A stretch of 64,000 nucleotides of DNA from Chloracidobacterium sp. (GTDB lineage: Bacteria > Acidobacteriota > Blastocatellia > Pyrinomonadales > Pyrinomonadaceae): NCBI GenBank assembly GCA_015075585.1, contig JABTUB010000002.1, forward strand, positions 248,001 through 312,000, given 5' to 3'. Below, in pieces: positions 1 to 64,000 of the stretch. Each line of letters starts with the position of its first letter. Within the stretch, counting starts at the first letter, position 1. A model generated the notes under the pieces. It searched no databases. It was not told the origin of the DNA and saw only the letters and a program-made list of their open reading frames with translations. Position numbers and translations under genes: made by a program.

Positions 1-1769
1 TCAAGGATCGGTGAAAGACTGAGGACCGGGAAAAAGGTCAACGCGCCGACGATCAGGATCACGCTTACGAGAAGCACGGTGAAGAGCACCGTATTGACCG
101 GGAAAGTTCCGAGGCTCGGCGGCACATATTTCTTCCGGGCAAGATTTCCCGCGATCGCCAGCATCGGGATGATCATCAGAAAGCGCCCGAAGAGCATCGC
201 CAACCCTATCGTCGTGTTGTACCAGAGTGTGTTCGCATTCAGGCCGGCAAATGCCGATCCGTTGTTGGCCGTTCCGGACGTGTAAGCGTATAGAATTTCA
301 GTAAGCCCGTGTGCACCTTGATTGTTCAGCGACGTTAAGCCAAATTCGGGTGAGATCAAAGAGACAGCACTGAAAGCCAGGATCGTTAGCGGGAAGATCA
401 AAACGAACAGCATCGCCATCTTCACGTCGTAAGCCTCGATCTTTTTTCCGAGGTATTCCGGAGTTCGTCCGACCATAAGCCCGGCGATGAAAACCGTCAG
501 GATCACCATCACCAAGATCCCGTACATTCCGGCCCCGACGCCGCCAAATATGACCTCGCCGAGCTGCATATTAACGAGCGGAACCATTCCGCCGATGGGC
601 GTAAAACTGTCATGCATCGCGTTGACCGCACCGCACGACGCGTCCGTCGTAACCGTCGCGAACAGTGTCGAGCCGGCCACACCGAAGCGCGTTTCCTTGC
701 CCTCCATATTGCCGCCGACGGCCTGTTGATCTACCGTCGCCGGATAAAGCGGATTGCCCTTCGACTCGAACTGGTACGAAATGAATGCACCTGCAAAGAA
801 CAAGACCGCCATTGCTCCGAAAACTGCCCAGCCGTGCCCCTGTGATCTCACCATCCGCCCGAGCGTGTAAGTAAACCCGACGGGGATAATAAATATCAAC
901 AGCATCTGAAGCAGATTGGAGAGCGGTGTCGGATTTTCGTAAGGGTGAGCCGAGTTTGCGTTAAAGAAGCCACCGCCGTTCGTTCCGAGCATCTTTATCG
1001 CGAGCTGCGATGCGAGCGGCCCCTGGGCGATCGTCTGGGTTGTTATGTCTTTCGATTCCATGACCGTTTGGCCATCAGCGTCGGTAACGATGTTTCCGTC
1101 AGCATCCTTACTCTCCACCTCGACCGCTACGGATTCGGTAAGCTGCGCCGTCGCATATGGCTCGAAGTTTTGGATCACTCCCTGAGAAACGAAGAAAATG
1201 GCCGCAACCAGGGAGATCGGCAAGAGGACATAAAGCGTTCCGCGAGTCAGATCAACCCAAAAATTGCCGAGACGATCGGTTTCGAATCTGGAGATCGCCC
1301 GGATAAAGACGATCGCCAGCGCCATTCCGACGGCCGCGGAAACAAAATTCTGAACGGCAAGCCCGGCCATCTGCGTTAGATAGCTCATCGTTGATTCACC
1401 GCCGTAGCTTTGCCAATTCGTGTTGGTAACAAAAGATGCCGCAGTATTGAATGCCGTATCTGGTGCCACAGCACCAAGATCCTGCGGGTTTAGCGGCAAT
1501 AACGCCTGAAATCGCTGCAGCGCATAAACGCCGAGCAGAGACGCAAGACTGAACATCAACATCGCGACGCCGTACTGTTTCCAGTTCATCTCAGTTGTCG
1601 CGTCAACTCGGCAGACGGAATAGATCAGCCGCTCCGCGGGCCGAAGAATACCGTCCAAAAAGGTCTTCTTGTTCGAGTAAACTCGCTCAAGGTAAACGCC
1701 CATCGGCTTGCATAGAAGCAGAAGGATACCGAAGAAAACTAATATTTGAAAGATCCCAAAACTTGTCAT
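1..1769 (-). CDS. kdpA: Potassium-transporting ATPase subunit A (KdpA), 3' end cut by window edge
   Basis: KdpA is the K+-selective channel-like subunit of the high-affinity KdpFABC pump in the inner membrane. The reverse-strand translation begins MTSFGIFQILVFFGILLLL and is strongly hydrophobic with about ten membrane segments; motifs such as the early GVYLERVY stretch and NTAASFVTNTNWQ are typical of the family. 589 residues are visible and the last ones (LTFFPVLSLSPIL) match the usual KdpA C-terminus, so only a few residues and the stop are missing. The start ATG is at 1769. It lies 58 bases after kdpF and should be followed to the left by kdpB and kdpC, outside the window. Confidence 0.95.
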   Translation of the reverse strand, partial: MTSFGIFQILVFFGILLLLCKPMGVYLERVYSNKKTFLDGILRPAERLIYSVCRVDATTEMNWKQYGVAMLMFSLASLLGVYALQRFQALLPLNPQDLGAVAPDTAFNTAASFVTNTNWQSYGGESTMSYLTQMAGLAVQNFVSAAVGMALAIVFIRAISRFETDRLGNFWVDLTRGTLYVLLPISLVAAIFFVSQGVIQNFEPYATAQLTESVAVEVESKDADGNIVTDADGQTVMESKDITTQTIAQGPLASQLAIKMLGTNGGGFFNANSAHPYENPTPLSNLLQMLLIFIIPVGFTYTLGRMVRSQGHGWAVFGAMAVLFFAGAFISYQFESKGNPLYPATVDQQAVGGNMEGKETRFGVAGSTLFATVTTDASCGAVNAMHDSFTPIGGMVPLVNMQLGEVIFGGVGAGMYGILVMVILTVFIAGLMVGRTPEYLGKKIEAYDVKMAMLFVLIFPLTILAFSAVSLISPEFGLTSLNNQGAHGLTEILYAYTSGTANNGSAFAGLNANTLWYNTTIGLAMLFGRFLMIIPMLAIAGNLARKKYVPPSLGTFPVNTVLFTVLLVSVILIVGALTFFPVLSLSPIL

Positions 1770-1827
1770 AAAAAATTTCGACGAGAGCAAACCGATCGGC
1801 GTTTAGCGATCGCCGTGCCTCAAGTGT

Positions 1828-1917
1828 CTAAAACTTCTCCGGCCGCAGTAGTGCGTACACGAGATAAACAAAAAGTAGGGCCACGCAAATTGAGGCCAGC
1901 ATCGTTTCCAATGTCAT
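1828..1917 (-). CDS. kdpF: KdpF small subunit (29 aa)
   Basis: A 29-residue single-span membrane peptide, MTLETMLASICVALLFVYLV followed by YALLRPEKF. KdpF stabilises the KdpABC complex; the family is about 25-30 residues and has this hydrophobic helix followed by a short Y-A-L-(L/I)-x-(P/A)-E-x-F tail. The start ATG (1917) shares its A with the stop of the upstream micro-ORF (TGATG), and a GGAGG ribosome site lies just upstream inside that ORF. Too short for standard gene callers. Position between the regulator genes and kdpA agrees with the assignment. Confidence 0.88.
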   Translation of the reverse strand: MTLETMLASICVALLFVYLVYALLRPEKF

Positions 1918-2018
1918 CACTTTTCCTCCGCCTTCTTCATCGATCCGCATCCAATAAGGTAGAGGATCGACAACAGGCAAAAGCCAACGATCACCGCAAT
2001 GTAAATTACATCCTGCAT
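1917..2018 (-). CDS. Kdp-associated membrane micro-protein (33 aa)
   Basis: A 33-residue ORF starting MQDVIYIAVIVGFCLLSILY and ending in a Cys-containing, Lys/Glu-rich tail (GCGSMKKAEEK). One predicted membrane helix with a short cytoplasmic or periplasmic tail. A GGAG site sits about 7 bases before the ATG at 2018, and the stop overlaps the kdpF start by one base, so the two are probably translationally coupled. I recall short MQDV-like peptides just upstream of kdpF in other phyla, but they have no assigned function that I know. Most likely an accessory or regulatory peptide of the Kdp complex; that role is inferred from position only. Confidence 0.7.
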   Translation of the reverse strand: MQDVIYIAVIVGFCLLSILYLIGCGSMKKAEEK

Positions 2019-2030
2019 AAGTTTCTCCAA

Positions 2031-2750
2031 TTAATTAAGATTGATCCCGATAGCGGCGTAGAAGAAATGATTTCCGCTTCGCGTGCCGGCATTGCCGATC
2101 GAGTAGCCGAAATAGCCGGTCACTTTCGGATGCGGTTTGAACGCAATGCCGGGCGTGAAATAGCCGGCGGCGTGTTTGCCCGTGTACCAATCGGCGTTTA
2201 TGTTTAGGTACTTGCTTACGCTTTGCTCAAACCCGAACTGCCCGCCGGCACGACTCGCGTCTTGAGCGACGACGTTTTTGGTGAAATGATAAGCGCCCGC
2301 TGTCAGCCGCGTGCCGGTTTTGAAGGACTTGCTCACCTGTGCGTAGGCGTAGTTGCCGACGTTGTACGATCTGTTCCGGATCGGAATGAATACATTGTCG
2401 CCGACCACGATCGACACGCCGCTTTTTTCATTGTGGTACGGCCGCCATTTTACGGCCGGAACAAGCGTTGTCGAATCGACTCCGGGTTGAACATTGCCCG
2501 TCACGTTCAGTCCGATCTCGACATTTCGTCCGGCGCCGGCCACAATGCGCGGAACGAACGACGAAAACCGCCCGACCGCGACTTCCGTATTTGGTTTGAA
2601 CGTTGCGTCAAATTCAACATACACCTTGCCCTTGTCCAGAATATCCGACGACGGCATATTAAAAATGGTCTGCTGCCCAAAGGCCGGATACGCGAATACC
2701 AAAATTGGGAACAAACTTGTAAATAAACTGGCTATAGTTGCTTTCCACAT
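2031..2750 (-). CDS. Secreted outer-membrane beta-barrel-like protein in the kdp operon
   Basis: 239 residues. An N-terminal signal peptide (about residues 1-25, hydrophobic core ending AYPAFGQQ) is followed by alternating hydrophobic/polar strands rich in Gly, Tyr and Phe, with no internal long hydrophobic helix, as expected for an outer-membrane beta-barrel. No specific family recognised. It lies between the membrane protein at 2813 and the Kdp micro-ORF, all on the minus strand, with only 12 bases to the micro-ORF start, so it is probably cotranscribed with kdpFA. It might help K+ cross the outer membrane, but this is only a guess from context. Confidence 0.7.
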   Translation of the reverse strand: MWKATIASLFTSLFPILVFAYPAFGQQTIFNMPSSDILDKGKVYVEFDATFKPNTEVAVGRFSSFVPRIVAGAGRNVEIGLNVTGNVQPGVDSTTLVPAVKWRPYHNEKSGVSIVVGDNVFIPIRNRSYNVGNYAYAQVSKSFKTGTRLTAGAYHFTKNVVAQDASRAGGQFGFEQSVSKYLNINADWYTGKHAAGYFTPGIAFKPHPKVTGYFGYSIGNAGTRSGNHFFYAAIGINLN

Positions 2751-2812
2751 ATTTTTTCTTTCGTTTGATTCGCTCGTGATCAGCGTCTGCGGCGCGCTGT
2801 AAACCTCTCACT

Positions 2813-3145
2813 TTACTGACTAAGCCCCGATCGCTTAAATTGCTCAGCACTTAACCCGATATCTAACGCGCCGATCTTGTCCATTGCGTGGGCGGCCAGC
2901 ATTAAGAGTGGAAATGCACTGGCGACCAATACTGTTCCCGCTACGTCAAGACTCGGCCATGCCCCATGCTCGCCAACCAGCGTAAATGCACTTATGCCGG
3001 CGCCTAATAGACCCGATGTAAGTCCCAGCGTTCCAGTCAAAAAAAGAGTGCTCAACCAAAATCTGCGGCGGTTCAGATTGGCCACTTCGGCCGATATTTG
3101 GCCGTGAGCGGATAACGAAAATCGACGTGCTTCGCAAGTGATCAT
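2813..3145 (-). CDS. Small inner-membrane protein, function unknown
   Basis: 110 residues from the ATG at 3145, which has a GAGG site about 6 bases upstream; a GTG five codons earlier (3160) is the alternative start. After a basic N-terminal segment (NRRRFW) there are two hydrophobic helices, roughly residues 30-57 and 68-90, so it is a two-span membrane protein. I do not recognise a family. It lies between kdpE and the outer-membrane protein gene on the same strand and may belong to the kdp transcription unit. Confidence 0.6.
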   Translation of the reverse strand: MITCEARRFSLSAHGQISAEVANLNRRRFWLSTLFLTGTLGLTSGLLGAGISAFTLVGEHGAWPSLDVAGTVLVASAFPLLMLAAHAMDKIGALDIGLSAEQFKRSGLSQ

Positions 3146-3231
3146 AAATGCCTCGGACACGACGGATCATGTCCACAGGCGCTAGATTACCTGCCGATCA
3201 ATAAAGACGGAGAAAAGAGAAAATAAAAAGA

Positions 3232-3927
3232 TTATAAAGATTCGTTGTGGTCCGGAACGAAGCGATATCCGACCCAAGGTTCGGTTCGAATATACTCAGG
3301 GCGGGCGGGATCAAGCTCTATCTTTTTGCGGAGATTGCCAAGGAATACGCGCAAATACTCGATCTGCTCCGAGTAATTTGGCCCCCAGATCGCAGAGAGA
3401 ATAGATCGATGGGTGAGGACACGGCCGGGATGCTTTATCATATGATGCAGCAGATCAAATTCCTTCGGCGTGAGCCGTACCTCAGCACCTCGAACTCGCA
3501 CAAGATGACGCTCGACATCAACCACGAAGTCGCCAATCTCAATATAGTTGTCTAACCGATCGTTTGGAGCTCGACGGAGGATCGCCCTTATCCGTGCAAC
3601 CAGTTCTTCCATGCCAAATGGTTTAGTAACGTAATCGTCCGCGCCGCTTTCGAGGGCTGCTACCTTTGTTCTCTCTTCGCCCCTGACCGAGAGGACGATT
3701 ATGGGCACCTTCGATATCTTTCGCAGTTCGACACAAAGCTCGAGTCCTGACATTTCCGGCATCTGGAGATCAGTGATCACCAGATCGGGGCCGAAATCCC
3801 TAAAGGTATCGAGCGCCTCAGTACCATCTCGCGCCGTCCGAACATCGAACTGATGCGCCTTGAGCCCAAGGCGAAGAGCATTCGTAATTTGGCTCTCATC
3901 ATCAACGATCAGTACGCGACTAGGCAT
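3232..3927 (-). CDS. kdpE: KdpE response regulator (OmpR family)
   Basis: 231 residues from the ATG at 3927. Receiver domain (about 3-115) has the acidic pair D9/D10, phosphoacceptor D53 in ITDLQMP and the conserved K102 in VTKPF; the C-terminal winged helix (about 135-225) ends in the typical GYRFVPD. A longer open frame continues upstream but only as a shadow over kdpD. The start overlaps the kdpD stop by 8 bases (ATGCCTAG), a tight translational coupling. Expected role: phosphorylated by KdpD under K+ limitation and activating the kdpFA promoter downstream. Confidence 0.93.
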   Translation of the reverse strand: MPSRVLIVDDESQITNALRLGLKAHQFDVRTARDGTEALDTFRDFGPDLVITDLQMPEMSGLELCVELRKISKVPIIVLSVRGEERTKVAALESGADDYVTKPFGMEELVARIRAILRRAPNDRLDNYIEIGDFVVDVERHLVRVRGAEVRLTPKEFDLLHHMIKHPGRVLTHRSILSAIWGPNYSEQIEYLRVFLGNLRKKIELDPARPEYIRTEPWVGYRFVPDHNESL

Positions 3928-5119
3928 TCGTTTCCCCCGATCCATCATCCATGGGAACTTCATTGTCGCCAATCGGAAACCGGAAGACAAAACGTGTTGA
4001 GTACTCGTCCTGGCCGTCGGTAACCCAAACTGAGCCGTTTTGGGATTCGGCAAGTCCTCTCGCGATCGCCAAACCGACACCAAGTCCGGTAATGTCGTCA
4101 TGTCTCTTCTCGGGCGCTCGCCGGAAGAACTTCGCGAAGATCTTTTCTCGGAACTCAGCCGGGATACCCGGTCCTTGGTCCTCGACAGAAACCTCGATAT
4201 TGTCACGGGGAGAGCGTTCGACCGTTATGCGAATTGGTTTTTCCGACGGAAAATATTTTGCAGCATTGTCGAGGAACAGATACAGTATCTCTTCGACCGC
4301 AACCCCATTTACGCAGACGGCGGGAAGTTCATCTTCGACACGAAGGTTGATCCGCCGATCATTTAGCCGCTCCCTCATTCGCTCGAGCACTGACTCGATG
4401 ATCTCCGATACTTGGTGCCATGATCGGCTATTGTCAACGCTGCCTCCTTCCAATTTCGCGAGATCCACGATGCCGCCGATAAACGCATCGAGACGATCAG
4501 TTTCGTTGTCGATGATCTCAAGAAGGGCGTCGCGTCCAACCTCGTCGATCACTACATTCGGAGCGCGACCGGCACGCGTCGAGGAACCTTCAAGTAACGT
4601 GGTTACAGATGCCTTTATCGAGGTTAATGGAGTGCGAAGGTCGTGGGTGACTGCGTCGAGCAAAGCTGATTTTAATTGCTCGCTTTGCCTTAGAGCCTCC
4701 GCTTCGCTCGCCTGCTTGAAAGCAACCTTAAGCTCCTGATACAGGCGTTCGATCTCCCTTCGACGCATTTCTGATTCGTCCGTGCGCCTCCTTGCGTAAG
4801 CAGATAGTTGGCCGGCGATGACAGCCGTGATCAGGAAAGCCCCTAAAGCAACCCAATTTTGCGGGTCTGAGATGGTGAGAGCAAAAATGGGTGGTAGGAA
4901 GAAGTAATTGAAAAAAACGACGCCGATCCCCGCTGCGACTAATGCCGGGTACGTGCCGAACAAAGTGGCAACCGAAAGAACGACGATCAGTAGGGAAAGT
5001 GCAACCGTCGTCGTGTTTATGGTCTCACGAAACGGAGCCAACGCCGCGGTGATCGCGACCATACCGGCAATCGCCGCGAAATAGCCGCGCAGTTCCTTTA
5101 TGTGCGTCGGTCGCTTCAT
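3920..5119 (-). CDS. kdpD: Short KdpD-type sensor histidine kinase lacking the N-terminal KdpD/USP region
   Basis: 399 residues against roughly 850-900 for full KdpD. It begins directly with a DUF4118-like membrane region of about four helices (residues 12-105), then a coiled linker, a HisKA domain with phosphoacceptor H159 in THDLRTPLTS, and a HATPase domain with N-box (DNAAKYF), G1 (DQGPGIP) and G2 (GLGVGLAIA) motifs. The cytoplasmic KdpD and Usp domains that sense K+ or c-di-AMP are missing from this ORF and not seen upstream. Its partner kdpE overlaps it. Either this species uses the membrane region alone or a separate N-terminal subunit is encoded elsewhere. Confidence 0.88.
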   Translation of the reverse strand: MKRPTHIKELRGYFAAIAGMVAITAALAPFRETINTTTVALSLLIVVLSVATLFGTYPALVAAGIGVVFFNYFFLPPIFALTISDPQNWVALGAFLITAVIAGQLSAYARRRTDESEMRRREIERLYQELKVAFKQASEAEALRQSEQLKSALLDAVTHDLRTPLTSIKASVTTLLEGSSTRAGRAPNVVIDEVGRDALLEIIDNETDRLDAFIGGIVDLAKLEGGSVDNSRSWHQVSEIIESVLERMRERLNDRRINLRVEDELPAVCVNGVAVEEILYLFLDNAAKYFPSEKPIRITVERSPRDNIEVSVEDQGPGIPAEFREKIFAKFFRRAPEKRHDDITGLGVGLAIARGLAESQNGSVWVTDGQDEYSTRFVFRFPIGDNEVPMDDGSGETNA

Positions 5120-5473
5120 AATGAATAGATCATGGTTTGCCCGCTCCGAGAATGTAAATGACTGCGAATCGGACCACTAAATCGATCTGCGATCCCGCGA
5201 TCTTCATAGCAGTTTCAAATCATACTGATCCGTTCGTGCATCATCAACCATTTGCTAATCGAGATCACCGGTGAGAAACAATTGGGAAATCGCATTGTAC
5301 TTAGTGATGCACTCTTTCCGTCGAAACATTGTGTCGTTATCGACCGAGCAAGTTCAGCGTTGGTCGAACAATGCTAAAGACCTTAATCCACCGTCCACGC
5401 AGACAACAACGGATGAAAACTATGAAGTGCCGGAACGAAAAACGTGCCGCCGACACGCGATCGAAAGGTCGGA
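5120..5473. other. Intergenic stretch upstream of kdpD
   Basis: About 350 bases between the kdpD start and the tRNA-Leu gene. Open frames here are short, lack ribosome sites and have no recognisable protein content; one forward frame runs on through the tRNA and is a shadow. The region should hold the kdpD promoter on the minus strand, but I cannot point to convincing -35/-10 elements. Confidence 0.4.
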
Positions 5474-5560
5474 TGGTGCTGAGGGCGGGAATCGAACCCG
5501 CACGCCCCTAAGGACACGGGATTTTAAGTCCCGGGCGTCTACCAATTCCGCCACCCCAGC
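5474..5560 (-). tRNA. tRNA-Leu (anticodon UAA)
   Basis: Read on the minus strand, the 7-bp acceptor GCTGGGG pairs with CCTCAGC (one G.U), followed by discriminator A and an encoded CCA. The D-arm GGCGGAATTGGTAGACGC, the anticodon stem CGGGA/TCCCG with loop CTTAAAA (anticodon TAA at 5524-5526), a long variable arm and the T-arm GGGTTCGATTCCC are all present. The long variable arm and the D-arm sequence are those of class II leucine tRNAs. Confidence 0.95.
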
Positions 5561-5645
5561 ACGTTTCAGAGATTATCACGTCGCCATAGGCTTCGACAAA
5601 AGCCTGTTGTCCGGCGATATGGTAAACTTAGCTTTACGTGTCGTT

Positions 5646-6113
5646 ATGGGTAACCTGTTGTGGATCGTTTGGCTTGTGCTTGGCATTGCGCTGATCGTCG
5701 CTGAGATATTCACGCTTGGCTTCGTGCTGTTCTGGTTCGGGGTCGGTGCGATCGCTGCGATGGTAATGAGCCTATTCGGATTTGGCCTTGGTTGGCAGTT
5801 CGTTACATTTGCCGTCGTGTCCACCTTTCTGACGATACTTTCGCGAACCATTTTCGTATCCTACCTGCCGCAGAGCGGCGGCGGAATTAAAACGGGTGTT
5901 GACGCGCTTCCCGGACAGATAGGCACCGTTTCATCCGCAAGCCAAGGAGCGTTAAAGGAAGGTGCTGTAAGGGTTTACGGCTCTGTTTGGACCGCATTTC
6001 CGATCGATGACGAGGATATTCTGACCGAAGGCGAAAAGGTCGAGGTCGTCGAGGTACGCGGCTCATCGATCTATGTGCGGCCGGTTCGAAAGGAACTGCC
6101 GGGCTGGCGCTAG
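5646..6113 (+). CDS. NfeD-family membrane protein
   Basis: 155 residues from ATG 5646 (ATG 5619 in the same frame is an alternative; neither has a clear ribosome site). Three closely spaced hydrophobic helices (about residues 3-75) are followed by a soluble OB-fold-like domain with GQIGTVSS and a typical GEKVEVVEVRG segment, the arrangement of short NfeD proteins, which work with membrane-microdomain SPFH proteins in envelope quality control. No stomatin partner is adjacent. The open frame extends upstream across the tRNA, so that extension is discounted. Converges on the PP2C gene. Confidence 0.85.
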   Translation: MGNLLWIVWLVLGIALIVAEIFTLGFVLFWFGVGAIAAMVMSLFGFGLGWQFVTFAVVSTFLTILSRTIFVSYLPQSGGGIKTGVDALPGQIGTVSSASQGALKEGAVRVYGSVWTAFPIDDEDILTEGEKVEVVEVRGSSIYVRPVRKELPGWR

Positions 6114-6134
6114 AAACGCACTATTGCCAAAGGT

Positions 6135-7112
6135 TCAAAGTATCTCTGCTGTATCTTGCTCCGCCGTATCGTGGATGCCGCCAAGTTCGAGGAATTCGAG
6201 CTTGACCTCTTCACCTTCCGGTTCAGGCAGGTCTTCGCCCTTAAACCTCGCAATAATAACGGTAATATTGTCTTCACCGCCGTTCTCGTTCGCTTTCTGT
6301 ACAAGATCGACGCATGCATTTTGTAATGCGTCGATGTTCTCGGCAATAGCGTGCTGCATATCCGCTGCCGTAACCTTATTGGAAAGGCCGTCGCTGCACA
6401 GTAAAAATACATCGCCATTGTGAGGAGTAACCCTGACCGAGACCGGATAGATCTCATTCTGGGCGCCGAGGGCCTGCAGAATGACATTCTTTAATGAGTG
6501 TGTCTCAGCCTCTTCGGGTGATATTTGCTGAGCATCAATGAGCTGCTGCACTAGCGACTGGTCTTTTGTAACCTGATAGATCTTACCGCTTCTGACCAAA
6601 TAGGCCCGGCTGTCGCCGACCTGAATAATATCCGCTGCGTTCGGCGTTACGCCCAATCCGGTAAAGGTGGCTCCCATTCCTTGATACTGCGGCTCAGAGC
6701 GGCCTTGATCGTGTATGAGGAGGTTTGCATTCACGGTTGCATCGTAGAGTTTTATGATCAGGTGATGATCTTGATTGTCAGGCGTGATCGTCTCATCAAC
6801 CGAAACATCAAGCATCCGTTCGCTTACGCTCTCGACGGCCATAGTACTAGCGACCTCGCCCGCAAGTGCGCCGCCCATACCGTCGGACACGGCAATGACG
6901 ATGCCGTTATCGTCAACCGTAAAACTCTGCGATTCGATGACGAACTCGCTGTCGTCCTGCGAGCTGGTCCAGAGTTTTTCCTCGCCGATATTGAGCAGGA
7001 GATAATTATCCTCGTTGCCCTTACGTACTCGGCCGACATGCGACGTCGCGTGGACTTCTACAGTGAACATAGTTGCATGCACGAGTTTATCTTCTCGCGA
7101 AACATCATTCAA
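6135..7112 (-). CDS. PP2C-type serine/threonine protein phosphatase
   Basis: 325 residues. Metal-binding and catalytic PP2C motifs occur in order: RKGNEDN (30-36), SDGMGG (76-81), GDSRAYL (166-172), CSDGLSN (239-245) and GGEDNITVI (278-286). It dephosphorylates Ser/Thr-phosphoproteins with two Mg/Mn ions, usually opposing an Hanks-type kinase; no kinase is in the window. An acidic C-terminal tail of about 35 residues follows the domain. The start at 7112 is 4 bases after the stop of the upstream PLP enzyme, so the two are likely cotranscribed; an internal ATG at 7070 is an equally plausible start because homology begins there. Confidence 0.92.
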   Translation of the reverse strand: MNDVSREDKLVHATMFTVEVHATSHVGRVRKGNEDNYLLLNIGEEKLWTSSQDDSEFVIESQSFTVDDNGIVIAVSDGMGGALAGEVASTMAVESVSERMLDVSVDETITPDNQDHHLIIKLYDATVNANLLIHDQGRSEPQYQGMGATFTGLGVTPNAADIIQVGDSRAYLVRSGKIYQVTKDQSLVQQLIDAQQISPEEAETHSLKNVILQALGAQNEIYPVSVRVTPHNGDVFLLCSDGLSNKVTAADMQHAIAENIDALQNACVDLVQKANENGGEDNITVIIARFKGEDLPEPEGEEVKLEFLELGGIHDTAEQDTAEIL

Positions 7113-7116
7113 GAAC

Positions 7117-8250
7117 CTAACTTAATGCCTGATCCAGATCGGTGATTATATCCTCAATATCCTCGATGCCGACAGAGATGCGTACAAGCCCGTCAGTTAT
7201 GCCAAGGCTCCGTCGTTTCTCTTCCGGTACGGAAGCGTGCGTCATTGACGCCGGATGCGATATAAGCGTTTCGACACCTCCGAGGCTTTCGCCGAGAGTA
7301 CAAAGTTTGACGGACTCAAGAACTTTTTTTGCGTTAGCAAGTGAACCGGTCTCAAACGACACCATTCCTCCGAAGCCTGACTGCTGGCGTTTTGCAAGCT
7401 CATGCTGCGGGTGCGAGACAAGGCCGGGATAATAGACCTTTTCGACCTTCGGGTGCTCGGTAAGAAAATTAGCCACGACACGTCCGTTACGGTCGTGAGC
7501 CTCCATTCTGACCGCAAGTGTTTTCGTACCGCGAAGCACGAGGAACGAATCGAAGGGCGACAGGATAGCACCTATACTGTTCTGCACGAATGCTATCCAC
7601 TCAGCATCCTTTTCATCGCTTAGAGCGACGAAACCGCCGACACTGTCGCTGTGGCCGTTCAAATATTTTGTCGTCGAGTGAACTACGATATCAACGCCGT
7701 GTTCGATCGGGCGTTGGAAGTATGGCGACATAAAGGTGTTGTCGCAAACGACCCTGGCGCCGTGAGCGTGAGCAACGCCCGAAACGGCCGCAAGATCGGT
7801 TACGGACATAACCGGATTGGTCGGCGTCTCGACAAAGAGCATTTTCGTGTTCGGCTTGAAAGCACCGTCGATGCCTTCCGCATCGGTCGTATCGACGAGA
7901 TCGAACTCGATACCGTAATTTGTGAGCACTTTGTTAAAGAGCCTGAACGTCCCGCCGTATGTGTTATCGCCAAGCAGAACATGGTCACCCGCTTTTACGA
8001 GCTTCAGCACAGTGTCGATCGCTGCCATCCCCGACGCGAATGCATAGCCGAACTTCGCTCCCTCTAGCGCAGCGATATTCTTTTCAAGTGCGGTTCGCGT
8101 CGGATTCTGAGTACGTGCGTATTCAAAGCCTTTATGGCGGCCAAGACCTTCTTGGGCATAGGTCGATGTCTGGTAGATCGGGACGCTGACCGCACCTGTC
8201 GTAGGATCGGGTTCATTTCCCGCGTGAATGGCCTTTGTTGAAAAACCCAT
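7117..8250 (-). CDS. metB: Cystathionine gamma-synthase / gamma-lyase (Cys/Met PLP enzyme)
   Basis: 377 residues, normal for the Cys/Met metabolism PLP family. K195 in HSTTKYLNGHSD is the expected PLP Schiff-base lysine; SGMAAID, the VCDNTF aspartate and the N-terminal active-site YARTQNPTR segment are conserved. It acts in transsulfuration, either joining an activated homoserine and Cys or cleaving cystathionine; sequence alone does not separate synthase from lyase. Divergent from the LysR regulator with 125 bases between, which suggests control by that regulator. Confidence 0.9.
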   Translation of the reverse strand: MGFSTKAIHAGNEPDPTTGAVSVPIYQTSTYAQEGLGRHKGFEYARTQNPTRTALEKNIAALEGAKFGYAFASGMAAIDTVLKLVKAGDHVLLGDNTYGGTFRLFNKVLTNYGIEFDLVDTTDAEGIDGAFKPNTKMLFVETPTNPVMSVTDLAAVSGVAHAHGARVVCDNTFMSPYFQRPIEHGVDIVVHSTTKYLNGHSDSVGGFVALSDEKDAEWIAFVQNSIGAILSPFDSFLVLRGTKTLAVRMEAHDRNGRVVANFLTEHPKVEKVYYPGLVSHPQHELAKRQQSGFGGMVSFETGSLANAKKVLESVKLCTLGESLGGVETLISHPASMTHASVPEEKRRSLGITDGLVRISVGIEDIEDIITDLDQALS

Positions 8251-8375
8251 AAGTAAGAAGCCTATATTTTAGCCTATTTATACCTTTGCCCGCTATTCAC
8301 GCCTTAGGAATATCACTCTAATTATTGCCGTCGCATCAAACATTTATTATTCTATAGTTATCATAAGTCGTACTA
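8251..8375. promoter_or_regulatory. Divergent promoter region of the PLP enzyme and LysR genes
   Basis: 125 bp AT-rich spacer between two divergent starts. LysR regulators often bind such a spacer and control the neighbouring gene; I could not assign a definite T-N11-A site, so this is a positional call. Confidence 0.35.
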
Positions 8376-9287
8376 ATGGACATCAATCAACTAGAGGTCA
8401 TCTTAACCGTTGCAAGGGAGCGAAGCTTTTCGAGAGCCGCTGAGGTATTGGGCCGTTCGCAGCCCGCTATCAGCCAAGCAGTGTCGCGACTGGAAGATCA
8501 GCTTGGCGAGGTGCTCTTTGATCGATCGTCCAAGGACGGAACGCTAACGCCGGCGGGAGAGGTCCTTTGCGAGCATGCTGTCGAAATGCTGAACATTCGC
8601 CGCGATGCGTTGGAGGCCCTTCGCGAGATGCGGCTGCTTCGACGCGGCAAGGTCAGAATAAGTGCGAATGAACACACTGTCTTTTTCCTGCTGCCCGTTA
8701 TCGATAAATTCCTTGCAGAGCATCCTGACATCAAGATCGAGGTCAAACGCGGTGTTGCGAGCCGGATACCAAAGGCGATAACTGCACGCGAGGCTGAACT
8801 CGGCGTCATCTCCTTCACGCCGGACGATGATACGATCAACTCGATCGAGGTCGTAACGGACGAACTCGTCCTCGTGGTTGCTCCTGACCACCATTTGGCC
8901 GGAGGCAAGCAGGTGTCGATCGCCGAACTCGGCAGTGAATCGTTCATCGCTCACAATGCCGCGTCGCCATACAGGCAAAAGGTGATAACTGCGTTTGAAA
9001 AGCACAAGACCCCGCTGAATATCTCGGTCGAGTTGCCGTCGCTTGAGGCGATCAAGCGGCTGGTCGAACGCGGTGTCGGCGTTGCATTGATCCCGAGGCT
9101 GACTGCTGAGAGCGAGATCAACGCCGGTATCCTCTCCGCACTGACGGTACCGGAAATGAGGCTGGAAAGGACGTTGAACGTCATCTACAGGCGGAACACT
9201 TCACTGTCGGCAGCGGCCGAGGCATTCCTTGAAGTTTGCCGCGGCCTGCAAAGCGAAAGACCGTCTGTACGCCGAAAGGCTTTTTAG
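8376..9287 (+). CDS. LysR-family transcriptional regulator
   Basis: 303 residues. N-terminal winged helix (about 1-60) with the family pattern SFSRAAEVLGRSQPAISQAV and a long linker helix, then a periplasmic-binding-like effector domain from about residue 90. Typical length. Divergent from the cystathionine synthase/lyase gene, so a sulfur-amino-acid role is plausible, but the effector cannot be read from the sequence. Confidence 0.93.
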   Translation: MDINQLEVILTVARERSFSRAAEVLGRSQPAISQAVSRLEDQLGEVLFDRSSKDGTLTPAGEVLCEHAVEMLNIRRDALEALREMRLLRRGKVRISANEHTVFFLLPVIDKFLAEHPDIKIEVKRGVASRIPKAITAREAELGVISFTPDDDTINSIEVVTDELVLVVAPDHHLAGGKQVSIAELGSESFIAHNAASPYRQKVITAFEKHKTPLNISVELPSLEAIKRLVERGVGVALIPRLTAESEINAGILSALTVPEMRLERTLNVIYRRNTSLSAAAEAFLEVCRGLQSERPSVRRKAF

Positions 9288-9344
9288 GTTACACTCAGTA
9301 GGGTTCGAATTTCACTTAGAACAAAACTACCGAGAGGTTTACAA

Positions 9345-9677
9345 ATGAGCGAGAATGAAGTCGGCGACCGCCCATCCGAAAGTGAGCGTCGCGATTCCTA
9401 CCGAAAAAAACTCATTGTTGACGTCCGCTTTGAGGGCGGCGACGGAACAGGCATTGCCAACACACGCGACATCGGTGTAGGCGGCCTTTACATGACGACG
9501 GCAGCACCGCTGGACATTGGCGACCCGCTGTTGATGACGATCAGCATTCACGGACGTGAACTGCGGCTCAGAGGCGTGGTCGTCTATACGGATCCGGGGC
9601 AAGGTGTGGGTGTGAGGTTCCGAGACATCTCGGATGCCGACCTCGCTGCCCTCCACACTGAGATAGCTGACAATTAG
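9345..9677 (+). CDS. PilZ-domain protein
   Basis: 110 residues forming a single PilZ domain. The c-di-GMP binding signature is present: an N-terminal Arg cluster (ERRDSYRKK) and the DIGVGGLYM motif, which fits the (D/N)xSxxG element with Val in place of Ser. GAGAGG-like ribosome site just before the ATG. It precedes the carboxylate-amine ligase by 15 bases and is probably cotranscribed with it. Binding of c-di-GMP is likely but the Ser to Val change in the second motif makes it less certain. Confidence 0.85.
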   Translation: MSENEVGDRPSESERRDSYRKKLIVDVRFEGGDGTGIANTRDIGVGGLYMTTAAPLDIGDPLLMTISIHGRELRLRGVVVYTDPGQGVGVRFRDISDADLAALHTEIADN

Positions 9678-9692
9678 AGGTTAAAAAGGGGT

Positions 9693-10811
9693 ATGTTCGA
9701 TCAATTTACGCTGGGCATCGAAGAGGAATTCCAGATAGTCGATCCGGAAACTCGTGAGCTTCGATCGCACGTTGCCGAAATGCTGGATGAAGGCAGGCTG
9801 CTGCTTGGTGAGAAGATCAAACCGGAGATGATCCAATCGATGATCGAGGTCGGCACCGGCGTCTGTGCGAACATACAGGAAGCCCGCGAGGATATCTCGA
9901 AACTCCGCTGTATCATCTCCGAACTCGCCGGCCGCAAAGGCCTGAAGATCGTTGCCGCATCGACACACCCTTTCTCTAAGTGGTCTGAACAGAAGATCTA
10001 TGAAGGCGACCGTTACAAGATACTTGTTGACGAGCTTCAAATGGTCGCCCGCTCGCTCCTTATTTTCGGTTTACACGTTCACGTGGGCGTACCCGATGTC
10101 GAGCGCCGCATTCACATAATGAATGCCGCAAGGTATTTCCTGCCGCATGTGCTCGCGATGTCCACCTCATCGCCGTTCTGGCTCGGACACAACACGGGCC
10201 TTAAGTCGTACCGCTCCGAGGTGTTCAAGAAATTTCCGCGCACGGAGGTGCCCGACTACTTCCAGTCGTATTCTCAGTATCAGGCTTATGTCGATCTGCT
10301 TGTAAAGATGAATTGTATCCCCGACGGATCGAAGATCTGGTGGGATGTACGCCCGCACTATAAGTTCCCTACGCTCGAATTCCGTGTCTGCGATATCCCG
10401 ACACGGGTCGATGACACCATCGCGATCGCTGCCCTATTTCAGGCCATCGTTGCAAAACTGCATCTGCTCATAGACGCGAACCTCGGTTTCCGGCTTTATC
10501 CGCGCCGGCTGATACTTGAGAACAAATGGCGGGCGATCCGTTACGGGCTTGACGGCAAACTTCTCGATCTCGGCAAGCAGAAGGAAGTGCCGGTCAAGGA
10601 TCTGATACACGAGCTTCTTGAGTTTGTCGATGAGGTTGTCGATCCGCTCGGTTCGCGAAAAGAGATCGAGCACATCTACACCATACTCGACCGCGGCACA
10701 TCTGCCGACGATCAGATCCGTATCTTTGAGGAATCAGGCGGCAACTTTGAGGCCGTCGTTGATATGCTGATCACGAACACGATGGAAAATGTGCCTAACC
10801 CGTGCTTTTAG
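9693..10811 (+). CDS. GCS2-family carboxylate-amine ligase (YbdK-like)
   Basis: 372 residues, the usual size of the glutamate-cysteine ligase type 2 family. The N-terminal GIEEEFQIVDP motif and the HVHVGVPD metal/ATP site region are diagnostic. The family makes gamma-glutamyl amide bonds from ATP, a carboxylate and an amine; YbdK has weak glutamate-cysteine ligase activity, but the true substrate is unknown here. No glutathione synthetase follows. It converges on a glutamine amidotransferase 22 bases away. Confidence 0.88.
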   Translation: MFDQFTLGIEEEFQIVDPETRELRSHVAEMLDEGRLLLGEKIKPEMIQSMIEVGTGVCANIQEAREDISKLRCIISELAGRKGLKIVAASTHPFSKWSEQKIYEGDRYKILVDELQMVARSLLIFGLHVHVGVPDVERRIHIMNAARYFLPHVLAMSTSSPFWLGHNTGLKSYRSEVFKKFPRTEVPDYFQSYSQYQAYVDLLVKMNCIPDGSKIWWDVRPHYKFPTLEFRVCDIPTRVDDTIAIAALFQAIVAKLHLLIDANLGFRLYPRRLILENKWRAIRYGLDGKLLDLGKQKEVPVKDLIHELLEFVDEVVDPLGSRKEIEHIYTILDRGTSADDQIRIFEESGGNFEAVVDMLITNTMENVPNPCF

Positions 10812-10833
10812 CGGGACGAACATTTGCTGCCGC

Positions 10834-11763
10834 TCAACTGTCTGACCGGCTTGTGCTGTGCTGAAGTGCAAGTTCAAGGAAATTCTCGAACAAGATGCGG
10901 CCGTCGCGGCTCTTATTCTGATGCTCCCACCGCGTCGGGTTCTTGTGCCAGTCCTCAAATGATTTTTCCAGATGGAACTGGACGCAGTAGATCATCTGCC
11001 CGTCTGTGCGTTTGACCATCATCTGATTCTTACAAAGGTACGACGTCGCAAGGAGCTTGAAGCCATCAGGCACACCCTCGACCTGGATGCCGTGATTCTG
11101 CCACACGCGCAGGATATTGTCCTTTTTTGTGTACTCCTGCCAAACACCGCTGCGCTCATCGTCATTTCCCGCAAAGATCGGATCCGTCTTATCGACGATC
11201 TTTACAAAGCGGTATTGATATTCCACCACGCGGCCGTCCCGCTTCTCTGCCGGGTCAAGCTTGTCAAGTGTCGTCAATTCAGCACCGTAAGCAAGGCCGA
11301 CAAGCTGGTGTGCGCCGCAAATGGCAAGCACGGGTATCTTCGTCGAGTGGATGAACTCCGTGAACTTTTTGATATGCTCGGGATTATAGTAGTCAAAGTC
11401 CGCGTATGTGCCCGACATAACGATCGCGTTCGGGCGAAACCGCTCCGCTGCTTCAGCGATCTCCGACAGATGAACGGTCAGCGTTTTCGGGTTCTTTACA
11501 AGCCGGATAACGTTTCGTGCGATATTGTCGCAAGCCATTGACGACACGGAGCGCTCAAACTCGAGCTTTGCATGGAGCGACTCGCCCCACTCCTCGCGCG
11601 CAAGGTCGGACAGGTCAGACTCGTAGCGCAGCAGATCGTTAACGATCAGCACCTTCGAGTGGCTGATCTGCTTCTCGATCGGCTCGTACTGGCAGAAAGT
11701 ACTGTTATTGTAAGGGAACGGAAGGTTCTCAGTTTCCGCCGCCTTAGATATCCTGTCGTACAT
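10834..11763 (-). CDS. Class I glutamine amidotransferase-like protein
   Basis: 309 residues. The GATase1 fold is centred on residues 35-290; the nucleophile C149 sits in AICGAHQLVG and the catalytic His/Glu pair is in VQFHLEKS (H264, E266), so the triad is intact. An unusual N-terminal segment of about 35 residues and a helical insertion (50-105) precede the core. The family releases ammonia from glutamine or cleaves gamma-glutamyl bonds; no synthetase domain is fused. Its neighbour is a gamma-glutamyl-forming GCS2 enzyme, which makes a gamma-glutamyl hydrolase role possible. Confidence 0.8.
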   Translation of the reverse strand: MYDRISKAAETENLPFPYNNSTFCQYEPIEKQISHSKVLIVNDLLRYESDLSDLAREEWGESLHAKLEFERSVSSMACDNIARNVIRLVKNPKTLTVHLSEIAEAAERFRPNAIVMSGTYADFDYYNPEHIKKFTEFIHSTKIPVLAICGAHQLVGLAYGAELTTLDKLDPAEKRDGRVVEYQYRFVKIVDKTDPIFAGNDDERSGVWQEYTKKDNILRVWQNHGIQVEGVPDGFKLLATSYLCKNQMMVKRTDGQMIYCVQFHLEKSFEDWHKNPTRWEHQNKSRDGRILFENFLELALQHSTSRSDS

Positions 11764-11840
11764 ATCAACCTAACCTATGCGGGCGATGCACCGCCGCGCA
11801 TCCAAGTATTATACCATTCCCGGCGTCTTGGTAAAGAGTG

Positions 11841-12326
11841 CTAGGGCCTCCCGGCATAGCGATCGCTCGCCTTCGTATCAAATTGCGGAACCTCTTCACC
11901 CGCTCCGATAGCATAAAATTCAGAGCGGAGATGTTTAAGTACCCGTCCGCGAAACCGTTTCATCGCCGCCGGTGCGAGACTTACTGAAGCCTCATCGATC
12001 ATAAGTATCAGCCGCTGCCATGCGGTTTCGAGTTCGTCGGCAATGACCGAAACCTTTGTGATGTTATACGGAACGGCGAACTCCCGGACGCCGATCCGAA
12101 CGAACACACGCAAATAACGCGCCGCCGCAAGGTCCGGGCACGAGATGCGGCGTTTGCCTACCCTTAATTCGATACCTAACAGTGTGTATTGGATGGCCGG
12201 AGAATTCTCCCGCTCGGGAATGTCGAGGACGATGCGGCGAGTCCGCTGAGAATGTACTTTTGAGAGGTAAAGGCTCGGCAGCCACTCACTGCCGAGCCCG
12301 GAACGTAACAATGCGATCGGATCCAT
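11841..12326 (-). CDS. Hypothetical protein downstream of nuoN
   Basis: 161 residues from ATG 12326, 14 bases after the nuoN stop; the open frame continues upstream only as a shadow across nuoN. The protein is soluble and mixed alpha/beta with many Arg residues and two Cys; I recognise no domain. Start MDPIALLRSGLGSEWLPSLY. Same strand and tight spacing suggest it is the last gene of the nuo transcription unit. Confidence 0.6.
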   Translation of the reverse strand: MDPIALLRSGLGSEWLPSLYLSKVHSQRTRRIVLDIPERENSPAIQYTLLGIELRVGKRRISCPDLAAARYLRVFVRIGVREFAVPYNITKVSVIADELETAWQRLILMIDEASVSLAPAAMKRFRGRVLKHLRSEFYAIGAGEEVPQFDTKASDRYAGRP

Positions 12327-12340
12327 GCCGCGAAACCGGA

Positions 12341-13885
12341 CTATTTCTCGGCCCTCACCGATATCTGTGCAGGCGAGGTTGAGAAACGCTTGATAACGCG
12401 GTCGCCAAAGAGTCCGAAATAGAATATGCCTATAACTGCAGCGATCAGTGCTGCCGCCAGAGCAGGCGTCATCTTTGGCGTACGCCATTCCGAAACGCGT
12501 TCCTTAAAGAACATCACCACGACGACGCGAAGGTAATAATACGCCGAGATCGCCGTGTTGATCACCGCAACGACAACCATGGCCGTTACGAGTACATTGC
12601 CGGCTTCCAGAGCCGGCCGGAATACGAGAACCTTGCCGACAAAGCCCGCCGTGAGCGGCATTCCGAGCAGCGAAAGCAGGAACAGCGAAAGCGAGAATGA
12701 CAGCTCGGGCGAGCGGAAACCGATACCGTGATAATCTTCGATATCGGCGCGCCGGTCGTTCTTTTGACCTATTAGCGTAATGATCGCAAACGCTCCGAGG
12801 TTCGTGATCGCATAGGTCAGCATATAGAAGGCAACGGCAGCGATCGCCTCATCGCGTGCGGCTTGGGTCTTTGCAAGGCCTGCACCTACAAAACCGACAA
12901 GCGTATAGCCTGCATGCGCGATAGATGAATATGCGAGCATTCGCTTGATATTCGACTGCAGGATAGCAGCAACGTTTCCAACGGTCATTGTTAGGATCGC
13001 AAGCACAGAAATGCCCGTGATCCACGATTCGTGCAGATAGGATGAGACGTTGATACCGGCGATGAGCGGAAAACCGAGAACGAATATCCGCAGGAACGAC
13101 GCAAAAGCTGCCGCCTTTGGCCCGGCAAGCATAAATGCCGTAACAGGCGAAGGTGCTCCCTCATATACGTCCGGTGTCCACACATGGAACGGAGCCATTG
13201 CAACCTTAAAACCGAATCCGACGATCATCAACGCACCGCCGACGAGCATCAGCGCAGGAAAATTGGGATCTGACATCTTTGCCGCGATCTGCGTGAGATT
13301 GGTTGTTGCGGTAGCACCGTAAACGAGAGCCATTCCATAAAGGAGGAATGCAGAAGCGAACGAACCAAGGAAGAAATACTTCATCGCAGATTCGTTCGAC
13401 TTGAGATCGCCGCGGCGAAGACCTGCCATCACATAGGTCGATATCGAAAGCGTCTCAAGCCCGAGAAAGATCACGACCAGATCGTTGCCGGCCGACATCA
13501 TCATCATGCCGAAGGTCGCGAACATCAGCAGAGCGTGATACTCGCCGACCGGTATCTTTTCGTTCTCAGTCCATACGGTCGAAACAAGGATGGTCATTGC
13601 CGTAACGAACAAAAAGACGAACGAGAAGCTGAGGCGCAGGTTGTCCGTTGCGATCATGCCGTTCCATGAGGTCGCAGGCACGGTTCCGCCCCACATCATA
13701 GCCAGGAAGATGCCCGAAGTGAACAGAGCAATTATCGAAATGGCCCCCGTCACGCCGCGCTGCTTGGGGAAAAAGCAGTCGTAGAGCATCACTACGATAC
13801 CCGCAGCGGCGACGATCAATTCCGGCAGAATGATCGAGATGTTCGGGTCGGGGGTCAAAAGTTCTGAGATCATCAAAATACTCAT
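12341..13885 (-). CDS. nuoN: NADH-quinone oxidoreductase subunit N
   Basis: 514 residues, about 14 membrane helices, antiporter-like (Mrp-type) proton-pumping subunit at the membrane arm of complex I. The GVFVGAG/AHAGY helix pattern (YSSIAHAGYTLVGF) and the conserved PFHVWTPDVYEGAPSPVTAFM-type loop region (key residues H-W-P-D-E) identify it. Follows nuoM by 30 bases in the usual L-M-N order. Confidence 0.96.
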   Translation of the reverse strand: MSILMISELLTPDPNISIILPELIVAAAGIVVMLYDCFFPKQRGVTGAISIIALFTSGIFLAMMWGGTVPATSWNGMIATDNLRLSFSFVFLFVTAMTILVSTVWTENEKIPVGEYHALLMFATFGMMMMSAGNDLVVIFLGLETLSISTYVMAGLRRGDLKSNESAMKYFFLGSFASAFLLYGMALVYGATATTNLTQIAAKMSDPNFPALMLVGGALMIVGFGFKVAMAPFHVWTPDVYEGAPSPVTAFMLAGPKAAAFASFLRIFVLGFPLIAGINVSSYLHESWITGISVLAILTMTVGNVAAILQSNIKRMLAYSSIAHAGYTLVGFVGAGLAKTQAARDEAIAAVAFYMLTYAITNLGAFAIITLIGQKNDRRADIEDYHGIGFRSPELSFSLSLFLLSLLGMPLTAGFVGKVLVFRPALEAGNVLVTAMVVVAVINTAISAYYYLRVVVVMFFKERVSEWRTPKMTPALAAALIAAVIGIFYFGLFGDRVIKRFSTSPAQISVRAEK

Positions 13886-13915
13886 CTAAATAAATCTCTC
13901 TGCGTCAATTCTCGG

Positions 13916-15499
13916 TTATTTTTCCGCGACCGTACCGCCGGCCTGCTGCATCACGTGCACTTCGATCGCCTTGACGCTGTCAACCGTCCTGCTGAGGAAC
14001 GGCTTGGGATAAACTCCCATATAAACCATCAGGAACAGCAGCGGTATCATCAAGCCTATCTCACGCCACGAAAGGTCAGTTACTACACGGTTCTCTTCGC
14101 GTGTAACCTTTCCGAAGAAAACACGCTGCACGAGCCAAAGGAGATAAACCGCGGCCAAAATAACACCTATACATGCCCACATCGCCGCAAAATAATTCCA
14201 ATTCACAGGGCCGGAAGATGAAAGGACCTGCGAATCGAACATACCGATCATTACAAGGAATTCGCCGATAAATCCGTTCAGGAACGGCAATCCGATCGAG
14301 GACATTGTTGTAATGACCATAAAGGTCGCGAAAATCGGCATCGGCGTAGCAAGGCCGCCGAGCTTATCGATCTCACGCGTATGCCGCCGTTCATAGATAA
14401 ATCCGACAAGGATGAAGAGTGCTCCGGTCGAGACACCGTGATTGAGCATCTGATAGATCGCGCCCTGCATTCCCATTTCGGTAAATGAGAACATTCCGAG
14501 AACGATGAAGCCCATGTGTGCGACCGATGAATAGGCAACCAGCCGTTTCCAATCCGGCTGCACCATTGCAACCAGCGCACCGTAAATGATGCCGATGACC
14601 GCGAGGATTATAAAAAGCCATGCCCACTCGCGGCTCTGTTCGGGGAACAGAGCGAAGTTGAAACGCATCAGCCCGTATGTTCCCATCTTGAGAAGTATTG
14701 CGGCAAGGATGACGGAGCCGGCGGTCGGAGCCTCGGTATGAGCGTCCGGAAGCCATGTATGCAGCGGAAATATCGGAACCTTGATCGAGAACGCAAGAGC
14801 GAATGCCAGGAAAAGCAGCGTACCGGCCGTCGCCATCGGGCCGGCAAAGCTCATTTGGCCGCCTTTCAGAGCCTGCGTAATGGCGACAAGATCGAACGTA
14901 CCGTGAAAGCCCGTCTGATCGGCATAAATGTAATACAGCGAGATTATAGCAACGAGCATCAGCAGGCTGCCGACACCTGTGAAAATAAAGAATTTCAGCG
15001 CCGCATAGATGCGGTTATTGCCGCCCCAAACGCCGATGAGAAAGAACATCGGTATAAGCGAAGCCTCGAAGAACAGGTAAAAAACAAGCAGGTCGAGCGA
15101 TACGAATACGCCGAGCATAGCGGATTCGAGCAAGAGCATGAACGCATAGAATGCGGTCTGCTTTTTCTCGACGGCATTCCATGCCGCCAACACGGAGATC
15201 GGCATGATGAACGTCGTCAAAAGGACAAGCCAGAAGCTGAGGCCGTCAACGCCGACATGATAATTGGTATTGATCGCACTGATCCACGGCACGTTCTGCT
15301 CGAAGATGTAGCCCCCGGACGGCAATGCCGTACCGAACATCGTCAAAGAAATGAGGAAATTCGCGAGCGTAACGCCCAAAGCGAGCCACTTCAAATGGCC
15401 CTCCTTTCCCCAGAACATCTGATGAGCGATCATCAGCAACGTTCCGACCACAGGCAGAAGGATCAGGATAGTCAAAAGATTTTCGGTGATAAGACCCAT
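13916..15499 (-). CDS. nuoM: NADH-quinone oxidoreductase subunit M
   Basis: 527 residues, about 14 membrane helices. Contains the antiporter-family loop PLHTWLPDAHTEAPTAGSV and the YSSVAHMGFIVLG helix typical of NuoM. Second proton-translocating antiporter-like subunit of NDH-1. The start ATG lies one base after the nuoL stop, implying translational coupling. Confidence 0.96.
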   Translation of the reverse strand: MGLITENLLTILILLPVVGTLLMIAHQMFWGKEGHLKWLALGVTLANFLISLTMFGTALPSGGYIFEQNVPWISAINTNYHVGVDGLSFWLVLLTTFIMPISVLAAWNAVEKKQTAFYAFMLLLESAMLGVFVSLDLLVFYLFFEASLIPMFFLIGVWGGNNRIYAALKFFIFTGVGSLLMLVAIISLYYIYADQTGFHGTFDLVAITQALKGGQMSFAGPMATAGTLLFLAFALAFSIKVPIFPLHTWLPDAHTEAPTAGSVILAAILLKMGTYGLMRFNFALFPEQSREWAWLFIILAVIGIIYGALVAMVQPDWKRLVAYSSVAHMGFIVLGMFSFTEMGMQGAIYQMLNHGVSTGALFILVGFIYERRHTREIDKLGGLATPMPIFATFMVITTMSSIGLPFLNGFIGEFLVMIGMFDSQVLSSSGPVNWNYFAAMWACIGVILAAVYLLWLVQRVFFGKVTREENRVVTDLSWREIGLMIPLLFLMVYMGVYPKPFLSRTVDSVKAIEVHVMQQAGGTVAEK

Positions 15500-15500
15500 A

Positions 15501-17621
15501 CTAACCGACCAGCTTTAATCCGTAATAAATAAAGTAACCGACGACGACGACGGCTCCGAAGACTATCACCGCAGCATAACTGCGAATGTAGCCGACCTGA
15601 ACGGAGCGAACGGCGTTGCCTAGTTCTACCGCAAAATGGCCAATGCCGTTGACGATGCCGTCAATAAATCCGACGTCAAACCCTTTCCAAAGCCCTTCGC
15701 GCGACAGCGTCGTAAGCGGATCGACAAAATAGCCGTTGTAGAGTTCGTCAACACGCCATTTGTCCTCGAGTATCTTCGGCAGCTTCCTCAGGGGCGTCTT
15801 TGCGAATAACAGCCAACCAGCGACGATGCCGGCAACGGCCAAAATGACCGAAAGTACAGCGAGCTTTCGTTCCGCAGAAACTTCCTCGGCGGAGTGGTGC
15901 ACCTCAGACGCCGCAGCAGCCGCATTGTGTTCGCCGCCCGCAGCCGGCGCCTCGTGTCCGGCATTCGGCCCTACCTTTGCGATCACCGGTTCGAGGACGC
16001 GTTCAAAGACGTTCATGTCCTTGGCTCCGAACATCGAACTCATCGCATACGGAACGCCGACAAGCCCGCCGATGGTCGAAAGTACCGCAAGGACAATGAG
16101 CGGCGCTGTCATCAACCAATGCGACTCATGCGGCTTAAAATCGGCAGGGAGCGGATGATGCTCCTCATCATCGGCAGAAGCGTGCTGACCTTCGATCTTG
16201 TTATGATAACGCTCCTCGCCAAAGAAGGTCATCGCCATAAGACGCGTCATATACACGGCAGTAAGCACCGCCGTAATGAGGCCGACGATCCATAGAACAT
16301 AATTCCAGCCTTCCGGCAGTCCGCTTGCCGAAAAGGTGCGATAAAGGATCTCATCCTTTGAGAAAAAGCCGGCCCATATCGGTATGCCGCAGATCGCAAG
16401 CCAAGCCGTTCCCATCGTGATATACGTGATCGGCATATACTTGCGTAGATTGCCCATTTTGCGCATATCCTGCTCGTGATGCATTCCTGTAATGACCGAG
16501 CCTGAGCCAAGGAACAAGAGCGCCTTGAAGAAAGCGTGCGTCATCACATGAAATATCGCCGAGATGAACGCACCGACGCCGCAGGCAAGGAACATATAAC
16601 CGAGCTGAGAAACGGTCGAATAAGCGAGAACCTTTTTGATGTCGTTCTGAGCGAGGCCGATCGAAGCGGCAAATATCGCCGTACCACAGCCGATCAAGGC
16701 GACGATGAACATCGCCGTCGGCGCATTCTGATATATCGCGTTGCAGCGTACTACCATATAGACACCGGCCGTAACCATTGTCGCTGCGTGGATAAGCGCC
16801 GAGACGGGTGTCGGGCCTGCCATTGCATCCGGCAGCCATGTAAAAAGCGGTATCTGTGCGGATTTGCCTGTCGCGCCGATGAATAGAAGCACTGCGGCCG
16901 ATGTAATGCCGCCCGCAAAGATACTCTGCCAGCTGAACGGATCGGCAGACATTTGGGCGATCACATTCAGCGCACTGGCGACGTGTACGCCGTCAACCGT
17001 CTTATCGTAGAACGACATCGAACCGGTCAGCGTGAAGATCAGGAATATCCCGATCAGCACGCCCCAATCGCCGATTCGGTTCATTACAAAGGCCTTCTTA
17101 GCGGCACGCCGTGCCTCGTCCTTTGTAAAGTAGTAACCGATCAGCAGATACGAGCAAAGGCCCACGCCTTCCCAACCGACGAACATAAGCAGAATGTTAT
17201 CGGCAAGGATAAGCGTCAGCATCGAGAACATGAACAGGTTCAGGTAGGCGAAGAAACGGTAGAATCCGCTGTCGCCCTTCATATATCCCGTTGCAAAGAT
17301 GTGGATCAGCAGGCCGACAAATGTAATGAACGACGCATAGATCGCCGACAAATGATCCATCGCAAGGCCGAAATCCGCACGGAAGTCGCCCGCCTGGACC
17401 CAAGTCCATAAATGATCGAACGTCGGCTGAGCCGCGAACATCGCTCCGCCGCCTGCGACAAATGCTATGTACAATGCGACGGCACACGACACGAATATCG
17501 CCGCGCAAGCCACAACGCCGCTGAACAACTCGTTCCGCAGTTTGCCGCCGATCAACCAGTTGATGACTGCACCGGCAAGCGGAGCGAAAATTACTAGACT
17601 TAGAAGGTTATTTTCGTTCAT
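15501..17621 (-). CDS. nuoL: NADH-quinone oxidoreductase subunit L
   Basis: 706 residues, longest antiporter-like subunit, with about 16 helices including the C-terminal lateral helix region. Core motifs: PLFTWLPDAMAGPTPVSALI and YSTVSQLGYMFLA. An Ala/His/Glu-rich insert (about residues 560-590, e.g. EHNAAAAASEVHHSAEEV) precedes the last helices and is low complexity. Next gene upstream is nuoK. Confidence 0.96.
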   Translation of the reverse strand: MNENNLLSLVIFAPLAGAVINWLIGGKLRNELFSGVVACAAIFVSCAVALYIAFVAGGGAMFAAQPTFDHLWTWVQAGDFRADFGLAMDHLSAIYASFITFVGLLIHIFATGYMKGDSGFYRFFAYLNLFMFSMLTLILADNILLMFVGWEGVGLCSYLLIGYYFTKDEARRAAKKAFVMNRIGDWGVLIGIFLIFTLTGSMSFYDKTVDGVHVASALNVIAQMSADPFSWQSIFAGGITSAAVLLFIGATGKSAQIPLFTWLPDAMAGPTPVSALIHAATMVTAGVYMVVRCNAIYQNAPTAMFIVALIGCGTAIFAASIGLAQNDIKKVLAYSTVSQLGYMFLACGVGAFISAIFHVMTHAFFKALLFLGSGSVITGMHHEQDMRKMGNLRKYMPITYITMGTAWLAICGIPIWAGFFSKDEILYRTFSASGLPEGWNYVLWIVGLITAVLTAVYMTRLMAMTFFGEERYHNKIEGQHASADDEEHHPLPADFKPHESHWLMTAPLIVLAVLSTIGGLVGVPYAMSSMFGAKDMNVFERVLEPVIAKVGPNAGHEAPAAGGEHNAAAAASEVHHSAEEVSAERKLAVLSVILAVAGIVAGWLLFAKTPLRKLPKILEDKWRVDELYNGYFVDPLTTLSREGLWKGFDVGFIDGIVNGIGHFAVELGNAVRSVQVGYIRSYAAVIVFGAVVVVGYFIYYGLKLVG

Positions 17622-17666
17622 TCCAAACGATCAGAGCGCTGCCGCTCTCCGGCCCTTGTGATACTT

Positions 17667-17972
17667 TTAATTCTTCAAAATACTCGCGTCGTCCACATCG
17701 ACAGATATCTTGTTGCGGAAAAAGGCGATAATGATGCCCAATCCGACCGCGGCCTCGGCGGCAGCGACACTCATCACCATAAAAACGAACAACTGCCCCG
17801 TTGCATCGCCGTAATAACGTGAGAATGCGACAAAGGTCAAATTGACGCCGTTCAGCATCAATTCAAGGCACATAAAAAGTCCTAAGGCATTGCGCTTAAA
17901 GATCATTCCTACACAGCCGATCGTAAAGAGTATGCCCGACAGTGCCAAAAAACTTCCTAATGATGGTTCCAT
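17667..17972 (-). CDS. nuoK: NADH-quinone oxidoreductase subunit K
   Basis: 101 residues with three membrane helices; the conserved membrane glutamates in FMCLELMLNGVNL and AAAEAAVGLGI are present, as required for proton transfer in the E-channel of complex I. Typical length. Position between nuoJ and nuoL is standard. Confidence 0.96.
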   Translation of the reverse strand: MEPSLGSFLALSGILFTIGCVGMIFKRNALGLFMCLELMLNGVNLTFVAFSRYYGDATGQLFVFMVMSVAAAEAAVGLGIIIAFFRNKISVDVDDASILKN

Positions 17973-18000
17973 ATCAAAACTCTGCCTTCGCTCTCAAAAC

Positions 18001-18567
18001 TCAGCCTCGATCGCTCTCGAGATGCCTTTTTTCTTCCTCGGTCTCAACAACAAGCTCAAGCTGCGGCTGGCTCAGGCGGCGTACGAGGATCACCGACCCT
18101 ATGACCGCCATCAGCAGAAGTATGCCCACGATCTCGACCGGCAGAAGATACTGCGTGTACATGGCACGCCCGATATCAATGGTGCTGCCGAGCGTCTTTT
18201 CGGTATCGGCGGGGCTGTTCGGCGCTTTCGTAACGGCATAGAAGACAAACAACGTCTGCCCGAGCAAAATTACGCCAAGCCCGCCGCCCAATGCCCAAAG
18301 GTACTTCAGTTTTGACAGCGGCGGTTCATCATCGAGATTCAAGAGCATTATCACGAATACGACGAGCACCATGATGGCACCGGCGTAAACAAGTATCTGC
18401 ACCACGCCGATGAACGGAGCCGCTAAAAGCACATAGATACTCGCCAGGGCAATAAAAACCCCGACCAGCGAGATCGCACTGTACAGAGGGTTGCGATGAT
18501 AGACCATCGACACCGCACACGCGATGGCAAAGCCAGCAAATATAAAGAATAGGACCGTACTAACCAT
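18001..18567 (-). CDS. nuoJ: NADH-quinone oxidoreductase subunit J
   Basis: 188 residues with five predicted membrane helices and the conserved VQILVYAGAIMVLVVFVIML helix of NuoJ. Charged C-terminal tail. It follows nuoH after 31 bases; nuoI, which normally sits between nuoH and nuoJ, is absent. Confidence 0.95.
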   Translation of the reverse strand: MVSTVLFFIFAGFAIACAVSMVYHRNPLYSAISLVGVFIALASIYVLLAAPFIGVVQILVYAGAIMVLVVFVIMLLNLDDEPPLSKLKYLWALGGGLGVILLGQTLFVFYAVTKAPNSPADTEKTLGSTIDIGRAMYTQYLLPVEIVGILLLMAVIGSVILVRRLSQPQLELVVETEEEKRHLESDRG

Positions 18568-18598
18568 AGTTCAGCAGCAGGCGGCCTGCGTTCAAGCG

Positions 18599-19693
18599 TC
18601 AACGGTTAAAAAAGAACACAACGATGGTCGTTATGATCACATTCGCCAAAGCGACCGGAAGCAAGAACTTCCAGCCGAAGTTCATCAGCTGATCGAAGCG
18701 GAAACGTGGCAGCGTTCCCCGCACCCAAATGTAAAGGAACAGGAAGCAGCAGGCTTTGCCCACAAAAGCGATCAAACTGACGAGAGCATAAGGTATCGAG
18801 CCGACCTCAAAAATATGGCTGAGGCCCGGCACATACCATCCGCCGAGGAACAATACCGTACACATTACCGAGACAGTGAACATATTCACATACTCGGCCA
18901 TAAAAAAGAGTGCGAATTTCAGCGCCGAATATTCGGTATGAAATCCAGCTACAAGCTCCGTCTCTGCCTCAGGCAGGTCGAACGGTACGCGGTTCGTCTC
19001 GGCAAATGCCGCGATCAGAAAGACGCCGAAGCCTATTATTTGCGGTATCACATTCCAACGCCACGGCGAATGGACCTGAGCCATTACAATTCCGTTCAGA
19101 TCGAGCGTTTGCGACAGCATAACGACACCGAGCACGGAGGCTCCCATGGCCAACTCATAGCTGATCATCTGTGCAGCGGATCTGAGGCCGCCCATCAGGC
19201 TGTATTTATTATTTGACGACCATCCCGCAAGGGCGATGCCGTAAACTCCGACCGACGTTATCGAGAAAACGAACAAAAGGCCGATGTCGATCCTCGCGAT
19301 CGTCAGCGGGAATGCCGTGATGCCCTCGCCCAGCCCGAACGGCAGAAAGCTCCAATCGATCGTCGTTATCGGCGGGCCGAAAGGATACACGACCATCGGA
19401 AGCAGCGCACATGTCAGCGCAACGAGCGGAGCGAGGAAATATACGAACCGCGTTGACTGATCCGGGATCACGTCCTCTTTGAATATGAATTTCAAGAGGT
19501 CGGCGAACGGCTGCAAAAGCCCCCAAGGGCCGACACGATTCGGGCCGACGCGGCCTTGGATCCAGCCGAGTACTTTTCGTTCGGCAAGCACCGTGTACGC
19601 AACGATCAGCATTACGCCGGTGAATGCCGCACCGACCGCAAGAAACGCGACGATAGCAGGAAATGCAGTTTTCAGGACAGTTTCCATATCCAA
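18599..19693 (-). CDS. nuoH: NADH-quinone oxidoreductase subunit H
   Basis: 364 residues, about eight to nine membrane helices. The quinone-site loops ERKVLGWIQGRVGPNRVGP and the acidic ETNRVPFDLPEAETELVAGF segment are diagnostic. It forms the quinone chamber with NuoB and NuoD. Starts 3 bases after nuoG. Confidence 0.97.
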   Translation of the reverse strand: MDMETVLKTAFPAIVAFLAVGAAFTGVMLIVAYTVLAERKVLGWIQGRVGPNRVGPWGLLQPFADLLKFIFKEDVIPDQSTRFVYFLAPLVALTCALLPMVVYPFGPPITTIDWSFLPFGLGEGITAFPLTIARIDIGLLFVFSITSVGVYGIALAGWSSNNKYSLMGGLRSAAQMISYELAMGASVLGVVMLSQTLDLNGIVMAQVHSPWRWNVIPQIIGFGVFLIAAFAETNRVPFDLPEAETELVAGFHTEYSALKFALFFMAEYVNMFTVSVMCTVLFLGGWYVPGLSHIFEVGSIPYALVSLIAFVGKACCFLFLYIWVRGTLPRFRFDQLMNFGWKFLLPVALANVIITTIVVFFFNR

Positions 19694-19696
19694 ATA

Positions 19697-21985
19697 CTAA
19701 TCAGTTACCAATGCACGGTCGGCAGCGCCGATCGCTGCGGCCTCGGCCTTGCCCTTTTCGGTCGGAACGCCGTCAAGGTCGAATTGTTCCAACGGCGCCA
19801 GCATCAGGTTCATCGGCTTCGGGTTTCCGGCCGCAAGCAGGTGGAATTGCGGCGTCTTACTCGTCATGGTCGTAAGCCGGAAGAGCTTATGCCCGATCTT
19901 CGGCTTTTCGTTATTCTTTGCACCTTCGCCTGTGATCGCCTCGATACGTGCCAGCAGTGCGGCCGTCTGTTGTGAAATGTCAGTATCGGCTCGGCAAATA
20001 TGCACCGCACGCGCCGGGTTCGTCTCATCCTTCATCGCAGGATAGCGAAGGCCGGAATATGCCGGCACCGTATCAGCCAATTCCCGGAAGATCGCGGACG
20101 CCGACCAATCGGCCGTGATCTGACGGCCCATTTCTCGCGCCACAAGAGCGGTGATCATCCAATCGGCCTTTGACTGGTGCGTAGGCTCGATAGCCCTGCG
20201 TACACGCTGGACGTTGCCCGCGTTATTAGTGAACGTGCCGTCGATCTCGGCAAAGCTCGCTGCAGGGAATACGACATCCGCAAGTTCCGCCGTCTCGGTC
20301 ATGAACAATTCCTGAACGGCGATAAAGTCTTTGTTCTTTAGAATGCCCGCGTCCTGAAGGCTGCCGCCGATCAGCAGTGCCTTTGCGTTCTTTACCGCAT
20401 CCTCGACAGAAATACGGCCTTGCATCACATCATTGGCTCCGACCGAGTTGTTGTACGTGGCAAGCGGATGTATCAGAGCACGGCGGCCTTCGCCGACGAA
20501 GTTCACCGCATTCCTCGCGATCACAGCCTGAGCCTCCGGCGACAGGTCGCCTCCGATCATTATGACGACATCGCCCTTTGCTTCATTCAGCGCGTTACGT
20601 ACAGCCTCGATCTCGGCCGCGTCGATGCCGCCTTTCTCAGCCGCGAGTTTGTCGTTCTTGCTGTCAGCAAAAGCAAGAGCGAAGGCATCCTGCGTCCCGA
20701 CATTCAAATGAATGTGCCGAGCACGGGTCTGGTGCTCAAGGTTTGTCGGCATTTCGCTGACAATAAAGAGCTTTGCTCCGCTGTTACGTACCGCCTGCCG
20801 CACCTGCTTTGCCGTGAAGGTCTGTTCTTCTTCCGGTTCGCCGCCAATGACCACTATCACCGAGGCATAACGGATCTCCTTATGCGTAGCGAGCGGAACG
20901 CTCAAATTATCGAAAACGGGAGCGAGATCCTGCGGGTCGGATACCGCAACATTCGTCGATCCGGCGGCCTCGGCGAACTTGCGTAATGTAAAGATGGCTT
21001 CATTCGTAAGCCTCGGGCTTGCAACGACACCCACATCCTTGCCCGCAGCCGACAGCCGCTCCGCCGCAAATTTGACAGCCGCATCCCATGTTGCAGGTAT
21101 CAGCTTTCCGCCCTTCTGGTAACGGATGAGAGGCGTCTTGAGCCGATCGGCGTGATTTACGAAGCCGTGAGCATAACGTGCCTTTACATCAAGGAACTCG
21201 CCATTTATGCCGTTCACATAGCGGTCACGAGCTACGACACGATGTACGACCCCTTCACGCGAGCCGATCGATATCTGCATTCCGTCCGAGCTGTAAACAT
21301 CGGTCGTAGTGGTCTGATCGAGTTCCCATGTGCGCGTCTCGTGCCGATAGACCGCGTCGAGCAGCGTACCCGTCGGGCAAACCTCGACACAGTTGCCGCA
21401 CTGCGAACAGTTCAGCCAGCCGCCATAAGTACCTATTACCGTTGCCACGCCGCGATTGCCCGCCTCGATGGCATCCTCGCCCATCCATTCGGTACAGACG
21501 CGTGTGCAGCGTTTACAGAGGATGCAGCGCTGCGGATCATTCGCGATAACCGGCGACAGGTATTTGTCAGGCGTAACGTTCTTGTTCTCAACAAAACGCT
21601 CTTCGAGATCGCCCCAATCGAAAACGACCTCCTGAAGCTCGCACTCACCGCCGCGGTCGCATACCGGACAGTCAAGCGGATGATTCGCCAGCAGGAATTC
21701 ACCGCCCGCACGCTGAGCTTTCTGTACCTCTTCGGAATCCGTCGTAACGACCATTCCGTCAGTGCAAATGATCGTGCAGGCCGTCTGAAGCTTCGGCATC
21801 TTTTCGATCCGCACAAGGCACATCCGGCATGATGCCTGTAACGCAAGGTCCTTGTAATAACAGAACGACGGGATCCCGAAGCCCTTTTCGCGACAAACAT
21901 CAATAAGCCTCGATCCTTTTGCGGTCTCGAAATCCGTTCCGTTTATGGTTACTTTAATTTGCTCTGTCTCTGACATTGAACTCAC
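19697..21985 (-). CDS. nuoG: NADH-quinone oxidoreductase subunit G, with an extra four-Cys ferredoxin motif
   Basis: 762 residues. N-terminal 2Fe-2S domain with Cys in FCYYKDLALQASCRMC and C at about 71; HPLDCPVCDRGGEC gives the His-ligated N5 cluster; CILCKRCTRVC and NCSQCGNCVEVCPTG give two four-cysteine sites, after which comes a molybdopterin-oxidoreductase-like domain that probably lacks cofactor. Ordinary NuoG uses one CxxCxxC plus a distant Cys for N4, with SGN in place of CSQC, so the second complete motif resembles formate dehydrogenase or [FeFe]-hydrogenase ferredoxin domains. Peripheral-arm subunit carrying electrons from NuoEF towards NuoB. Confidence 0.93.
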   Translation of the reverse strand: MSSMSETEQIKVTINGTDFETAKGSRLIDVCREKGFGIPSFCYYKDLALQASCRMCLVRIEKMPKLQTACTIICTDGMVVTTDSEEVQKAQRAGGEFLLANHPLDCPVCDRGGECELQEVVFDWGDLEERFVENKNVTPDKYLSPVIANDPQRCILCKRCTRVCTEWMGEDAIEAGNRGVATVIGTYGGWLNCSQCGNCVEVCPTGTLLDAVYRHETRTWELDQTTTTDVYSSDGMQISIGSREGVVHRVVARDRYVNGINGEFLDVKARYAHGFVNHADRLKTPLIRYQKGGKLIPATWDAAVKFAAERLSAAGKDVGVVASPRLTNEAIFTLRKFAEAAGSTNVAVSDPQDLAPVFDNLSVPLATHKEIRYASVIVVIGGEPEEEQTFTAKQVRQAVRNSGAKLFIVSEMPTNLEHQTRARHIHLNVGTQDAFALAFADSKNDKLAAEKGGIDAAEIEAVRNALNEAKGDVVIMIGGDLSPEAQAVIARNAVNFVGEGRRALIHPLATYNNSVGANDVMQGRISVEDAVKNAKALLIGGSLQDAGILKNKDFIAVQELFMTETAELADVVFPAASFAEIDGTFTNNAGNVQRVRRAIEPTHQSKADWMITALVAREMGRQITADWSASAIFRELADTVPAYSGLRYPAMKDETNPARAVHICRADTDISQQTAALLARIEAITGEGAKNNEKPKIGHKLFRLTTMTSKTPQFHLLAAGNPKPMNLMLAPLEQFDLDGVPTEKGKAEAAAIGAADRALVTD

Positions 21986-22032
21986 TGCCTGCGACGGTCA
22001 CGAGTCGATCTCTGCCGCCCCACGCTAAACCC

Positions 22033-22185
22033 CTATTCGGCCTTCTTTGTCTTCTTACGGGCCTGTTTCGGCTCTTGCTCAGGTGCAGCAGCTTCAGCCG
22101 CTTTTGCCCGCTTCTTCGGCCGGCTCTTTCCATACGTCCCCGCGGATATCTTTCCGCGCCGACTCCGTTGATCGCCTTTTCCCAT
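22033..22185 (-). CDS. 30S ribosomal protein THX
   Basis: 50 residues starting MGKGDQRSRRGKISAGTYGK, which is the hallmark of the small THX protein that binds the head of the 30S subunit, followed by a Lys/Ala-rich basic tail. The ATG at 22185 has a purine-rich AGAGGAGAGA site about 8 bases upstream; the frame extends 13 codons further upstream without support. It lies between nuoG and the LCAT-like gene, an unexpected place for a ribosomal protein. Confidence 0.88.
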   Translation of the reverse strand: MGKGDQRSRRGKISAGTYGKSRPKKRAKAAEAAAPEQEPKQARKKTKKAE

Positions 22186-22201
22186 AAGGTCTCTCTCCTC
22201 T

Positions 22202-23560
22202 CTACTTTCCGCCAAACAGTGCAAGCAGGCGGTCCTGAACCTCGCTATTCGTGGCGAGTCTCGAATGATCCTCGCAAACCAGCATTACCGATGCGGGCCG
22301 CAGAATGGACGCCCCTCGGCGATCGTTGATGTCCCAAGTTTCGAACGAGCGTTTTGTTACGACGCCGTCGCCCTCGGCATACATTACTTTTTTCAACTCG
22401 CTTGACGGCACTTTCTCGCCGGCCGTTCGCGAAAAGCTAGTAGCTTTGAAAAGTGTCCGATACTGATCGCGATCGCCTTTTCGATATATCAACAGCGTAT
22501 CAAGCGTCTCTTTGCACTCTGAACCGATCAGATCGAAACTCACGCCTTGCGATGAGTCTCCAACGGCAGAAAGAGCCTCGTAAAAGTGCTTGGTCCGTGC
22601 GAGCATCGCTCGAAAGAACGCCGGCGCATTCTTTCGCTCTTCCTCCGTGAACTCACGGTCGAACTTCGGGTCATCGATCGGGTTCCAACCGTAACGCGAC
22701 CATGTCTCGGGTTCATACAGGTCGATCGCGATCGGGTCAAAATATTGATCAACCACATTAAGCGTCCCCGGAGCCGGCAAAAGCTCATAGGTTGCCGGAA
22801 CAGTGAACACATCGAAACGAGAAATTCCCTGCACCCACGGCAAATTGATCGGGATCGGCCCCCAGCGTGAGCCGCCGCTGAACCCGTAAAGAGCGTCCAG
22901 CGAACCCTCGTTCGGCGTCCCGAGCAGGACAATATTTTCAAACAACTTCGCTCCTGCCCATGGTGCTGATCTATGTATCGGCGACGGAAGCTCCGTATCG
23001 CCGTACATAGCCGCATACCGAACGATCAGGCCGCCCATTGAGTGTGCGACCACATCGAACTTCAGATCCGGCCGCTTCAGCTTTTTCTTTAGGGCCTCGA
23101 TCCTACGGACAAGTTCGCGTGCGGTCGCGACATTATCAAGCCGCCAATCGTAAGGAAAGACGTAGATCGCCTTACCGGCCCCTTTGTCGGTCGGATCGTT
23201 CCACGACTCCTCATGATATCCGGCACGCGACTTGAACGAGTCGATCAGCCCTTGATAAACGTCGATACGCGGGAAGATACCTATCTTGATGCTGCGAATA
23301 ATATCGCCCGCAATAAGGTCGTCACGGCTTTTAAGCGGGTCGGCAGTGATCGGCAGCCTCAGATCATCATCTTTTGACCGCTGGACCTTCGGCCAAACCA
23401 CCTCGCCCGTCCTCCGATTCACCAACTCCGAACCAATAATGCCCGGGATCACGATCAACGGCCGTCCATCGTCCTGCGCCGACACAACACCGCCCTGCGC
23501 CAATATGCCAAGGCAAATGACGGCAATGAGGCTTACTCTTTGTCGGATCGCAGCGATCAT
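22202..23560 (-). CDS. Secreted LCAT-like acyltransferase/lipase (alpha/beta hydrolase)
   Basis: 452 residues. A signal peptide (about 1-28, ending VVSAQD) precedes an alpha/beta hydrolase of the lecithin:cholesterol acyltransferase type: the oxyanion region IVIPGIIGSELVNRRTGEVV, the FPYDWR motif (135-140) and the nucleophile S174 in AHSMGGL are all LCAT features. The catalytic Asp and His are expected near DGVVT (about 405) and CEDHSRL (about 431). Likely acts on lipids outside the inner membrane. It is inserted between nuoF and the THX gene in an otherwise respiratory cluster, 30 bases after nuoF upstream end, so probably cotranscribed. Confidence 0.85.
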   Translation of the reverse strand: MIAAIRQRVSLIAVICLGILAQGGVVSAQDDGRPLIVIPGIIGSELVNRRTGEVVWPKVQRSKDDDLRLPITADPLKSRDDLIAGDIIRSIKIGIFPRIDVYQGLIDSFKSRAGYHEESWNDPTDKGAGKAIYVFPYDWRLDNVATARELVRRIEALKKKLKRPDLKFDVVAHSMGGLIVRYAAMYGDTELPSPIHRSAPWAGAKLFENIVLLGTPNEGSLDALYGFSGGSRWGPIPINLPWVQGISRFDVFTVPATYELLPAPGTLNVVDQYFDPIAIDLYEPETWSRYGWNPIDDPKFDREFTEEERKNAPAFFRAMLARTKHFYEALSAVGDSSQGVSFDLIGSECKETLDTLLIYRKGDRDQYRTLFKATSFSRTAGEKVPSSELKKVMYAEGDGVVTKRSFETWDINDRRGASILRPASVMLVCEDHSRLATNSEVQDRLLALFGGK

Positions 23561-23590
23561 GCTGTTATCAAAGATCTTCGGAAACTGGCG

Positions 23591-24901
23591 TTAAATATTT
23601 GCTGCCAATTCGCGGGCGGCCGTCTTTTTCATCAGCCACTCCTTAAAATCATCGGGAAATTGCCTTATTGCACTCTGTACCGGCCACGCCGCCGCGTCAG
23701 CAAGCGGGCAGAACGACTTGCCTTCCATGTTGTCGCAGATATCGAGCATCAATTGCGCGTCTTCGGGTCTGCCGCCGCCGTCGGCGATACGATTGAATAT
23801 CTTGACCAGCCAATCCGTCCCTTCGCGGCAAGGCGTACACCAGCCGCACGACTCGTGCTTGTAGAATTCCGAAAGGTTCTTTGTCGATTCCATGATATCC
23901 ACGGTCTCATCCATCACGACAAAACCGCCGGAACCGACCATCGAACCCGCAGCAACAAGGCCTTCGTAATCCATCGTCACGTTCTTTCCGAGAATCTGGC
24001 CGGTATTCATAATATAGACGCTCGATCCGCCGGGAATGACCGCCTTCAGCTTCTTATCATCACGAAGCATACCGCCGCAGTCCTCGAAGATGAACTTCTC
24101 CATATCGGCATAACCCATCGGCAGCTCATAGACGCCGGGCTTTTTCACATGGCCGCTTACCGACCAAAGCTTGGTGCCGCCGCTCTTTTCCGTGCCGAGC
24201 TTCTGCCACACTTCGCCGCCCATGTTTATTATCTGCGGCACCGCCGTCAGCGTTTCGACGTTATTGACTACGGTCGGGCACGCATACAGGCCCGCGATGG
24301 CCGGAAATGGAGGCTTCATACGCGGATGGCCGCGCAGCCCTTCGAGCGAGTTAAGAAGAGCCGTCTCCTCGCCGCAAATGTACGCTCCGGCGCCTGTCTG
24401 CGTATGCAGATCAAAGTCAAAGCCCGTCCCTAAGATATTCGTGCCGAGCATTCCGGCTTCGCGTGCCTCGGCAAGCGCCCGATCCATGATGTCAATGAGG
24501 TAGCGATACTCGCCGCGATAGTAAATGTAGCCGGTTTTCGAGCCAAGCGCCCATCCGGCGATGGCCATTCCTTCGATCAATGCGTGCGGGTCGCGCTCAA
24601 GCAGATAGCGATCCTTGAACGTGCCGGGCTCGGATTCGTCGGCGTTGCAGACGATATATTTCGGCTTCGGGTTATCCTTCGGAACAAACGACCACTTCAT
24701 TCCCGTCGGGAATCCCGCACCGCCGCGTCCGCGAAGTGCCGACTTCTTGACCTCGTCGATCACAGCTGCCGGCTCCATTTTCAGGGCCTTTTCAAGAGCC
24801 TTGTAACCGCCGTGATCTTTATACACCTTTAGCGTATGCCCGTCAGCGACGTGCATCAGCTTCAATTGTAGCGGCTCACAGCCAATTGCTTTGATCTCCA
24901 T
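23591..24901 (-). CDS. nuoF: NADH-quinone oxidoreductase subunit F
   Basis: 436 residues. Binds NADH and FMN through [13 protein letters not shown] and carries cluster N3 with [11 protein letters not shown] plus a downstream Cys (about 400, SFCPLAD). The [14 protein letters not shown] segment is also diagnostic. Entry point of electrons to complex I. Follows nuoE by 44 bases. Confidence 0.97.
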
Positions 24902-24945
24902 AAAAATGCTTCAGGATCGGAGTCCGCATCTTCGATCCGCAAATA

Positions 24946-25476
24946 CTACCCGCACTCGTCCAATATCTTATCCACCTTCTCGATGGTCAGGTCTTCGTGA
25001 TAGTCAAAGCCTATTTGCATCATCGGCGCGGTGCCGCAGCTGCCTAGGCATTCGACGAGCGAGACGGTGAACTTGCCGTCCTCGGTCGTCTCACCCGGCT
25101 TGATGCCGAGTTTTGAGCAGATATGTTCGGTGATATCGGGTTCGCCCATTATCTTGCACGACAGCGTTTTGCATATCTGTATATGGTGGCGGCCGATCGG
25201 ATGCATATTGAACATCGAGTAGAACGTAGCCGTTTCCCATACATCCGTAACCTCTATATCAAGGAACTTCGCGAGGAAATTCACACCCGGATTATCTATC
25301 CAGCCGCGTTCACGCTGCACGATAAAAAGCAGCGGAACCAACGCAGAACGTTTTCGCTCCTCAGGATACTTAACGAGGTGCGATCTCATTTCCTCGACCA
25401 CCTCCGGCGGGAACTCCGCAACTTCGTCAGTTACAACGACCTGATCCGTATAACTTGTAGGTGTAGCTGCTGCCAT
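24946..25476 (-). CDS. nuoE: NADH-quinone oxidoreductase subunit E
   Basis: 176 residues, thioredoxin-like fold with the N1a 2Fe-2S ligands in ICKTLSC and CLGSCGTAP. Helical N-terminal part contacts NuoF. Separated from nuoD by an 83-bp AT-rich palindromic spacer, longer than other gaps in the cluster. Confidence 0.96.
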   Translation of the reverse strand: MAAATPTSYTDQVVVTDEVAEFPPEVVEEMRSHLVKYPEERKRSALVPLLFIVQRERGWIDNPGVNFLAKFLDIEVTDVWETATFYSMFNMHPIGRHHIQICKTLSCKIMGEPDITEHICSKLGIKPGETTEDGKFTVSLVECLGSCGTAPMMQIGFDYHEDLTIEKVDKILDECG

Positions 25477-25483
25477 CTAATTC

Positions 25484-25557
25484 AATGGATAATTGATAAT
25501 GGAAAATGAAAAATGGTTTTCAATGAATTGTCCGTTATCAATTATCAATTCTCCATT
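25484..25557. repeat. AT-rich imperfect palindrome between nuoE and nuoD
   Basis: Left arm 25484-25503 (AATGGATAATTGATAATGGA) and right arm 25531-25557 (TCCGTTATCAATTATCAATT, then CTCCATT) are imperfect inverted repeats around a central AT-rich loop. The base composition is far more AT-rich than the flanking genes. It could form a long hairpin in nuo mRNA, and it looks like a dispersed intergenic repeat or small non-autonomous element. Confidence 0.7.
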
Positions 25558-25559
25558 AA

Positions 25560-26786
25560 CTAACGATCTATTTCTCCAAGCACAATGTCCAAACTGCCGA
25601 TGACCGCGACGACGTCGGCAATCATCTCACCTTTTGTCATCACGGGAAGAGCCGACAAATTAACAAAGCTCGGGCCGCGGAAATGTACGCGGTCGGGCTT
25701 CGGCCCGCCATTTGAACGCATATACACGCCAAGCTCGCCCTTTGACGCCTCGATCGCGTGATATACCTCGCCCGGAGGCACATTGAACCCTTCCGCAACG
25801 ATCAAAAAATGATGGATGAGCGAATCCATATGCTTACGCATATCGTCGCGGTCGGGCAGGACGACCTTCGGTGCATTCGCCTTGATCGGGCCGGGCTTGA
25901 GGCGGTCCAAAGCTTGGCGCACGATCTTATAGCTTTCGACAAGCTCGCGAATGCGGACCATATACCGCGACCAAACGTCGCCGTCCGGCTCGGTCGGTAT
26001 CTCAAAATCGTACGTTTCATATCCCGAGTATGGATTATGACGCCGCAGGTCGAGTTCGACACCGCTTCCACGCAGGCTCGGCCCCGTAAGCCCCCAATTT
26101 ATCGCATCTTCCGCTGAGATGATGCCGATACCTTTCGTGCGGTTCTGCCAAACCGTGTTTCCGGTAAGCAGCTTGTCAAAGGTGTCGAGAGCATCCGGAA
26201 AATTATCGAGGAACTGCCTGCACCTTTGCTCGAATCCCGCCGGCAGATCCATCATCAGGCCGCCGATGCGGAAATAGCTGGGTGTCATTCGCCCGCCGGA
26301 CGCCGACTCGATCATGTTCAGTATCTTTTCGCGTTCGCGAAAACAAAAGAAAAAGACCGACATCGCACCGAGATCCAAACCGTGCGTTCCCAGCCACACC
26401 ATGTGCGACGCGATCCGCTGAAGCTCGCACATAAGAACGCGAATGACCTGAGCGCGGTCGGGGATCTCGAGGTCGAGCAACTTCTCTGCCGCCATTACAT
26501 AAGCGAGGTTATTACCGAGCGGATTCAGATAATCCATCCGATCGGTGATAACGATGCCCTGCTGGTATTTCTTGTACTCAAAGAGCTTTTCCATTCCCGT
26601 ATGCAGATATCCGATATCGGGAATGCAGTTAACGACAAGCTCACCGTCCAGTTGCAGATCGAGCCTTAACACACCATGCGTTGACGGATGCTGCGGGCCC
26701 ATCGACAACGTCATCTGCGATTCAAGCGGCTTGTCAAGAACCTCAGATAGCGGGTAAATATTTTCAGCGGCAGTTGCCATATACAC
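25560..26786 (-). CDS. nuoD: NADH-quinone oxidoreductase subunit D
   Basis: 408 residues, 49-kDa subunit related to NiFe-hydrogenase large subunit but without Cys metal ligands. Motifs: GPQHPSTHGVLRLDLQLDGE near the N-terminus (quinone site His), and the C-terminal LDIVLGEIDR. Forms the quinone pocket with NuoB and NuoH. Confidence 0.97.
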   Translation of the reverse strand: MYMATAAENIYPLSEVLDKPLESQMTLSMGPQHPSTHGVLRLDLQLDGELVVNCIPDIGYLHTGMEKLFEYKKYQQGIVITDRMDYLNPLGNNLAYVMAAEKLLDLEIPDRAQVIRVLMCELQRIASHMVWLGTHGLDLGAMSVFFFCFREREKILNMIESASGGRMTPSYFRIGGLMMDLPAGFEQRCRQFLDNFPDALDTFDKLLTGNTVWQNRTKGIGIISAEDAINWGLTGPSLRGSGVELDLRRHNPYSGYETYDFEIPTEPDGDVWSRYMVRIRELVESYKIVRQALDRLKPGPIKANAPKVVLPDRDDMRKHMDSLIHHFLIVAEGFNVPPGEVYHAIEASKGELGVYMRSNGGPKPDRVHFRGPSFVNLSALPVMTKGEMIADVVAVIGSLDIVLGEIDR

Positions 26787-26810
26787 AGAAAGACAGGCGG
26801 CCTGTCCGAT

Positions 26811-27290
26811 CTAATTCAGACTGTAAGGCTCGTAGCCTCGCAGCGGGTAATCTTTTCTCAAAGCGTGGCCGTCAAAATCGGACGGCAGCAGAATTCGCCT
26901 AAGATCGGGATGTCCGTCAAATACAACACCGACGAGGTCATAGGTCTCACGTTCGTGCCAATTCGCGGTATTCCAAACTGTCGAAACGGTCGGCACGTGA
27001 GCATCATCCTCACTCACGCGAACCTTCAAACGCAGCCGCGAGTAATGTTTTGTCGAGAACAAATGATAGTTGATCTCGAAACGCGGATCTTCCTCCGGCC
27101 CATTGTCCGCACCGCAAAGGTCCGCGAGCATATCGAACTGATGCTCATCAGCAAAAAAACGGCACACATCGACAATGGACTCGCGCGGAACCGTTACCGT
27201 TACTTCGCCATGTGCCTCAGGTGTGTCGGCGACCCAGTCTGCATTGCGCTCTTTCAGCTTTGAAACGAATTCGTGAAGCCTTTCTGTCAT
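26811..27290 (-). CDS. nuoC: NADH-quinone oxidoreductase subunit C
   Basis: 159 residues. The 30-kDa subunit signature is intact: WHERETYDLVGVVFDGHPDL followed by RRILLPSDF and LRKDYPLRGYEP. Structural subunit of the peripheral arm; separate from nuoD rather than fused. Confidence 0.95.
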   Translation of the reverse strand: MTERLHEFVSKLKERNADWVADTPEAHGEVTVTVPRESIVDVCRFFADEHQFDMLADLCGADNGPEEDPRFEINYHLFSTKHYSRLRLKVRVSEDDAHVPTVSTVWNTANWHERETYDLVGVVFDGHPDLRRILLPSDFDGHALRKDYPLRGYEPYSLN

Positions 27291-27308
27291 AGATGAATTG
27301 TGCCCTTT

Positions 27309-27956
27309 TTACGAGCTTTTCCTCCGTTCGTGAAGCGAAGGAACCGAGTACGGCGGTTCTGCTTTTCCTTCCTCGACCTCGGCAAGCGTTTCGCGCTCAA
27401 GCATCGTATTTTCGGTAACAGGAAGCGTGCCCGGCACGACGGACTCGCGAGATTCGACTTCGAACGTATCGCGGCGATCCCTGACCGATTCTTTCATTAT
27501 CTTGTCCTGCAGCATAGTGATCGCATGCACGAGCATTTCAGGACGCGGAGGGCAGCCCGGTATGTAAACGTCAACCGGCACGATCTTGTCAACGCCCTGG
27601 ACGATGGCGTAATTGTCAAAGACCCCGCCGGAGGTCGCACAGGCACCCATCGAAATAACCCATTTCGGCTCAGGCATTTGATCGTAAATACGCCTGAGAA
27701 CGGGCGCCATTTTTCGCGAAACGCGGCCTGAGACTATCATCACATCGGCCTGACGAGGGCTTGCGCGGAATGTCTCTGCTCCGAACCGCGACAGATCCTG
27801 CCGTGATGAGACCGTGCACATCATCTCGATCGCACAGCAGGCAAGTCCGAAGGTCGCTGGCCAAATACTGTTCTTGCGTGCCCAGTTTATGATCGCATCA
27901 AGCCTTACCGTAAGGACTTCGGGAAGAGCGTCAAATAATGTATTTTCAAGGCCCAT
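27309..27956 (-). CDS. nuoB: NADH-quinone oxidoreductase subunit B
   Basis: 215 residues. The N2 cluster ligands are visible: tandem Cys in [18 protein letters not shown] and PGCPPRPE. The protein has a C-terminal extension of about 50 residues (acidic and basic, ending HERRKSS) beyond the usual core. N2 hands electrons to quinone. Starts 22 bases after nuoA. Confidence 0.96.
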
Positions 27957-27978
27957 ACGTTATTTCAAGCCGGATCTG

Positions 27979-28467
27979 CTAAGCCGCCAATCTCCTCTGT
28001 TCAGCCGTTTCGCGACGCCGCTTTGCCGCAAGCCGTGCTTCCTCGCGAACTTCGGCCCGAGCCTGCATACCCCAATCAAAGACGCCTTTCTTCCAAACGT
28101 AGATGTAACCCGCGATCAGAGTTGCAATGAAAACCAATATCTCGATAAACGCGATCGTCCCGAAGGCGATGCCGAGCAGACGCTGCTCCGCAAGCAGGCT
28201 CTTGAACGCCACTGCGAACGGGATCATAAAAAGGACCTCAATATCGAATAGCAGGAATATAACGGCAACCGAATAAAATTTGATCGAGAACCTGTCACGC
28301 GCCGAGCCGATCGGGTCTTTGCCGCATTCATACGGCATAAGCTTGACGGCGGTGCGCTTTCGCGGACCCATCAACTGAGTGACGAATAATTGGCTCACCG
28401 CAAACCCGGCCGCAACCAAGAACATGACCGCTATCGGCACATAATCTACTATGTTGAACTGCGACAT
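27979..28467 (-). CDS. nuoA: NADH-quinone oxidoreductase subunit A
   Basis: 162 residues with three membrane helices and the conserved YECGKDPIGSARDRFSIKFY loop that closes the quinone site. A basic C-terminal extension (about 30 residues, Arg/Ala/Glu-rich) is longer than in most NuoA. First gene of the nuo unit. Confidence 0.96.
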   Translation of the reverse strand: MSQFNIVDYVPIAVMFLVAAGFAVSQLFVTQLMGPRKRTAVKLMPYECGKDPIGSARDRFSIKFYSVAVIFLLFDIEVLFMIPFAVAFKSLLAEQRLLGIAFGTIAFIEILVFIATLIAGYIYVWKKGVFDWGMQARAEVREEARLAAKRRRETAEQRRLAA

Positions 28468-28726
28468 ACGCCTATTTCCCTGCTCCGTTTAAGCACATAC
28501 GGCCCGAAATGAAGATCATTTAACCAAGGTCAATTGGGGAATTTTACTCAAACTAAATCGTAGTTTAACGACCAGTTAGTGTCAAGGATGCCGCCGATAC
28601 CCGAGCAACCCCTAACAAGCGGATGATTTATTCGTTGACCCTCGTGAATTCGATATGTTATTTTTGATGTGGCGCATCGTGTGGCTGCGTCCCTTTCCTA
28701 AGCCTCCCATTTTTGCGTAACCTATT
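28468..28726. promoter_or_regulatory. Divergent intergenic region carrying the nuo promoter
   Basis: About 260 bp between nuoA (minus) and the hypothetical gene at 28727 (plus), locally AT-richer. It must hold the nuo promoter if the cluster is one operon. I see no clear binding site and do not assign boxes. Confidence 0.35.
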
Positions 28727-29641
28727 GTGATAGCTGGTTTTAACACAGATATTAAACACGACGGCGTCGTATATCATGTTCAGACCGAGGACAAAGGGTT
28801 GTCTTCGGCACTGATCGTGTCTCTCGTCTATAATAAAGGCACCATCATCGCCAGCCGCCGCACCAGTTACACCGATATCGTCGGCACGGACGTCGATAAG
28901 GATAAGCTTTCGGAGCGGCTGACACGCCAGCACAGGCTTATCTGTGCGGCGATCAAGGCCGGACGCATCGACGAACTGAAAAACGCAACACCAAAAACCG
29001 CCAAATACACCGCGCCCGCTCGAAATGAAGCCGCCGACAAACCGATCGAGCCGCCCGCAGAACACCTGCCGCTGCCGCGCCCGCAGACATTCGGCCCGAC
29101 AAGCAGTGCGACGAGGGGCACCGGCCCGATAACGATCGGCCGTATTGAGACGAAGCGCGTTATTTCCGTTATTCCAAATGATCCGCCGGAAATGCCGAAA
29201 AGCGTCGTCAGCCCTCCAGACGACCCTTTCGCTGATGGCCCGGTCATCGAGGATGTCCAGATAATTGAAGAAGAGTTCGTGCTCGAACCGGAAGCCGTAT
29301 CAGTGGTGAGCGAACTTTCGGGTTTTGACAGGCCTGCAAATCAGAAGCTCGGCATCGAACTGCTAGGCAATGCGAAATTTGTCGGCGGGGAAAAACGCAG
29401 CATTTCTGTAATGGTCTGCCGCGGAACAGGCCGAAAGGTCATTTCTGATGCTCAAGTGATGATAAAGGTTCTAGGATCAAGTTTCCGGCCCGTCATCTTT
29501 CACGCAAAGACCGATGCTAACGGATTGGCGACCGTCCATCTCCAGTTGCCGCGGTTCAGTGCGGGCCGTGCCGCATTGCTTATTCGAGCTATGGTTGACG
29601 GCGAAGAGGCAGAACTGCGAAAGATCGTCTCGCCGGCATGA
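28727..29641 (+). CDS. Conserved-looking hypothetical protein, two domains
   Basis: 304 residues from a GTG start. Residues 1-75 form a compact domain (FNTDIKHDGVVYHVQTEDKG) that I associate with unknown proteins in delta-proteobacterial and acidobacterial genomes but cannot name. A Pro-rich, low-complexity linker (about 90-210) follows, then a C-terminal beta-rich domain (about 215-304) resembling an immunoglobulin-like or carboxypeptidase-regulatory fold, with the pattern AKTDANGLATVHLQLP. No signal peptide. Function unknown. Confidence 0.65.
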   Translation: MIAGFNTDIKHDGVVYHVQTEDKGLSSALIVSLVYNKGTIIASRRTSYTDIVGTDVDKDKLSERLTRQHRLICAAIKAGRIDELKNATPKTAKYTAPARNEAADKPIEPPAEHLPLPRPQTFGPTSSATRGTGPITIGRIETKRVISVIPNDPPEMPKSVVSPPDDPFADGPVIEDVQIIEEEFVLEPEAVSVVSELSGFDRPANQKLGIELLGNAKFVGGEKRSISVMVCRGTGRKVISDAQVMIKVLGSSFRPVIFHAKTDANGLATVHLQLPRFSAGRAALLIRAMVDGEEAELRKIVSPA

Positions 29642-29678
29642 GACGGTTGAATTTTAGACAGACAAGACGGACAATCGT

Positions 29679-29701
29679 AGAGGCTTTGATGCCTCTTTTT
29701 T
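29679..29701 (+). terminator. Intrinsic terminator-like hairpin abutting the thiS start
   Basis: AGAGGC (29679-29684) pairs with GCCTCT (29691-29696) across the loop TTTGAT, followed by T6 that runs straight into the thiS ATG at 29702. The shape is a Rho-independent terminator for the upstream hypothetical gene, but thiS then has no room for a ribosome site downstream of it. Confidence 0.65.
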
Positions 29702-29911
29702 ATGCGCAGGATCATACTCAACGGAGAAAAAAAAGAGATCACGGCAGAGATCGGCCGCGGCATCACAGACCTCGTTCAAGAGCTCGGGCTTTCGGCTCGG
29801 CGTATCGCGGTCGAGTTGAACGGCAGCGTCATTCGTCGCGCCGATTGGGATATAACACCCGTTAATGACGGCGACAAGATCGAGATAGTCCACTTTGTCG
29901 GCGGAGGTTGA
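29702..29911 (+). CDS. thiS: Sulfur carrier protein ThiS
   Basis: 69 residues with the ubiquitin-like fold of ThiS and the required C-terminal Gly-Gly-Gly (HFVGGG), which is adenylated and thiocarboxylated to supply sulfur for the thiazole of thiamine. It precedes thiG by 79 bases. No ribosome site is seen in front of the ATG, because the T-run of a hairpin occupies that place. A thiF/moeB activator is not in the window. Confidence 0.9.
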   Translation: MRRIILNGEKKEITAEIGRGITDLVQELGLSARRIAVELNGSVIRRADWDITPVNDGDKIEIVHFVGGG

Positions 29912-29990
29912 GTACTTTCGCTGAGCGTGATCAGCCGTACCCGTCACGGTTCCCTATTTTTAGCCGCGTCGGTATGTTAACCTGCTGTCT

Positions 29991-30761
29991 ATGACAGAAA
30001 AATTCTCGTTAGCAGGAACAGATCTTGGCTCACGCTTGATAATCGGCACGGGCAAATACCGCTCGTATGACGAAATGAAAGCGGCACACGAGGCCTCCGG
30101 GGCTGAGATGGTAACCGTCGCAGTGAATCGCGTTCCGCTTGACGGCTCATCCGAGTCGTTTCTCGATCACCTCGATCCGAAGATGCGCATCCTGCCCAAT
30201 ACCGCGGGATGTTACGACGCCGATCACGCGATACGTACCGCGAGGCTTGCACGCGAAGCCTTAGAGACGGATTGGTTAAAACTCGAGGTCATCGGTGATC
30301 CCGTCACGCTCTTCCCTGATAACGAGCAAACTCTTGCTGCTGCCAAAGTCCTTGCAAATGAGGGCTTTATACTGCTTCCGTATATCACTGACGACCTGAT
30401 AACGGCGAAGAAGATGCTCGATGCGGGCTGTGCCGCAATTATGCCGCTCGCTGCACCGATCGGATCAGGAATGGGTGTTCAGAATCCCGCGAATCTGCGC
30501 ATAATGCGAGAGCAGCTTCCGGACGCGACGATCATCGTCGATGCCGGCGTCGGAGTACCTTCGGATGCCGCGATCGCCATGGAACTCGGTGCCGACGCGA
30601 TCTTGATGAACACAGCGATCGCTGAGGCAGCCGATCCCGCGGCGATGGCAACGGCTATGAAGCTTGGCGTCGAGGCAGGACGCCTCGCCTATCTCGCCGG
30701 CCGTATGCCGAAACGCCTATACGCATCGGCTTCTAGCCCGATCCAAGGTGCGATAAAATGA
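29991..30761 (+). CDS. thiG: Thiazole synthase ThiG
   Basis: 256 residues. TIM-barrel enzyme that joins deoxyxylulose phosphate, dehydroglycine and ThiS thiocarboxylate to form the thiazole of thiamine. IIGTGKY at the N-terminus, the catalytic Lys region WLKLEVIGD (about residue 95) and [13 protein letters not shown] plus [11 protein letters not shown] phosphate-binding loops are intact. Partner thiS is directly upstream. Confidence 0.95.
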
Positions 30762-30812
30762 ACACGAGCGGCCTTGGCGGTATGATGTTATCGAATTGGG
30801 CGATCTCTGATA

Positions 30813-31031
30813 ATGCACAGGACTTTGCCTGCTACGATCTGGCGTGAAGAAGACTCGTACGTGGCACTCTGCAGTGAACTGGACATTGCGAGCCAGGGCG
30901 AAACCGTCGAAGAGGCACGCAGAAATTTGCGCGAGGCTGTGGAGCTCTTCTTCGAAACGGCTCACCCGACCGAGATAACAAGCCGTCTCAACTCCGAGAT
31001 CTACATAACTCCGATGGAGTTCGAGAGTTGA
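30813..31031 (+). CDS. HicB-like protein without a HicA partner
   Basis: 72 residues, the degraded RNase-H-like HicB fold: EEDSYVALCSELDIASQGET and EEARRNLREAVELFFE match the family consensus. HicB usually neutralises HicA, an mRNA interferase; no HicA-sized ORF is adjacent. It lies between thiG and moaD with normal spacing. Likely a solitary regulator or an orphan antitoxin. Confidence 0.75.
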   Translation: MHRTLPATIWREEDSYVALCSELDIASQGETVEEARRNLREAVELFFETAHPTEITSRLNSEIYITPMEFES

Positions 31032-31097
31032 GCGCAAAGGTCAACAATTTATTCTTCGGCGAGGCGGGAATACGAACTATAGCGAGTGTGCGAATGT

Positions 31098-31337
31098 ATG
31101 AAGATCAATGTGTTATTCTTCGGAGCGACCGCCGACATCGCAGGCAAGCGTTCTGAGGAGTTGGAAATAAATGAAGGGGCCTCGGCTGAGAGTGTATTGT
31201 CGGAACTCTACTCTCGATTTCCGCCCCTTGCCGCTCAAAAGCTTCATATCTCGATCGATCAAGAGTATGCGCGGCCGGATTCGCCCGTAAAGAATGGCGA
31301 TGAGATCGCGATCTTCACCGCGGTTTCAGGCGGCTAA
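31098..31337 (+). CDS. moaD: Molybdopterin synthase small subunit MoaD
   Basis: 79 residues from ATG 31098; a longer start at 31086 adds only four residues (MCEC). Ubiquitin-like fold ending in Gly-Gly (TAVSGG), the site of thiocarboxylation that supplies the dithiolene sulfurs of molybdopterin. moaE starts 5 bases later, so the two are coupled. Confidence 0.93.
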   Translation: MKINVLFFGATADIAGKRSEELEINEGASAESVLSELYSRFPPLAAQKLHISIDQEYARPDSPVKNGDEIAIFTAVSGG

Positions 31338-31342
31338 AGACT

Positions 31343-31780
31343 ATGGATTTCTGCGAACTCACAACCGAGCCGATCGATGTCAACACGGTTGCGCGACGTG
31401 TTGTGCCGCCCGAATGCGGTGCGACCGTCACGCTCGACGGTTACGCACGCAGGTTCACAAAAGATAAAACTACGGGCGAGGTTCGCGAAACGGAATATCT
31501 TGTGTACGAGGCGTACGACGGGATGGCGCTCAAGGAGATGCGAAAGCTGATCGACGCCGCTCATTCGAACTTTGAAATTTCAAATATTGGGATCGTGCAC
31601 CGCACCGGAAGGCTTGAGATCGGCGAAACGAGCGTCGTCATCTCGGTCGCTGCACCTCACCGAAGAGACGCCTTTGCCGCCTGCGAATGGCTGATAAAGG
31701 AACTAAAGCGAACCGTTCCCATCTGGAAAAAGGAAGTTTACTCGGGCGGCGACGCCTGGGCCGAGGGCGAAAATTCCTGA
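31343..31780 (+). CDS. moaE: Molybdopterin synthase large subunit MoaE
   Basis: 145 residues. Converts precursor Z to molybdopterin together with MoaD. The typical C-terminal VPIWKKEVYSGGDAW segment carries the catalytic Lys; the GIVHRTGRLEIGETSV and AAPHRRDAF stretches are conserved. Its last 43 bases overlap the 3' end of the HD hydrolase gene on the other strand. Confidence 0.95.
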   Translation: MDFCELTTEPIDVNTVARRVVPPECGATVTLDGYARRFTKDKTTGEVRETEYLVYEAYDGMALKEMRKLIDAAHSNFEISNIGIVHRTGRLEIGETSVVISVAAPHRRDAFAACEWLIKELKRTVPIWKKEVYSGGDAWAEGENS

Positions 31781-32316
31781 CCGAGTTCGACAGAAGCACG
31801 TTCCACGATCCGATCAAAGGCCCTTTCCAATGCAGGATTTACACCGCGAAAACCGGCCACCACTTTCATTGCCCACACAACGTACGCCTGCCGCCGTTCC
31901 AAGTCCCAACCGATGCCGGGCGACCCGATGACATCATTGATATTGCTTATCTTGTCTGCGAGCTTGATAAGCTTTGCTCCGCGTGACAACTTCGGAGCCT
32001 TTTCGATCTGAAGCTCTTTTCGCCGCGCTTTGGGAAGCGACCTATCATCAGAAACCTCCGAAACATACGAAGCGACCGCGTCCCCGAAATTCTCTGCGAT
32101 CTCTTCAGCCTTGACGCCGCAGTCCTCGATCGTATCGTGCAGGAGGGCTGCGATCAAAATGTCCTCATCATCGATCTCCGCGATATTTGCGAGAAAGGAA
32201 GCAACTTCGAGCGGATGATTTATGTAAGGCTCGCCATCGGGGCCTTTGCGACGCTGAGCGGTGTGTTTTTTGGCCGCGAAAGAAGCGGCCTCTAGTATGC
32301 GTTTTGAGTTGTTCAT
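31738..32316 (-). CDS. MESH1/SpoT-type HD hydrolase (small alarmone hydrolase-like)
   Basis: 192 residues from ATG 32316; the frame runs upstream only as a shadow over the S55 gene. HD-domain metal ligands appear in PYINHPLEVA, the HD pair in AALLHDTIED and the later Asp in KLADKISNI, the arrangement of SpoT and metazoan MESH1 hydrolases that cleave ppGpp or NADPH. No synthetase domain. It follows the S55 protease by 13 bases and may be coupled with it. Substrate is inferred from the family. Confidence 0.82.
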   Translation of the reverse strand: MNNSKRILEAASFAAKKHTAQRRKGPDGEPYINHPLEVASFLANIAEIDDEDILIAALLHDTIEDCGVKAEEIAENFGDAVASYVSEVSDDRSLPKARRKELQIEKAPKLSRGAKLIKLADKISNINDVIGSPGIGWDLERRQAYVVWAMKVVAGFRGVNPALERAFDRIVERASVELGQEFSPSAQASPPE

Positions 32317-32329
32317 AACCAATTTCGGC

Positions 32330-34189
32330 CTAGCGGACGATCTCGAGGGCGATCGTCTGCGAACCTGAGACAATATACTGCCCTCCGGCAAATTGCTGCT
32401 CCCACACGGTTGCCGAGGCTGTGGCCTTCGGGCCGCCGGAGGCTCGCGGGCTGCCAATGGTGGCAAGGATCGACGGCGGAAGGTTCGGCATCTCACTCGC
32501 TCCGACCACGAAGCCCGGCGTGTTCCTGGTCAGAACCGCGTAAAGACGATCAGGGCGCTTTGCCGAATTCAAGATCGTTACTAATTCCGCGGCATTCTTT
32601 GCTGTCAGCTGTTTGACAGGCGATGCTTCCTGAACGGCGCCTCCGTCAGCCACCATCAGCGATATAGGCCCTGCAGGTATATCTTCCGGTATCGGCACCG
32701 ACAGGTCTTGAACAACGAGTGAGCCAGTGCCGCTGCGTAAGTATGCCGTTACATTGATGCTCTCGCCGGGCCGGACCCTTTCACGATCGACCGTTACCCG
32801 TTCGAGTACGGCCGTACGGCTGCCTTCGCTCACCTTCATGTCTATCTTGACAGCGTCAATGCGGGTGTTCGGATAGTCAGCGTTCAGCAGCACCGACACC
32901 GGCAAGGCAAAGGCCGCGGCCGAAAGAGCGGGCGAGATCGATCCCGACATGCGGCGGTCGATGATGATGCTCGGAAGCCCGCGAAGCTTGATCTCGCCCG
33001 CAACATCTATGGTAGTGTCGCCAATATTCCTTTCGCCTGCGGTTATCGTGTTTTGAATACCGAGATTCACTATGAGCGGCGTCAGAAGTTCATTTATCGC
33101 GGACTCAAAGTTGACCGATGTCTTTGCACCGCGGCTGTTGGTCATCGTGATCGCGATCGGCAGCATACGCGGTTCGACGCCAAGCGTTCCGAAAACGCCT
33201 GTAGCCCGATCTTGTGTCAGCGAACCGACCGTCGCACCCGGCACTGACATCTTGAACGAATTATTGAGGCTCGGCACGACGACCACTACGCTCGATTCGC
33301 TCATTGGCATCCTGGTCGATCCAAGATTGAACCACGGATGGCCGAATGCATAGATACGGTCGCCGTCGCGCAGTGTGACCGTTCCCGCCGCGGCTATCGA
33401 AATATCGCCTCGTGCAAGCTGCGCAGTGACGGAACGGCCGCCAACAAGTGTCTCGGCATCCGCTTTTTTCAGCGGTTCAACGCCCGCACCGCCTCCCGGA
33501 ACTGCGGCGGCTGTTATGCCGGCATCGGCAAAAAGGCCCGCATAACGGTCCAAGATCTGCTGCGAGATACCTGAGAACATCAGCGGTGTCGCTATCGGCA
33601 TAAAACGCCCGCCGACGAGCTTCGCGGTCTCGGAAGTTTGTGAAACGCTTGAAACCACAGGGCCGATCGCGGCGGGCGGCAGTTGCGGCCTCCAATTCTC
33701 GGCTAAGAGCGATGAAGTGCTGAGTGTTACAGAATGTGCCTTACCCGATGACCGCTCGGCGGGGCCGTGAAATACCGACAGCATCTGTTCGATAGGCGTG
33801 ATGCCGCAGATCGGCTCCTTCGCGTATGCAAAGCTGTAGGCGATCGCTCCTACAAGCTTTCCATCAATATAAACGGGCGAGCCTGACATTCCGGCAAACA
33901 CTTGTGTCCGCAGCGCATTAGCACCGCTCAGCCGGCCAATTATCATATCCTGATGCGGCCCGACCGAACCGGGAATGATGCCGAGGATGTCAACGCCGAA
34001 CTCCTCGGGCCGGTCACCCTGAAACACCGTTCGGGCAGTACCCTTAAGGCCTGCCTTCACGTCCGCGAGCGGAAATATCTGTGTCGAAGGGATCGGCGGA
34101 ATAACATTGCCGTTCTGCGCGTTCAACTGGGCAGAAGCGGCGGCGATCAGCAGCAGGATCAGGCAGATAGTTAGCGGTCGGTACATCAA
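32330..34189 (-). CDS. SpoIVB-type S55 family peptidase, exported
   Basis: 619 residues with a signal peptide (MMYRPLTICLILLLIAAASA). The S55 core carries the GMSGSPVYIDGKLVGAIAYS motif, where the Ser of SGSP is the expected nucleophile, and DGDRIYAFGHPWFNLG supports the family. The C-terminal third (about 380-600) looks like beta-rich domains. SpoIVB cleaves a sigma-pathway protein in Bacillus; in Gram-negative bacteria the substrate of such proteins is unknown to me. Divergent from the alpha/beta hydrolase. Confidence 0.8.
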   Translation of the reverse strand: MMYRPLTICLILLLIAAASAQLNAQNGNVIPPIPSTQIFPLADVKAGLKGTARTVFQGDRPEEFGVDILGIIPGSVGPHQDMIIGRLSGANALRTQVFAGMSGSPVYIDGKLVGAIAYSFAYAKEPICGITPIEQMLSVFHGPAERSSGKAHSVTLSTSSLLAENWRPQLPPAAIGPVVSSVSQTSETAKLVGGRFMPIATPLMFSGISQQILDRYAGLFADAGITAAAVPGGGAGVEPLKKADAETLVGGRSVTAQLARGDISIAAAGTVTLRDGDRIYAFGHPWFNLGSTRMPMSESSVVVVVPSLNNSFKMSVPGATVGSLTQDRATGVFGTLGVEPRMLPIAITMTNSRGAKTSVNFESAINELLTPLIVNLGIQNTITAGERNIGDTTIDVAGEIKLRGLPSIIIDRRMSGSISPALSAAAFALPVSVLLNADYPNTRIDAVKIDMKVSEGSRTAVLERVTVDRERVRPGESINVTAYLRSGTGSLVVQDLSVPIPEDIPAGPISLMVADGGAVQEASPVKQLTAKNAAELVTILNSAKRPDRLYAVLTRNTPGFVVGASEMPNLPPSILATIGSPRASGGPKATASATVWEQQFAGGQYIVSGSQTIALEIVR

Positions 34190-34265
34190 AAAAACCTTAC
34201 GTAAACCAAGGCTTTTATGGTAACATCGAACGTGGCTTTATCGAAAGCCTCTCCGGTTTCGCCTC

Positions 34266-35258
34266 TTGGCCTCTTTAGCCCAAACCTCTTTTGCTATGGC
34301 CGCTTCATCACGTCTTGTCCGCAGTTTAGCCCGCTTATTTGTTCCGGCGATCGTTCTTTTTATCGCCGCCGTACTCGCCGGTTCGGTTTGGCTCGTTTAT
34401 ACAGCCGCTCACCCGAAGCCGAGCTCTTACCTCATTACGCCCGAGAAATTCGGCCGCATCAGCTCGCGTGCCGCGCAGATCACTGATGAAACATGGCCCG
34501 CGCACGATGGCACGACACTGAGTGGCTGGCTGCTTCGCGGCGCTCCCAATGCACCGGCGGTCATTCTGTATCACAGATACGAAGTCAACAGATCACACGT
34601 GCTGAATCTCGGCGTCAAGCTGAGCGAAGCGACGGACTTTACGATACTGATGCCCGACCTTCGCTCACACGGCGACCAATTGCAGAAGAAAGGCACCTCA
34701 TTCGGCGGATGTGATACTGAGGACGCGCTTTCGGCCATCGAGTTCCTTCGGGGACTCAGAACGCCCGATCAGATCGCACTGATCGGCAAAGACATCGGCG
34801 TGTACGGAGTTGAGTTGGGTGCATTGACCGCGCTGTTCGCTGCGGCAAAAGATCCGAGCGTAAAAGCTCTCGTCCTCGATTCTGTACCGGAGAATTCCGA
34901 TCAGCTATTGGATGGCATCATCCGCCGTAAATACCCGTTCGCAAATTTCATCACCGCCGGCCTCGCAAAGATCGGGACGCACATCTACTTTTATGACGGC
35001 TGTTATAGCCGCAACTCGACCTGCGACACTGCCCGAAATATCTCTGACAGGAAGGTCTTATTGTTAGCGGGCGTTGACAGTGCGGGATATCAAGAATCGA
35101 CGGCGAAACTCGCTAAGTGCTTTCCTGACAACAACAAGATCGACGTTAAGACGGACCTCAGCCCGTCCGGTTTCAGCATCATCGATGCCTCGATAGAACA
35201 ATCGGACGCCTATCATCAGCGCGTGATCGACTTTTTCCGCTCATCGTTGGCAAATTAA
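34266..35258 (+). CDS. Membrane-anchored alpha/beta hydrolase-fold protein with degenerate active site
   Basis: 330 residues; ATG 34296 is an alternative start. One N-terminal membrane helix (about 25-48) anchors a soluble alpha/beta hydrolase domain. The nucleophile elbow aligns as GVELG (181-185), so the usual Ser is Glu183, and the expected catalytic Asp loop after strand 7 (LLLAGVDSAG) is also atypical. The fold is otherwise recognisable (DLRSHGDQ, the strand VKALVLDS). It is probably a pseudo-enzyme or has a different chemistry. Ends 5 bases before the opposing rhodanese gene. Confidence 0.7.
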   Translation: MASLAQTSFAMAASSRLVRSLARLFVPAIVLFIAAVLAGSVWLVYTAAHPKPSSYLITPEKFGRISSRAAQITDETWPAHDGTTLSGWLLRGAPNAPAVILYHRYEVNRSHVLNLGVKLSEATDFTILMPDLRSHGDQLQKKGTSFGGCDTEDALSAIEFLRGLRTPDQIALIGKDIGVYGVELGALTALFAAAKDPSVKALVLDSVPENSDQLLDGIIRRKYPFANFITAGLAKIGTHIYFYDGCYSRNSTCDTARNISDRKVLLLAGVDSAGYQESTAKLAKCFPDNNKIDVKTDLSPSGFSIIDASIEQSDAYHQRVIDFFRSSLAN

Positions 35259-35263
35259 CGATA

Positions 35264-35683
35264 CTACTGAGTTTTTTCCATCGGATAACCTGCCCGTTTC
35301 CAGGCTTGGGTTCCGCCGAGGAGAGCATAAACACCGGGGATCTTTTGAAGGTTCATTTGGAACGCCAAACTGGCGCTCGTATGCTCGTTCGGTCAGGAAC
35401 AATAGACGATGATCTTCTTGCCCTTCGAAACTTTTTCAAAGGTCGTCGCGGATGAGCCGAGCGGGACGTTGACAGCGCCTGCGATGTGCTCCGCGTTGAA
35501 TGCCGCTTCGTCACGGCTATCGACCATCACCGCCGTTCCCGCGTCGAGATCCTTCTTCGCATCTTCGATCGAAATGCGCGGCACCTCGGAATCACTGCTG
35601 AATTTGTGATAGGGGTCGATCGCCCCCGTTCCGCATGCCGCCAAGAATAATGACGAAATTAGTAAGTACAAGAGAACACGCAT
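35264..35683 (-). CDS. Rhodanese-domain lipoprotein, probable selenoprotein (UGA at the catalytic Cys)
   Basis: Reading through the in-frame TGA at 35393-35395 gives 139 residues from ATG 35683 to TAG 35264-35266. A lipoprotein signal (MRVLLYLLISSLFLAACG, lipobox Cys17) is followed by one rhodanese domain. The domain is intact on both sides of the TGA: MVDSRDEAAFNAEHIAGAVN before, and PNEHTSASLAF plus LLGGTQAWKRAGYP after. The TGA is codon 97, inside the motif YCS-x-PNE, where homologues have the catalytic Cys (CSCPNE). Rhodaneses transfer sulfane sulfur through that Cys. A hairpin fitting bacterial SECIS rules follows. Start is 7 bases after bcp, so they are cotranscribed. A nonsense mutation is the alternative. 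Confidence 0.8.
35360..35378 (-). promoter_or_regulatory. Bacterial SECIS-like hairpin downstream of the UGA codon
   Basis: On the mRNA, GAGCGCCA (35378 to 35371) pairs with UGGCGUUC (35367 to 35360) in an 8-bp stem with one G.U pair, capped by the tri-loop GUU (35370-35368). The loop begins about 22 bases after the UGA and starts with G, matching the bacterial SECIS pattern (small apical loop with a G in its first two bases, 16-37 bases from UGA). It lies inside the coding sequence, as bacterial SECIS do. Confidence 0.72.
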
Positions 35684-35690
35684 CTTAAAT

Positions 35691-36149
35691 CTATTTCTCT
35701 CCAAATGCCGCCAGCACTTCGTCGGCGTGTTTTGCCACATCGACCTTTTCGAAGATCTTTACGATCTTACCATCGTCGATGAGAAACGTCTTGCGAAATG
35801 TGCCCATATACTTTCGTCCGTACATCGACTTCTCGCCCCACACACCGTACGCCTCGACTATCTTATGATCCGTATCCGCAAGCAGATCGAACGGCAATTG
35901 GAATTTAGAGATGAACTTCTTATGCGAAGCCTCATCGTCAACCGAAACGCCAAGCACCGTAATTCCCTTTGAGCGGTATAGGCTGTCGGCATCGCGAAAT
36001 GAGCAAGCTTCCTTTGTGCAGCCCGGCGTGTCATCCTTCGGGTAAAAATACAGTGCCAGCCGTTTCCCTTTGAAATCAGAGAGTTTGACCGTCCTGCCGT
36101 CCTGATCCTTCGCTGTGAAAGCCGGAGCCTTGTCGCCTTCTTTTAACAT
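35691..36149 (-). CDS. bcp: Thioredoxin-dependent peroxiredoxin Bcp
   Basis: 152 residues from ATG 36149; upstream in-frame codons are not supported. The AhpC/Prx fold has the peroxidatic Cys in [15 protein letters not shown], together with the resolving-type second Cys five residues on, as in Bcp. Reduces hydroperoxides with thioredoxin. It precedes the selenocysteine rhodanese gene, so the pair may be a redox/sulfur-stress unit. Divergent from the Cys-cluster protein gene with 52 bases between. Confidence 0.95.
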
Positions 36150-36201
36150 ATGCCTCACTGAGTTGGCTATAATACCAAAAGCAAATTGTATCACGCCGAT
36201 C

Positions 36202-36804
36202 GTGAAGTATCAGAGCAGGCAAAAAGCGTTAGCAGAATTGGAAGGGGTCCGCAAGAAGTTTCAGGCTCAGATCTCGGAATTTGAGCGGCGCGCCGCTGAT
36301 TGTGCTCTTTGCACAACGCCGGGGGCGTGCTGCCTCGACGCTCATTTTGTAAATGTCCGTGTCAGCCACCTCGAAGCTGATGCGATAACAGACTCGATAT
36401 CAAACCTGCCCGAAAAAATCAAACGAAGAGTGTTGAATCGGGCGAAAGATGCGGCGGAGCGTTACACTCTGTCTGCCGCGAACGAACCTGATGAAATGAC
36501 CTACGCGTGCCCGCTGTTCGAGCCGGGCATCGGCTGTCTTGTTCACAGCAAAGCAAAACCGCTGCCGTGCATTGCCCACGCGTGTTATTCATCCGCCGAG
36601 GACCTTCCGCCCGACGAACTGCTTGAGACCGCCGAACAAAAGGTAGTGCAGCTCAACGAAAGCGTTTATGGGCGCACTTGGCTGCCCGAGCCGATACCGA
36701 TCGCAATATTAGCTCGAACGCCGCAGCCGGCCTCCGAGAACGACAGCGGGCAGCAGCAGCAGAATGAAGCCGATGTGATACCAAACCGGAGCGTACGCCC
36801 ATAA
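36202..36804 (+). CDS. CxxCxxCC-type metal-cluster protein (YkgJ-like)
   Basis: 200 residues from the GTG at 36202, chosen because the upstream frame overlaps the bcp start. Cys clusters [11 protein letters not shown] and later [20 protein letters not shown] followed by CIAHAC match the YkgJ/UPF0153 type that binds a zinc or Fe-S centre. Role unknown; such proteins occur widely as single genes. The last 96 bases overlap the 3' end of the membrane protein gene on the opposite strand, an unusually long convergent overlap. Confidence 0.75.
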
Positions 36805-37116
36805 GTAGGCCTCGACGATGATACCTACCACGATCAGCAACAAGCCGAGTGCCGTCGTCGAACGCCGATACTCGCCCGCCGCCAACGCGCACATATAACC
36901 GGCGATGATCGAAGTTATGACGCTACGCAGGAGGTTGATCGCGGCAATGGCATTGTCGTATTCGAACGGTTCCTTGTTGAATATCGCACGCTCAACTCCC
37001 TGCGAATAGAGTCCGAGCCAGTCCGGCGAAATGCTCGCAAGCGTACTTTCGCTGCCGACCCATACGATGCTCCACACGACAAATCCAATGATAATGCCAA
37101 GAACGATCCTCATCAT
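36709..37116 (-). CDS. Small membrane protein, function unknown
   Basis: 135 residues from ATG 37116 (the tandem ATG at 37113 is equally possible). Four hydrophobic segments (about 2-20, 52-72, 82-100 and 105-125) make it an integral membrane protein with short loops and a basic tail. The pattern of an N-terminal helix MRIVLGIIIGFVVWSIVWVG resembles the protein cut by the right edge of the window at 63719, but no family is recognised. Confidence 0.65.
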   Translation of the reverse strand: MMRIVLGIIIGFVVWSIVWVGSESTLASISPDWLGLYSQGVERAIFNKEPFEYDNAIAAINLLRSVITSIIAGYMCALAAGEYRRSTTALGLLLIVVGIIVEAYLWAYAPVWYHIGFILLLLPAVVLGGRLRRSS

Positions 37117-37295
37117 TTCCCTAACTTTGAAGCTGCATCGCATCTTTGTATCCGCAACGGGACAAAGTTGCCGGCAACAACGTACCTCCAATTTAGCCTA
37201 CGCAATATTTCTCGCGATAAAGGTAATGTAAGCCGCCTTGCCGTGTCAACAGAAACTGCGAACAACCGGGCCGTCATATCATCGTTGACGTTGAA

Positions 37296-37991
37296 ATGAT
37301 CGTAACCGTACAATCAATTTCACCTGTGAGCACCGATACCGCACCGCCGATGACGCGGCAACAGATAAAACGTATCCACGCCGAACGGCGAGAGGAGATA
37401 TGCCGACGGCTTGATGAGTTCGCCGTGATCGGCAGATCGGGCACAGACCACGATCTATGGGCTGAGATGGTCTTTTGCTTCTTCACGGGCGGCTGCTCAG
37501 CCGCAATGGGCATCCGTGCGCTCGAAGCCGTCAGGCACCTGCTGATGTCCGGAACGCAAGAGCAATTAGCAGCGGCTCTTTCAGGCGTCCACAGATATCC
37601 GAATGCCCGTTCGCGGTATATCGTCGCTTCGCGTGAATTCCTCACCGCCGACTGCAATATGAAGCTCCGTAAAAGGCTCAACAGCTTTGCATCTGACATA
37701 GAGCGTAGGGATTGGCTCGTAAATGAGAAAGGCATCAAGGGCCTCGGCTACAAGGAAGCAAGCCATTATCTTAGAAACATCGGCTTTCGCGGCTATGCGA
37801 TACTGGACAAACATATTTTGAACAGTCTTTCTGAATTGAAGATAATTGAGGCCCCAAAGCCACCAAATAACCGTTCGAAGTATCTAAGCATTGAGAACAG
37901 ACTCCGCGACTTTGCCATTTCGTTAAAGATCGACCTCGATGAGTTGGACCTTGTACTCTGGTCGATGAGGACGGGAAAGATCTTGAAGTGA
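37296..37991 (+). CDS. N-glycosylase/DNA lyase (Ogg2-type 8-oxoguanine glycosylase)
   Basis: 231 residues. The helix-hairpin-helix GPD motif IKGLGYKEASHYLRNIGFRG has the catalytic Lys (K153), with the catalytic Asp 18 residues later in ILDKHIL (D171), the same spacing as archaeal Ogg2. It excises oxidised guanine and cleaves the AP site. The first 19 residues are poorly conserved; ATG 37350 (MTRQQIKRIH) is an alternative start. Adjacent genes do not form a repair cluster, although sbcD is 6 kb downstream. Confidence 0.9.
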   Translation: MIVTVQSISPVSTDTAPPMTRQQIKRIHAERREEICRRLDEFAVIGRSGTDHDLWAEMVFCFFTGGCSAAMGIRALEAVRHLLMSGTQEQLAAALSGVHRYPNARSRYIVASREFLTADCNMKLRKRLNSFASDIERRDWLVNEKGIKGLGYKEASHYLRNIGFRGYAILDKHILNSLSELKIIEAPKPPNNRSKYLSIENRLRDFAISLKIDLDELDLVLWSMRTGKILK

Positions 37992-38018
37992 TCGTCGGGG
38001 CAGGCTGTCGGCAAGCTT

Positions 38019-39578
38019 ATGAGGTGCCGTAACAAAAGCTTATTTGGCGTAAAAGCGGTATTTTTGACCGCTCTGCTGGTCTTATGCGTACTTACGCCCG
38101 ACGCTGCTGCGCAGACTGATACCGATATAAAGCACTCCCTAAAACAGGCAGGGAAACTGACCAGAGCGGGCCTCGTTGATGAAGCTGAAACGCTGATGAG
38201 GCGGGCGGTCGCCGGCTCTCCGGAAACTTCTGCGGCAAAGGTCGAACTGGCATACATTCTTGCCAAACAGCGAAAGATCGGCGAGGCATACGACCTCGTG
38301 CTAAGCGTAGCGAAGGCCGAACCGCAGAACGCGCGTGCATTTTCGGTACTGGGCTACATTCTCCTTGCATCAGGCCGATTTGGCGACACGCGTGCCGTGC
38401 TTGAGAACGCTTTGGCGATCGACCGTTCGGATGATCTCGCATGGGCGACACTCGGCCGCTTGGACTTTTACGAGAATAAGATCGACCGCGGCATCCTCGG
38501 GCTGAAAGAAGCCGTTTTTCAAGACCCTTTTGAACCCGATCATCTTCTGGCCCTTGCGCAGGCTTGCGTTCGTGCTGAGGATTATCGCGGTGCCGCCGAC
38601 AGCTACTACAAATTCCTGAGCATCTCAAAGGATACCGATAAAGAACGCCGCGACCGCATCAAAGGCCTGATCGAATTTCTCCGTTTTCTCGGAGACAAGG
38701 CGGGAATCTATACCTCCGCCCACAAGGATTCAACCGTTGTGCGATTCGATCTGGTCAACAACCGGCCGGTCATTCAGCTCAAGGTTAACGGTAAAAGCGA
38801 GGCTCTCAACTTCGTACTTGATACCGGTTCGGGAATTTCTGTAATGTCGGAAAAAGCCGCCGCGCGGCTGAAGATACGCCCTGTAACACGCGGCGGCTTT
38901 GGCCGAGGCATCGGCGGCAACGGCAAATTTGAGATCGTTTACGGCTACTTGAACAGCATCGAGATCGGCGACGTGAAGATCAAGAACATTCCGATCTATA
39001 TCCGCAAGTTTCACGATCAAAACGAACGGATCGACGGCTATATCGGGCTTTCGCTGATATCGCGTTTTATTACAAAGATCGATTACGGACGACAGACCTT
39101 TTCGATCACACGACAGCCGGATGCGGACGAGCAACCATCGGAAGAAAATAATACCGTGTCGCTGCCACTCAGGCTTACGTCGAGCGGCTTTCTGAGCGGT
39201 GAGGTCTTGCTTAAGGACGTTGAGGCTCCGTTGAATTTTATCGTTGATACCGGAGCCAGCCTTACGGTAATATCAGCCGGTGTCGGGAATCTTGAATCGA
39301 TCAAAGGGTACCTCGTACCCGGCAAATTGCGGATCATCGGGTCGGCGGGTGTAACTGAGAATGCTTCGATGTACGTTCTGCCGAAGGTCTCTTTCGGCAG
39401 TTATTCACGCGATGGAGTTGAGGCCGTCGCACTCGATCTGGGCGTGATAAATGAAACGTCGGGCTTTGAACAGTCCGGCATCCTAGGCGGAAACTTTCTC
39501 AGGAACTACGCGGTTACATTCGATTTTAAGAATTCAAAAGTGTTCTTTGACCCGATCTCTCCGGCTGGACCACAATGA
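38019..39578 (+). CDS. Exported TPR protein with two retropepsin-like aspartic protease domains
   Basis: 519 residues. Signal peptide (about 1-32, ending DAAAQT), then TPR-like helical repeats (about 40-225). Two aspartic protease half-domains follow: the first DTG in NFVLDTGSGISVMS (D268) and the second in NFIVDTGASLTVIS (D410), each followed by the hydrophobic-Gly motif (e.g. IDGYIGL, SGILGGNFL). This fits bacterial gag-type or TIGR02281-like proteases of unknown targets. Two catalytic half-sites on one chain could form a pepsin-like pair or two homodimers. Shares 4 bases (ATGA) with the PIN gene. Confidence 0.8.
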   Translation: MRCRNKSLFGVKAVFLTALLVLCVLTPDAAAQTDTDIKHSLKQAGKLTRAGLVDEAETLMRRAVAGSPETSAAKVELAYILAKQRKIGEAYDLVLSVAKAEPQNARAFSVLGYILLASGRFGDTRAVLENALAIDRSDDLAWATLGRLDFYENKIDRGILGLKEAVFQDPFEPDHLLALAQACVRAEDYRGAADSYYKFLSISKDTDKERRDRIKGLIEFLRFLGDKAGIYTSAHKDSTVVRFDLVNNRPVIQLKVNGKSEALNFVLDTGSGISVMSEKAAARLKIRPVTRGGFGRGIGGNGKFEIVYGYLNSIEIGDVKIKNIPIYIRKFHDQNERIDGYIGLSLISRFITKIDYGRQTFSITRQPDADEQPSEENNTVSLPLRLTSSGFLSGEVLLKDVEAPLNFIVDTGASLTVISAGVGNLESIKGYLVPGKLRIIGSAGVTENASMYVLPKVSFGSYSRDGVEAVALDLGVINETSGFEQSGILGGNFLRNYAVTFDFKNSKVFFDPISPAGPQ

Positions 39579-40036
39579 AGATCAGTCTTTATCTCGAAAC
39601 AAGCGTTATCGGTGCATACCTCGATAATGAGGATACCTTTCGGCGCGATCTCACGATACGCTGGTGGGAGCACGAACTGTCGGAATACGCGGCCTATTCG
39701 TCTGTGCTCGTCGAACGTGAGCTTGAGCGCGTAGCTGAGCCGTATCGACTCTCGTATTTGAACTTGAACGCCAAACTACCAGCCCTTGAGATGACCGACG
39801 AGGTCGCGATCCTCGCCGAGGCATACATCGAACGAGGCATCTATCAGCGCAAGTATATCGGCGACGCAGTTCATGTAGCGTTGGCGGCTTTCCACAACAT
39901 CGACTATTTGGTTACCTGGAATTTTGGCCATATCGCCAACGTCCGCAAGACCGCACGACTGCGGATGTTCAACACAGCAGCGGGCTTTTTTACGCCGAAT
40001 ATCGTAACTCCCGATATGCTTGCACACGCCGTATAA
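39575..40036 (+). CDS. PIN-domain protein (VapC-like)
   Basis: 153 residues. PIN acidic residues appear in YLETSVIGAYLDN (D/E), the central E (VERELERV) and YIGDAVHVALAAFHNIDYLV followed by TWNFGHIAN. PIN domains are Mg-dependent RNases, commonly VapC toxins, but no antitoxin gene of the usual size is adjacent. It overlaps the protease gene by 4 bases and is therefore translationally coupled to it, which is atypical for a toxin. A stable hairpin follows at once. Confidence 0.8.
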   Translation: MKISLYLETSVIGAYLDNEDTFRRDLTIRWWEHELSEYAAYSSVLVERELERVAEPYRLSYLNLNAKLPALEMTDEVAILAEAYIERGIYQRKYIGDAVHVALAAFHNIDYLVTWNFGHIANVRKTARLRMFNTAAGFFTPNIVTPDMLAHAV

Positions 40037-40062
40037 AAAAAGCCGCCGTACGATACGGCGGC
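40035..40062 (-). terminator. Intrinsic terminator of the glycine-zipper gene
   Basis: Perfect 9-bp hairpin GCCGCCGTA / TACGGCGGC (40042-40062) with loop CGA; on the minus strand it is followed by T7 (A-run 40035-40041). It lies 26 bases after the stop of the glycine-zipper gene and directly after the PIN gene stop, so on the plus strand it acts only as a hairpin without a T-run. Confidence 0.88.
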
Positions 40063-40087
40063 CCATTTCTCAAAGATTTCCGAACAG

Positions 40088-40825
40088 CTAAGGCCTGACA
40101 TCAGGAGACTCGACAAAGCGCGGCAGGGTAACTTTCTGGTTAAGGTAAACGCCGAACTCGGTACCCGATTTTACGGTTGCCTCTTCGCCCTTTGTGTAGC
40201 GCTCGCCAAGAAATCCGCCACCGGCGCCAAGCAGGCCGCCGATGAGAGCTCCCTTGCCGCCGCCGATAGCCGCACCGATAATGGCGCCGCCCGCAGCGCC
40301 GCCGCCGTACCAGATCAGTTTCCGGTGAGCCATCTTATCGCCGGACGCGGTCCCTTCGTTATCACTCTTTGCCGTCTTGGTGTCGAGGTCGGTAAGCTGG
40401 CCGTTGATCGCCCGAACAGAACCGTTGGGCAGCCGAACGGAAACAAAACTGACCGACAACGCCCCCGGCTGGCCTTTTTTGCTTGCCTTCTGAACGGCAT
40501 CAACATTGCCGTTCAGCGTGCTGCCCGTCGGGATAACGACGACACCCGTCGAGGAATAAACAGGCTCAGTTACCGTTGCCGTGAATTTTGTGCCCACGGT
40601 CGCTGTCTTGGACGTAAGTGTTTGATTCAGCCGTGAACGTATGATCGTGCCGGCCTCGACCGTATAAAGCGGGATCGTCGCCTTTGGGGTTATGACCTTC
40701 TTTTTGGTAACAACTTTTTTCTTTAGAACCGGCCTTCGCTTTTGCGCCGACACGCTGCCGGAACCAACCGTCAGAACCAGTGCGGCCAACGCCGCAACGA
40801 TGTGAATTTTATTGAATATCTTCAT
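40088..40825 (-). CDS. Exported glycine-zipper protein
   Basis: 245 residues from ATG 40825; the preceding open codons lack support. Signal peptide (about 1-26, ending SVSAQKRR), a Lys-rich segment (KKKVVTKKKV), a beta-rich domain of about 120 residues, then a glycine zipper (GGGAAGGAIIGAAIGGGKGA) typical of OmpA/SlyB-like envelope proteins, and a short C-terminal tail. Probably located in the cell envelope. Function unknown. Terminator hairpin follows. Confidence 0.75.
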   Translation of the reverse strand: MKIFNKIHIVAALAALVLTVGSGSVSAQKRRPVLKKKVVTKKKVITPKATIPLYTVEAGTIIRSRLNQTLTSKTATVGTKFTATVTEPVYSSTGVVVIPTGSTLNGNVDAVQKASKKGQPGALSVSFVSVRLPNGSVRAINGQLTDLDTKTAKSDNEGTASGDKMAHRKLIWYGGGAAGGAIIGAAIGGGKGALIGGLLGAGGGFLGERYTKGEEATVKSGTEFGVYLNQKVTLPRFVESPDVRP

Positions 40826-41040
40826 TATCAACCTCTTATCTCGATCGACCTCAATGGCGGCTCGCATCTCCGCCACGTTTAGAATGTTAACTGACCGCAA
40901 CGGTTGCCTTTCAACCGCCGATGTAAGAAAAATCTACCACTTTCTCCGTCCAAAATAAAAAGTTCTGCATTTTTCTGAAATATCGGTGCATTAGAACTGT
41001 ACTCAAAGCGTTAGAGATAGTTCACAACCTAAAGACTCGA

Positions 41041-41067
41041 TGACCCTCGGCCATATGCCGGGGGTCA
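41041..41067 (+). other. Stable hairpin in the leader of the DUF5658-like gene
   Basis: TGACCCTCGGC pairs with GCCGGGGGTCA (11 bp with one T.G) across the loop CATAT. No T-run follows, so it is not a clear terminator. It sits about 52 bases before the start of the next gene in the roughly 290-bp divergent spacer at 40826-41118, which otherwise shows nothing recognisable. Confidence 0.55.
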
Positions 41068-41118
41068 GTCAGTTTAGAGCTGAGGTTTAACAATATTTTG
41101 CACGGGGTGAAGAAGACA

Positions 41119-41484
41119 ATGCCGTTGACCATGCCGACCATTCTCTTGTTTGGATTAAATCTCCTCGACGCTTTGCTGACAATCGTTTGGGTAAGAAGCG
41201 GCGTGGCGACCGAAAGCAATCAGCTGATGGCCGCACTGCTTGATATCGGCAACGCTCCGTTCCTGGCCGTTAAGATCGCGATCGGCGCCGTTGCTGCCAT
41301 CGTATTGATGCGCTGGGGCAACCGTCCGCTGGCACGCTACTGCCTTGCAGTGGCTCTTGCCGTCTATATCGGCCTCATGGCAGTTCACGCATTCACCGGA
41401 CTTGCGGCATTCGGTTATGTCTCCAACGCATTTATCGAGAACATGGGCAGATTTCATGCCGATGTCGTCTCAATTTTCGCCTGA
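41119..41484 (+). CDS. DUF5658-like small membrane protein
   Basis: 121 residues from ATG 41119, chosen because a GGGGTGA site lies 7-13 bases upstream; a TTG at 41098 in the same frame is less likely. Four hydrophobic segments with the N-terminal LNLLDALLTIVWVRSGVATE pattern that I associate with DUF5658 proteins. Function unknown. Confidence 0.7.
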   Translation: MPLTMPTILLFGLNLLDALLTIVWVRSGVATESNQLMAALLDIGNAPFLAVKIAIGAVAAIVLMRWGNRPLARYCLAVALAVYIGLMAVHAFTGLAAFGYVSNAFIENMGRFHADVVSIFA

Positions 41485-41605
41485 GTGCGGGTCAAGATAT
41501 CCGAAACTCGAAACATCTCGGCATCGTATCCTAAAGCACAACCGCGCGCTCGCAGGCGTGCATCAAAGTCTCTGCTATTGCTCATAGCTGTGAGGAAGTG
41601 CATTT

Positions 41606-42787
41606 ATGTCGAAAAGATCAGTTTACCAATTGTCAGGCAAGCAGTTGATACTGCTTGCGCTGTCGTCGGCGTTGATCACCGTCGGGGCGACAGCTCTTAT
41701 TTATAATTACGGCCGCGCCGTCCTCGACAAACACGGGGCCGATGCCACGCTTGCGGAGTCAACTCCGCCGCCAACCATTTCTGACCCTTCAAAGGTTACC
41801 GACGAGCAAAATAATATTGAGGTCTATCGCGCTATCGCTCCGGGAGTCGCATTTATCAATACAACCACTTACAGCCAGGATTTCTGGGGCGATGTTCAGG
41901 AAGGCAAAGGTAACGGCTCGGGTTCGGTCATCGATCAGAACGGCGATATCCTGACCAATTATCACGTTATCGAAGGCGCACAGAAGCTCAGTGTCAGCTT
42001 TGGCGGCGATAAGACCTACCCCGCCAGAGTGATCGGCGGCGATCCCGATACTGACCTCGCTGTTATCCGTATCGATAATCCTCCGCCGAACTTAACGGTC
42101 GTACCGTTCGGCGAATCGGACACGCTCGCTGTCGGCCAAAAGGTACTTGCCATCGGAAACCCTTTCGGACTTGACCGAACATTGACCACAGGTGTTATTT
42201 CGGGCCTTCAGCGTCCGATCCGCGCGCGTAACGGACGCCCCATAGACGCTGCGATACAAACAGATGCGTCGATCAATCCCGGTAATTCGGGCGGCCCGCT
42301 GCTCGATAAATTCGGACGGATGATCGGGATCAACTCGCAGATACTCTCGCCGGCAGGCGGTTCGGTGGGCGTCGGCTTCGCCATCCCGATCGGCACCGCA
42401 AAGCGGGTTATTCCGCAGCTGCTGCAATATGGTGAGGTTCGCCGGCCAAAGTTAGGGGCTTCGCTTATTAGCGTTGCTGAGGTCTCGGGGCGAGGATATC
42501 GTGTGCCTATCGAATCGGGCCTCATAGTTCAGCGTGTTGACGGCTCGACGGCCGGGCTTCGCGGCCTTACCCAGTCGGCTGACGGCGGCGTCGCTTGGGG
42601 CGATATCATCGTGTCAGTTGACGGCGAGGCGATGAATTCCGTGGACGACCTGTACCGATATCTCGATAAAAAACAGATCGGCGATACGGTAAATGTCGAG
42701 GTCTTTCGCGGCGGCCAACGCGTGACGGTTCCGGTTAAGCTCTCCGCCGGCAGCTCGAAACAGCCGGCACGCCGAGCTGAAGAATAA
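41606..42787 (+). CDS. HtrA/DegP-family serine protease with PDZ domain
   Basis: 393 residues. N-terminal membrane anchor or uncleaved signal (about 12-33), then a trypsin-like domain with catalytic H120 (TNYHVIEG), D150 (DTDLAVI) and S228 (INPGNSGGP), and a C-terminal PDZ domain (about 280-375). Envelope quality-control protease. The stop overlaps the next start by one base (TAATG), so a small zinc-ribbon protein is coupled to it. Confidence 0.95.
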   Translation: MSKRSVYQLSGKQLILLALSSALITVGATALIYNYGRAVLDKHGADATLAESTPPPTISDPSKVTDEQNNIEVYRAIAPGVAFINTTTYSQDFWGDVQEGKGNGSGSVIDQNGDILTNYHVIEGAQKLSVSFGGDKTYPARVIGGDPDTDLAVIRIDNPPPNLTVVPFGESDTLAVGQKVLAIGNPFGLDRTLTTGVISGLQRPIRARNGRPIDAAIQTDASINPGNSGGPLLDKFGRMIGINSQILSPAGGSVGVGFAIPIGTAKRVIPQLLQYGEVRRPKLGASLISVAEVSGRGYRVPIESGLIVQRVDGSTAGLRGLTQSADGGVAWGDIIVSVDGEAMNSVDDLYRYLDKKQIGDTVNVEVFRGGQRVTVPVKLSAGSSKQPARRAEE

Positions 42788-43023
42788 TGATCGAATTGGC
42801 TGATTTCTACAATGACGGCACGGGCTGGACGTGCCGTCATTGTGCGCGTGAGCTTGCCGCAGAGGACGATCCTACGGCCCATTCCCGCTTTTACCGCGAA
42901 GGCGAAATGGAGACAAAGATCTTTAAGCTTTCATCCGTTGGCCTCGCCAAATGGCTTGACCCGGAGCGTGAAACGCTGATCTGTCCGCGATGCGGCGTTA
43001 CGGAACGAGTCAATAGGTCGTGA
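42787..43023 (+). CDS. Small zinc-ribbon protein
   Basis: 78 residues with two CxxC knuckles (CRHC near residue 17 and CPRC near residue 68), a likely zinc ribbon. Start shared by one base with the HtrA stop. No further domain; partner or target unknown. Confidence 0.7.
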   Translation: MIELADFYNDGTGWTCRHCARELAAEDDPTAHSRFYREGEMETKIFKLSSVGLAKWLDPERETLICPRCGVTERVNRS

Positions 43024-43064
43024 TTTTCCGATCGCCGGCCCATGACGTATAATCGGTCAGACAG

Positions 43065-43913
43065 ATGCTCGAAAACGAACTCGATCTGGCCTTAAGCCTC
43101 GCAAAACAAGCCTCAGAAGCCATTCTCGAATATTACGCAAAAGATATTGTTGCCGAAGAAAAACTCGGAATTGACGACCACTACGAACCCGTTACCGATG
43201 CTGACCGCGAGGCAAGCCGCATCGTCGTCAACGGCATTGCATCCGTTTTCCCCGATGACGCCGTACTTTCCGAGGAAGAGACCGATGAGACCACCGCACG
43301 CCTGAAAAAGAGCCGCTGCTGGATGATCGATCCGATCGACGGCACGGCCGGTTTTGTGGCAAAAGACGGTGATTTTGCTGTCCAAATTGGGCTTGCGATC
43401 GGCGGCGAGCCGGTACTGGGCGTTGTCGCAATTCCCTTTTACAACGAGGTACAGTGGGCAGTGAAAGGGTGCGGAGCGTTCCGTTCCGTAAAAGGATCGT
43501 CGCCCGCGGTCATGATGACCTCGCCCGAAGCCGAACGGTCTCGGATGGCGATGGTTGCCTCGCGGCATCATTACGGCAAACGCCTTGACCGTATCGTCGA
43601 TCATTTCGGCATCGCGACGATCGTTAGGCGAGGCTCGGTCGGCCTAAAGACCGGGCTGATCGCATCGGCAAAATGCGACATCTACATCAATCCGGGGCGT
43701 CGTACTAAATTCTGGGATACATGTGCCCCGCAGATCATTCTGACCGAGGCAGGCGGCCGACTAACCGACCTATTTGGCGAACGTATCCGCTACGATCGTA
43801 AAGACGTTCAAAATCACAACGGCATTCTTGCCACGAACGGACGCTCTCACGAATTGATCGTTCGTGAACTTCAGCCGCTGCTTCGGGAATTCGGCCGCGA
43901 GCGAGTTGAATAA
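43065..43913 (+). CDS. Inositol monophosphatase-family phosphatase (CysQ/HisN-like)
   Basis: 282 residues. Metal-binding motifs SEEETDE and WMIDPIDGTAGFVAKDGDFA plus the C-terminal FWDTCAPQIILTEAGG are diagnostic. Family members hydrolyse 3'-phosphoadenosine 5'-phosphate (CysQ), histidinol phosphate (HisN) or inositol phosphates; the substrate is not clear from sequence. Sulfate assimilation is not evident nearby. Confidence 0.88.
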   Translation: MLENELDLALSLAKQASEAILEYYAKDIVAEEKLGIDDHYEPVTDADREASRIVVNGIASVFPDDAVLSEEETDETTARLKKSRCWMIDPIDGTAGFVAKDGDFAVQIGLAIGGEPVLGVVAIPFYNEVQWAVKGCGAFRSVKGSSPAVMMTSPEAERSRMAMVASRHHYGKRLDRIVDHFGIATIVRRGSVGLKTGLIASAKCDIYINPGRRTKFWDTCAPQIILTEAGGRLTDLFGERIRYDRKDVQNHNGILATNGRSHELIVRELQPLLREFGRERVE

Positions 43914-43954
43914 GATCGGAGCAGGCCATTGTCCGGCTGTGTTAAGATGCACCT

Positions 43955-45208
43955 ATGAAGTTCCTCCATATCGCTGATGTGCATCTAGGCTGCACGCGGT
44001 ATCAGCTGGCTGAAAGCCCGCGCGATTTCTTCGATGCGTGGGTCGATGTCCTCAAGCGATACGGCATCGAGGAAAAGGTCGATCTCGTCGTCATCGCAGG
44101 CGATTTCTTTCACAAGCGTTCGGTTCCGCCCGAAGCCATGGATCATGCCGTCGAAGGACTCACGATGCTCCGCGATGCCGGAATTCCGGTAATAGCGGTC
44201 GAGGGCAACCACGATCAGAAATACCTCGACAGCAAGTTCAGTTGGCTTCGCTCGCTTTCAAAATGGGGACTGCTGAAGCTGCTCGAACCGAAAAGCACAG
44301 GCGATGAAATGATCTATGAGCCGTGGGACGAACAGCTAAGGCAAGGCGGCTATATTGACGTCGGGCGGGCAAGGATATTCGGCTCGGATTGGTACGGAAC
44401 GATGGGCAACGTCGCCATTCCGATGCTCACGCGTGCGATCAAGCAAACGCGACGCGAAGGGGCATTCCACATTTTGCTTCTGCATACTGATGTAGAGGGC
44501 CATCAAGTACATCCTATTCCGGCCCTTTCGGCGGATGCCCTTAACCAACTGAAAACCGCCGTCGAATACGTCGCGCTGGGCCACACGCACAAGCACTACG
44601 AGATCGACAATTGGGCATTCAATCCCGGCTCGATCGAGATAACGAACATCTCCGAGCACCGCGAAACGCGAGGTGCATTCATTGTCGATGTAGATGCAGA
44701 TAACCACGTGACGGCTCATCACGTATCGGATTATGTTCACAGACCGTTCCAGCAGCTTATCTTTGCGGTCGATGCGTGCGAGACGGGTGCGGATGTGGCC
44801 GACGGCGTCCTTGAGCTGGTAAGACGCGACGCGCTGAGTGCGGTCCCGGGCAAACCGCAGCCGATCATTGAAATATCACTGCGCGGGCGCCTCGGGTTTC
44901 CTAATTCAACGATCGATATGTCAAGGCTGCGCGACGACATAAAAGCTATGACCAACGCGCTCCACGTTCGAATAAAGAATCACACGATCCCCGTCGAATT
45001 CAAGGATTTGGCGGATGACGGCGATGATCCGGCACGCGAGCATCTCGAGCGGCGCGTTATCGACGGCCTTGTCCTGCACGACAATCGGTATCGTGCCAGG
45101 GCAGAAGCCGTAGCCGACGCAGTTATCGGGGCAAAGCGAATGGCCCTTAGCGATGAGCCTGCCGAGAAGATCGCCGAATTCATCAGCCAGATAATAGTAC
45201 CGAAATAA
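43955..45208 (+). CDS. sbcD: SbcD/Mre11-type DNA repair exonuclease
   Basis: 417 residues. Calcineurin-like phosphodiesterase motifs ADVHLG (D8, H10), VIAGDFFH, EGNHD, LLLHTD and LGHTHKH with metal ligands intact, then a C-terminal region of about 120 residues as in SbcD/Mre11. Processes DNA ends and hairpins with SbcC/Rad50, which is not next to it. Ends 3 bases before wecB on the opposite strand. Confidence 0.88.
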   Translation: MKFLHIADVHLGCTRYQLAESPRDFFDAWVDVLKRYGIEEKVDLVVIAGDFFHKRSVPPEAMDHAVEGLTMLRDAGIPVIAVEGNHDQKYLDSKFSWLRSLSKWGLLKLLEPKSTGDEMIYEPWDEQLRQGGYIDVGRARIFGSDWYGTMGNVAIPMLTRAIKQTRREGAFHILLLHTDVEGHQVHPIPALSADALNQLKTAVEYVALGHTHKHYEIDNWAFNPGSIEITNISEHRETRGAFIVDVDADNHVTAHHVSDYVHRPFQQLIFAVDACETGADVADGVLELVRRDALSAVPGKPQPIIEISLRGRLGFPNSTIDMSRLRDDIKAMTNALHVRIKNHTIPVEFKDLADDGDDPAREHLERRVIDGLVLHDNRYRARAEAVADAVIGAKRMALSDEPAEKIAEFISQIIVPK

Positions 45209-45211
45209 GAG

Positions 45212-46303
45212 CTATGCGCGGAGCAGTTCATCGCAGATCCGTGCGGCAGCATGGCCGTCCCACAGCGGCGGGATACTCGCCTTGCGGCCCGAGGCCGCCA
45301 ATGATTCCGCCGCCGCGGAACGGATCTTATCAGGATCCGTGCCGACAAGGACGTTCGTACCAAGCTCGATGGTTACAGGACGCTCGGTATTCTCACGCAG
45401 CGTAAGGCACGCTATACCGAGTGCGGTCGTTTCCTCCTGCAAACCGCCGGAATCGGTCAGCACAAGCCGTGCTCCGCTGTAAAGACGCATAAAATCGAGA
45501 TAACCGAGCGGCTCGATAAGCTTGATCCCTGAACGTTCGATGCTTGCACCGACACCGAACTCGTCGATCCTCGCTCTGGTTCGCGGATGAGCCGGAAAAA
45601 TGAGCGGCAGGTCATTCGCAACGTCTGTCAGTGCATCAATTAGCGGAAGAAAAGTCTCGGCAGAATCAACATTTGACGGGCGATGAAGCGTTATAACGCC
45701 GTATTCCCGTCCTTCGACGCCGAGATCCGCACGTATTGTTGAGCGTTCCGACAACTTGAGATGAGCAAGCAGCGAGTCGATCATCACGTTGCCCACGAAG
45801 CGGATCTTTTCAGCGGGAATGCCTTCATTCTTAAGATTCTCATCGGCATCCTGTGAGGTCGTGAGCAGCAGGTCAGAGATCGAATCAGTCAAAATCCGGT
45901 TGATCTCCTCTGGCATTGTGCGGTCGCGTGAACGCAAGCCGGCCTCGACATGAGCGACCTTTATGCCGAGCTTTGCAGAGACCAGTGCGCAAGCGATCGT
46001 CGAGTTCACATCACCGACGACGACAACCCAAGAAGGCTTTTCCTCGGCCACTACCGGCTCGAACTCGGTCATTATCTTTGCGGTCTGAACCGCATGCGAA
46101 CCGGAGCCGACACCGAGATAAACATCAGGCCGCGGCATCCCGAGGTCGGTAAAGAACGAATCCGACATCGCTGCGTCGTAATGTTGGCCCGTGTGTACGA
46201 TCTTTACGTCAAACTCACCGCCGCGCCGCTTCATTTCGGCGTAGATCGGGGCGATCTTCATAAAATTCGGCCGCGCACCGGCGATGAGTAGAACTTTGAT
46301 CAA
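45212..46303 (-). CDS. wecB: UDP-N-acetylglucosamine 2-epimerase (non-hydrolysing)
   Basis: 363 residues. Starts MIKVLLIAGARPNFMKIAPI, the usual N-terminus; VEAGLRSRDRTMPEEINR and the LTDSGGLQEET motif are family hallmarks. Converts UDP-GlcNAc to UDP-ManNAc for surface polysaccharide. The dehydrogenase gene is directly upstream on the same strand (148 bases), so together they make UDP-ManNAcA. Confidence 0.95.
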   Translation of the reverse strand: MIKVLLIAGARPNFMKIAPIYAEMKRRGGEFDVKIVHTGQHYDAAMSDSFFTDLGMPRPDVYLGVGSGSHAVQTAKIMTEFEPVVAEEKPSWVVVVGDVNSTIACALVSAKLGIKVAHVEAGLRSRDRTMPEEINRILTDSISDLLLTTSQDADENLKNEGIPAEKIRFVGNVMIDSLLAHLKLSERSTIRADLGVEGREYGVITLHRPSNVDSAETFLPLIDALTDVANDLPLIFPAHPRTRARIDEFGVGASIERSGIKLIEPLGYLDFMRLYSGARLVLTDSGGLQEETTALGIACLTLRENTERPVTIELGTNVLVGTDPDKIRSAAAESLAASGRKASIPPLWDGHAAARICDELLRA

Positions 46304-46451
46304 TTTTTTTGTAGCTTTGTGTTTCCTATTCGTGCATCCGCGGCAGATGACGCTCTCGCCGCCAAGATCGACCGCTAATTTTGAGCCGCTGCCCGCCGCG
46401 TAAAAACTTCACCATTATAGAACAGTTCCCGCCGCCTGCACCGCGGATAAT

Positions 46452-47789
46452 TCACAAACGAACGACCCTCGCCTTACAGGAACCGCGCACGTCGCTCGTC
46501 AGGGCATTTCGTGTATCGACCACAAGCGAAGCCAGATCGCAGACACGGCCGTAATCAACCGTTGAATGCTCGGTGCAAATTATCACGCAATCCGCTTCAG
46601 AGAGGAGCTCGTCAGAAAGTTCCCGGTTATGAAGCGGTTCGCCGTCACCGATCGTGTAGGCGTGATCGAACGTAACCTCCGGCACGAACGGATCGTGATA
46701 CACAACATCGGCGCCGTCAGAGCGAAGCAGATCAATGATCGATAACGCAGGCGACTCGCGCATATCGTCAATATCCTTCTTATACGCGACGCCGAGGATC
46801 AATATCTTTGAGCCGTTGACAGCCTTTTTACTTTCATTAAGTGCGGTCGAAACTAGCTCGACAACGTAATTCGGCATTGTCGAATTTATCTGCTCGGCAA
46901 GTGAAATGAACTGTGAATCAAACCCATGCTGGCGTGCCTTCCACGAAAGGTAGTGCGGATCGAGCGGGATGCAGTGCCCGCCGATCCCCGGTCCCGGAAA
47001 GAACGGCATAAAACCGAAGGGCTTTGTCGCCGCCGCACGCACAACCTCCCATGTATCGATCCCGAGCGCGTTGCAGAGCTTTGCCATCTCGTTGGCCATC
47101 CCGATATTTATCGCCCGGAAGGTGTTCTCCCAAAGTTTTGCCGCCTCAGCCACTCGAGCCGACGAGACAGCATGCACGTTCTCGACGATCTGACGATAAA
47201 GGAACGCGGCGGCTTCCGTGGAATCTTGGCTGACACCGCCGACGACCTTGGGAATGTTGTGCGTCTGGAATTGCGGATTGCCGGGATCGACACGTTCGGG
47301 AGAGAACGCAAGAAGAAAATCTTTGTCGACCTTGAAGCCCTTCTCCTCGAACATCGGCAACAGGACCTCATCGGTCGTACCGGGATACGTCGTGGATTCA
47401 AGGATGACCAGCTGGCCGGTGCGCATATATTTCTGCACTTCGCCGCCCGCCGTCAAAATGAACGACATATCAGGGTCTTTCGTCTTTCGCAGCGGCGTTG
47501 GGACGCAGATAATGATCGCGTCACACTCGGCCAACAGGCTGAAATCGGTCGTTGCCTTTAGCTTGCCCGAGCTGATGCACCGCGCGACCGTTTCCGAGCT
47601 GACGTCAACAATGTACGAGCGTCCTTCATTGATAGCGGCGGCCTTTGCCTCATCGACCTCGAAGCCGACAGAATCGAATCCTTTCAAAGCGAATTCGACA
47701 ATAAGCGGTAAACCCACATAGCCGAGACCAATAACGCCGACACGCGCATCTTTACTGTTGATGCTTGAGAGCAGAGCTTCCTTTATCAT
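46452..47789 (-). CDS. wecC: UDP-N-acetyl-D-mannosamine/glucosamine dehydrogenase (WecC-like)
   Basis: 445 residues. NAD-binding GVIGLGYVGLPL at the N-terminus and the catalytic Cys in GPGIGGHCIPLDP, with the central KLWENTFRAINIGMANE helix, identify a UDP-glucose/GDP-mannose dehydrogenase of the WecC/WbpA subgroup. Oxidises the C6 hydroxyl to a uronate. A WbpA role (UDP-GlcNAc) cannot be excluded. Cotranscribed with wecB. Confidence 0.88.
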   Translation of the reverse strand: MIKEALLSSINSKDARVGVIGLGYVGLPLIVEFALKGFDSVGFEVDEAKAAAINEGRSYIVDVSSETVARCISSGKLKATTDFSLLAECDAIIICVPTPLRKTKDPDMSFILTAGGEVQKYMRTGQLVILESTTYPGTTDEVLLPMFEEKGFKVDKDFLLAFSPERVDPGNPQFQTHNIPKVVGGVSQDSTEAAAFLYRQIVENVHAVSSARVAEAAKLWENTFRAINIGMANEMAKLCNALGIDTWEVVRAAATKPFGFMPFFPGPGIGGHCIPLDPHYLSWKARQHGFDSQFISLAEQINSTMPNYVVELVSTALNESKKAVNGSKILILGVAYKKDIDDMRESPALSIIDLLRSDGADVVYHDPFVPEVTFDHAYTIGDGEPLHNRELSDELLSEADCVIICTEHSTVDYGRVCDLASLVVDTRNALTSDVRGSCKARVVRL

Positions 47790-48063
47790 AAATGATCGTT
47801 CCGAAATGGGAAATTTAGGGTCTAAATTATGGGCGTAGCACCCTGCGTAATACTATTAGAATTAATGTTCGCGGTCAATATCTGTCCAAACCGAGCATTT
47901 GCAAGGCGTTGATTTGGGACCCTGCATCAATATAAAATAACGCTAATTCACGTGAGATACCTAACGCGCCTCACAACAACTGAACATACGACGCCGAACG
48001 GCGACAACTTCGGCGCCGAACACACGAGAACTTTTTGATTAGAAAGATCGACGCTGATCAATT

Positions 48064-49284
48064 ATGACCCCTGAGAGCGGTTCAAGTAATCCCGTTGTTC
48101 GTGCAGTTCTAGGCGGCGGAGCACCTCGCCCCGCAATGGTCGCTGCTTCGAAAGGCATACTGCCGCTGCCGCAGCAAGATCTGCTCGAGATCCTTGTACA
48201 TCTTGCCGCAAGTCCGGATGAAGAACTCCGCATAAACGCCATCTCGACCCTCGGCCAACAGGATGTTGCGTCGCTGACCGCTGAGCTTGCCTCCTCCACG
48301 ATCTCGCCTTCAGTTTTGAACTATTACGCAGACACGCTTGGCCAGCCAACGGCCTTGGTCGAGGCCGTACTCGCGAACGCCAACACGCCTGTCGAGACGA
48401 TCGTAAAATTCGCACGCACGGCACAGGACGGTCCGCTGCTCGAATTTCTCGCACTCAATCAGCAGCTGCTCATTCGGAATCCGGACGTCATCGAGGCGCT
48501 TCTGTCGAACCCGCACCGAACCGCCGAGGCCGACCGCCGTGCGAGCGAGATACGGAGCGAGTTCTTTGAGAAGGAACGCGGAGCACAGCAGATCGCCGAG
48601 GAGCTTCGTGCTCAAGGAAAAGAAGCGGCGGCGGAATTCATCGAGCGATCGGAATTCGCCGAACACATGGAGGCGTCTGGCCTCTCGCTGGATGACGCGA
48701 TATTCCTCGCGGGCCATATCGAGGTGCTTGACCGCGAAACCGACGATTCATGGCTCGGGCTTGAGTTCATCGAAGAGATCTACGAAGAGACCGAGGATCA
48801 GCGACAGGCGACGCTTGAAAAGATACTTGGCGAGATCGCAGCCGAAGATGACGAGGTCTCGAGTGAACGCATCTCGATGATCAACAGGGTCATGAAGATG
48901 GGTGTTAAGGACCGCGTCAAACTTGGTATGAAAGGCGACCGTGAGGCACGCAATATTCTTATACGCGACCCGAACAAGCTGGTTTCATCGGCAGTGGTGA
49001 ACAATCCTAAGATCACCGAGCAGGAGATCGAAATGATCGCCACGATGCGTTCGATCTCAGAGGATATCCTTCGCCAGATCGCGATGAACCGACAATGGTC
49101 ACGCAGCTACACGATCGGTCTTAATCTGGTAAAGAACCCGCGTACGCCGCTCGCCAATACGATGACGATAATGAATAAACTGCAGCTCCGCGACCTGATG
49201 GGCCTTACAAAAGACCGCAACGTCCCCGAAGCCGTTCGGCGGCACGCGACAAGGCTGGTTACAGCGCGTTCCGGCAGGCGATGA
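48064..49284 (+). CDS. Helical-repeat protein of unknown function (DUF2336/HEAT-like)
   Basis: 406 residues, almost wholly alpha-helical with repeated Leu/Ala-rich helices such as LAASPDEELRINAISTLGQQ and VVNNPKITEQEIEMIATMRS, which resembles HEAT or leucine-rich-variant repeats. Such proteins are frequent in Acidobacteriota and Myxococcota but have no known role. Divergent from wecC, with 274 bp of intergenic DNA that shows nothing definite. Confidence 0.65.
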   Translation: MTPESGSSNPVVRAVLGGGAPRPAMVAASKGILPLPQQDLLEILVHLAASPDEELRINAISTLGQQDVASLTAELASSTISPSVLNYYADTLGQPTALVEAVLANANTPVETIVKFARTAQDGPLLEFLALNQQLLIRNPDVIEALLSNPHRTAEADRRASEIRSEFFEKERGAQQIAEELRAQGKEAAAEFIERSEFAEHMEASGLSLDDAIFLAGHIEVLDRETDDSWLGLEFIEEIYEETEDQRQATLEKILGEIAAEDDEVSSERISMINRVMKMGVKDRVKLGMKGDREARNILIRDPNKLVSSAVVNNPKITEQEIEMIATMRSISEDILRQIAMNRQWSRSYTIGLNLVKNPRTPLANTMTIMNKLQLRDLMGLTKDRNVPEAVRRHATRLVTARSGRR

Positions 49285-49419
49285 CGGCTTTATGTCCGGA
49301 AATACCATCTGCAGGCCAAAAAAAAGAATATTTACACTTCGGCATTTGTTTGTCATAATGTCAGCTTGCAAAAAGTACTATTTGTGGTCGGTTAATTTAT
49401 TTCAACGGAGGCATTCCAA

Positions 49420-51669
49420 ATGAAACGCTTAGGAGTTCAACGATTATTTGCAGCAACGCTCGCGATCGCAGGTTTAACTTTGGCGGCCTTCGCTCAACTG
49501 GCACCGGTTACTGCCGAAATGCAGAAAAAGGCGGCCTTCGAGCGGCTTATAGAAAAGGCCGCGGCCGGTAGCGTACGCGTGATCATCGGACTAAAAATGG
49601 ATCCGCTGCCGCCCGGTGAACTCAAAGGTGCGAGGCTCGAACAGGAACATCTGGCGGTCAGGCGTGTACAAAATGCCTTCCTGAACAAGAATACGTCTCT
49701 TCGCTCGGATAAGAACCTTTATCTATTTGATTATATTCCGTTCTTCACGGCGTATCTCGACGGGGACAGCCTCCGCGATCTTGCGTCGGATGACAGCATA
49801 GCAAGCATCGAAGAGGACAAGATCGAAGACGCAACATTGGCCGAAAGCGGCCCGATCGTCTCAGCTCCCGCCGCGTGGGCCGCAGGCTTCACAGGCAGCG
49901 GTTATGCGGTGGCCGTGCTGGATACCGGTGTTATGAAAACACACAACTTCCTTACCGGCAAGGTCATTTCCGAAGCGTGTTATTCAACAAATAACAGCGC
50001 CGCAATAAGCGTCTGCCCCGGCGGCGTTACTGATTCGACCGCCGTCGGTTCAGGCGTTAACTGCGATGCGGCTGTCAGCGGCTGCCCGCACGGAACTCAT
50101 GTCGCAGGGATAATCGCGGGTGTCGGATCAAGTTTTAACGGTATCGCTAAAGGCGCAAATATTATCGCGATCCAAGTATTCTCAAAGTTCACCTCGCAAA
50201 CAGATTGCGGCACTGCGACCGCACCTTGCGCCCGTTCTTATAACTCCGATCAGATCAAGGGCCTTGAACGCGTTCTTGCCTTGAGCGGCACATACAATAT
50301 CGCCTCGGTGAATATGAGTCTTGGCGGCGGACAGTATTTTTCAAATTGTGACAGCACTGAAGCGGCACGAAAAGCCGCCATCGACAACCTTCGATCGGTC
50401 AAGATCGCCTCAGCTATTTCTTCCGGCAACAGCGGTTACACGAATTCGATGGGAGCTCCCGGATGCATATCCTCGGCGGTAAGCGTTGGTTCGACCGATG
50501 ACGGAAGCTCGGGCGTCGGACTTGACGTGGTCTCAAGCTTTTCGAACAGTGCCTCCTTTTTGAATCTGCTTGCACCGGGCCGATGGATATTGTCGTCGGT
50601 TGCCACGACAAACGGTTCGACCACAACCTATCAGAATTATTCCGGCACATCGATGGCGGCTCCTCACGTTGCGGCGGCATTTGCCGTCCTTCGACAGAAG
50701 AAGCCGTCTGCCTCGGTCGATCTGATCCTGAATGCCCTGACAGCCACAGGGCAGCCGATCCTGGATACGAGGAACGGCATCACAAAACCGCGTATCAATG
50801 TATATGCCGCTCTGAACGCACTCAGCAAGAAAGCCCCGTTCGACTTTGACGGCGATTCGCGCACCGACCTGGCGATCTTCAGGCCGTCCGTAAGTGAATG
50901 GTGGTGGCAGCGTTCCACGAACTCGACTACCGGTGCGGCAACATTCGGCAGTTCTTCGGACGTGATCGTACCGGCTGATCACACAGGCGACGGCAAAACC
51001 GACATCGCCGTATGGCGTCCGTCGAACGGCACTTGGTACGTGCTTCGAAGCGAGAATTTCTCGTACTATGCGGCGCCTTTCGGCGCCTCGGGCGACATTC
51101 CCGCTCCCGGTGACTTTGACGGCGATAATAAAGCCGACACGGCTGTTTTCCGTCCTTCGACAGGAACTTGGTATATCAACCGTTCGAGCGGCGGAACGGA
51201 TATTGTGAATTTCGGCGTTTCAACGGATAAGCCGCTTGTCGGTGATTTTGACGGTGACGGCAAGTCCGATATCGCGATATTCAGGCCGAACGGCACGAAC
51301 GGAGCCGAGTGGTGGGTTCGCCGCAGCACCAACGCGACCGTCTTCGCGGCCCAGTTCGGCATTTCGACGGACAAGGCGGTGCCCGGCGACTATTCGGGCG
51401 ACGGCAAAGCTGACTTTGCGGTATGGCGTCCGTCAAACGGCACTTGGTATGTGCTGCGAAGCGAGGATCTCAGCTATTATGCGTTCCCTTTCGGCGCGAA
51501 TGGCGACCTGCCGGTTCCGGGTGATTACGACGGCGACGGTAAAACGGATGGAGCTGTATTCAGGCCGTCGAACTCAACGTGGTACGTCAACAGGTCAACC
51601 GGCGGAACGCTCATTCAGGCCTTCGGCACCTCGGGTGATAAGCCGCTGCCGAATGCGTACGTCCGTTAG
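49420..51669 (+). CDS. Secreted subtilisin-like protease with C-terminal FG-GAP/VCBS-like calcium repeats
   Basis: 749 residues. Signal peptide (1-25), an I9-like propeptide (about 40-140), an S8 catalytic domain with D168 (VLDTG), H224 (CPHGTHVAG) and S411 (GTSMAAPHV), then six repeats of about 38 residues that carry a D-x-D-G-D-x-x-x-D loop, e.g. DFDGDGKSDIAIFRP. Such repeats bind calcium and form a beta-propeller or adhesive tail. GGAGG ribosome site before the ATG. A terminator hairpin follows. Probably degrades extracellular protein. Confidence 0.93.
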   Translation: MKRLGVQRLFAATLAIAGLTLAAFAQLAPVTAEMQKKAAFERLIEKAAAGSVRVIIGLKMDPLPPGELKGARLEQEHLAVRRVQNAFLNKNTSLRSDKNLYLFDYIPFFTAYLDGDSLRDLASDDSIASIEEDKIEDATLAESGPIVSAPAAWAAGFTGSGYAVAVLDTGVMKTHNFLTGKVISEACYSTNNSAAISVCPGGVTDSTAVGSGVNCDAAVSGCPHGTHVAGIIAGVGSSFNGIAKGANIIAIQVFSKFTSQTDCGTATAPCARSYNSDQIKGLERVLALSGTYNIASVNMSLGGGQYFSNCDSTEAARKAAIDNLRSVKIASAISSGNSGYTNSMGAPGCISSAVSVGSTDDGSSGVGLDVVSSFSNSASFLNLLAPGRWILSSVATTNGSTTTYQNYSGTSMAAPHVAAAFAVLRQKKPSASVDLILNALTATGQPILDTRNGITKPRINVYAALNALSKKAPFDFDGDSRTDLAIFRPSVSEWWWQRSTNSTTGAATFGSSSDVIVPADHTGDGKTDIAVWRPSNGTWYVLRSENFSYYAAPFGASGDIPAPGDFDGDNKADTAVFRPSTGTWYINRSSGGTDIVNFGVSTDKPLVGDFDGDGKSDIAIFRPNGTNGAEWWVRRSTNATVFAAQFGISTDKAVPGDYSGDGKADFAVWRPSNGTWYVLRSEDLSYYAFPFGANGDLPVPGDYDGDGKTDGAVFRPSNSTWYVNRSTGGTLIQAFGTSGDKPLPNAYVR

Positions 51670-51691
51670 CTTGCTGACTTAGACCTTTGAT

Positions 51692-51732
51692 CGGCCGCAA
51701 AGACCGGCGTGTCTTTGCGGCCGTTATATTTT
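51692..51732 (+). terminator. Rho-independent terminator after the S8 protease gene
   Basis: CGGCCGCAAAGAC (51692-51704) pairs with GTCTTTGCGGCCG (51711-51723) in a 13-bp stem, loop CGGCGT, then TTATATTTT. Strong intrinsic terminator; it contains the GTG sometimes proposed as the start of the next gene. Confidence 0.9.
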
Positions 51733-51735
51733 GTG

Positions 51736-52605
51736 ATGCCTTCGTTTATCGCTAAATGTCGAACAACGCTCGAAATGATCAAATTCGAGCACACGCTGTT
51801 CGCACTTCCTTTTGCATTCCTCGGCATGGTACTCGCCGCAGAAGGCCTGCCTACGTTTTGGCAGTTCGCATGGATAACTGCCGCGATGGTCGGAGCACGT
51901 TCGGCGGCGATGACCTTTAATCGCATAATTGACCGTACTATCGACGCGAAAAATCCGCGTACCGCATCGCGCGAACTGCCATCAGGCAAGCTCACGGTCG
52001 GATTTGCGTGGACATTCTTCGCTGCTGCCCTGCTTCTCTTTTTGACCTCTGCATTTATGCTGAATCGGCTGACGTTCATGCTCTCGCCGGTAGCATTGCT
52101 TTTCATCCTCGGCTACTCCTATGCAAAGCGCTTTACCGAACTCGCACATCTTCTGCTCGGAGCGGCACTCGCGATCTCACCCTCAGCCGCATGGATCGCC
52201 GTACGCGGCACACTCGACGATGCCGTGCCGATCTTACTTTCGGTATTCGTAATGATATGGGCCGCCGGATTTGACGTACTTTATGCGTGCCAAGATCATG
52301 ACTATGACCGCAAAGCAGGCCTTCGTTCGATCCCGGCGAGGTTCGGCATTCGCCACGCCCTTTGGATCGCCCGTATGTTTCACTTCCAGGCGTTCATCGT
52401 GCTTTGCTTGCTGTGGCTGATAACCGGAATGTCGTGGGTGTCGCTGATCGGCGTTGTCGGGATCGCTATCCTGTTTGCGTATCAGCATTCGCTCGTTAAG
52501 CCGAACGATCTTTCGCGTATGAACGCGGCATTCTTTACAACGAATGCTTTTGTCAGCGTGATCTTGCTCGTAACATTTGGCGGAGCGGTATTCCTGACGC
52601 ACTGA
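51736..52605 (+). CDS. UbiA-family prenyltransferase (MqnP-like)
   Basis: 289 residues from ATG 51736. The GTG start at 51709 falls inside the terminator hairpin and is rejected. About eight to nine membrane helices with two Asp-rich prenyl-diphosphate motifs, NRIIDRTIDAKN and ACQDHDYDRKAG. UbiA proteins attach polyprenyl chains to aromatics; because mqnE (futalosine pathway) lies 5 kb away, the most likely role is MqnP in menaquinone synthesis, although 4-hydroxybenzoate octaprenyltransferase is the usual annotation. Confidence 0.88.
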   Translation: MPSFIAKCRTTLEMIKFEHTLFALPFAFLGMVLAAEGLPTFWQFAWITAAMVGARSAAMTFNRIIDRTIDAKNPRTASRELPSGKLTVGFAWTFFAAALLLFLTSAFMLNRLTFMLSPVALLFILGYSYAKRFTELAHLLLGAALAISPSAAWIAVRGTLDDAVPILLSVFVMIWAAGFDVLYACQDHDYDRKAGLRSIPARFGIRHALWIARMFHFQAFIVLCLLWLITGMSWVSLIGVVGIAILFAYQHSLVKPNDLSRMNAAFFTTNAFVSVILLVTFGGAVFLTH

Positions 52606-52627
52606 GTAAGCAGCGGCGGTTCATTGG

Positions 52628-53050
52628 CTAAAATGCCATCGAGGCTGCCATTTCGAGCCTCAATTCGTCGTCAGGATTTAGGAAATACGACATCCGCGCA
52701 GCGATCGCCCGTGCTCGTCTCTTTATAGATCCGGCATTTTCGCCGTCGAAGTACTTATCAACACACTCATCAAAAATGGCGACCCACCGCTTGAAATGCT
52801 CTGCCGTCAGCGGCTCTTTATCATCCAGCAGTTTATGGACGTAAAGAGGGCTTCGGCCGTATTTCTGATACGCCCTTGTCCCGAAAAGAAGCGTCTCCCA
52901 GAAATCTCCGATCACCGGAAGGTGATGCTCAAGATCGAGCATTGCAACCTCTGTGAACAGATAACCGATCATTTCGTCGCTCATGGCGCGCGAGTAGAAC
53001 TCCCGCATGAGCAGATCGATATCTTCCCTGTTCAAAATATCCTGTTTCAT
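52628..53050 (-). CDS. Group III truncated haemoglobin
   Basis: 140 residues. The pattern HHLPVIGDFWETLLFG and the proximal-His region LYVHKLL plus HFKRWVAIFDE are characteristic of group III truncated globins. Such globins bind O2 and NO. It lies downstream of the nitric oxide reductase, so a role in NO handling is plausible. The gap to norZ is 172 bp and holds an 11-bp hairpin. Confidence 0.88.
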   Translation of the reverse strand: MKQDILNREDIDLLMREFYSRAMSDEMIGYLFTEVAMLDLEHHLPVIGDFWETLLFGTRAYQKYGRSPLYVHKLLDDKEPLTAEHFKRWVAIFDECVDKYFDGENAGSIKRRARAIAARMSYFLNPDDELRLEMAASMAF

Positions 53051-53168
53051 TGATCGATAAACAAAAACACCCTAACGAACTGCTCGCGTTTGCCCGTGCA
53101 GCCCGCACAACGTGTCTGTTTCAATGATAACCATTGACCCGCAAAAGGTCATCCGCAGACGCAGGAAT

Positions 53169-53201
53169 GCGGCGGCAGGATCGTTGAACACCTGCCGCCG
53201 C
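53169..53201 (-). terminator. Hairpin at the 3' side of the qNor gene
   Basis: GCGGCGGCAGG (53169-53179) pairs perfectly with CCTGCCGCCGC (53191-53201) across an 11-base loop. Stable stem, but no T-run on either strand, so it may be a processing or attenuation hairpin between norZ and the globin gene instead of a terminator. Confidence 0.55.
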
Positions 53202-53222
53202 TTACCATCGAACCGCCGAACT

Positions 53223-55448
53223 TTATGCTGCAGCGACCCGCGTCGGCCGTGCAAAGATAAGTTTGAGCGTGAACCAAATGAATGCGACCGCCCCAACGGC
53301 AAAGATCGTATCGCCGACCATTCGCATCCATCGGAGTATGTCCATAACGCTTGTCTGCATGAATTCCGGGCTGCGTGCCGCCCAATAACCCTGCGCGACC
53401 GACTGATATGTCTGCATCAGTCCGATCGGCAGCAGGCTCAGCAGTATCTCAAGCAGCATTCCGATATTTATCGACCAGAATGCAAACGACAGCAGCCGTT
53501 CATTCCATTTGCGTTCCGGATCCATTGCCCGCAAACAAAAGAGCGTCAACGCCAGGCCCAACGTACCGTAAACGCCATACAAAGCACCGTGCGCGTGTAC
53601 CGCTGTCGTGTTCAAGCCCTGCATATAATAGAGTGCGATCGGCGGATTGATCATAAAACCGAACACACCGGCACCGACAAGGTTCCAGAACGCAACCGCG
53701 ACAAAGAAGTAAACGATCCATTTATATTGCGCCAGCCACTCGCGCGCCTGTGAGTGCCATACGTTATCGATCGCCTCGTAACCGACAAAAACGAGCGGCA
53801 CGATCTCAAGTGCACTGAACACCGAACCAAATGCAAGTGCGACTGTCGGCGTACCCGCAAAATATAGATGATGAAGTGTTCCGATAATGCCGCCGCTCAA
53901 ATATATCGCACCTGAAAGCAGCGATGTATATGCGGCGATCTCAGCTTTGATCACGCCCAGACGTGCAAAGAGGAATGCGATAACGACGGTCGCAAATACC
54001 TCAAAGAAACCTTCGACCCAAAGATGCACGACCCACCAACGCCAATACTCAACCACGGTAAGGTGCGAACGGGCACCCCAGAAAAGACCGGGTGAATAGA
54101 AGAGGGCAATACCGGCGGTCGTTGCAAGATAGAGCAGCACGAGCGACTTGTTATTCTCTTTTGAACGAAGGGCCGCGACGGCACTTCTGCCCACAAGGAA
54201 CAGCCACAGCAGCAGTCCAATGAAGAGGGCAGCCTGCCACACACGGCCGAGATCGACATATTCGTAGCCCTGATGACCGAACCAGAACCACAGGTCGCCG
54301 TCGAGCTTATGCATAACACTCAGCCATTCGCCCGCCATCGACCCCAGTACAACGATCAGCAACGCACCGAAAAGCAGATCGACACCGAGCTTTTGGCCTT
54401 TTGGCTCGCGCCCGCAGATGTACGGTGCGATAAAGAGGCCCGCAGCGAGCCACGCCGTTGCGATCCAGAAAATGCCGAGCTGGGTATGCCAAGTCCTCGT
54501 TATGACATACGGCAAATACTCCGCCAACGGGATGCCGTAAAGCCCGCCGCCCTCGACGCCGTAATGGGCTGTGACAATTCCCATTGCTATCTGCAGCAGA
54601 AACAGAAGGCTTACGACCAGGAAGTATTTCACGGTCGCCTTTTGTGACGGCGTCAGCATCTGCCCGATCAACGGGTCGGCCATGGGTGCATCCGTCGCAT
54701 CGGACGACTTTCGCCATCCGGCGTAGAACCAAACCATCGCACCAATGCCGGCGATCAGGACGATGACGCTGACGCCCGTCCAAACAACTGCCGAACTCGT
54801 CGGCACGTTGCCCACAAGCGGCTCGGACGGAAAGTTGCTCGTGTACGAGATCGTATCGCCGGGCCTATTGGCTGCGGATGCCCAAGCCGTCCAAAAGAAG
54901 AATGAGTTCAACTGCCGTAGTTTTACAGGATCGGATTGTGCTCCGCGTTGGATCGCATAATCGGTATTGCCGTTGGCAAAAACATCTGTATAGTGTTCGA
55001 GGTTAAGCTGGAATGCCCGGGCACGAAGTGGTTCAACCGTCAGAACGCCCGTCGCCGGATCGTAATTATTTGCCCTTACCGTATCCTCAAGCCGCTGCCT
55101 AAGCACTGCTTGATCTTCGCGGCCAAGCTGCGAGAATTCGACGCCGTTCTTCTCCTTTGCCCACTCATCGAGCAGGAACACGGCCTCGCGATGCAGATAA
55201 TCCGCCGTCCAATCAGGCGCAACGTAGCTTCCGTGCCCCCAGATAGAGCCGACCTGCATACCGCCCATCGCCTGCCAGACATTTTGACCGTTCATTATGT
55301 CTTCGTTCGGGATCATAACGGCTCCGTCGGAGGTAACCACCTTCGTAGGGATAGGCGGCGCCTGCCGAAAGATCTCGGCGCCGATAAGCCCCAAGACTGC
55401 GAAGGAGAACACACAAACTGCAATTAACAGAAACCAAAGTCTTTTCAT
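53223..55448 (-). CDS. norZ: Quinol-dependent nitric oxide reductase (qNor)
   Basis: 741 residues. Long N-terminal periplasmic extension (about 30-225, including EDIMNGQNVWQAMGGMQ and WGHGSYVAPDWTADYLHREA) followed by about 12 helices of a heme-copper oxidase-type domain, which is the qNor arrangement. His ligands fall in TRTWHTQLGIFW, VVHLWVEGFFE, GTLHHLYF and AVHAHGALYG. Reduces NO to N2O with quinol. GAGGA site before the start. Forms a unit with the cupin upstream and the globin downstream. Detoxification is more likely than full denitrification because no nir or nos genes are here. Confidence 0.95.
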   Translation of the reverse strand: MKRLWFLLIAVCVFSFAVLGLIGAEIFRQAPPIPTKVVTSDGAVMIPNEDIMNGQNVWQAMGGMQVGSIWGHGSYVAPDWTADYLHREAVFLLDEWAKEKNGVEFSQLGREDQAVLRQRLEDTVRANNYDPATGVLTVEPLRARAFQLNLEHYTDVFANGNTDYAIQRGAQSDPVKLRQLNSFFFWTAWASAANRPGDTISYTSNFPSEPLVGNVPTSSAVVWTGVSVIVLIAGIGAMVWFYAGWRKSSDATDAPMADPLIGQMLTPSQKATVKYFLVVSLLFLLQIAMGIVTAHYGVEGGGLYGIPLAEYLPYVITRTWHTQLGIFWIATAWLAAGLFIAPYICGREPKGQKLGVDLLFGALLIVVLGSMAGEWLSVMHKLDGDLWFWFGHQGYEYVDLGRVWQAALFIGLLLWLFLVGRSAVAALRSKENNKSLVLLYLATTAGIALFYSPGLFWGARSHLTVVEYWRWWVVHLWVEGFFEVFATVVIAFLFARLGVIKAEIAAYTSLLSGAIYLSGGIIGTLHHLYFAGTPTVALAFGSVFSALEIVPLVFVGYEAIDNVWHSQAREWLAQYKWIVYFFVAVAFWNLVGAGVFGFMINPPIALYYMQGLNTTAVHAHGALYGVYGTLGLALTLFCLRAMDPERKWNERLLSFAFWSINIGMLLEILLSLLPIGLMQTYQSVAQGYWAARSPEFMQTSVMDILRWMRMVGDTIFAVGAVAFIWFTLKLIFARPTRVAAA

Positions 55449-55469
55449 TGTTATTCCTCAATTAAAGCA

Positions 55470-55799
55470 TCAGTACGGTCTGAACTTCGTTACCAGAAGC
55501 TTGATATCAGGCTCGGCGGTCACTTCGTGTTCGACCTCCGCCGCAAGCGTGATAAGAACTCCGGGCGTCATCACGATCGATTCCTCAAGCCCGGGTCCGG
55601 CCCTGAATGTTCCGTTCCCGGACACGCAAAGTACCGTGATCGGATCGTGCGATATATGTTTTGCGAGAACTCCGCCGTCAGAAAGCGTGATCTCGATAAG
55701 CTTGCGGCCGGGCCCGTCGTAAATTTCGCGTGCCTTTGGCGACGCAGCATCGATCTGTCCGCCAAGTGCAAGATCGGTGATATGTTCAATATGTTTCAT
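55470..55799 (-). CDS. Cupin-domain protein upstream of qNor
   Basis: 109 residues from ATG 55799 (MKHIEHITDLAL); the longer start at 55853 adds 18 residues without support. Single cupin-like beta-barrel with HDPITVLCVSGNGTF and the second motif ITLAAEVEHEV, which may bind a metal. Starts the norZ unit 21 bases before norZ. A role in NO or redox response is inferred from position. Confidence 0.75.
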   Translation of the reverse strand: MKHIEHITDLALGGQIDAASPKAREIYDGPGRKLIEITLSDGGVLAKHISHDPITVLCVSGNGTFRAGPGLEESIVMTPGVLITLAAEVEHEVTAEPDIKLLVTKFRPY

Positions 55800-55867
55800 T
55801 ACAGCTTCAGGATAATACTCTGCCACAGACACCTGTATCACCGCGAACATCAAAAGCGATTTGCCTA

Positions 55868-55879
55868 TTGATTAACCAA
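55868..55879 (-). promoter_or_regulatory. Possible CRP/FNR-type palindrome upstream of the cupin-norZ unit
   Basis: TTGATTAACCAA is a 12-bp near-palindrome (10 of 12 positions symmetric) about 69 bases before the cupin start, in an AT-rich stretch. It resembles the outer TTG...CAA half-sites of FNR/NnrR sites but with shorter spacing, so the assignment is weak. Confidence 0.25.
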
Positions 55880-55917
55880 ATTAATAACTTTTGGCCGCTC
55901 GGCACTGAACTATTCTG

Positions 55918-56820
55918 TCAGCATATCGTTTCCGGCTCACCTCGAGAATTCAGGGTTTGCGGAATACGCAGCTCGGTATGAAGCTTTTTGTTCAGGCGAT
56001 CTATGAAGTATGCGGCAAGCAGGGGTGATTCGCGCTCAACATTCTGATGGACAAAAAAATAAAGGTTCTTCAGGCCAACCTTTTTCCACTTAGCGATACG
56101 CCGCACCCACTCATCGAGACGCCGCCGGTCGATATCAGCAGAATTTGCACCGACCCAGCGGACAAAAGCCGTCGGGGTTGTCAGCCGCATATGCATAAGG
56201 TCACGCCGCCCGGCGGTATCGACAAGTACGTTCGTTATCTTATACTTTTCGAGCAGCTTGTAAAGCCGGGCAGAAGTGTCGCGGTCGTTGAACCAATCCG
56301 TATGGCGGAACTCGACCGCGAGCGGCATCTTGTACTGCCGCCAATATTCGATGAACGCCGCGACACGTTCCGCATCCTTTGGCTTGAAGTTATTGTGCAT
56401 CTGCAGGAACGGCATGCCGAGCTTTTCGCGGAGCAGCGACATATTAGCCACGCTGATATCAACAAGCTCTTCGACCTCCTTCAGCCGCCGATAATGCGAG
56501 ATCGACTGCGACAATTTTGGACAGAACTTGAAGCCTTTCGGCACGCTCGCGTACCAATTTTGAAAGACCTCCGGCTTGAACATTCGGTAGAAGGTTGCGT
56601 TCAGCTCTACGCAGTTGAACTGTGTCGAATAATACCGTAGCTCGTCCTTCGTCCCTTTCGGATAAAAACCCTTGAGATCGGTCTTGTTCCACTTGGCGCA
56701 CCCGACATATATGCGCAGCTCCTTTGCATTGCTCTTCGCCAAAACCCGTTTCGTGTCAGGATGATCTCGCGATATTGTGAGGTCAACACTCTCCGGATCA
56801 TCAACCTTGCCGAATTTCAT
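55918..56820 (-). CDS. DUF72 (YecE-like) protein
   Basis: 300 residues from ATG 56820 ([14 protein letters not shown]); the longer frame to 56967 overlaps the mqnE promoter region and is not supported. TIM-barrel-like DUF72 motifs: [36 protein letters not shown] and EFRHTDWF. Family role unknown, sometimes linked to nucleic acid or Fe-S contexts. Divergent from mqnE with 103 bp between. Confidence 0.85.
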
Positions 56821-56923
56821 AACAATGACTTGCCCGCTAAGATCGCCACGAATTACAGATAACTCTCGTGTATGTTCGCTTGTTTCGCAGGCAAATTCAA
56901 TTTTGGTAAACTTAACGCTAAAT

Positions 56924-58024
56924 ATGCAGTTTTCATTTGACCCGAAATTACAGGATATTGCGTTCAAGGTCGAGGATGGCGAGCGGTTGTCGTTTGACGA
57001 CGGGCTCGCACTTTACGCGACGACCGATCTGAACGCGCTCGGAAAATTGGCCGACACCGTACGCCGGCGAAAGCACGGCCTGACGACGTATTACAACGTC
57101 AACCGGCACTTCAACCACACGAATATCTGCGTCGCGGATTGCAAATTCTGCGGCTTTTATAAGCGTGCGCGTCAGGAAGGCTCCTATACGCATTCGGTCG
57201 AAGAAGGCGTGCAAATAGCCCGCGACGCAGTCGCCGAAGGTGCGACCGAACTGCACATTGTCGGCGGGCTGAACTCGAAACTTCCTTTCGAGTATTACAC
57301 CGATCTTTTCTCGTCTCTAAAACGCGAATTTCCAAAGCTGCACTTAAAGGCGCTCACGATGGTCGAGCTTGATTTCTTCGCGAGATTCTACAAGATGAGC
57401 GACGAGGAAGTGATCGAGAAGCTCCACTCCGCGGGGATGGATTCGTGCCCCGGCGGCGGTGCAGAGATCTTTGCCGAACCGACGCGTTCGCGCATCTGCG
57501 ACCACAAATGCGACGGCGACCGCTGGCTGGAACTCGCCGGAAAGGTGCATAAAGCGGGCCTCAAGACCAACGCCACGATGCTCTACGGCCACATCGAGTC
57601 CATCGAGGACCGCATCGATCACCTCGTCCGTCTCCGCGAGCAGCAGGACAAAACAGGCGGATTCCAATGCTTCATCCCGCTCGCTTTTTATCCGCCCGGC
57701 ACAGCACTCTCGACGCTTCCCGGCCCCGACGCCATCGACAACCTGAAGACCATCGCCGTTTCACGCCTGATGCTTGACAACTTCGACCACATCAAGGCCT
57801 ACTGGGTAATGCTCGGCAAAGCCACCGCCCAGACCGCGCTCCACTTCGGGGCCAACGACCTCGACGGCACCATCACCGACGGCGGCGAACTCACCCACAG
57901 CTACTCCGTCGAATCCGGCGGCGAAGTAAAAATGACAAAGGCCGAGATCATCGACCTTATCCACCGCGCCGGATTCGAGGCCGTCGAAAGAGATACGGTT
58001 TATAACCGCGTCGCCGCAGTGTAA
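56924..58024 (+). CDS. mqnE: Aminofutalosine synthase MqnE (radical SAM)
   Basis: 366 residues from ATG 56924. The radical SAM cluster Cys are in [14 protein letters not shown] (CxxxCxxC), with SAM-binding motifs including [16 protein letters not shown] and the [12 protein letters not shown] segment typical of the MqnE/MqnC group. Adds a carboxyvinyl group to form aminofutalosine, an early step of the futalosine menaquinone pathway. The last 150 bases contain a segment (57876-57905) that recurs downstream of the restriction island. The start at 56777 in the same frame overlaps the opposing gene. Confidence 0.93.
57876..57905 (+). repeat. mqnE segment duplicated 3.2 kb downstream
   Basis: This 30-base stretch inside mqnE (starting CCGACGGCGGCGAACTCACC) occurs again, base for base, at 61067-61096, followed in both places by related but diverged GC-rich sequence. 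It marks the left copy of the suspected island boundary. Confidence 0.85.
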
Positions 58025-58125
58025 CGTCATCGTTGAATCTGGTTATGCGATGGTTTCAAGTCGCTGTATATAAACACAAGGGTTTCTTGTAAAATGGCTG
58101 AAAACCTTCATTAAAATATATATTT

Positions 58126-59148
58126 ATGTCACTGAGTTTTATTGATCTCTTCGCTGGAATCGGCGGTATAAGATTGGCTTTTGAACCATATGGAAAGTGC
58201 GTCTTTAGTTCTGAATGGGATCGACATTCACAGTTAACCTACATTGCAAATTTTGGGGAGCGTCCTTGGGGCGACATAACCAAGATCAAGGCCATTGATA
58301 TACCACAACACGATCTGTTGCTTGCGGGATTTCCGTGCCAAGCATTTAGTGTGGCCGGTTATAGAAAGGGATTTGAAGATACACGCGGAACGTTGTTTTA
58401 TGATGTCGCCCGTATCCTGGCAGTACACCAGCCAAAGGCTTTCTTACTCGAAAACGTCAAAGGACTAGTTAGCCACGACCACGGCACAACATTTGACATA
58501 ATCACAAGGGTTTTGAAAGAAGAATTGGATTATGAGGTCTATACACAGGTCTTGGATTCAAGAAATTATGCAAATGTTCCACAAACAAGGGAACGAATCT
58601 TCATCGTCGGATTCCATAAAGAGAAAGTTAAGGACTATTTCGACTTTACCTTTCCTGAGAGGACACCGCTTACAAAGACGATTCATGAAATTCTTGAGCA
58701 CGAAAGGCAGGAGGATAAATATTATTATCCGCCTTCACATATGTATTTTGCCAAGATGAACGAAGCAATTAAAAACCCAAATACGATTTATCAATGGCGA
58801 AGGACTTATGTGAGAGAAAACAAAAGTAATGCTTGTCCCACACTCACCGCAAACATGGGTACTGGTGGGCATAATGTCCCACTTGTTCGAGATGCTTACG
58901 GCATACGAAAACTCACGCCAAGAGAATGCGCGCGATTCCAAGGGTTTCCAGATTCCCACGTATTTCCTAAAGAGTTGTCTGACACGAAGAAGTATTATCA
59001 AATCGGGAACTCGGTTACTGTTTCGCTTGTTGAGAGAATAGCTGAACAAATTATACAGGTTCTTGATGTCAAACCGGAAGAAGTGGAGCAAGTTTCGGAG
59101 CCCCATAACTCACCGACTATTACGGCTAATTTTTCGACCGCAGGCTAA
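58126..59148 (+). CDS. DNA (cytosine-5-)-methyltransferase of a type II system
   Basis: 340 residues. All C5-MTase motifs are visible: LFAGIGGIRLA (I), GFPCQAFSVAG with catalytic C71 (IV), LLENVKGL (VI), QTRERIFIVG (VIII), and ARFQGFPD/GNSV (IX-X). The target-recognition region between VIII and IX is about 80 residues. AT-rich codon use unlike the neighbours. Restriction enzyme and Vsr genes follow, so the enzyme probably protects the same site. The site itself is unknown. Confidence 0.95.
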   Translation: MSLSFIDLFAGIGGIRLAFEPYGKCVFSSEWDRHSQLTYIANFGERPWGDITKIKAIDIPQHDLLLAGFPCQAFSVAGYRKGFEDTRGTLFYDVARILAVHQPKAFLLENVKGLVSHDHGTTFDIITRVLKEELDYEVYTQVLDSRNYANVPQTRERIFIVGFHKEKVKDYFDFTFPERTPLTKTIHEILEHERQEDKYYYPPSHMYFAKMNEAIKNPNTIYQWRRTYVRENKSNACPTLTANMGTGGHNVPLVRDAYGIRKLTPRECARFQGFPDSHVFPKELSDTKKYYQIGNSVTVSLVERIAEQIIQVLDVKPEEVEQVSEPHNSPTITANFSTAG

Positions 59149-59162
59149 TATAGCAGGAATAG

Positions 59163-60332
59163 ATGTTTACCAATCTCCAGAATCTAGAACAGCAAGAATA
59201 TTATCTGAAGATGTTGGGAATCGTTGGTTCGCTAACTCGGCTGTTTTCCGCAAACTCAGAACCTTACATTGATTATCGTATAGCCGAAAACTTGTTTTGT
59301 AAGGCCTTTGAGGCTGAAAACCTATCGAGATCTGACGTATCGGCCGATGCGAAAAAAGAGAAAAAAGGCATTGGCATCAAAACGTTCCTTGATAAAGGCG
59401 GGATTAGTTTTGAGAAGATTGCCGAGTTTAATAAAAACAATCCCCTCTATAAGAACAAGGTTGAAGGCGAGAAAATATTAGAGATTGCAAAACTTAGAAA
59501 TGACAGATTATCGGCCACAAAAGCTTGGTGTCAGATTGAAGATATTTTTTATCATTGTGTTACACGCGGTAATAATAAGATTTATGTCTATGAATGTAAT
59601 GCCGACCCCATAAATCTGTCGGAAATACAAATAACTAAAACGACCGAGGCAGCAATCTCGTTTAATGACGGTACTAATGAATATCGCTTTGTTAACTCAA
59701 AAAGCACATTATATCGGAAGTTTGAGCGAGACAACGTACTATTAGAAAGTGACATTGATATTCTTGATGATCCCTTTGAATTGCTTGAGGACCTACTTAC
59801 CAAAGATGACCAAAGCGTCGTAGAAAAGTTCATCAAGAAGGATGAGACATTGTTCGTTCCTGCGAAATATGCGGTGAAGTATCCTAGAATTTATTTACCG
59901 CTGTATTCCGTTAGGAACGGTGAAAAGTATATTCCTGAGAAAAGTGGTTTGAATCAGTGGAGAGCTGATGGAAGACCTCGCAACTCGAACGAAGTCTATA
60001 TTCCAATACCTTCGTGGATTCATAAAACGTTTCCCAGCTTTTTTCCGCCTCGAAAGGTGGCCTTCAATTTGAGGCTATCGAATGATCAACTGGTTAGTGC
60101 AGCAGTTTGCCAAGACAATGGCAAGGCACTTATGAGCAACCCAAACAGTGATTTAGGAGAATGGCTGTTACGTGGACTGATGAATCTCGACGAAAAGACA
60201 CTAGTTGAGTATAAATATTTGGACGGGCTTGGCGTCGATAGTGTCGTAATTGATAAGATCGGCGAACTTAACTACGAGATTGATGTCGTTCAAACAGGTT
60301 CATTCGACGATTTCAAAGAGGCGAATAGCTGA
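59163..60332 (+). CDS. Type II restriction endonuclease, NgoFVII-like C-terminal domain
   Basis: 389 residues. N-terminal part has a probable PD-(D/E)XK nuclease centre: SRSDVSADAK with Asp58/Asp62 and GIGIKTFLD with K73. The C-terminal domain (about 280-389, VYIPIPSWIH, FFPPRKVAFNLRL, CQDNGKALMSNP) resembles the B3-like DNA-recognition domain of NgoFVII-type enzymes. Starts 14 bases after the methyltransferase, AGGA ribosome site, GC clearly lower than neighbours. Cleavage site not known. Confidence 0.78.
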   Translation: MFTNLQNLEQQEYYLKMLGIVGSLTRLFSANSEPYIDYRIAENLFCKAFEAENLSRSDVSADAKKEKKGIGIKTFLDKGGISFEKIAEFNKNNPLYKNKVEGEKILEIAKLRNDRLSATKAWCQIEDIFYHCVTRGNNKIYVYECNADPINLSEIQITKTTEAAISFNDGTNEYRFVNSKSTLYRKFERDNVLLESDIDILDDPFELLEDLLTKDDQSVVEKFIKKDETLFVPAKYAVKYPRIYLPLYSVRNGEKYIPEKSGLNQWRADGRPRNSNEVYIPIPSWIHKTFPSFFPPRKVAFNLRLSNDQLVSAAVCQDNGKALMSNPNSDLGEWLLRGLMNLDEKTLVEYKYLDGLGVDSVVIDKIGELNYEIDVVQTGSFDDFKEANS

Positions 60333-60344
60333 TAGTCGATTGTC

Positions 60345-60755
60345 GTGGTTGATAACATTACTCCAAAACAACGAAGTAGCAATATGTCACGTATTCGAAG
60401 CGTGAATACTAGGCCCGAAGTCGCGGCCCGCTCACTTCTGCACCGTCTCGGGTATAGATTCCGAAAAAACGTCAAAAGCCTGCCCGGCAAACCGGATATC
60501 GTTCTCAAGAAACACGACACGGTAATTTTTGTTCACGGCTGCTTTTGGCATAAGCATACAGGTTGCAAGCGTTCAAATATGCCAAAGAGTAACAGCGGAT
60601 ATTGGGAATTGAAACTTCTGGGAAATGTGTCTCGGGATCGCAAACATATTGAAAATCTGAAAGCCCTAGGATGGAAAGTGTGCGTTGTTTGGGAATGTGA
60701 AATCAAGAATGCGGACAAATTAATAAAGAAGATTCAAAGGGTATTGGATAAATGA
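60345..60755 (+). CDS. vsr: Very short patch repair endonuclease Vsr
   Basis: 136 residues from GTG. Active-site D51 (PGKPDIVL), H64 and H69 (HGCFWHKH), and zinc ligands including C66, H71 and C74 match Vsr. Nicks at T:G mismatches that arise from deamination of 5-methylcytosine made by the adjacent methyltransferase. The trio MTase-REase-Vsr is a typical self-contained cassette. Confidence 0.95.
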   Translation: MVDNITPKQRSSNMSRIRSVNTRPEVAARSLLHRLGYRFRKNVKSLPGKPDIVLKKHDTVIFVHGCFWHKHTGCKRSNMPKSNSGYWELKLLGNVSRDRKHIENLKALGWKVCVVWECEIKNADKLIKKIQRVLDK

Positions 60756-60803
60756 AACTCCAGCCTCTCATGTATATTGTTCTTATGGTGCTTTAAAATA
60801 GAA

Positions 60804-61019
60804 ATGCGATACATGGTTGTCATAGAAAAAGGCGAAACGAGTTGTGGAGCGTACGTTCCCGACCTTCCGGGGTGCGTCGCTGTCGGCGAAACCGAAGCCG
60901 AGGTCAAACAACTCATTCAGGAGGCCATCGAATTACATCTGGAAGATCTGTCTGAGTCCGGTGCCGCAATTCCGCCTGCATTGTCGCGAAGTGATTATGT
61001 TGACGTGATGGCAGGTTAG
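60804..61019 (+). CDS. HicB-like protein beside the restriction cassette
   Basis: 71 residues from ATG 60804; the TTG at 60777 is less likely. HicB fold: GAYVPDLPGCVAVGETEAEV and an acidic helix HLEDLSESG. No HicA gene is adjacent (only 48 bases separate it from vsr). The GC content returns towards the chromosome average here, so it may belong to the flank, not the island. Confidence 0.75.
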   Translation: MRYMVVIEKGETSCGAYVPDLPGCVAVGETEAEVKQLIQEAIELHLEDLSESGAAIPPALSRSDYVDVMAG

Positions 61020-61066
61020 ACATTTCACGCTCCGCACTTCGACTCCTAGGACATCGACTGCCCTAT

Positions 61067-61096
61067 CCGACGGCGGCGAACTCACCCACAGCTACT
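61067..61096 (+). repeat. Second copy of the mqnE 3' segment
   Basis: Exact 30-base copy of 57876-57905 inside mqnE; the following bases (GCGGTCGACCGCGGCGG) are similar to but diverged from mqnE. Together with the AT-rich genes between the two copies this suggests insertion of the restriction cassette near the mqnE 3' end with partial duplication. Nothing else is recognisable at 61020-61189. Confidence 0.82.
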
Positions 61097-61189
61097 GCGG
61101 TCGACCGCGGCGGAGGCGGCATTCACTGTGCGACAAATCAACTGCCTTCATGACGGTGGAAATGGCGGTTGAAACCTAGGCCAGGACGA

Positions 61190-61663
61190 ATGAGCGATAC
61201 GACCATTTTGATTTCTGCATTGGAGACGGCGCCGGGTGTGATCATTCCTTTGATCCGGGAGGTTCCGGCCGATAGATTGAAGCGGCGGCCGAGCGAGGGG
61301 AAATGGTCGGCGTATGAGCACGCGATCCACTTGTCGCAGTCGGACGTCGCGTTTCGGGCGCGGCTTGATCTGATCCTGTCGGGGCCGGAGCCACTCATCA
61401 AAACCATTGAGAATTCTCCCGAGGACGAGGCTGGAGCGATGCTCGAGGTCGATCTGGACGCCTCGCTCGACCGCTACGTCCGCGAGCGCGCGTCGCTTGT
61501 AGAAAGGCTCAAGCAGTTATCACCCGACGAATGGCAAAAGGAGGCCGTGCACGAGGCGTTCGATCATTATTCGGTGTTCATAATGTTCCGGCATCTTCTG
61601 AACCACGAGATGTTCCACGCGTATCGCATCGAGGAACTCCTGCTCAAGAAGGATTGGGATTAG
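61190..61663 (+). CDS. DinB-superfamily protein
   Basis: 157 residues from ATG 61190, which has an AGGA site 5 bases upstream; the TTG at 61169 is not supported. Four-helix bundle with His in WSAYEHAIHL and FRHLLNHEMFHAYR, matching the metal-binding His of DinB. Usually a thiol-S-transferase or hydrolase; the substrate is unknown here. Confidence 0.82.
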   Translation: MSDTTILISALETAPGVIIPLIREVPADRLKRRPSEGKWSAYEHAIHLSQSDVAFRARLDLILSGPEPLIKTIENSPEDEAGAMLEVDLDASLDRYVRERASLVERLKQLSPDEWQKEAVHEAFDHYSVFIMFRHLLNHEMFHAYRIEELLLKKDWD

Positions 61664-61828
61664 GAAACTTGTCCCCGCTATCGATCCGACCTCGACCTCT
61701 CGACCGCGAAAGATCTTTTCGCGGACAAGAAACCCATCGACGGCTGAATTGCATCTAACCAGCCTAGGCACGGCGAAAGCTCGACACTCCACGAGATCTA
61801 GTTAATAATTGAACGAGTTTCAATTGGT

Positions 61829-62971
61829 ATGAACCTTCGCAACCACCCGCTTATTTTTGTGTTGACTCTCGTATTGTTCGCACCTGCCGCAATGTTGGCG
61901 CAGACGAAGGCGGATCGGCCGTTTTCGGTCGCTGCTACAAACGACGGTCTGACGATACATTACACTGCGGCGACTCCTCAGTTCCGATTAACGGTCGCAG
62001 AAAAAGGGCTTTCGATCACACGCAAAGCAGAGGATGGAGTTACTCTCAACAGCGCCGGCGGATCGATGATGATCCGGTTTACGAAGACCGCCGAGTTCGC
62101 AGACACTTCGAAAACACTGGCAGATCAGGAAATACTAGAGGCACATCGCCAGTGGTTCAATTGGATGCGGGCCGCAGAGAGTGGAAAAAAGATCAAGGTC
62201 ACGGATGGGCCGGCAGGATCGCTGTCCGTAACCGACCTTCGACGGGCGGGCAAGGTTCGGATATCTATCCCCTCACTCTCATGGACCGCCAAAAGTGCGG
62301 GCCGGAATGCAAATCTCTTTTACCGAACGGCTTTGATCGGGAATGTTGTCGTTATGCTCGGCGCATCGTTCGACGGTAACAAGGCCGTTATGGCATCTGC
62401 GGTTACAAAGCGGGCCCTTGAATCTCTAACGATCATCGCCGGAGTTTCGCAAAAGAAGGGCGATGAGATTGACGAATTTTTGGAAATGGCCGAGGCTAAC
62501 GGCGTATCAAGGGCGGATCTAAAGAGATCCGCTGAGGAGTTTGAGAAAACGACCGCTTCATCGAAAGGATCCGTGTCCGCTGCAAAAGCCGCGACAAAAG
62601 ATCAGACCGTCAACGAGGCACTTCGGCAGCAGAGAGATATCTTATCCCGCGAACTTCCCTTCATCGAGCGATTTGCGGCATTCAAAAAAGCCTATCAAGA
62701 AAGATTTGAGTCGCCCGCCGGAATCCGGCAGCGTCGCTTGGACGGCGACAAGAGTTTCATATATGGCGCTGAGCTGAAGCGTTTCCAAGAGATGAAAGGG
62801 GAAACGGCGGCATTTCTCGCAGAATTCAAAGAATATCTTCTTAAAAATGAGCGCATTTTGAAAGCTGATGGAAAGCTAGCGGCGATCGACGGGGCAAAGA
62901 GCGAGATCAGCCGATTGGATCGGAATCTCGAATGGCTCAACGGCGAGCTGAAGAACTACTCGTCGAACTAG
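61829..62971 (+). CDS. Secreted hypothetical protein with coiled-coil C-terminus
   Basis: 380 residues. Signal peptide (1-25, ending MLAQTKAD), an N-terminal beta-rich part (about 30-200), then highly charged helices (about 210-375) with Lys/Glu/Arg heptad-like repeats such as EFEKTTASSKGSVSAAKAAT and ISRLDRNLEWLNGELK. No known domain seen. Possibly an envelope or extracellular protein. Confidence 0.6.
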   Translation: MNLRNHPLIFVLTLVLFAPAAMLAQTKADRPFSVAATNDGLTIHYTAATPQFRLTVAEKGLSITRKAEDGVTLNSAGGSMMIRFTKTAEFADTSKTLADQEILEAHRQWFNWMRAAESGKKIKVTDGPAGSLSVTDLRRAGKVRISIPSLSWTAKSAGRNANLFYRTALIGNVVVMLGASFDGNKAVMASAVTKRALESLTIIAGVSQKKGDEIDEFLEMAEANGVSRADLKRSAEEFEKTTASSKGSVSAAKAATKDQTVNEALRQQRDILSRELPFIERFAAFKKAYQERFESPAGIRQRRLDGDKSFIYGAELKRFQEMKGETAAFLAEFKEYLLKNERILKADGKLAAIDGAKSEISRLDRNLEWLNGELKNYSSN

Positions 62972-63030
62972 GTGAAAGCCGTCGATATAGCGTTGCGGGT
63001 TGCTGCCAGTGTCGAACCGGACAAGAACTG

Positions 63031-63105
63031 TTAACCACGGAGATCATAGGGCCCACAGAGAGTAAACTAACAGTCCGCAATGATCTCTGCGTCCTCTTTG
63101 GCGAG
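63031..63105. repeat. Degenerate intergenic repeat, unit 1
   Basis: TTAACCACGGAGA at 63031 and GCGTCCTCTTTGGCGAG at 63089 form the two arms of a degenerate inverted repeat; the same arms, with changes, recur at 63135-63200. Non-coding. Confidence 0.55.
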
Positions 63106-63134
63106 GCCGACATCAAATAATAAGCCGGAAGCGG

Positions 63135-63200
63135 TTAACCACGGCGAACACAGTGTAAATTCGGATGTCTCAGTGAACTCGGCGTCCTCTGTGGTGAAAG
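63135..63200. repeat. Degenerate intergenic repeat, unit 2
   Basis: TTAACCACGGCGAACACAG at 63135 and GCGTCCTCTGTGGTGAAAG at 63182-63200 repeat the arms of unit 1 with better symmetry. This looks like a dispersed repeat of the CCACGGAG...CTCTGTGGT kind. Ends 14 bases before the next gene. Confidence 0.6.
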
Positions 63201-63213
63201 AAGGCTGATCAAT

Positions 63214-63693
63214 ATGGAATTCAACATTAACAAGAACACCAAGACCGTTACGATCACGGCGGAGTTCGATGCCCCGCGTGATATGGTTTGGGATGCGTAC
63301 ACGCGGGCCGAACTTCTCGATCAATGGTGGGCGCCGAAGCCCTTTATATCAAGAACGAAGGCCATGAACTTTGAGGTCGGCGGCCGCAGGTTCTATGCGA
63401 TGATAAGCCCCGAGGGCCAGGAGCGTTGGGCGGTCCAGAAATATACTTCGATCACGCCCAAGACGAACTTCAAGTTCTTCAACGCATTTGCCGACGAGAA
63501 CGAGAACCTTGACCTTCCCGGCTCGGACTGGGACCTCAATTTTTCGGACAATGGCGACGGCACAAAGGTCAGCGTTTCGATATACAATGAATCGCTCGAA
63601 CGCATGGAACGGGTAATCGCAATGGGCTTTAAGGAAGGGACCGAGGCGACCTTCGAGAACCTGAAAGAACTCTTAGCAAGCCTGAATCGTTAG
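63214..63693 (+). CDS. AHSA1/SRPBCC-family protein
   Basis: 159 residues. START/SRPBCC fold with [20 protein letters not shown] and DQWWAPKPF, and the C-terminal [20 protein letters not shown] helix, as in AHSA1-like proteins. Binds hydrophobic ligands or acts as a stress-response factor; specific ligand unknown. The next gene follows after 25 bases and is likely cotranscribed. Confidence 0.85.
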
Positions 63694-63718
63694 TCAGAAT
63701 GGTAGGAGTGGAGGAACT

Positions 63719-64000
63719 ATGAAAATAGTTAAAGGAATTTTAGCGGTCGTTGCCGGGATCGTTGTGGGCAGTCTCGTAAATTTCGGCATCCTAATGCTTT
63801 CGAATGCTGTGTTCGGCTTGCCGGACGGGATGAACCTATTCGACGCCGAAAGCGTAAAGGCGAACGCACATAAGCTCACGATGGCGAACTTTGCGGGCAC
63901 ATTGTTAGCTCATCAGTTCGGGACCTTTGTCGGTGCGTTTGTTGCCGCCAAGATCGCTCCGTCCGCCAAGATGATATTTGCCATCGCTATCGGAGCTTGG
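63719..64000 (+). CDS. Small membrane protein, 3' end cut by window edge
   Basis: 94 residues visible from ATG 63719, preceded by a strong GGAGG site. Starts MKIVKGILAVVAGIVVGSLV, a membrane helix, then a polar loop and a second hydrophobic region near residues 60-94. It runs off the window. It resembles the type of small multi-span protein at 36709-37116, without clear identity. Confidence 0.65.
   Translation, partial: MKIVKGILAVVAGIVVGSLVNFGILMLSNAVFGLPDGMNLFDAESVKANAHKLTMANFAGTLLAHQFGTFVGAFVAAKIAPSAKMIFAIAIGAW

Follow-up and report, generated by a model that had tools for sequence, protein, structure and literature searches.

The 64,000-nucleotide stretch of Chloracidobacterium sp. DNA analysed here (the window) carries on its reverse strand a short gene for a rhodanese-domain protein, directly preceded by the gene for a bcp-type peroxiredoxin (Table 1). 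The rhodanese frame opens with an ATG at 35683, contains exactly one in-frame UGA, at codon 97, and is otherwise intact to a TAG that ends at 35264. The product of read-through, ...IIVYCS-U-PNEHTSASLAF...LLGGTQAW..., includes a complete rhodanese C-terminal half beyond the UGA, as an earlier reading made from the sequence alone had described, and the match to the rhodanese domain (PF00581; 59.5 bits against a gathering cut-off of 22.2) spans the TGA. A putative lipoprotein signal agrees with what that sequence-only reading claimed: a LAAC lipobox can be read directly from the letters, similar motifs are present in most relatives, and the protein is predicted to be an exported lipoprotein, which would place it on the periplasmic side.

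Table 1. Features of the rhodanese locus (positions within the window).
Feature	Position	Strand	Details
Rhodanese-domain selenoprotein gene (predicted)	35264..35683	-	139 residues with UGA97 read as Sec; PF00581, AlphaFold2
In-frame UGA, codon 97 (predicted selenocysteine)	35393..35395	-	TGA in 44/50 copies, TGC/TGT in 6/50, other codons in 0
Cys95 codon, first of the C-x-U pair	35399..35401	-	Invariant in the family alignment
Lipobox LAAC, residues 14-17	35633..35644	-	Sequence; equivalent lipoboxes in most relatives
SECIS-like hairpin GAGCGCCA-GUU-UGGCGUUC	35360..35378	-	+15 to +33 after the UGA
bcp-type peroxiredoxin (AhpC/TSA)	35691..36149	-	PF00578, 141 bits

The bcp stop codon lies 7 nt before the rhodanese ATG, and the adjacency remarked on in the sequence-only reading is a conserved feature of the genus: wherever a same-genus copy comes with sufficient sequence on its upstream side, bcp adjoins the rhodanese gene (69-88% identity), in selenocysteine and cysteine forms alike. 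The two genes probably share an operon and may be co-regulated. On the opposite strand, a 330-residue open reading frame (34266-35258, +) converges on the rhodanese gene; a Pfam search with it gave no match at E 0.001.

Codon 97 and the selenocysteine machinery

In a search of 60 relatives, the rhodanese query matched close homologues, mostly with exactly one internal TGA, and stops of other kinds were confined to distant, low-scoring rhodanese matches. When 50 homologous copies were read codon by codon, position 97 was TGA in 44 and a cysteine codon in the remaining six. At the level of the class, a family profile matched 134 of 162 genomes at E<=1e-18, and every one of the matches listed contains either a single TGA or no stop at all. 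Since the codon is TGA or cysteine in so many genomes, its presence here is not a matter of chance. The pattern of substitutions indicates that the region downstream of the UGA is under purifying selection, with pN 0.12 and pS 0.72 between the present gene and its nearest relative (L024), and with pN 0, that is, no amino-acid change, and pS 0.13-0.26 for the copies L034, L035, L036 and L038.

The sequence-only reading had made its proposal contingent on this comparison and on the presence of a selenocysteine-insertion machinery, all components of which are encoded in the same genome. Profile searches detected selA (549 bits) and selB (349 bits); a tRNA-Sec was found with 74 bits and was annotated by ARAGORN as tRNA-SeC with anticodon TCA. 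The genome also contains selD (358 bits), with one in-frame TGA of its own in the sequence SCAGUVAKF, which fits the U-x-x-K motif given for selenophosphate synthetase (PMC13188914). Together, selA, selB, tRNA-Sec and the UGA-bearing selD lead one to expect selenocysteine decoding of UGA in this organism independently of the rhodanese gene. The selD gene (C1:55080-56000, -; locus L053) is a selenoprotein gene itself, and a possible hairpin, GAGC-GAUCUU-GCUC, lies downstream.

Three other accounts of the in-frame TGA were considered and rejected. A frame that stays open beyond codon 97 might also reflect read-through of UGA, or its reassignment to Trp, Arg or Cys, but this is very improbable: the long open frames of the window (at least 250 codons, called mechanically) end in TAG 15 times, in TGA 14 times and in TAA 14 times, some TGA-form relatives of the gene themselves terminate with TGA, selD has UGA at its known selenocysteine site, and genomes devoid of selenocysteine machinery carry cysteine at codon 97. 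A genuine stop, arising from a nonsense mutation or marking a decaying pseudogene, would agree with standard, mechanical gene calling, which ends the gene at codon 96, but is barely credible for a codon that is never TAA or TAG and that is followed by sequence under purifying selection; indeed, the sequence-only reading had likewise judged a nonsense mutation unlikely here. That the TGA is a sequencing or assembly error for TGC or TGT, a concern also raised in that reading and prompted by the codons of the cysteine homologues, is negligibly probable, as the identical TGA recurs in independent assemblies from dozens of species.

The hairpin downstream of the UGA

As the sequence-only reading had it, an 8 bp hairpin with a GUU loop lies just past the UGA; the loop is located here at +23 to +25. 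Its RNA fold has an energy of -12 kcal/mol (z -2.7), while single-sequence folds of the hairpin copies are not always better than those of shuffled sequences. Several of its bases do not vary in any of the 44 TGA copies (44/44), namely CC on the 5' side, G in the loop and GG on the 3' side, and two of them sit at third codon positions. A small apical loop containing a G has been described for bacterial SECIS elements (PMC1088965), and the loop G found in all of the TGA copies corresponds to this feature. The stem varies in its outer half, which some TGA copies do not preserve. Pair 21-33 is U-A in 20, C-G in 13 and unpaired in six of 39 aligned TGA copies; pairing amounts to 80%, and to no more than 46% when the partner is slid by 1-3 columns.

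A 48-base covariance model, which spans protein-coding sequence besides the hairpin, recovered 13/13 TGA copies outside its training set (E<=1.2e-7); the cysteine copies score lower on it, some of them still matching because of the shared protein-coding sequence. A wider control set was assembled by searching genome contigs with the codon back-translated as cysteine, which yields cysteine forms only, and the full CC-G-GG signature was present in just 5/75 of these copies. When the model was run against the organism's own genome for further selenoprotein genes, nothing above noise was retrieved except the rhodanese gene.

Exchange of selenocysteine and cysteine within the genus

Within the genus, the form of the gene follows the machinery. 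All 29 of the 29 TGA-form genomes have selA above the cut-off and tRNA-Sec above the gathering score, whereas five cysteine-form genomes (G006, G007, G012, G015 and G027) have neither. The sixth cysteine-form genome, G017, an assembly that is 75% complete, has a tRNA-Sec while selA was not found in it, which may reflect either the incompleteness of the assembly or a selenocysteine machinery in decay. Two further genomes carry, respectively, the machinery with no gene of the family (G009) and neither of the two (G026). The association has a Fisher p of 4e-6, or of 2e-5 if G017 is counted as machinery-bearing, values that overstate independence, the same-genus genomes being kin. On a tree of bcp and rhodanese together, the minimum number of changes between selenocysteine and cysteine is three, at least two of which are forced by well supported branches. 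The simplest reading of these sequences is replacement of selenocysteine by cysteine upon loss of the machinery, the direction of change being the presumed one. Three such changes in one genus provide natural selenocysteine/cysteine pairs with the same bcp neighbour, which should be useful for asking what selenium buys the enzyme. Pyrinomonas methylaliphatogenes (L082:3196-3243) has a cysteine form that retains the full SECIS-like signature, as if selenocysteine had been lost recently.

The conservation of the codon, the presence of the machinery, the conserved SECIS-like hairpin and the exchange for cysteine where the machinery is absent jointly identify the rhodanese as a selenoprotein. Judged from this comparative evidence, UGA97 is almost certainly decoded as selenocysteine, a conclusion that the sequence-only reading had put forward as probable. 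Decoding would be carried out by SelB and tRNA-Sec with the help of the hairpin just past the codon.

Active site, known relatives and possible function

In the motif Y-C95-S-U97-P-N-E-H-T-S, the first of the two columns is invariantly cysteine and the second is selenocysteine or cysteine in 35/35 members. When the domain was modelled with AlphaFold2 (pLDDT 91.7), the best solved matches were rhodaneses, for example 3nhv and 3tp9, with Z up to 17.4. In this model a strand stops at the residue preceding Cys95 and a helix follows from four residues past Sec97, so that Sec97 lies in the active-site loop. Which of the two residues holds the canonical rhodanese position is ambiguous. From Sec97 to the GG motif there are 26 residues, the ordinary distance, in 31/35 members, and phmmer sets residue 97 on the Cys of CGGGFRS in 6mxv. 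On the other hand, the conserved N-side Asp is 40 residues from Cys95 in 20/35 members, a distance that also separates Asp from the catalytic Cys in two of this genome's ordinary rhodaneses, and the alignments with 3nhv and 3tp9 place Cys95 opposite the Cys of their YC. The sequence-only reading had put the UGA exactly at the catalytic cysteine; this is borne out only in part, as the C-side spacing fits Sec97 but the N-side spacing fits Cys95.

These observations bear on how the selenoprotein might work. Sec97 could be the canonical sulfurtransferase residue, acting as a selenopersulfide carrier and not as the redox partner of a Cys, as its C-side spacing and the 6mxv alignment would suggest; this is a possible but on balance doubtful reading, given that Cys95 is invariant, is itself canonical by N-side spacing and is aligned with the Cys of YC in 3nhv and 3tp9. 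The case for redox-pair chemistry is about evenly balanced. Here, Sec97 would pair with the invariant Cys95 as C-x-U in the active-site loop, and its selenolate would most likely attack a periplasmic substrate of the sulfane-sulfur or peroxide type. Cys95 would then resolve the intermediate as a selenenylsulfide, and a periplasmic thiol donor might reduce the latter. The Cys-Sec pair may serve a redox or sulfane-sulfur role.

CxU seleno-rhodaneses have been catalogued previously, as Rhodanese-like form 3 (PMC13188914 Table 1) and as COG0607 form 2, CxU (PMC9312934), and with C95-S-U97 in a rhodanese domain the present protein has the defining arrangement of form 3. The acidobacterial lipoprotein, bcp-linked branch is therefore a member of this known kind. 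The curated family NF041203 (rhodanese_LYCAU, 'rhodanese-related (seleno)protein') likewise comprises a rhodanese domain with selenocysteine in C-x-U; it was matched by 35/35 members scanned at E<=1e-5 and ranked first among the families for all 11 proteins with a full listing. Its motif is LYCAU, whereas that of the present family is mostly YC[ST]U, and the protein described here is a predicted lipoprotein with its gene beside bcp. Since the scores seen all fall below the curated cut-off of 115 (87.6 bits for this protein and 114.3 for the best of 35 relatives, the relatives being scored with the domain only), the protein is called a CxU seleno-rhodanese and is not filed in the NF041203 equivalog.

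Other known systems are more remote. TsoB (NF045694), a rhodanese/DsbD fusion-like selenoprotein, also ties a selenocysteine-containing rhodanese to a membrane redox part, but it has two selenocysteines (UxxxxU) and a DsbD-like part, and scores only ~24 bits here. The seleno-rhodaneses of the Sargasso Sea and GOS data (PMC1088965, PMC2398784) are selenocysteine sulfurtransferases that share the downstream SECIS hairpin with its apical-loop G; they come from marine metagenomes, however, and belong to COG2897, cd01449 or COG0607 without the CxU motif. GlpE (1gmx) and 3tp9 are single-domain rhodaneses of the same fold (Z 15.7 and 17.4, respectively); GlpE-type proteins have one catalytic cysteine, in contrast to the C-x-U of the present protein, in which the stretch from Cys95 to GG is two residues longer.

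A 2006 survey counted four selenoproteins in three families in Acidobacteriota (PMC1794560), and a literature search for selenocysteine, rhodanese and Acidobacteriota together found no publication. For this phylum, in which little selenoproteome literature was found, the present work adds a widely conserved selenoprotein branch. Mechanical ORF calling ends the gene at codon 96, and the sole curated model able to name these proteins has a cut-off above the scores of these members.

Several related arrangements were noted. Three genomes (G008, G011 and G034; loci L057, L058 and L059) carry a tandem duplicate of the gene, and this second copy is devoid of the lipobox Cys but has a signal-like N terminus. 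Two further families of the class have a VTT/DedA-type membrane domain fused to a related CTU seleno-rhodanese (L073:974-1969, -; L075:350-1357, +). The bcp context, the signal-like tandem copies and the VTT fusion all point to the cell envelope. More speculatively, and with less confidence than the readings of the active site given above, a class-wide acidobacterial branch of extracytoplasmic Cys-x-Sec rhodaneses might, together with bcp, constitute a selenium-dependent sulfur or peroxide defence of the envelope, with a catalytic cycle unlike that of known sulfurtransferases. One same-genus genome (G019) encodes, in addition, a second, distant CTU seleno-rhodanese paralogue (L074).
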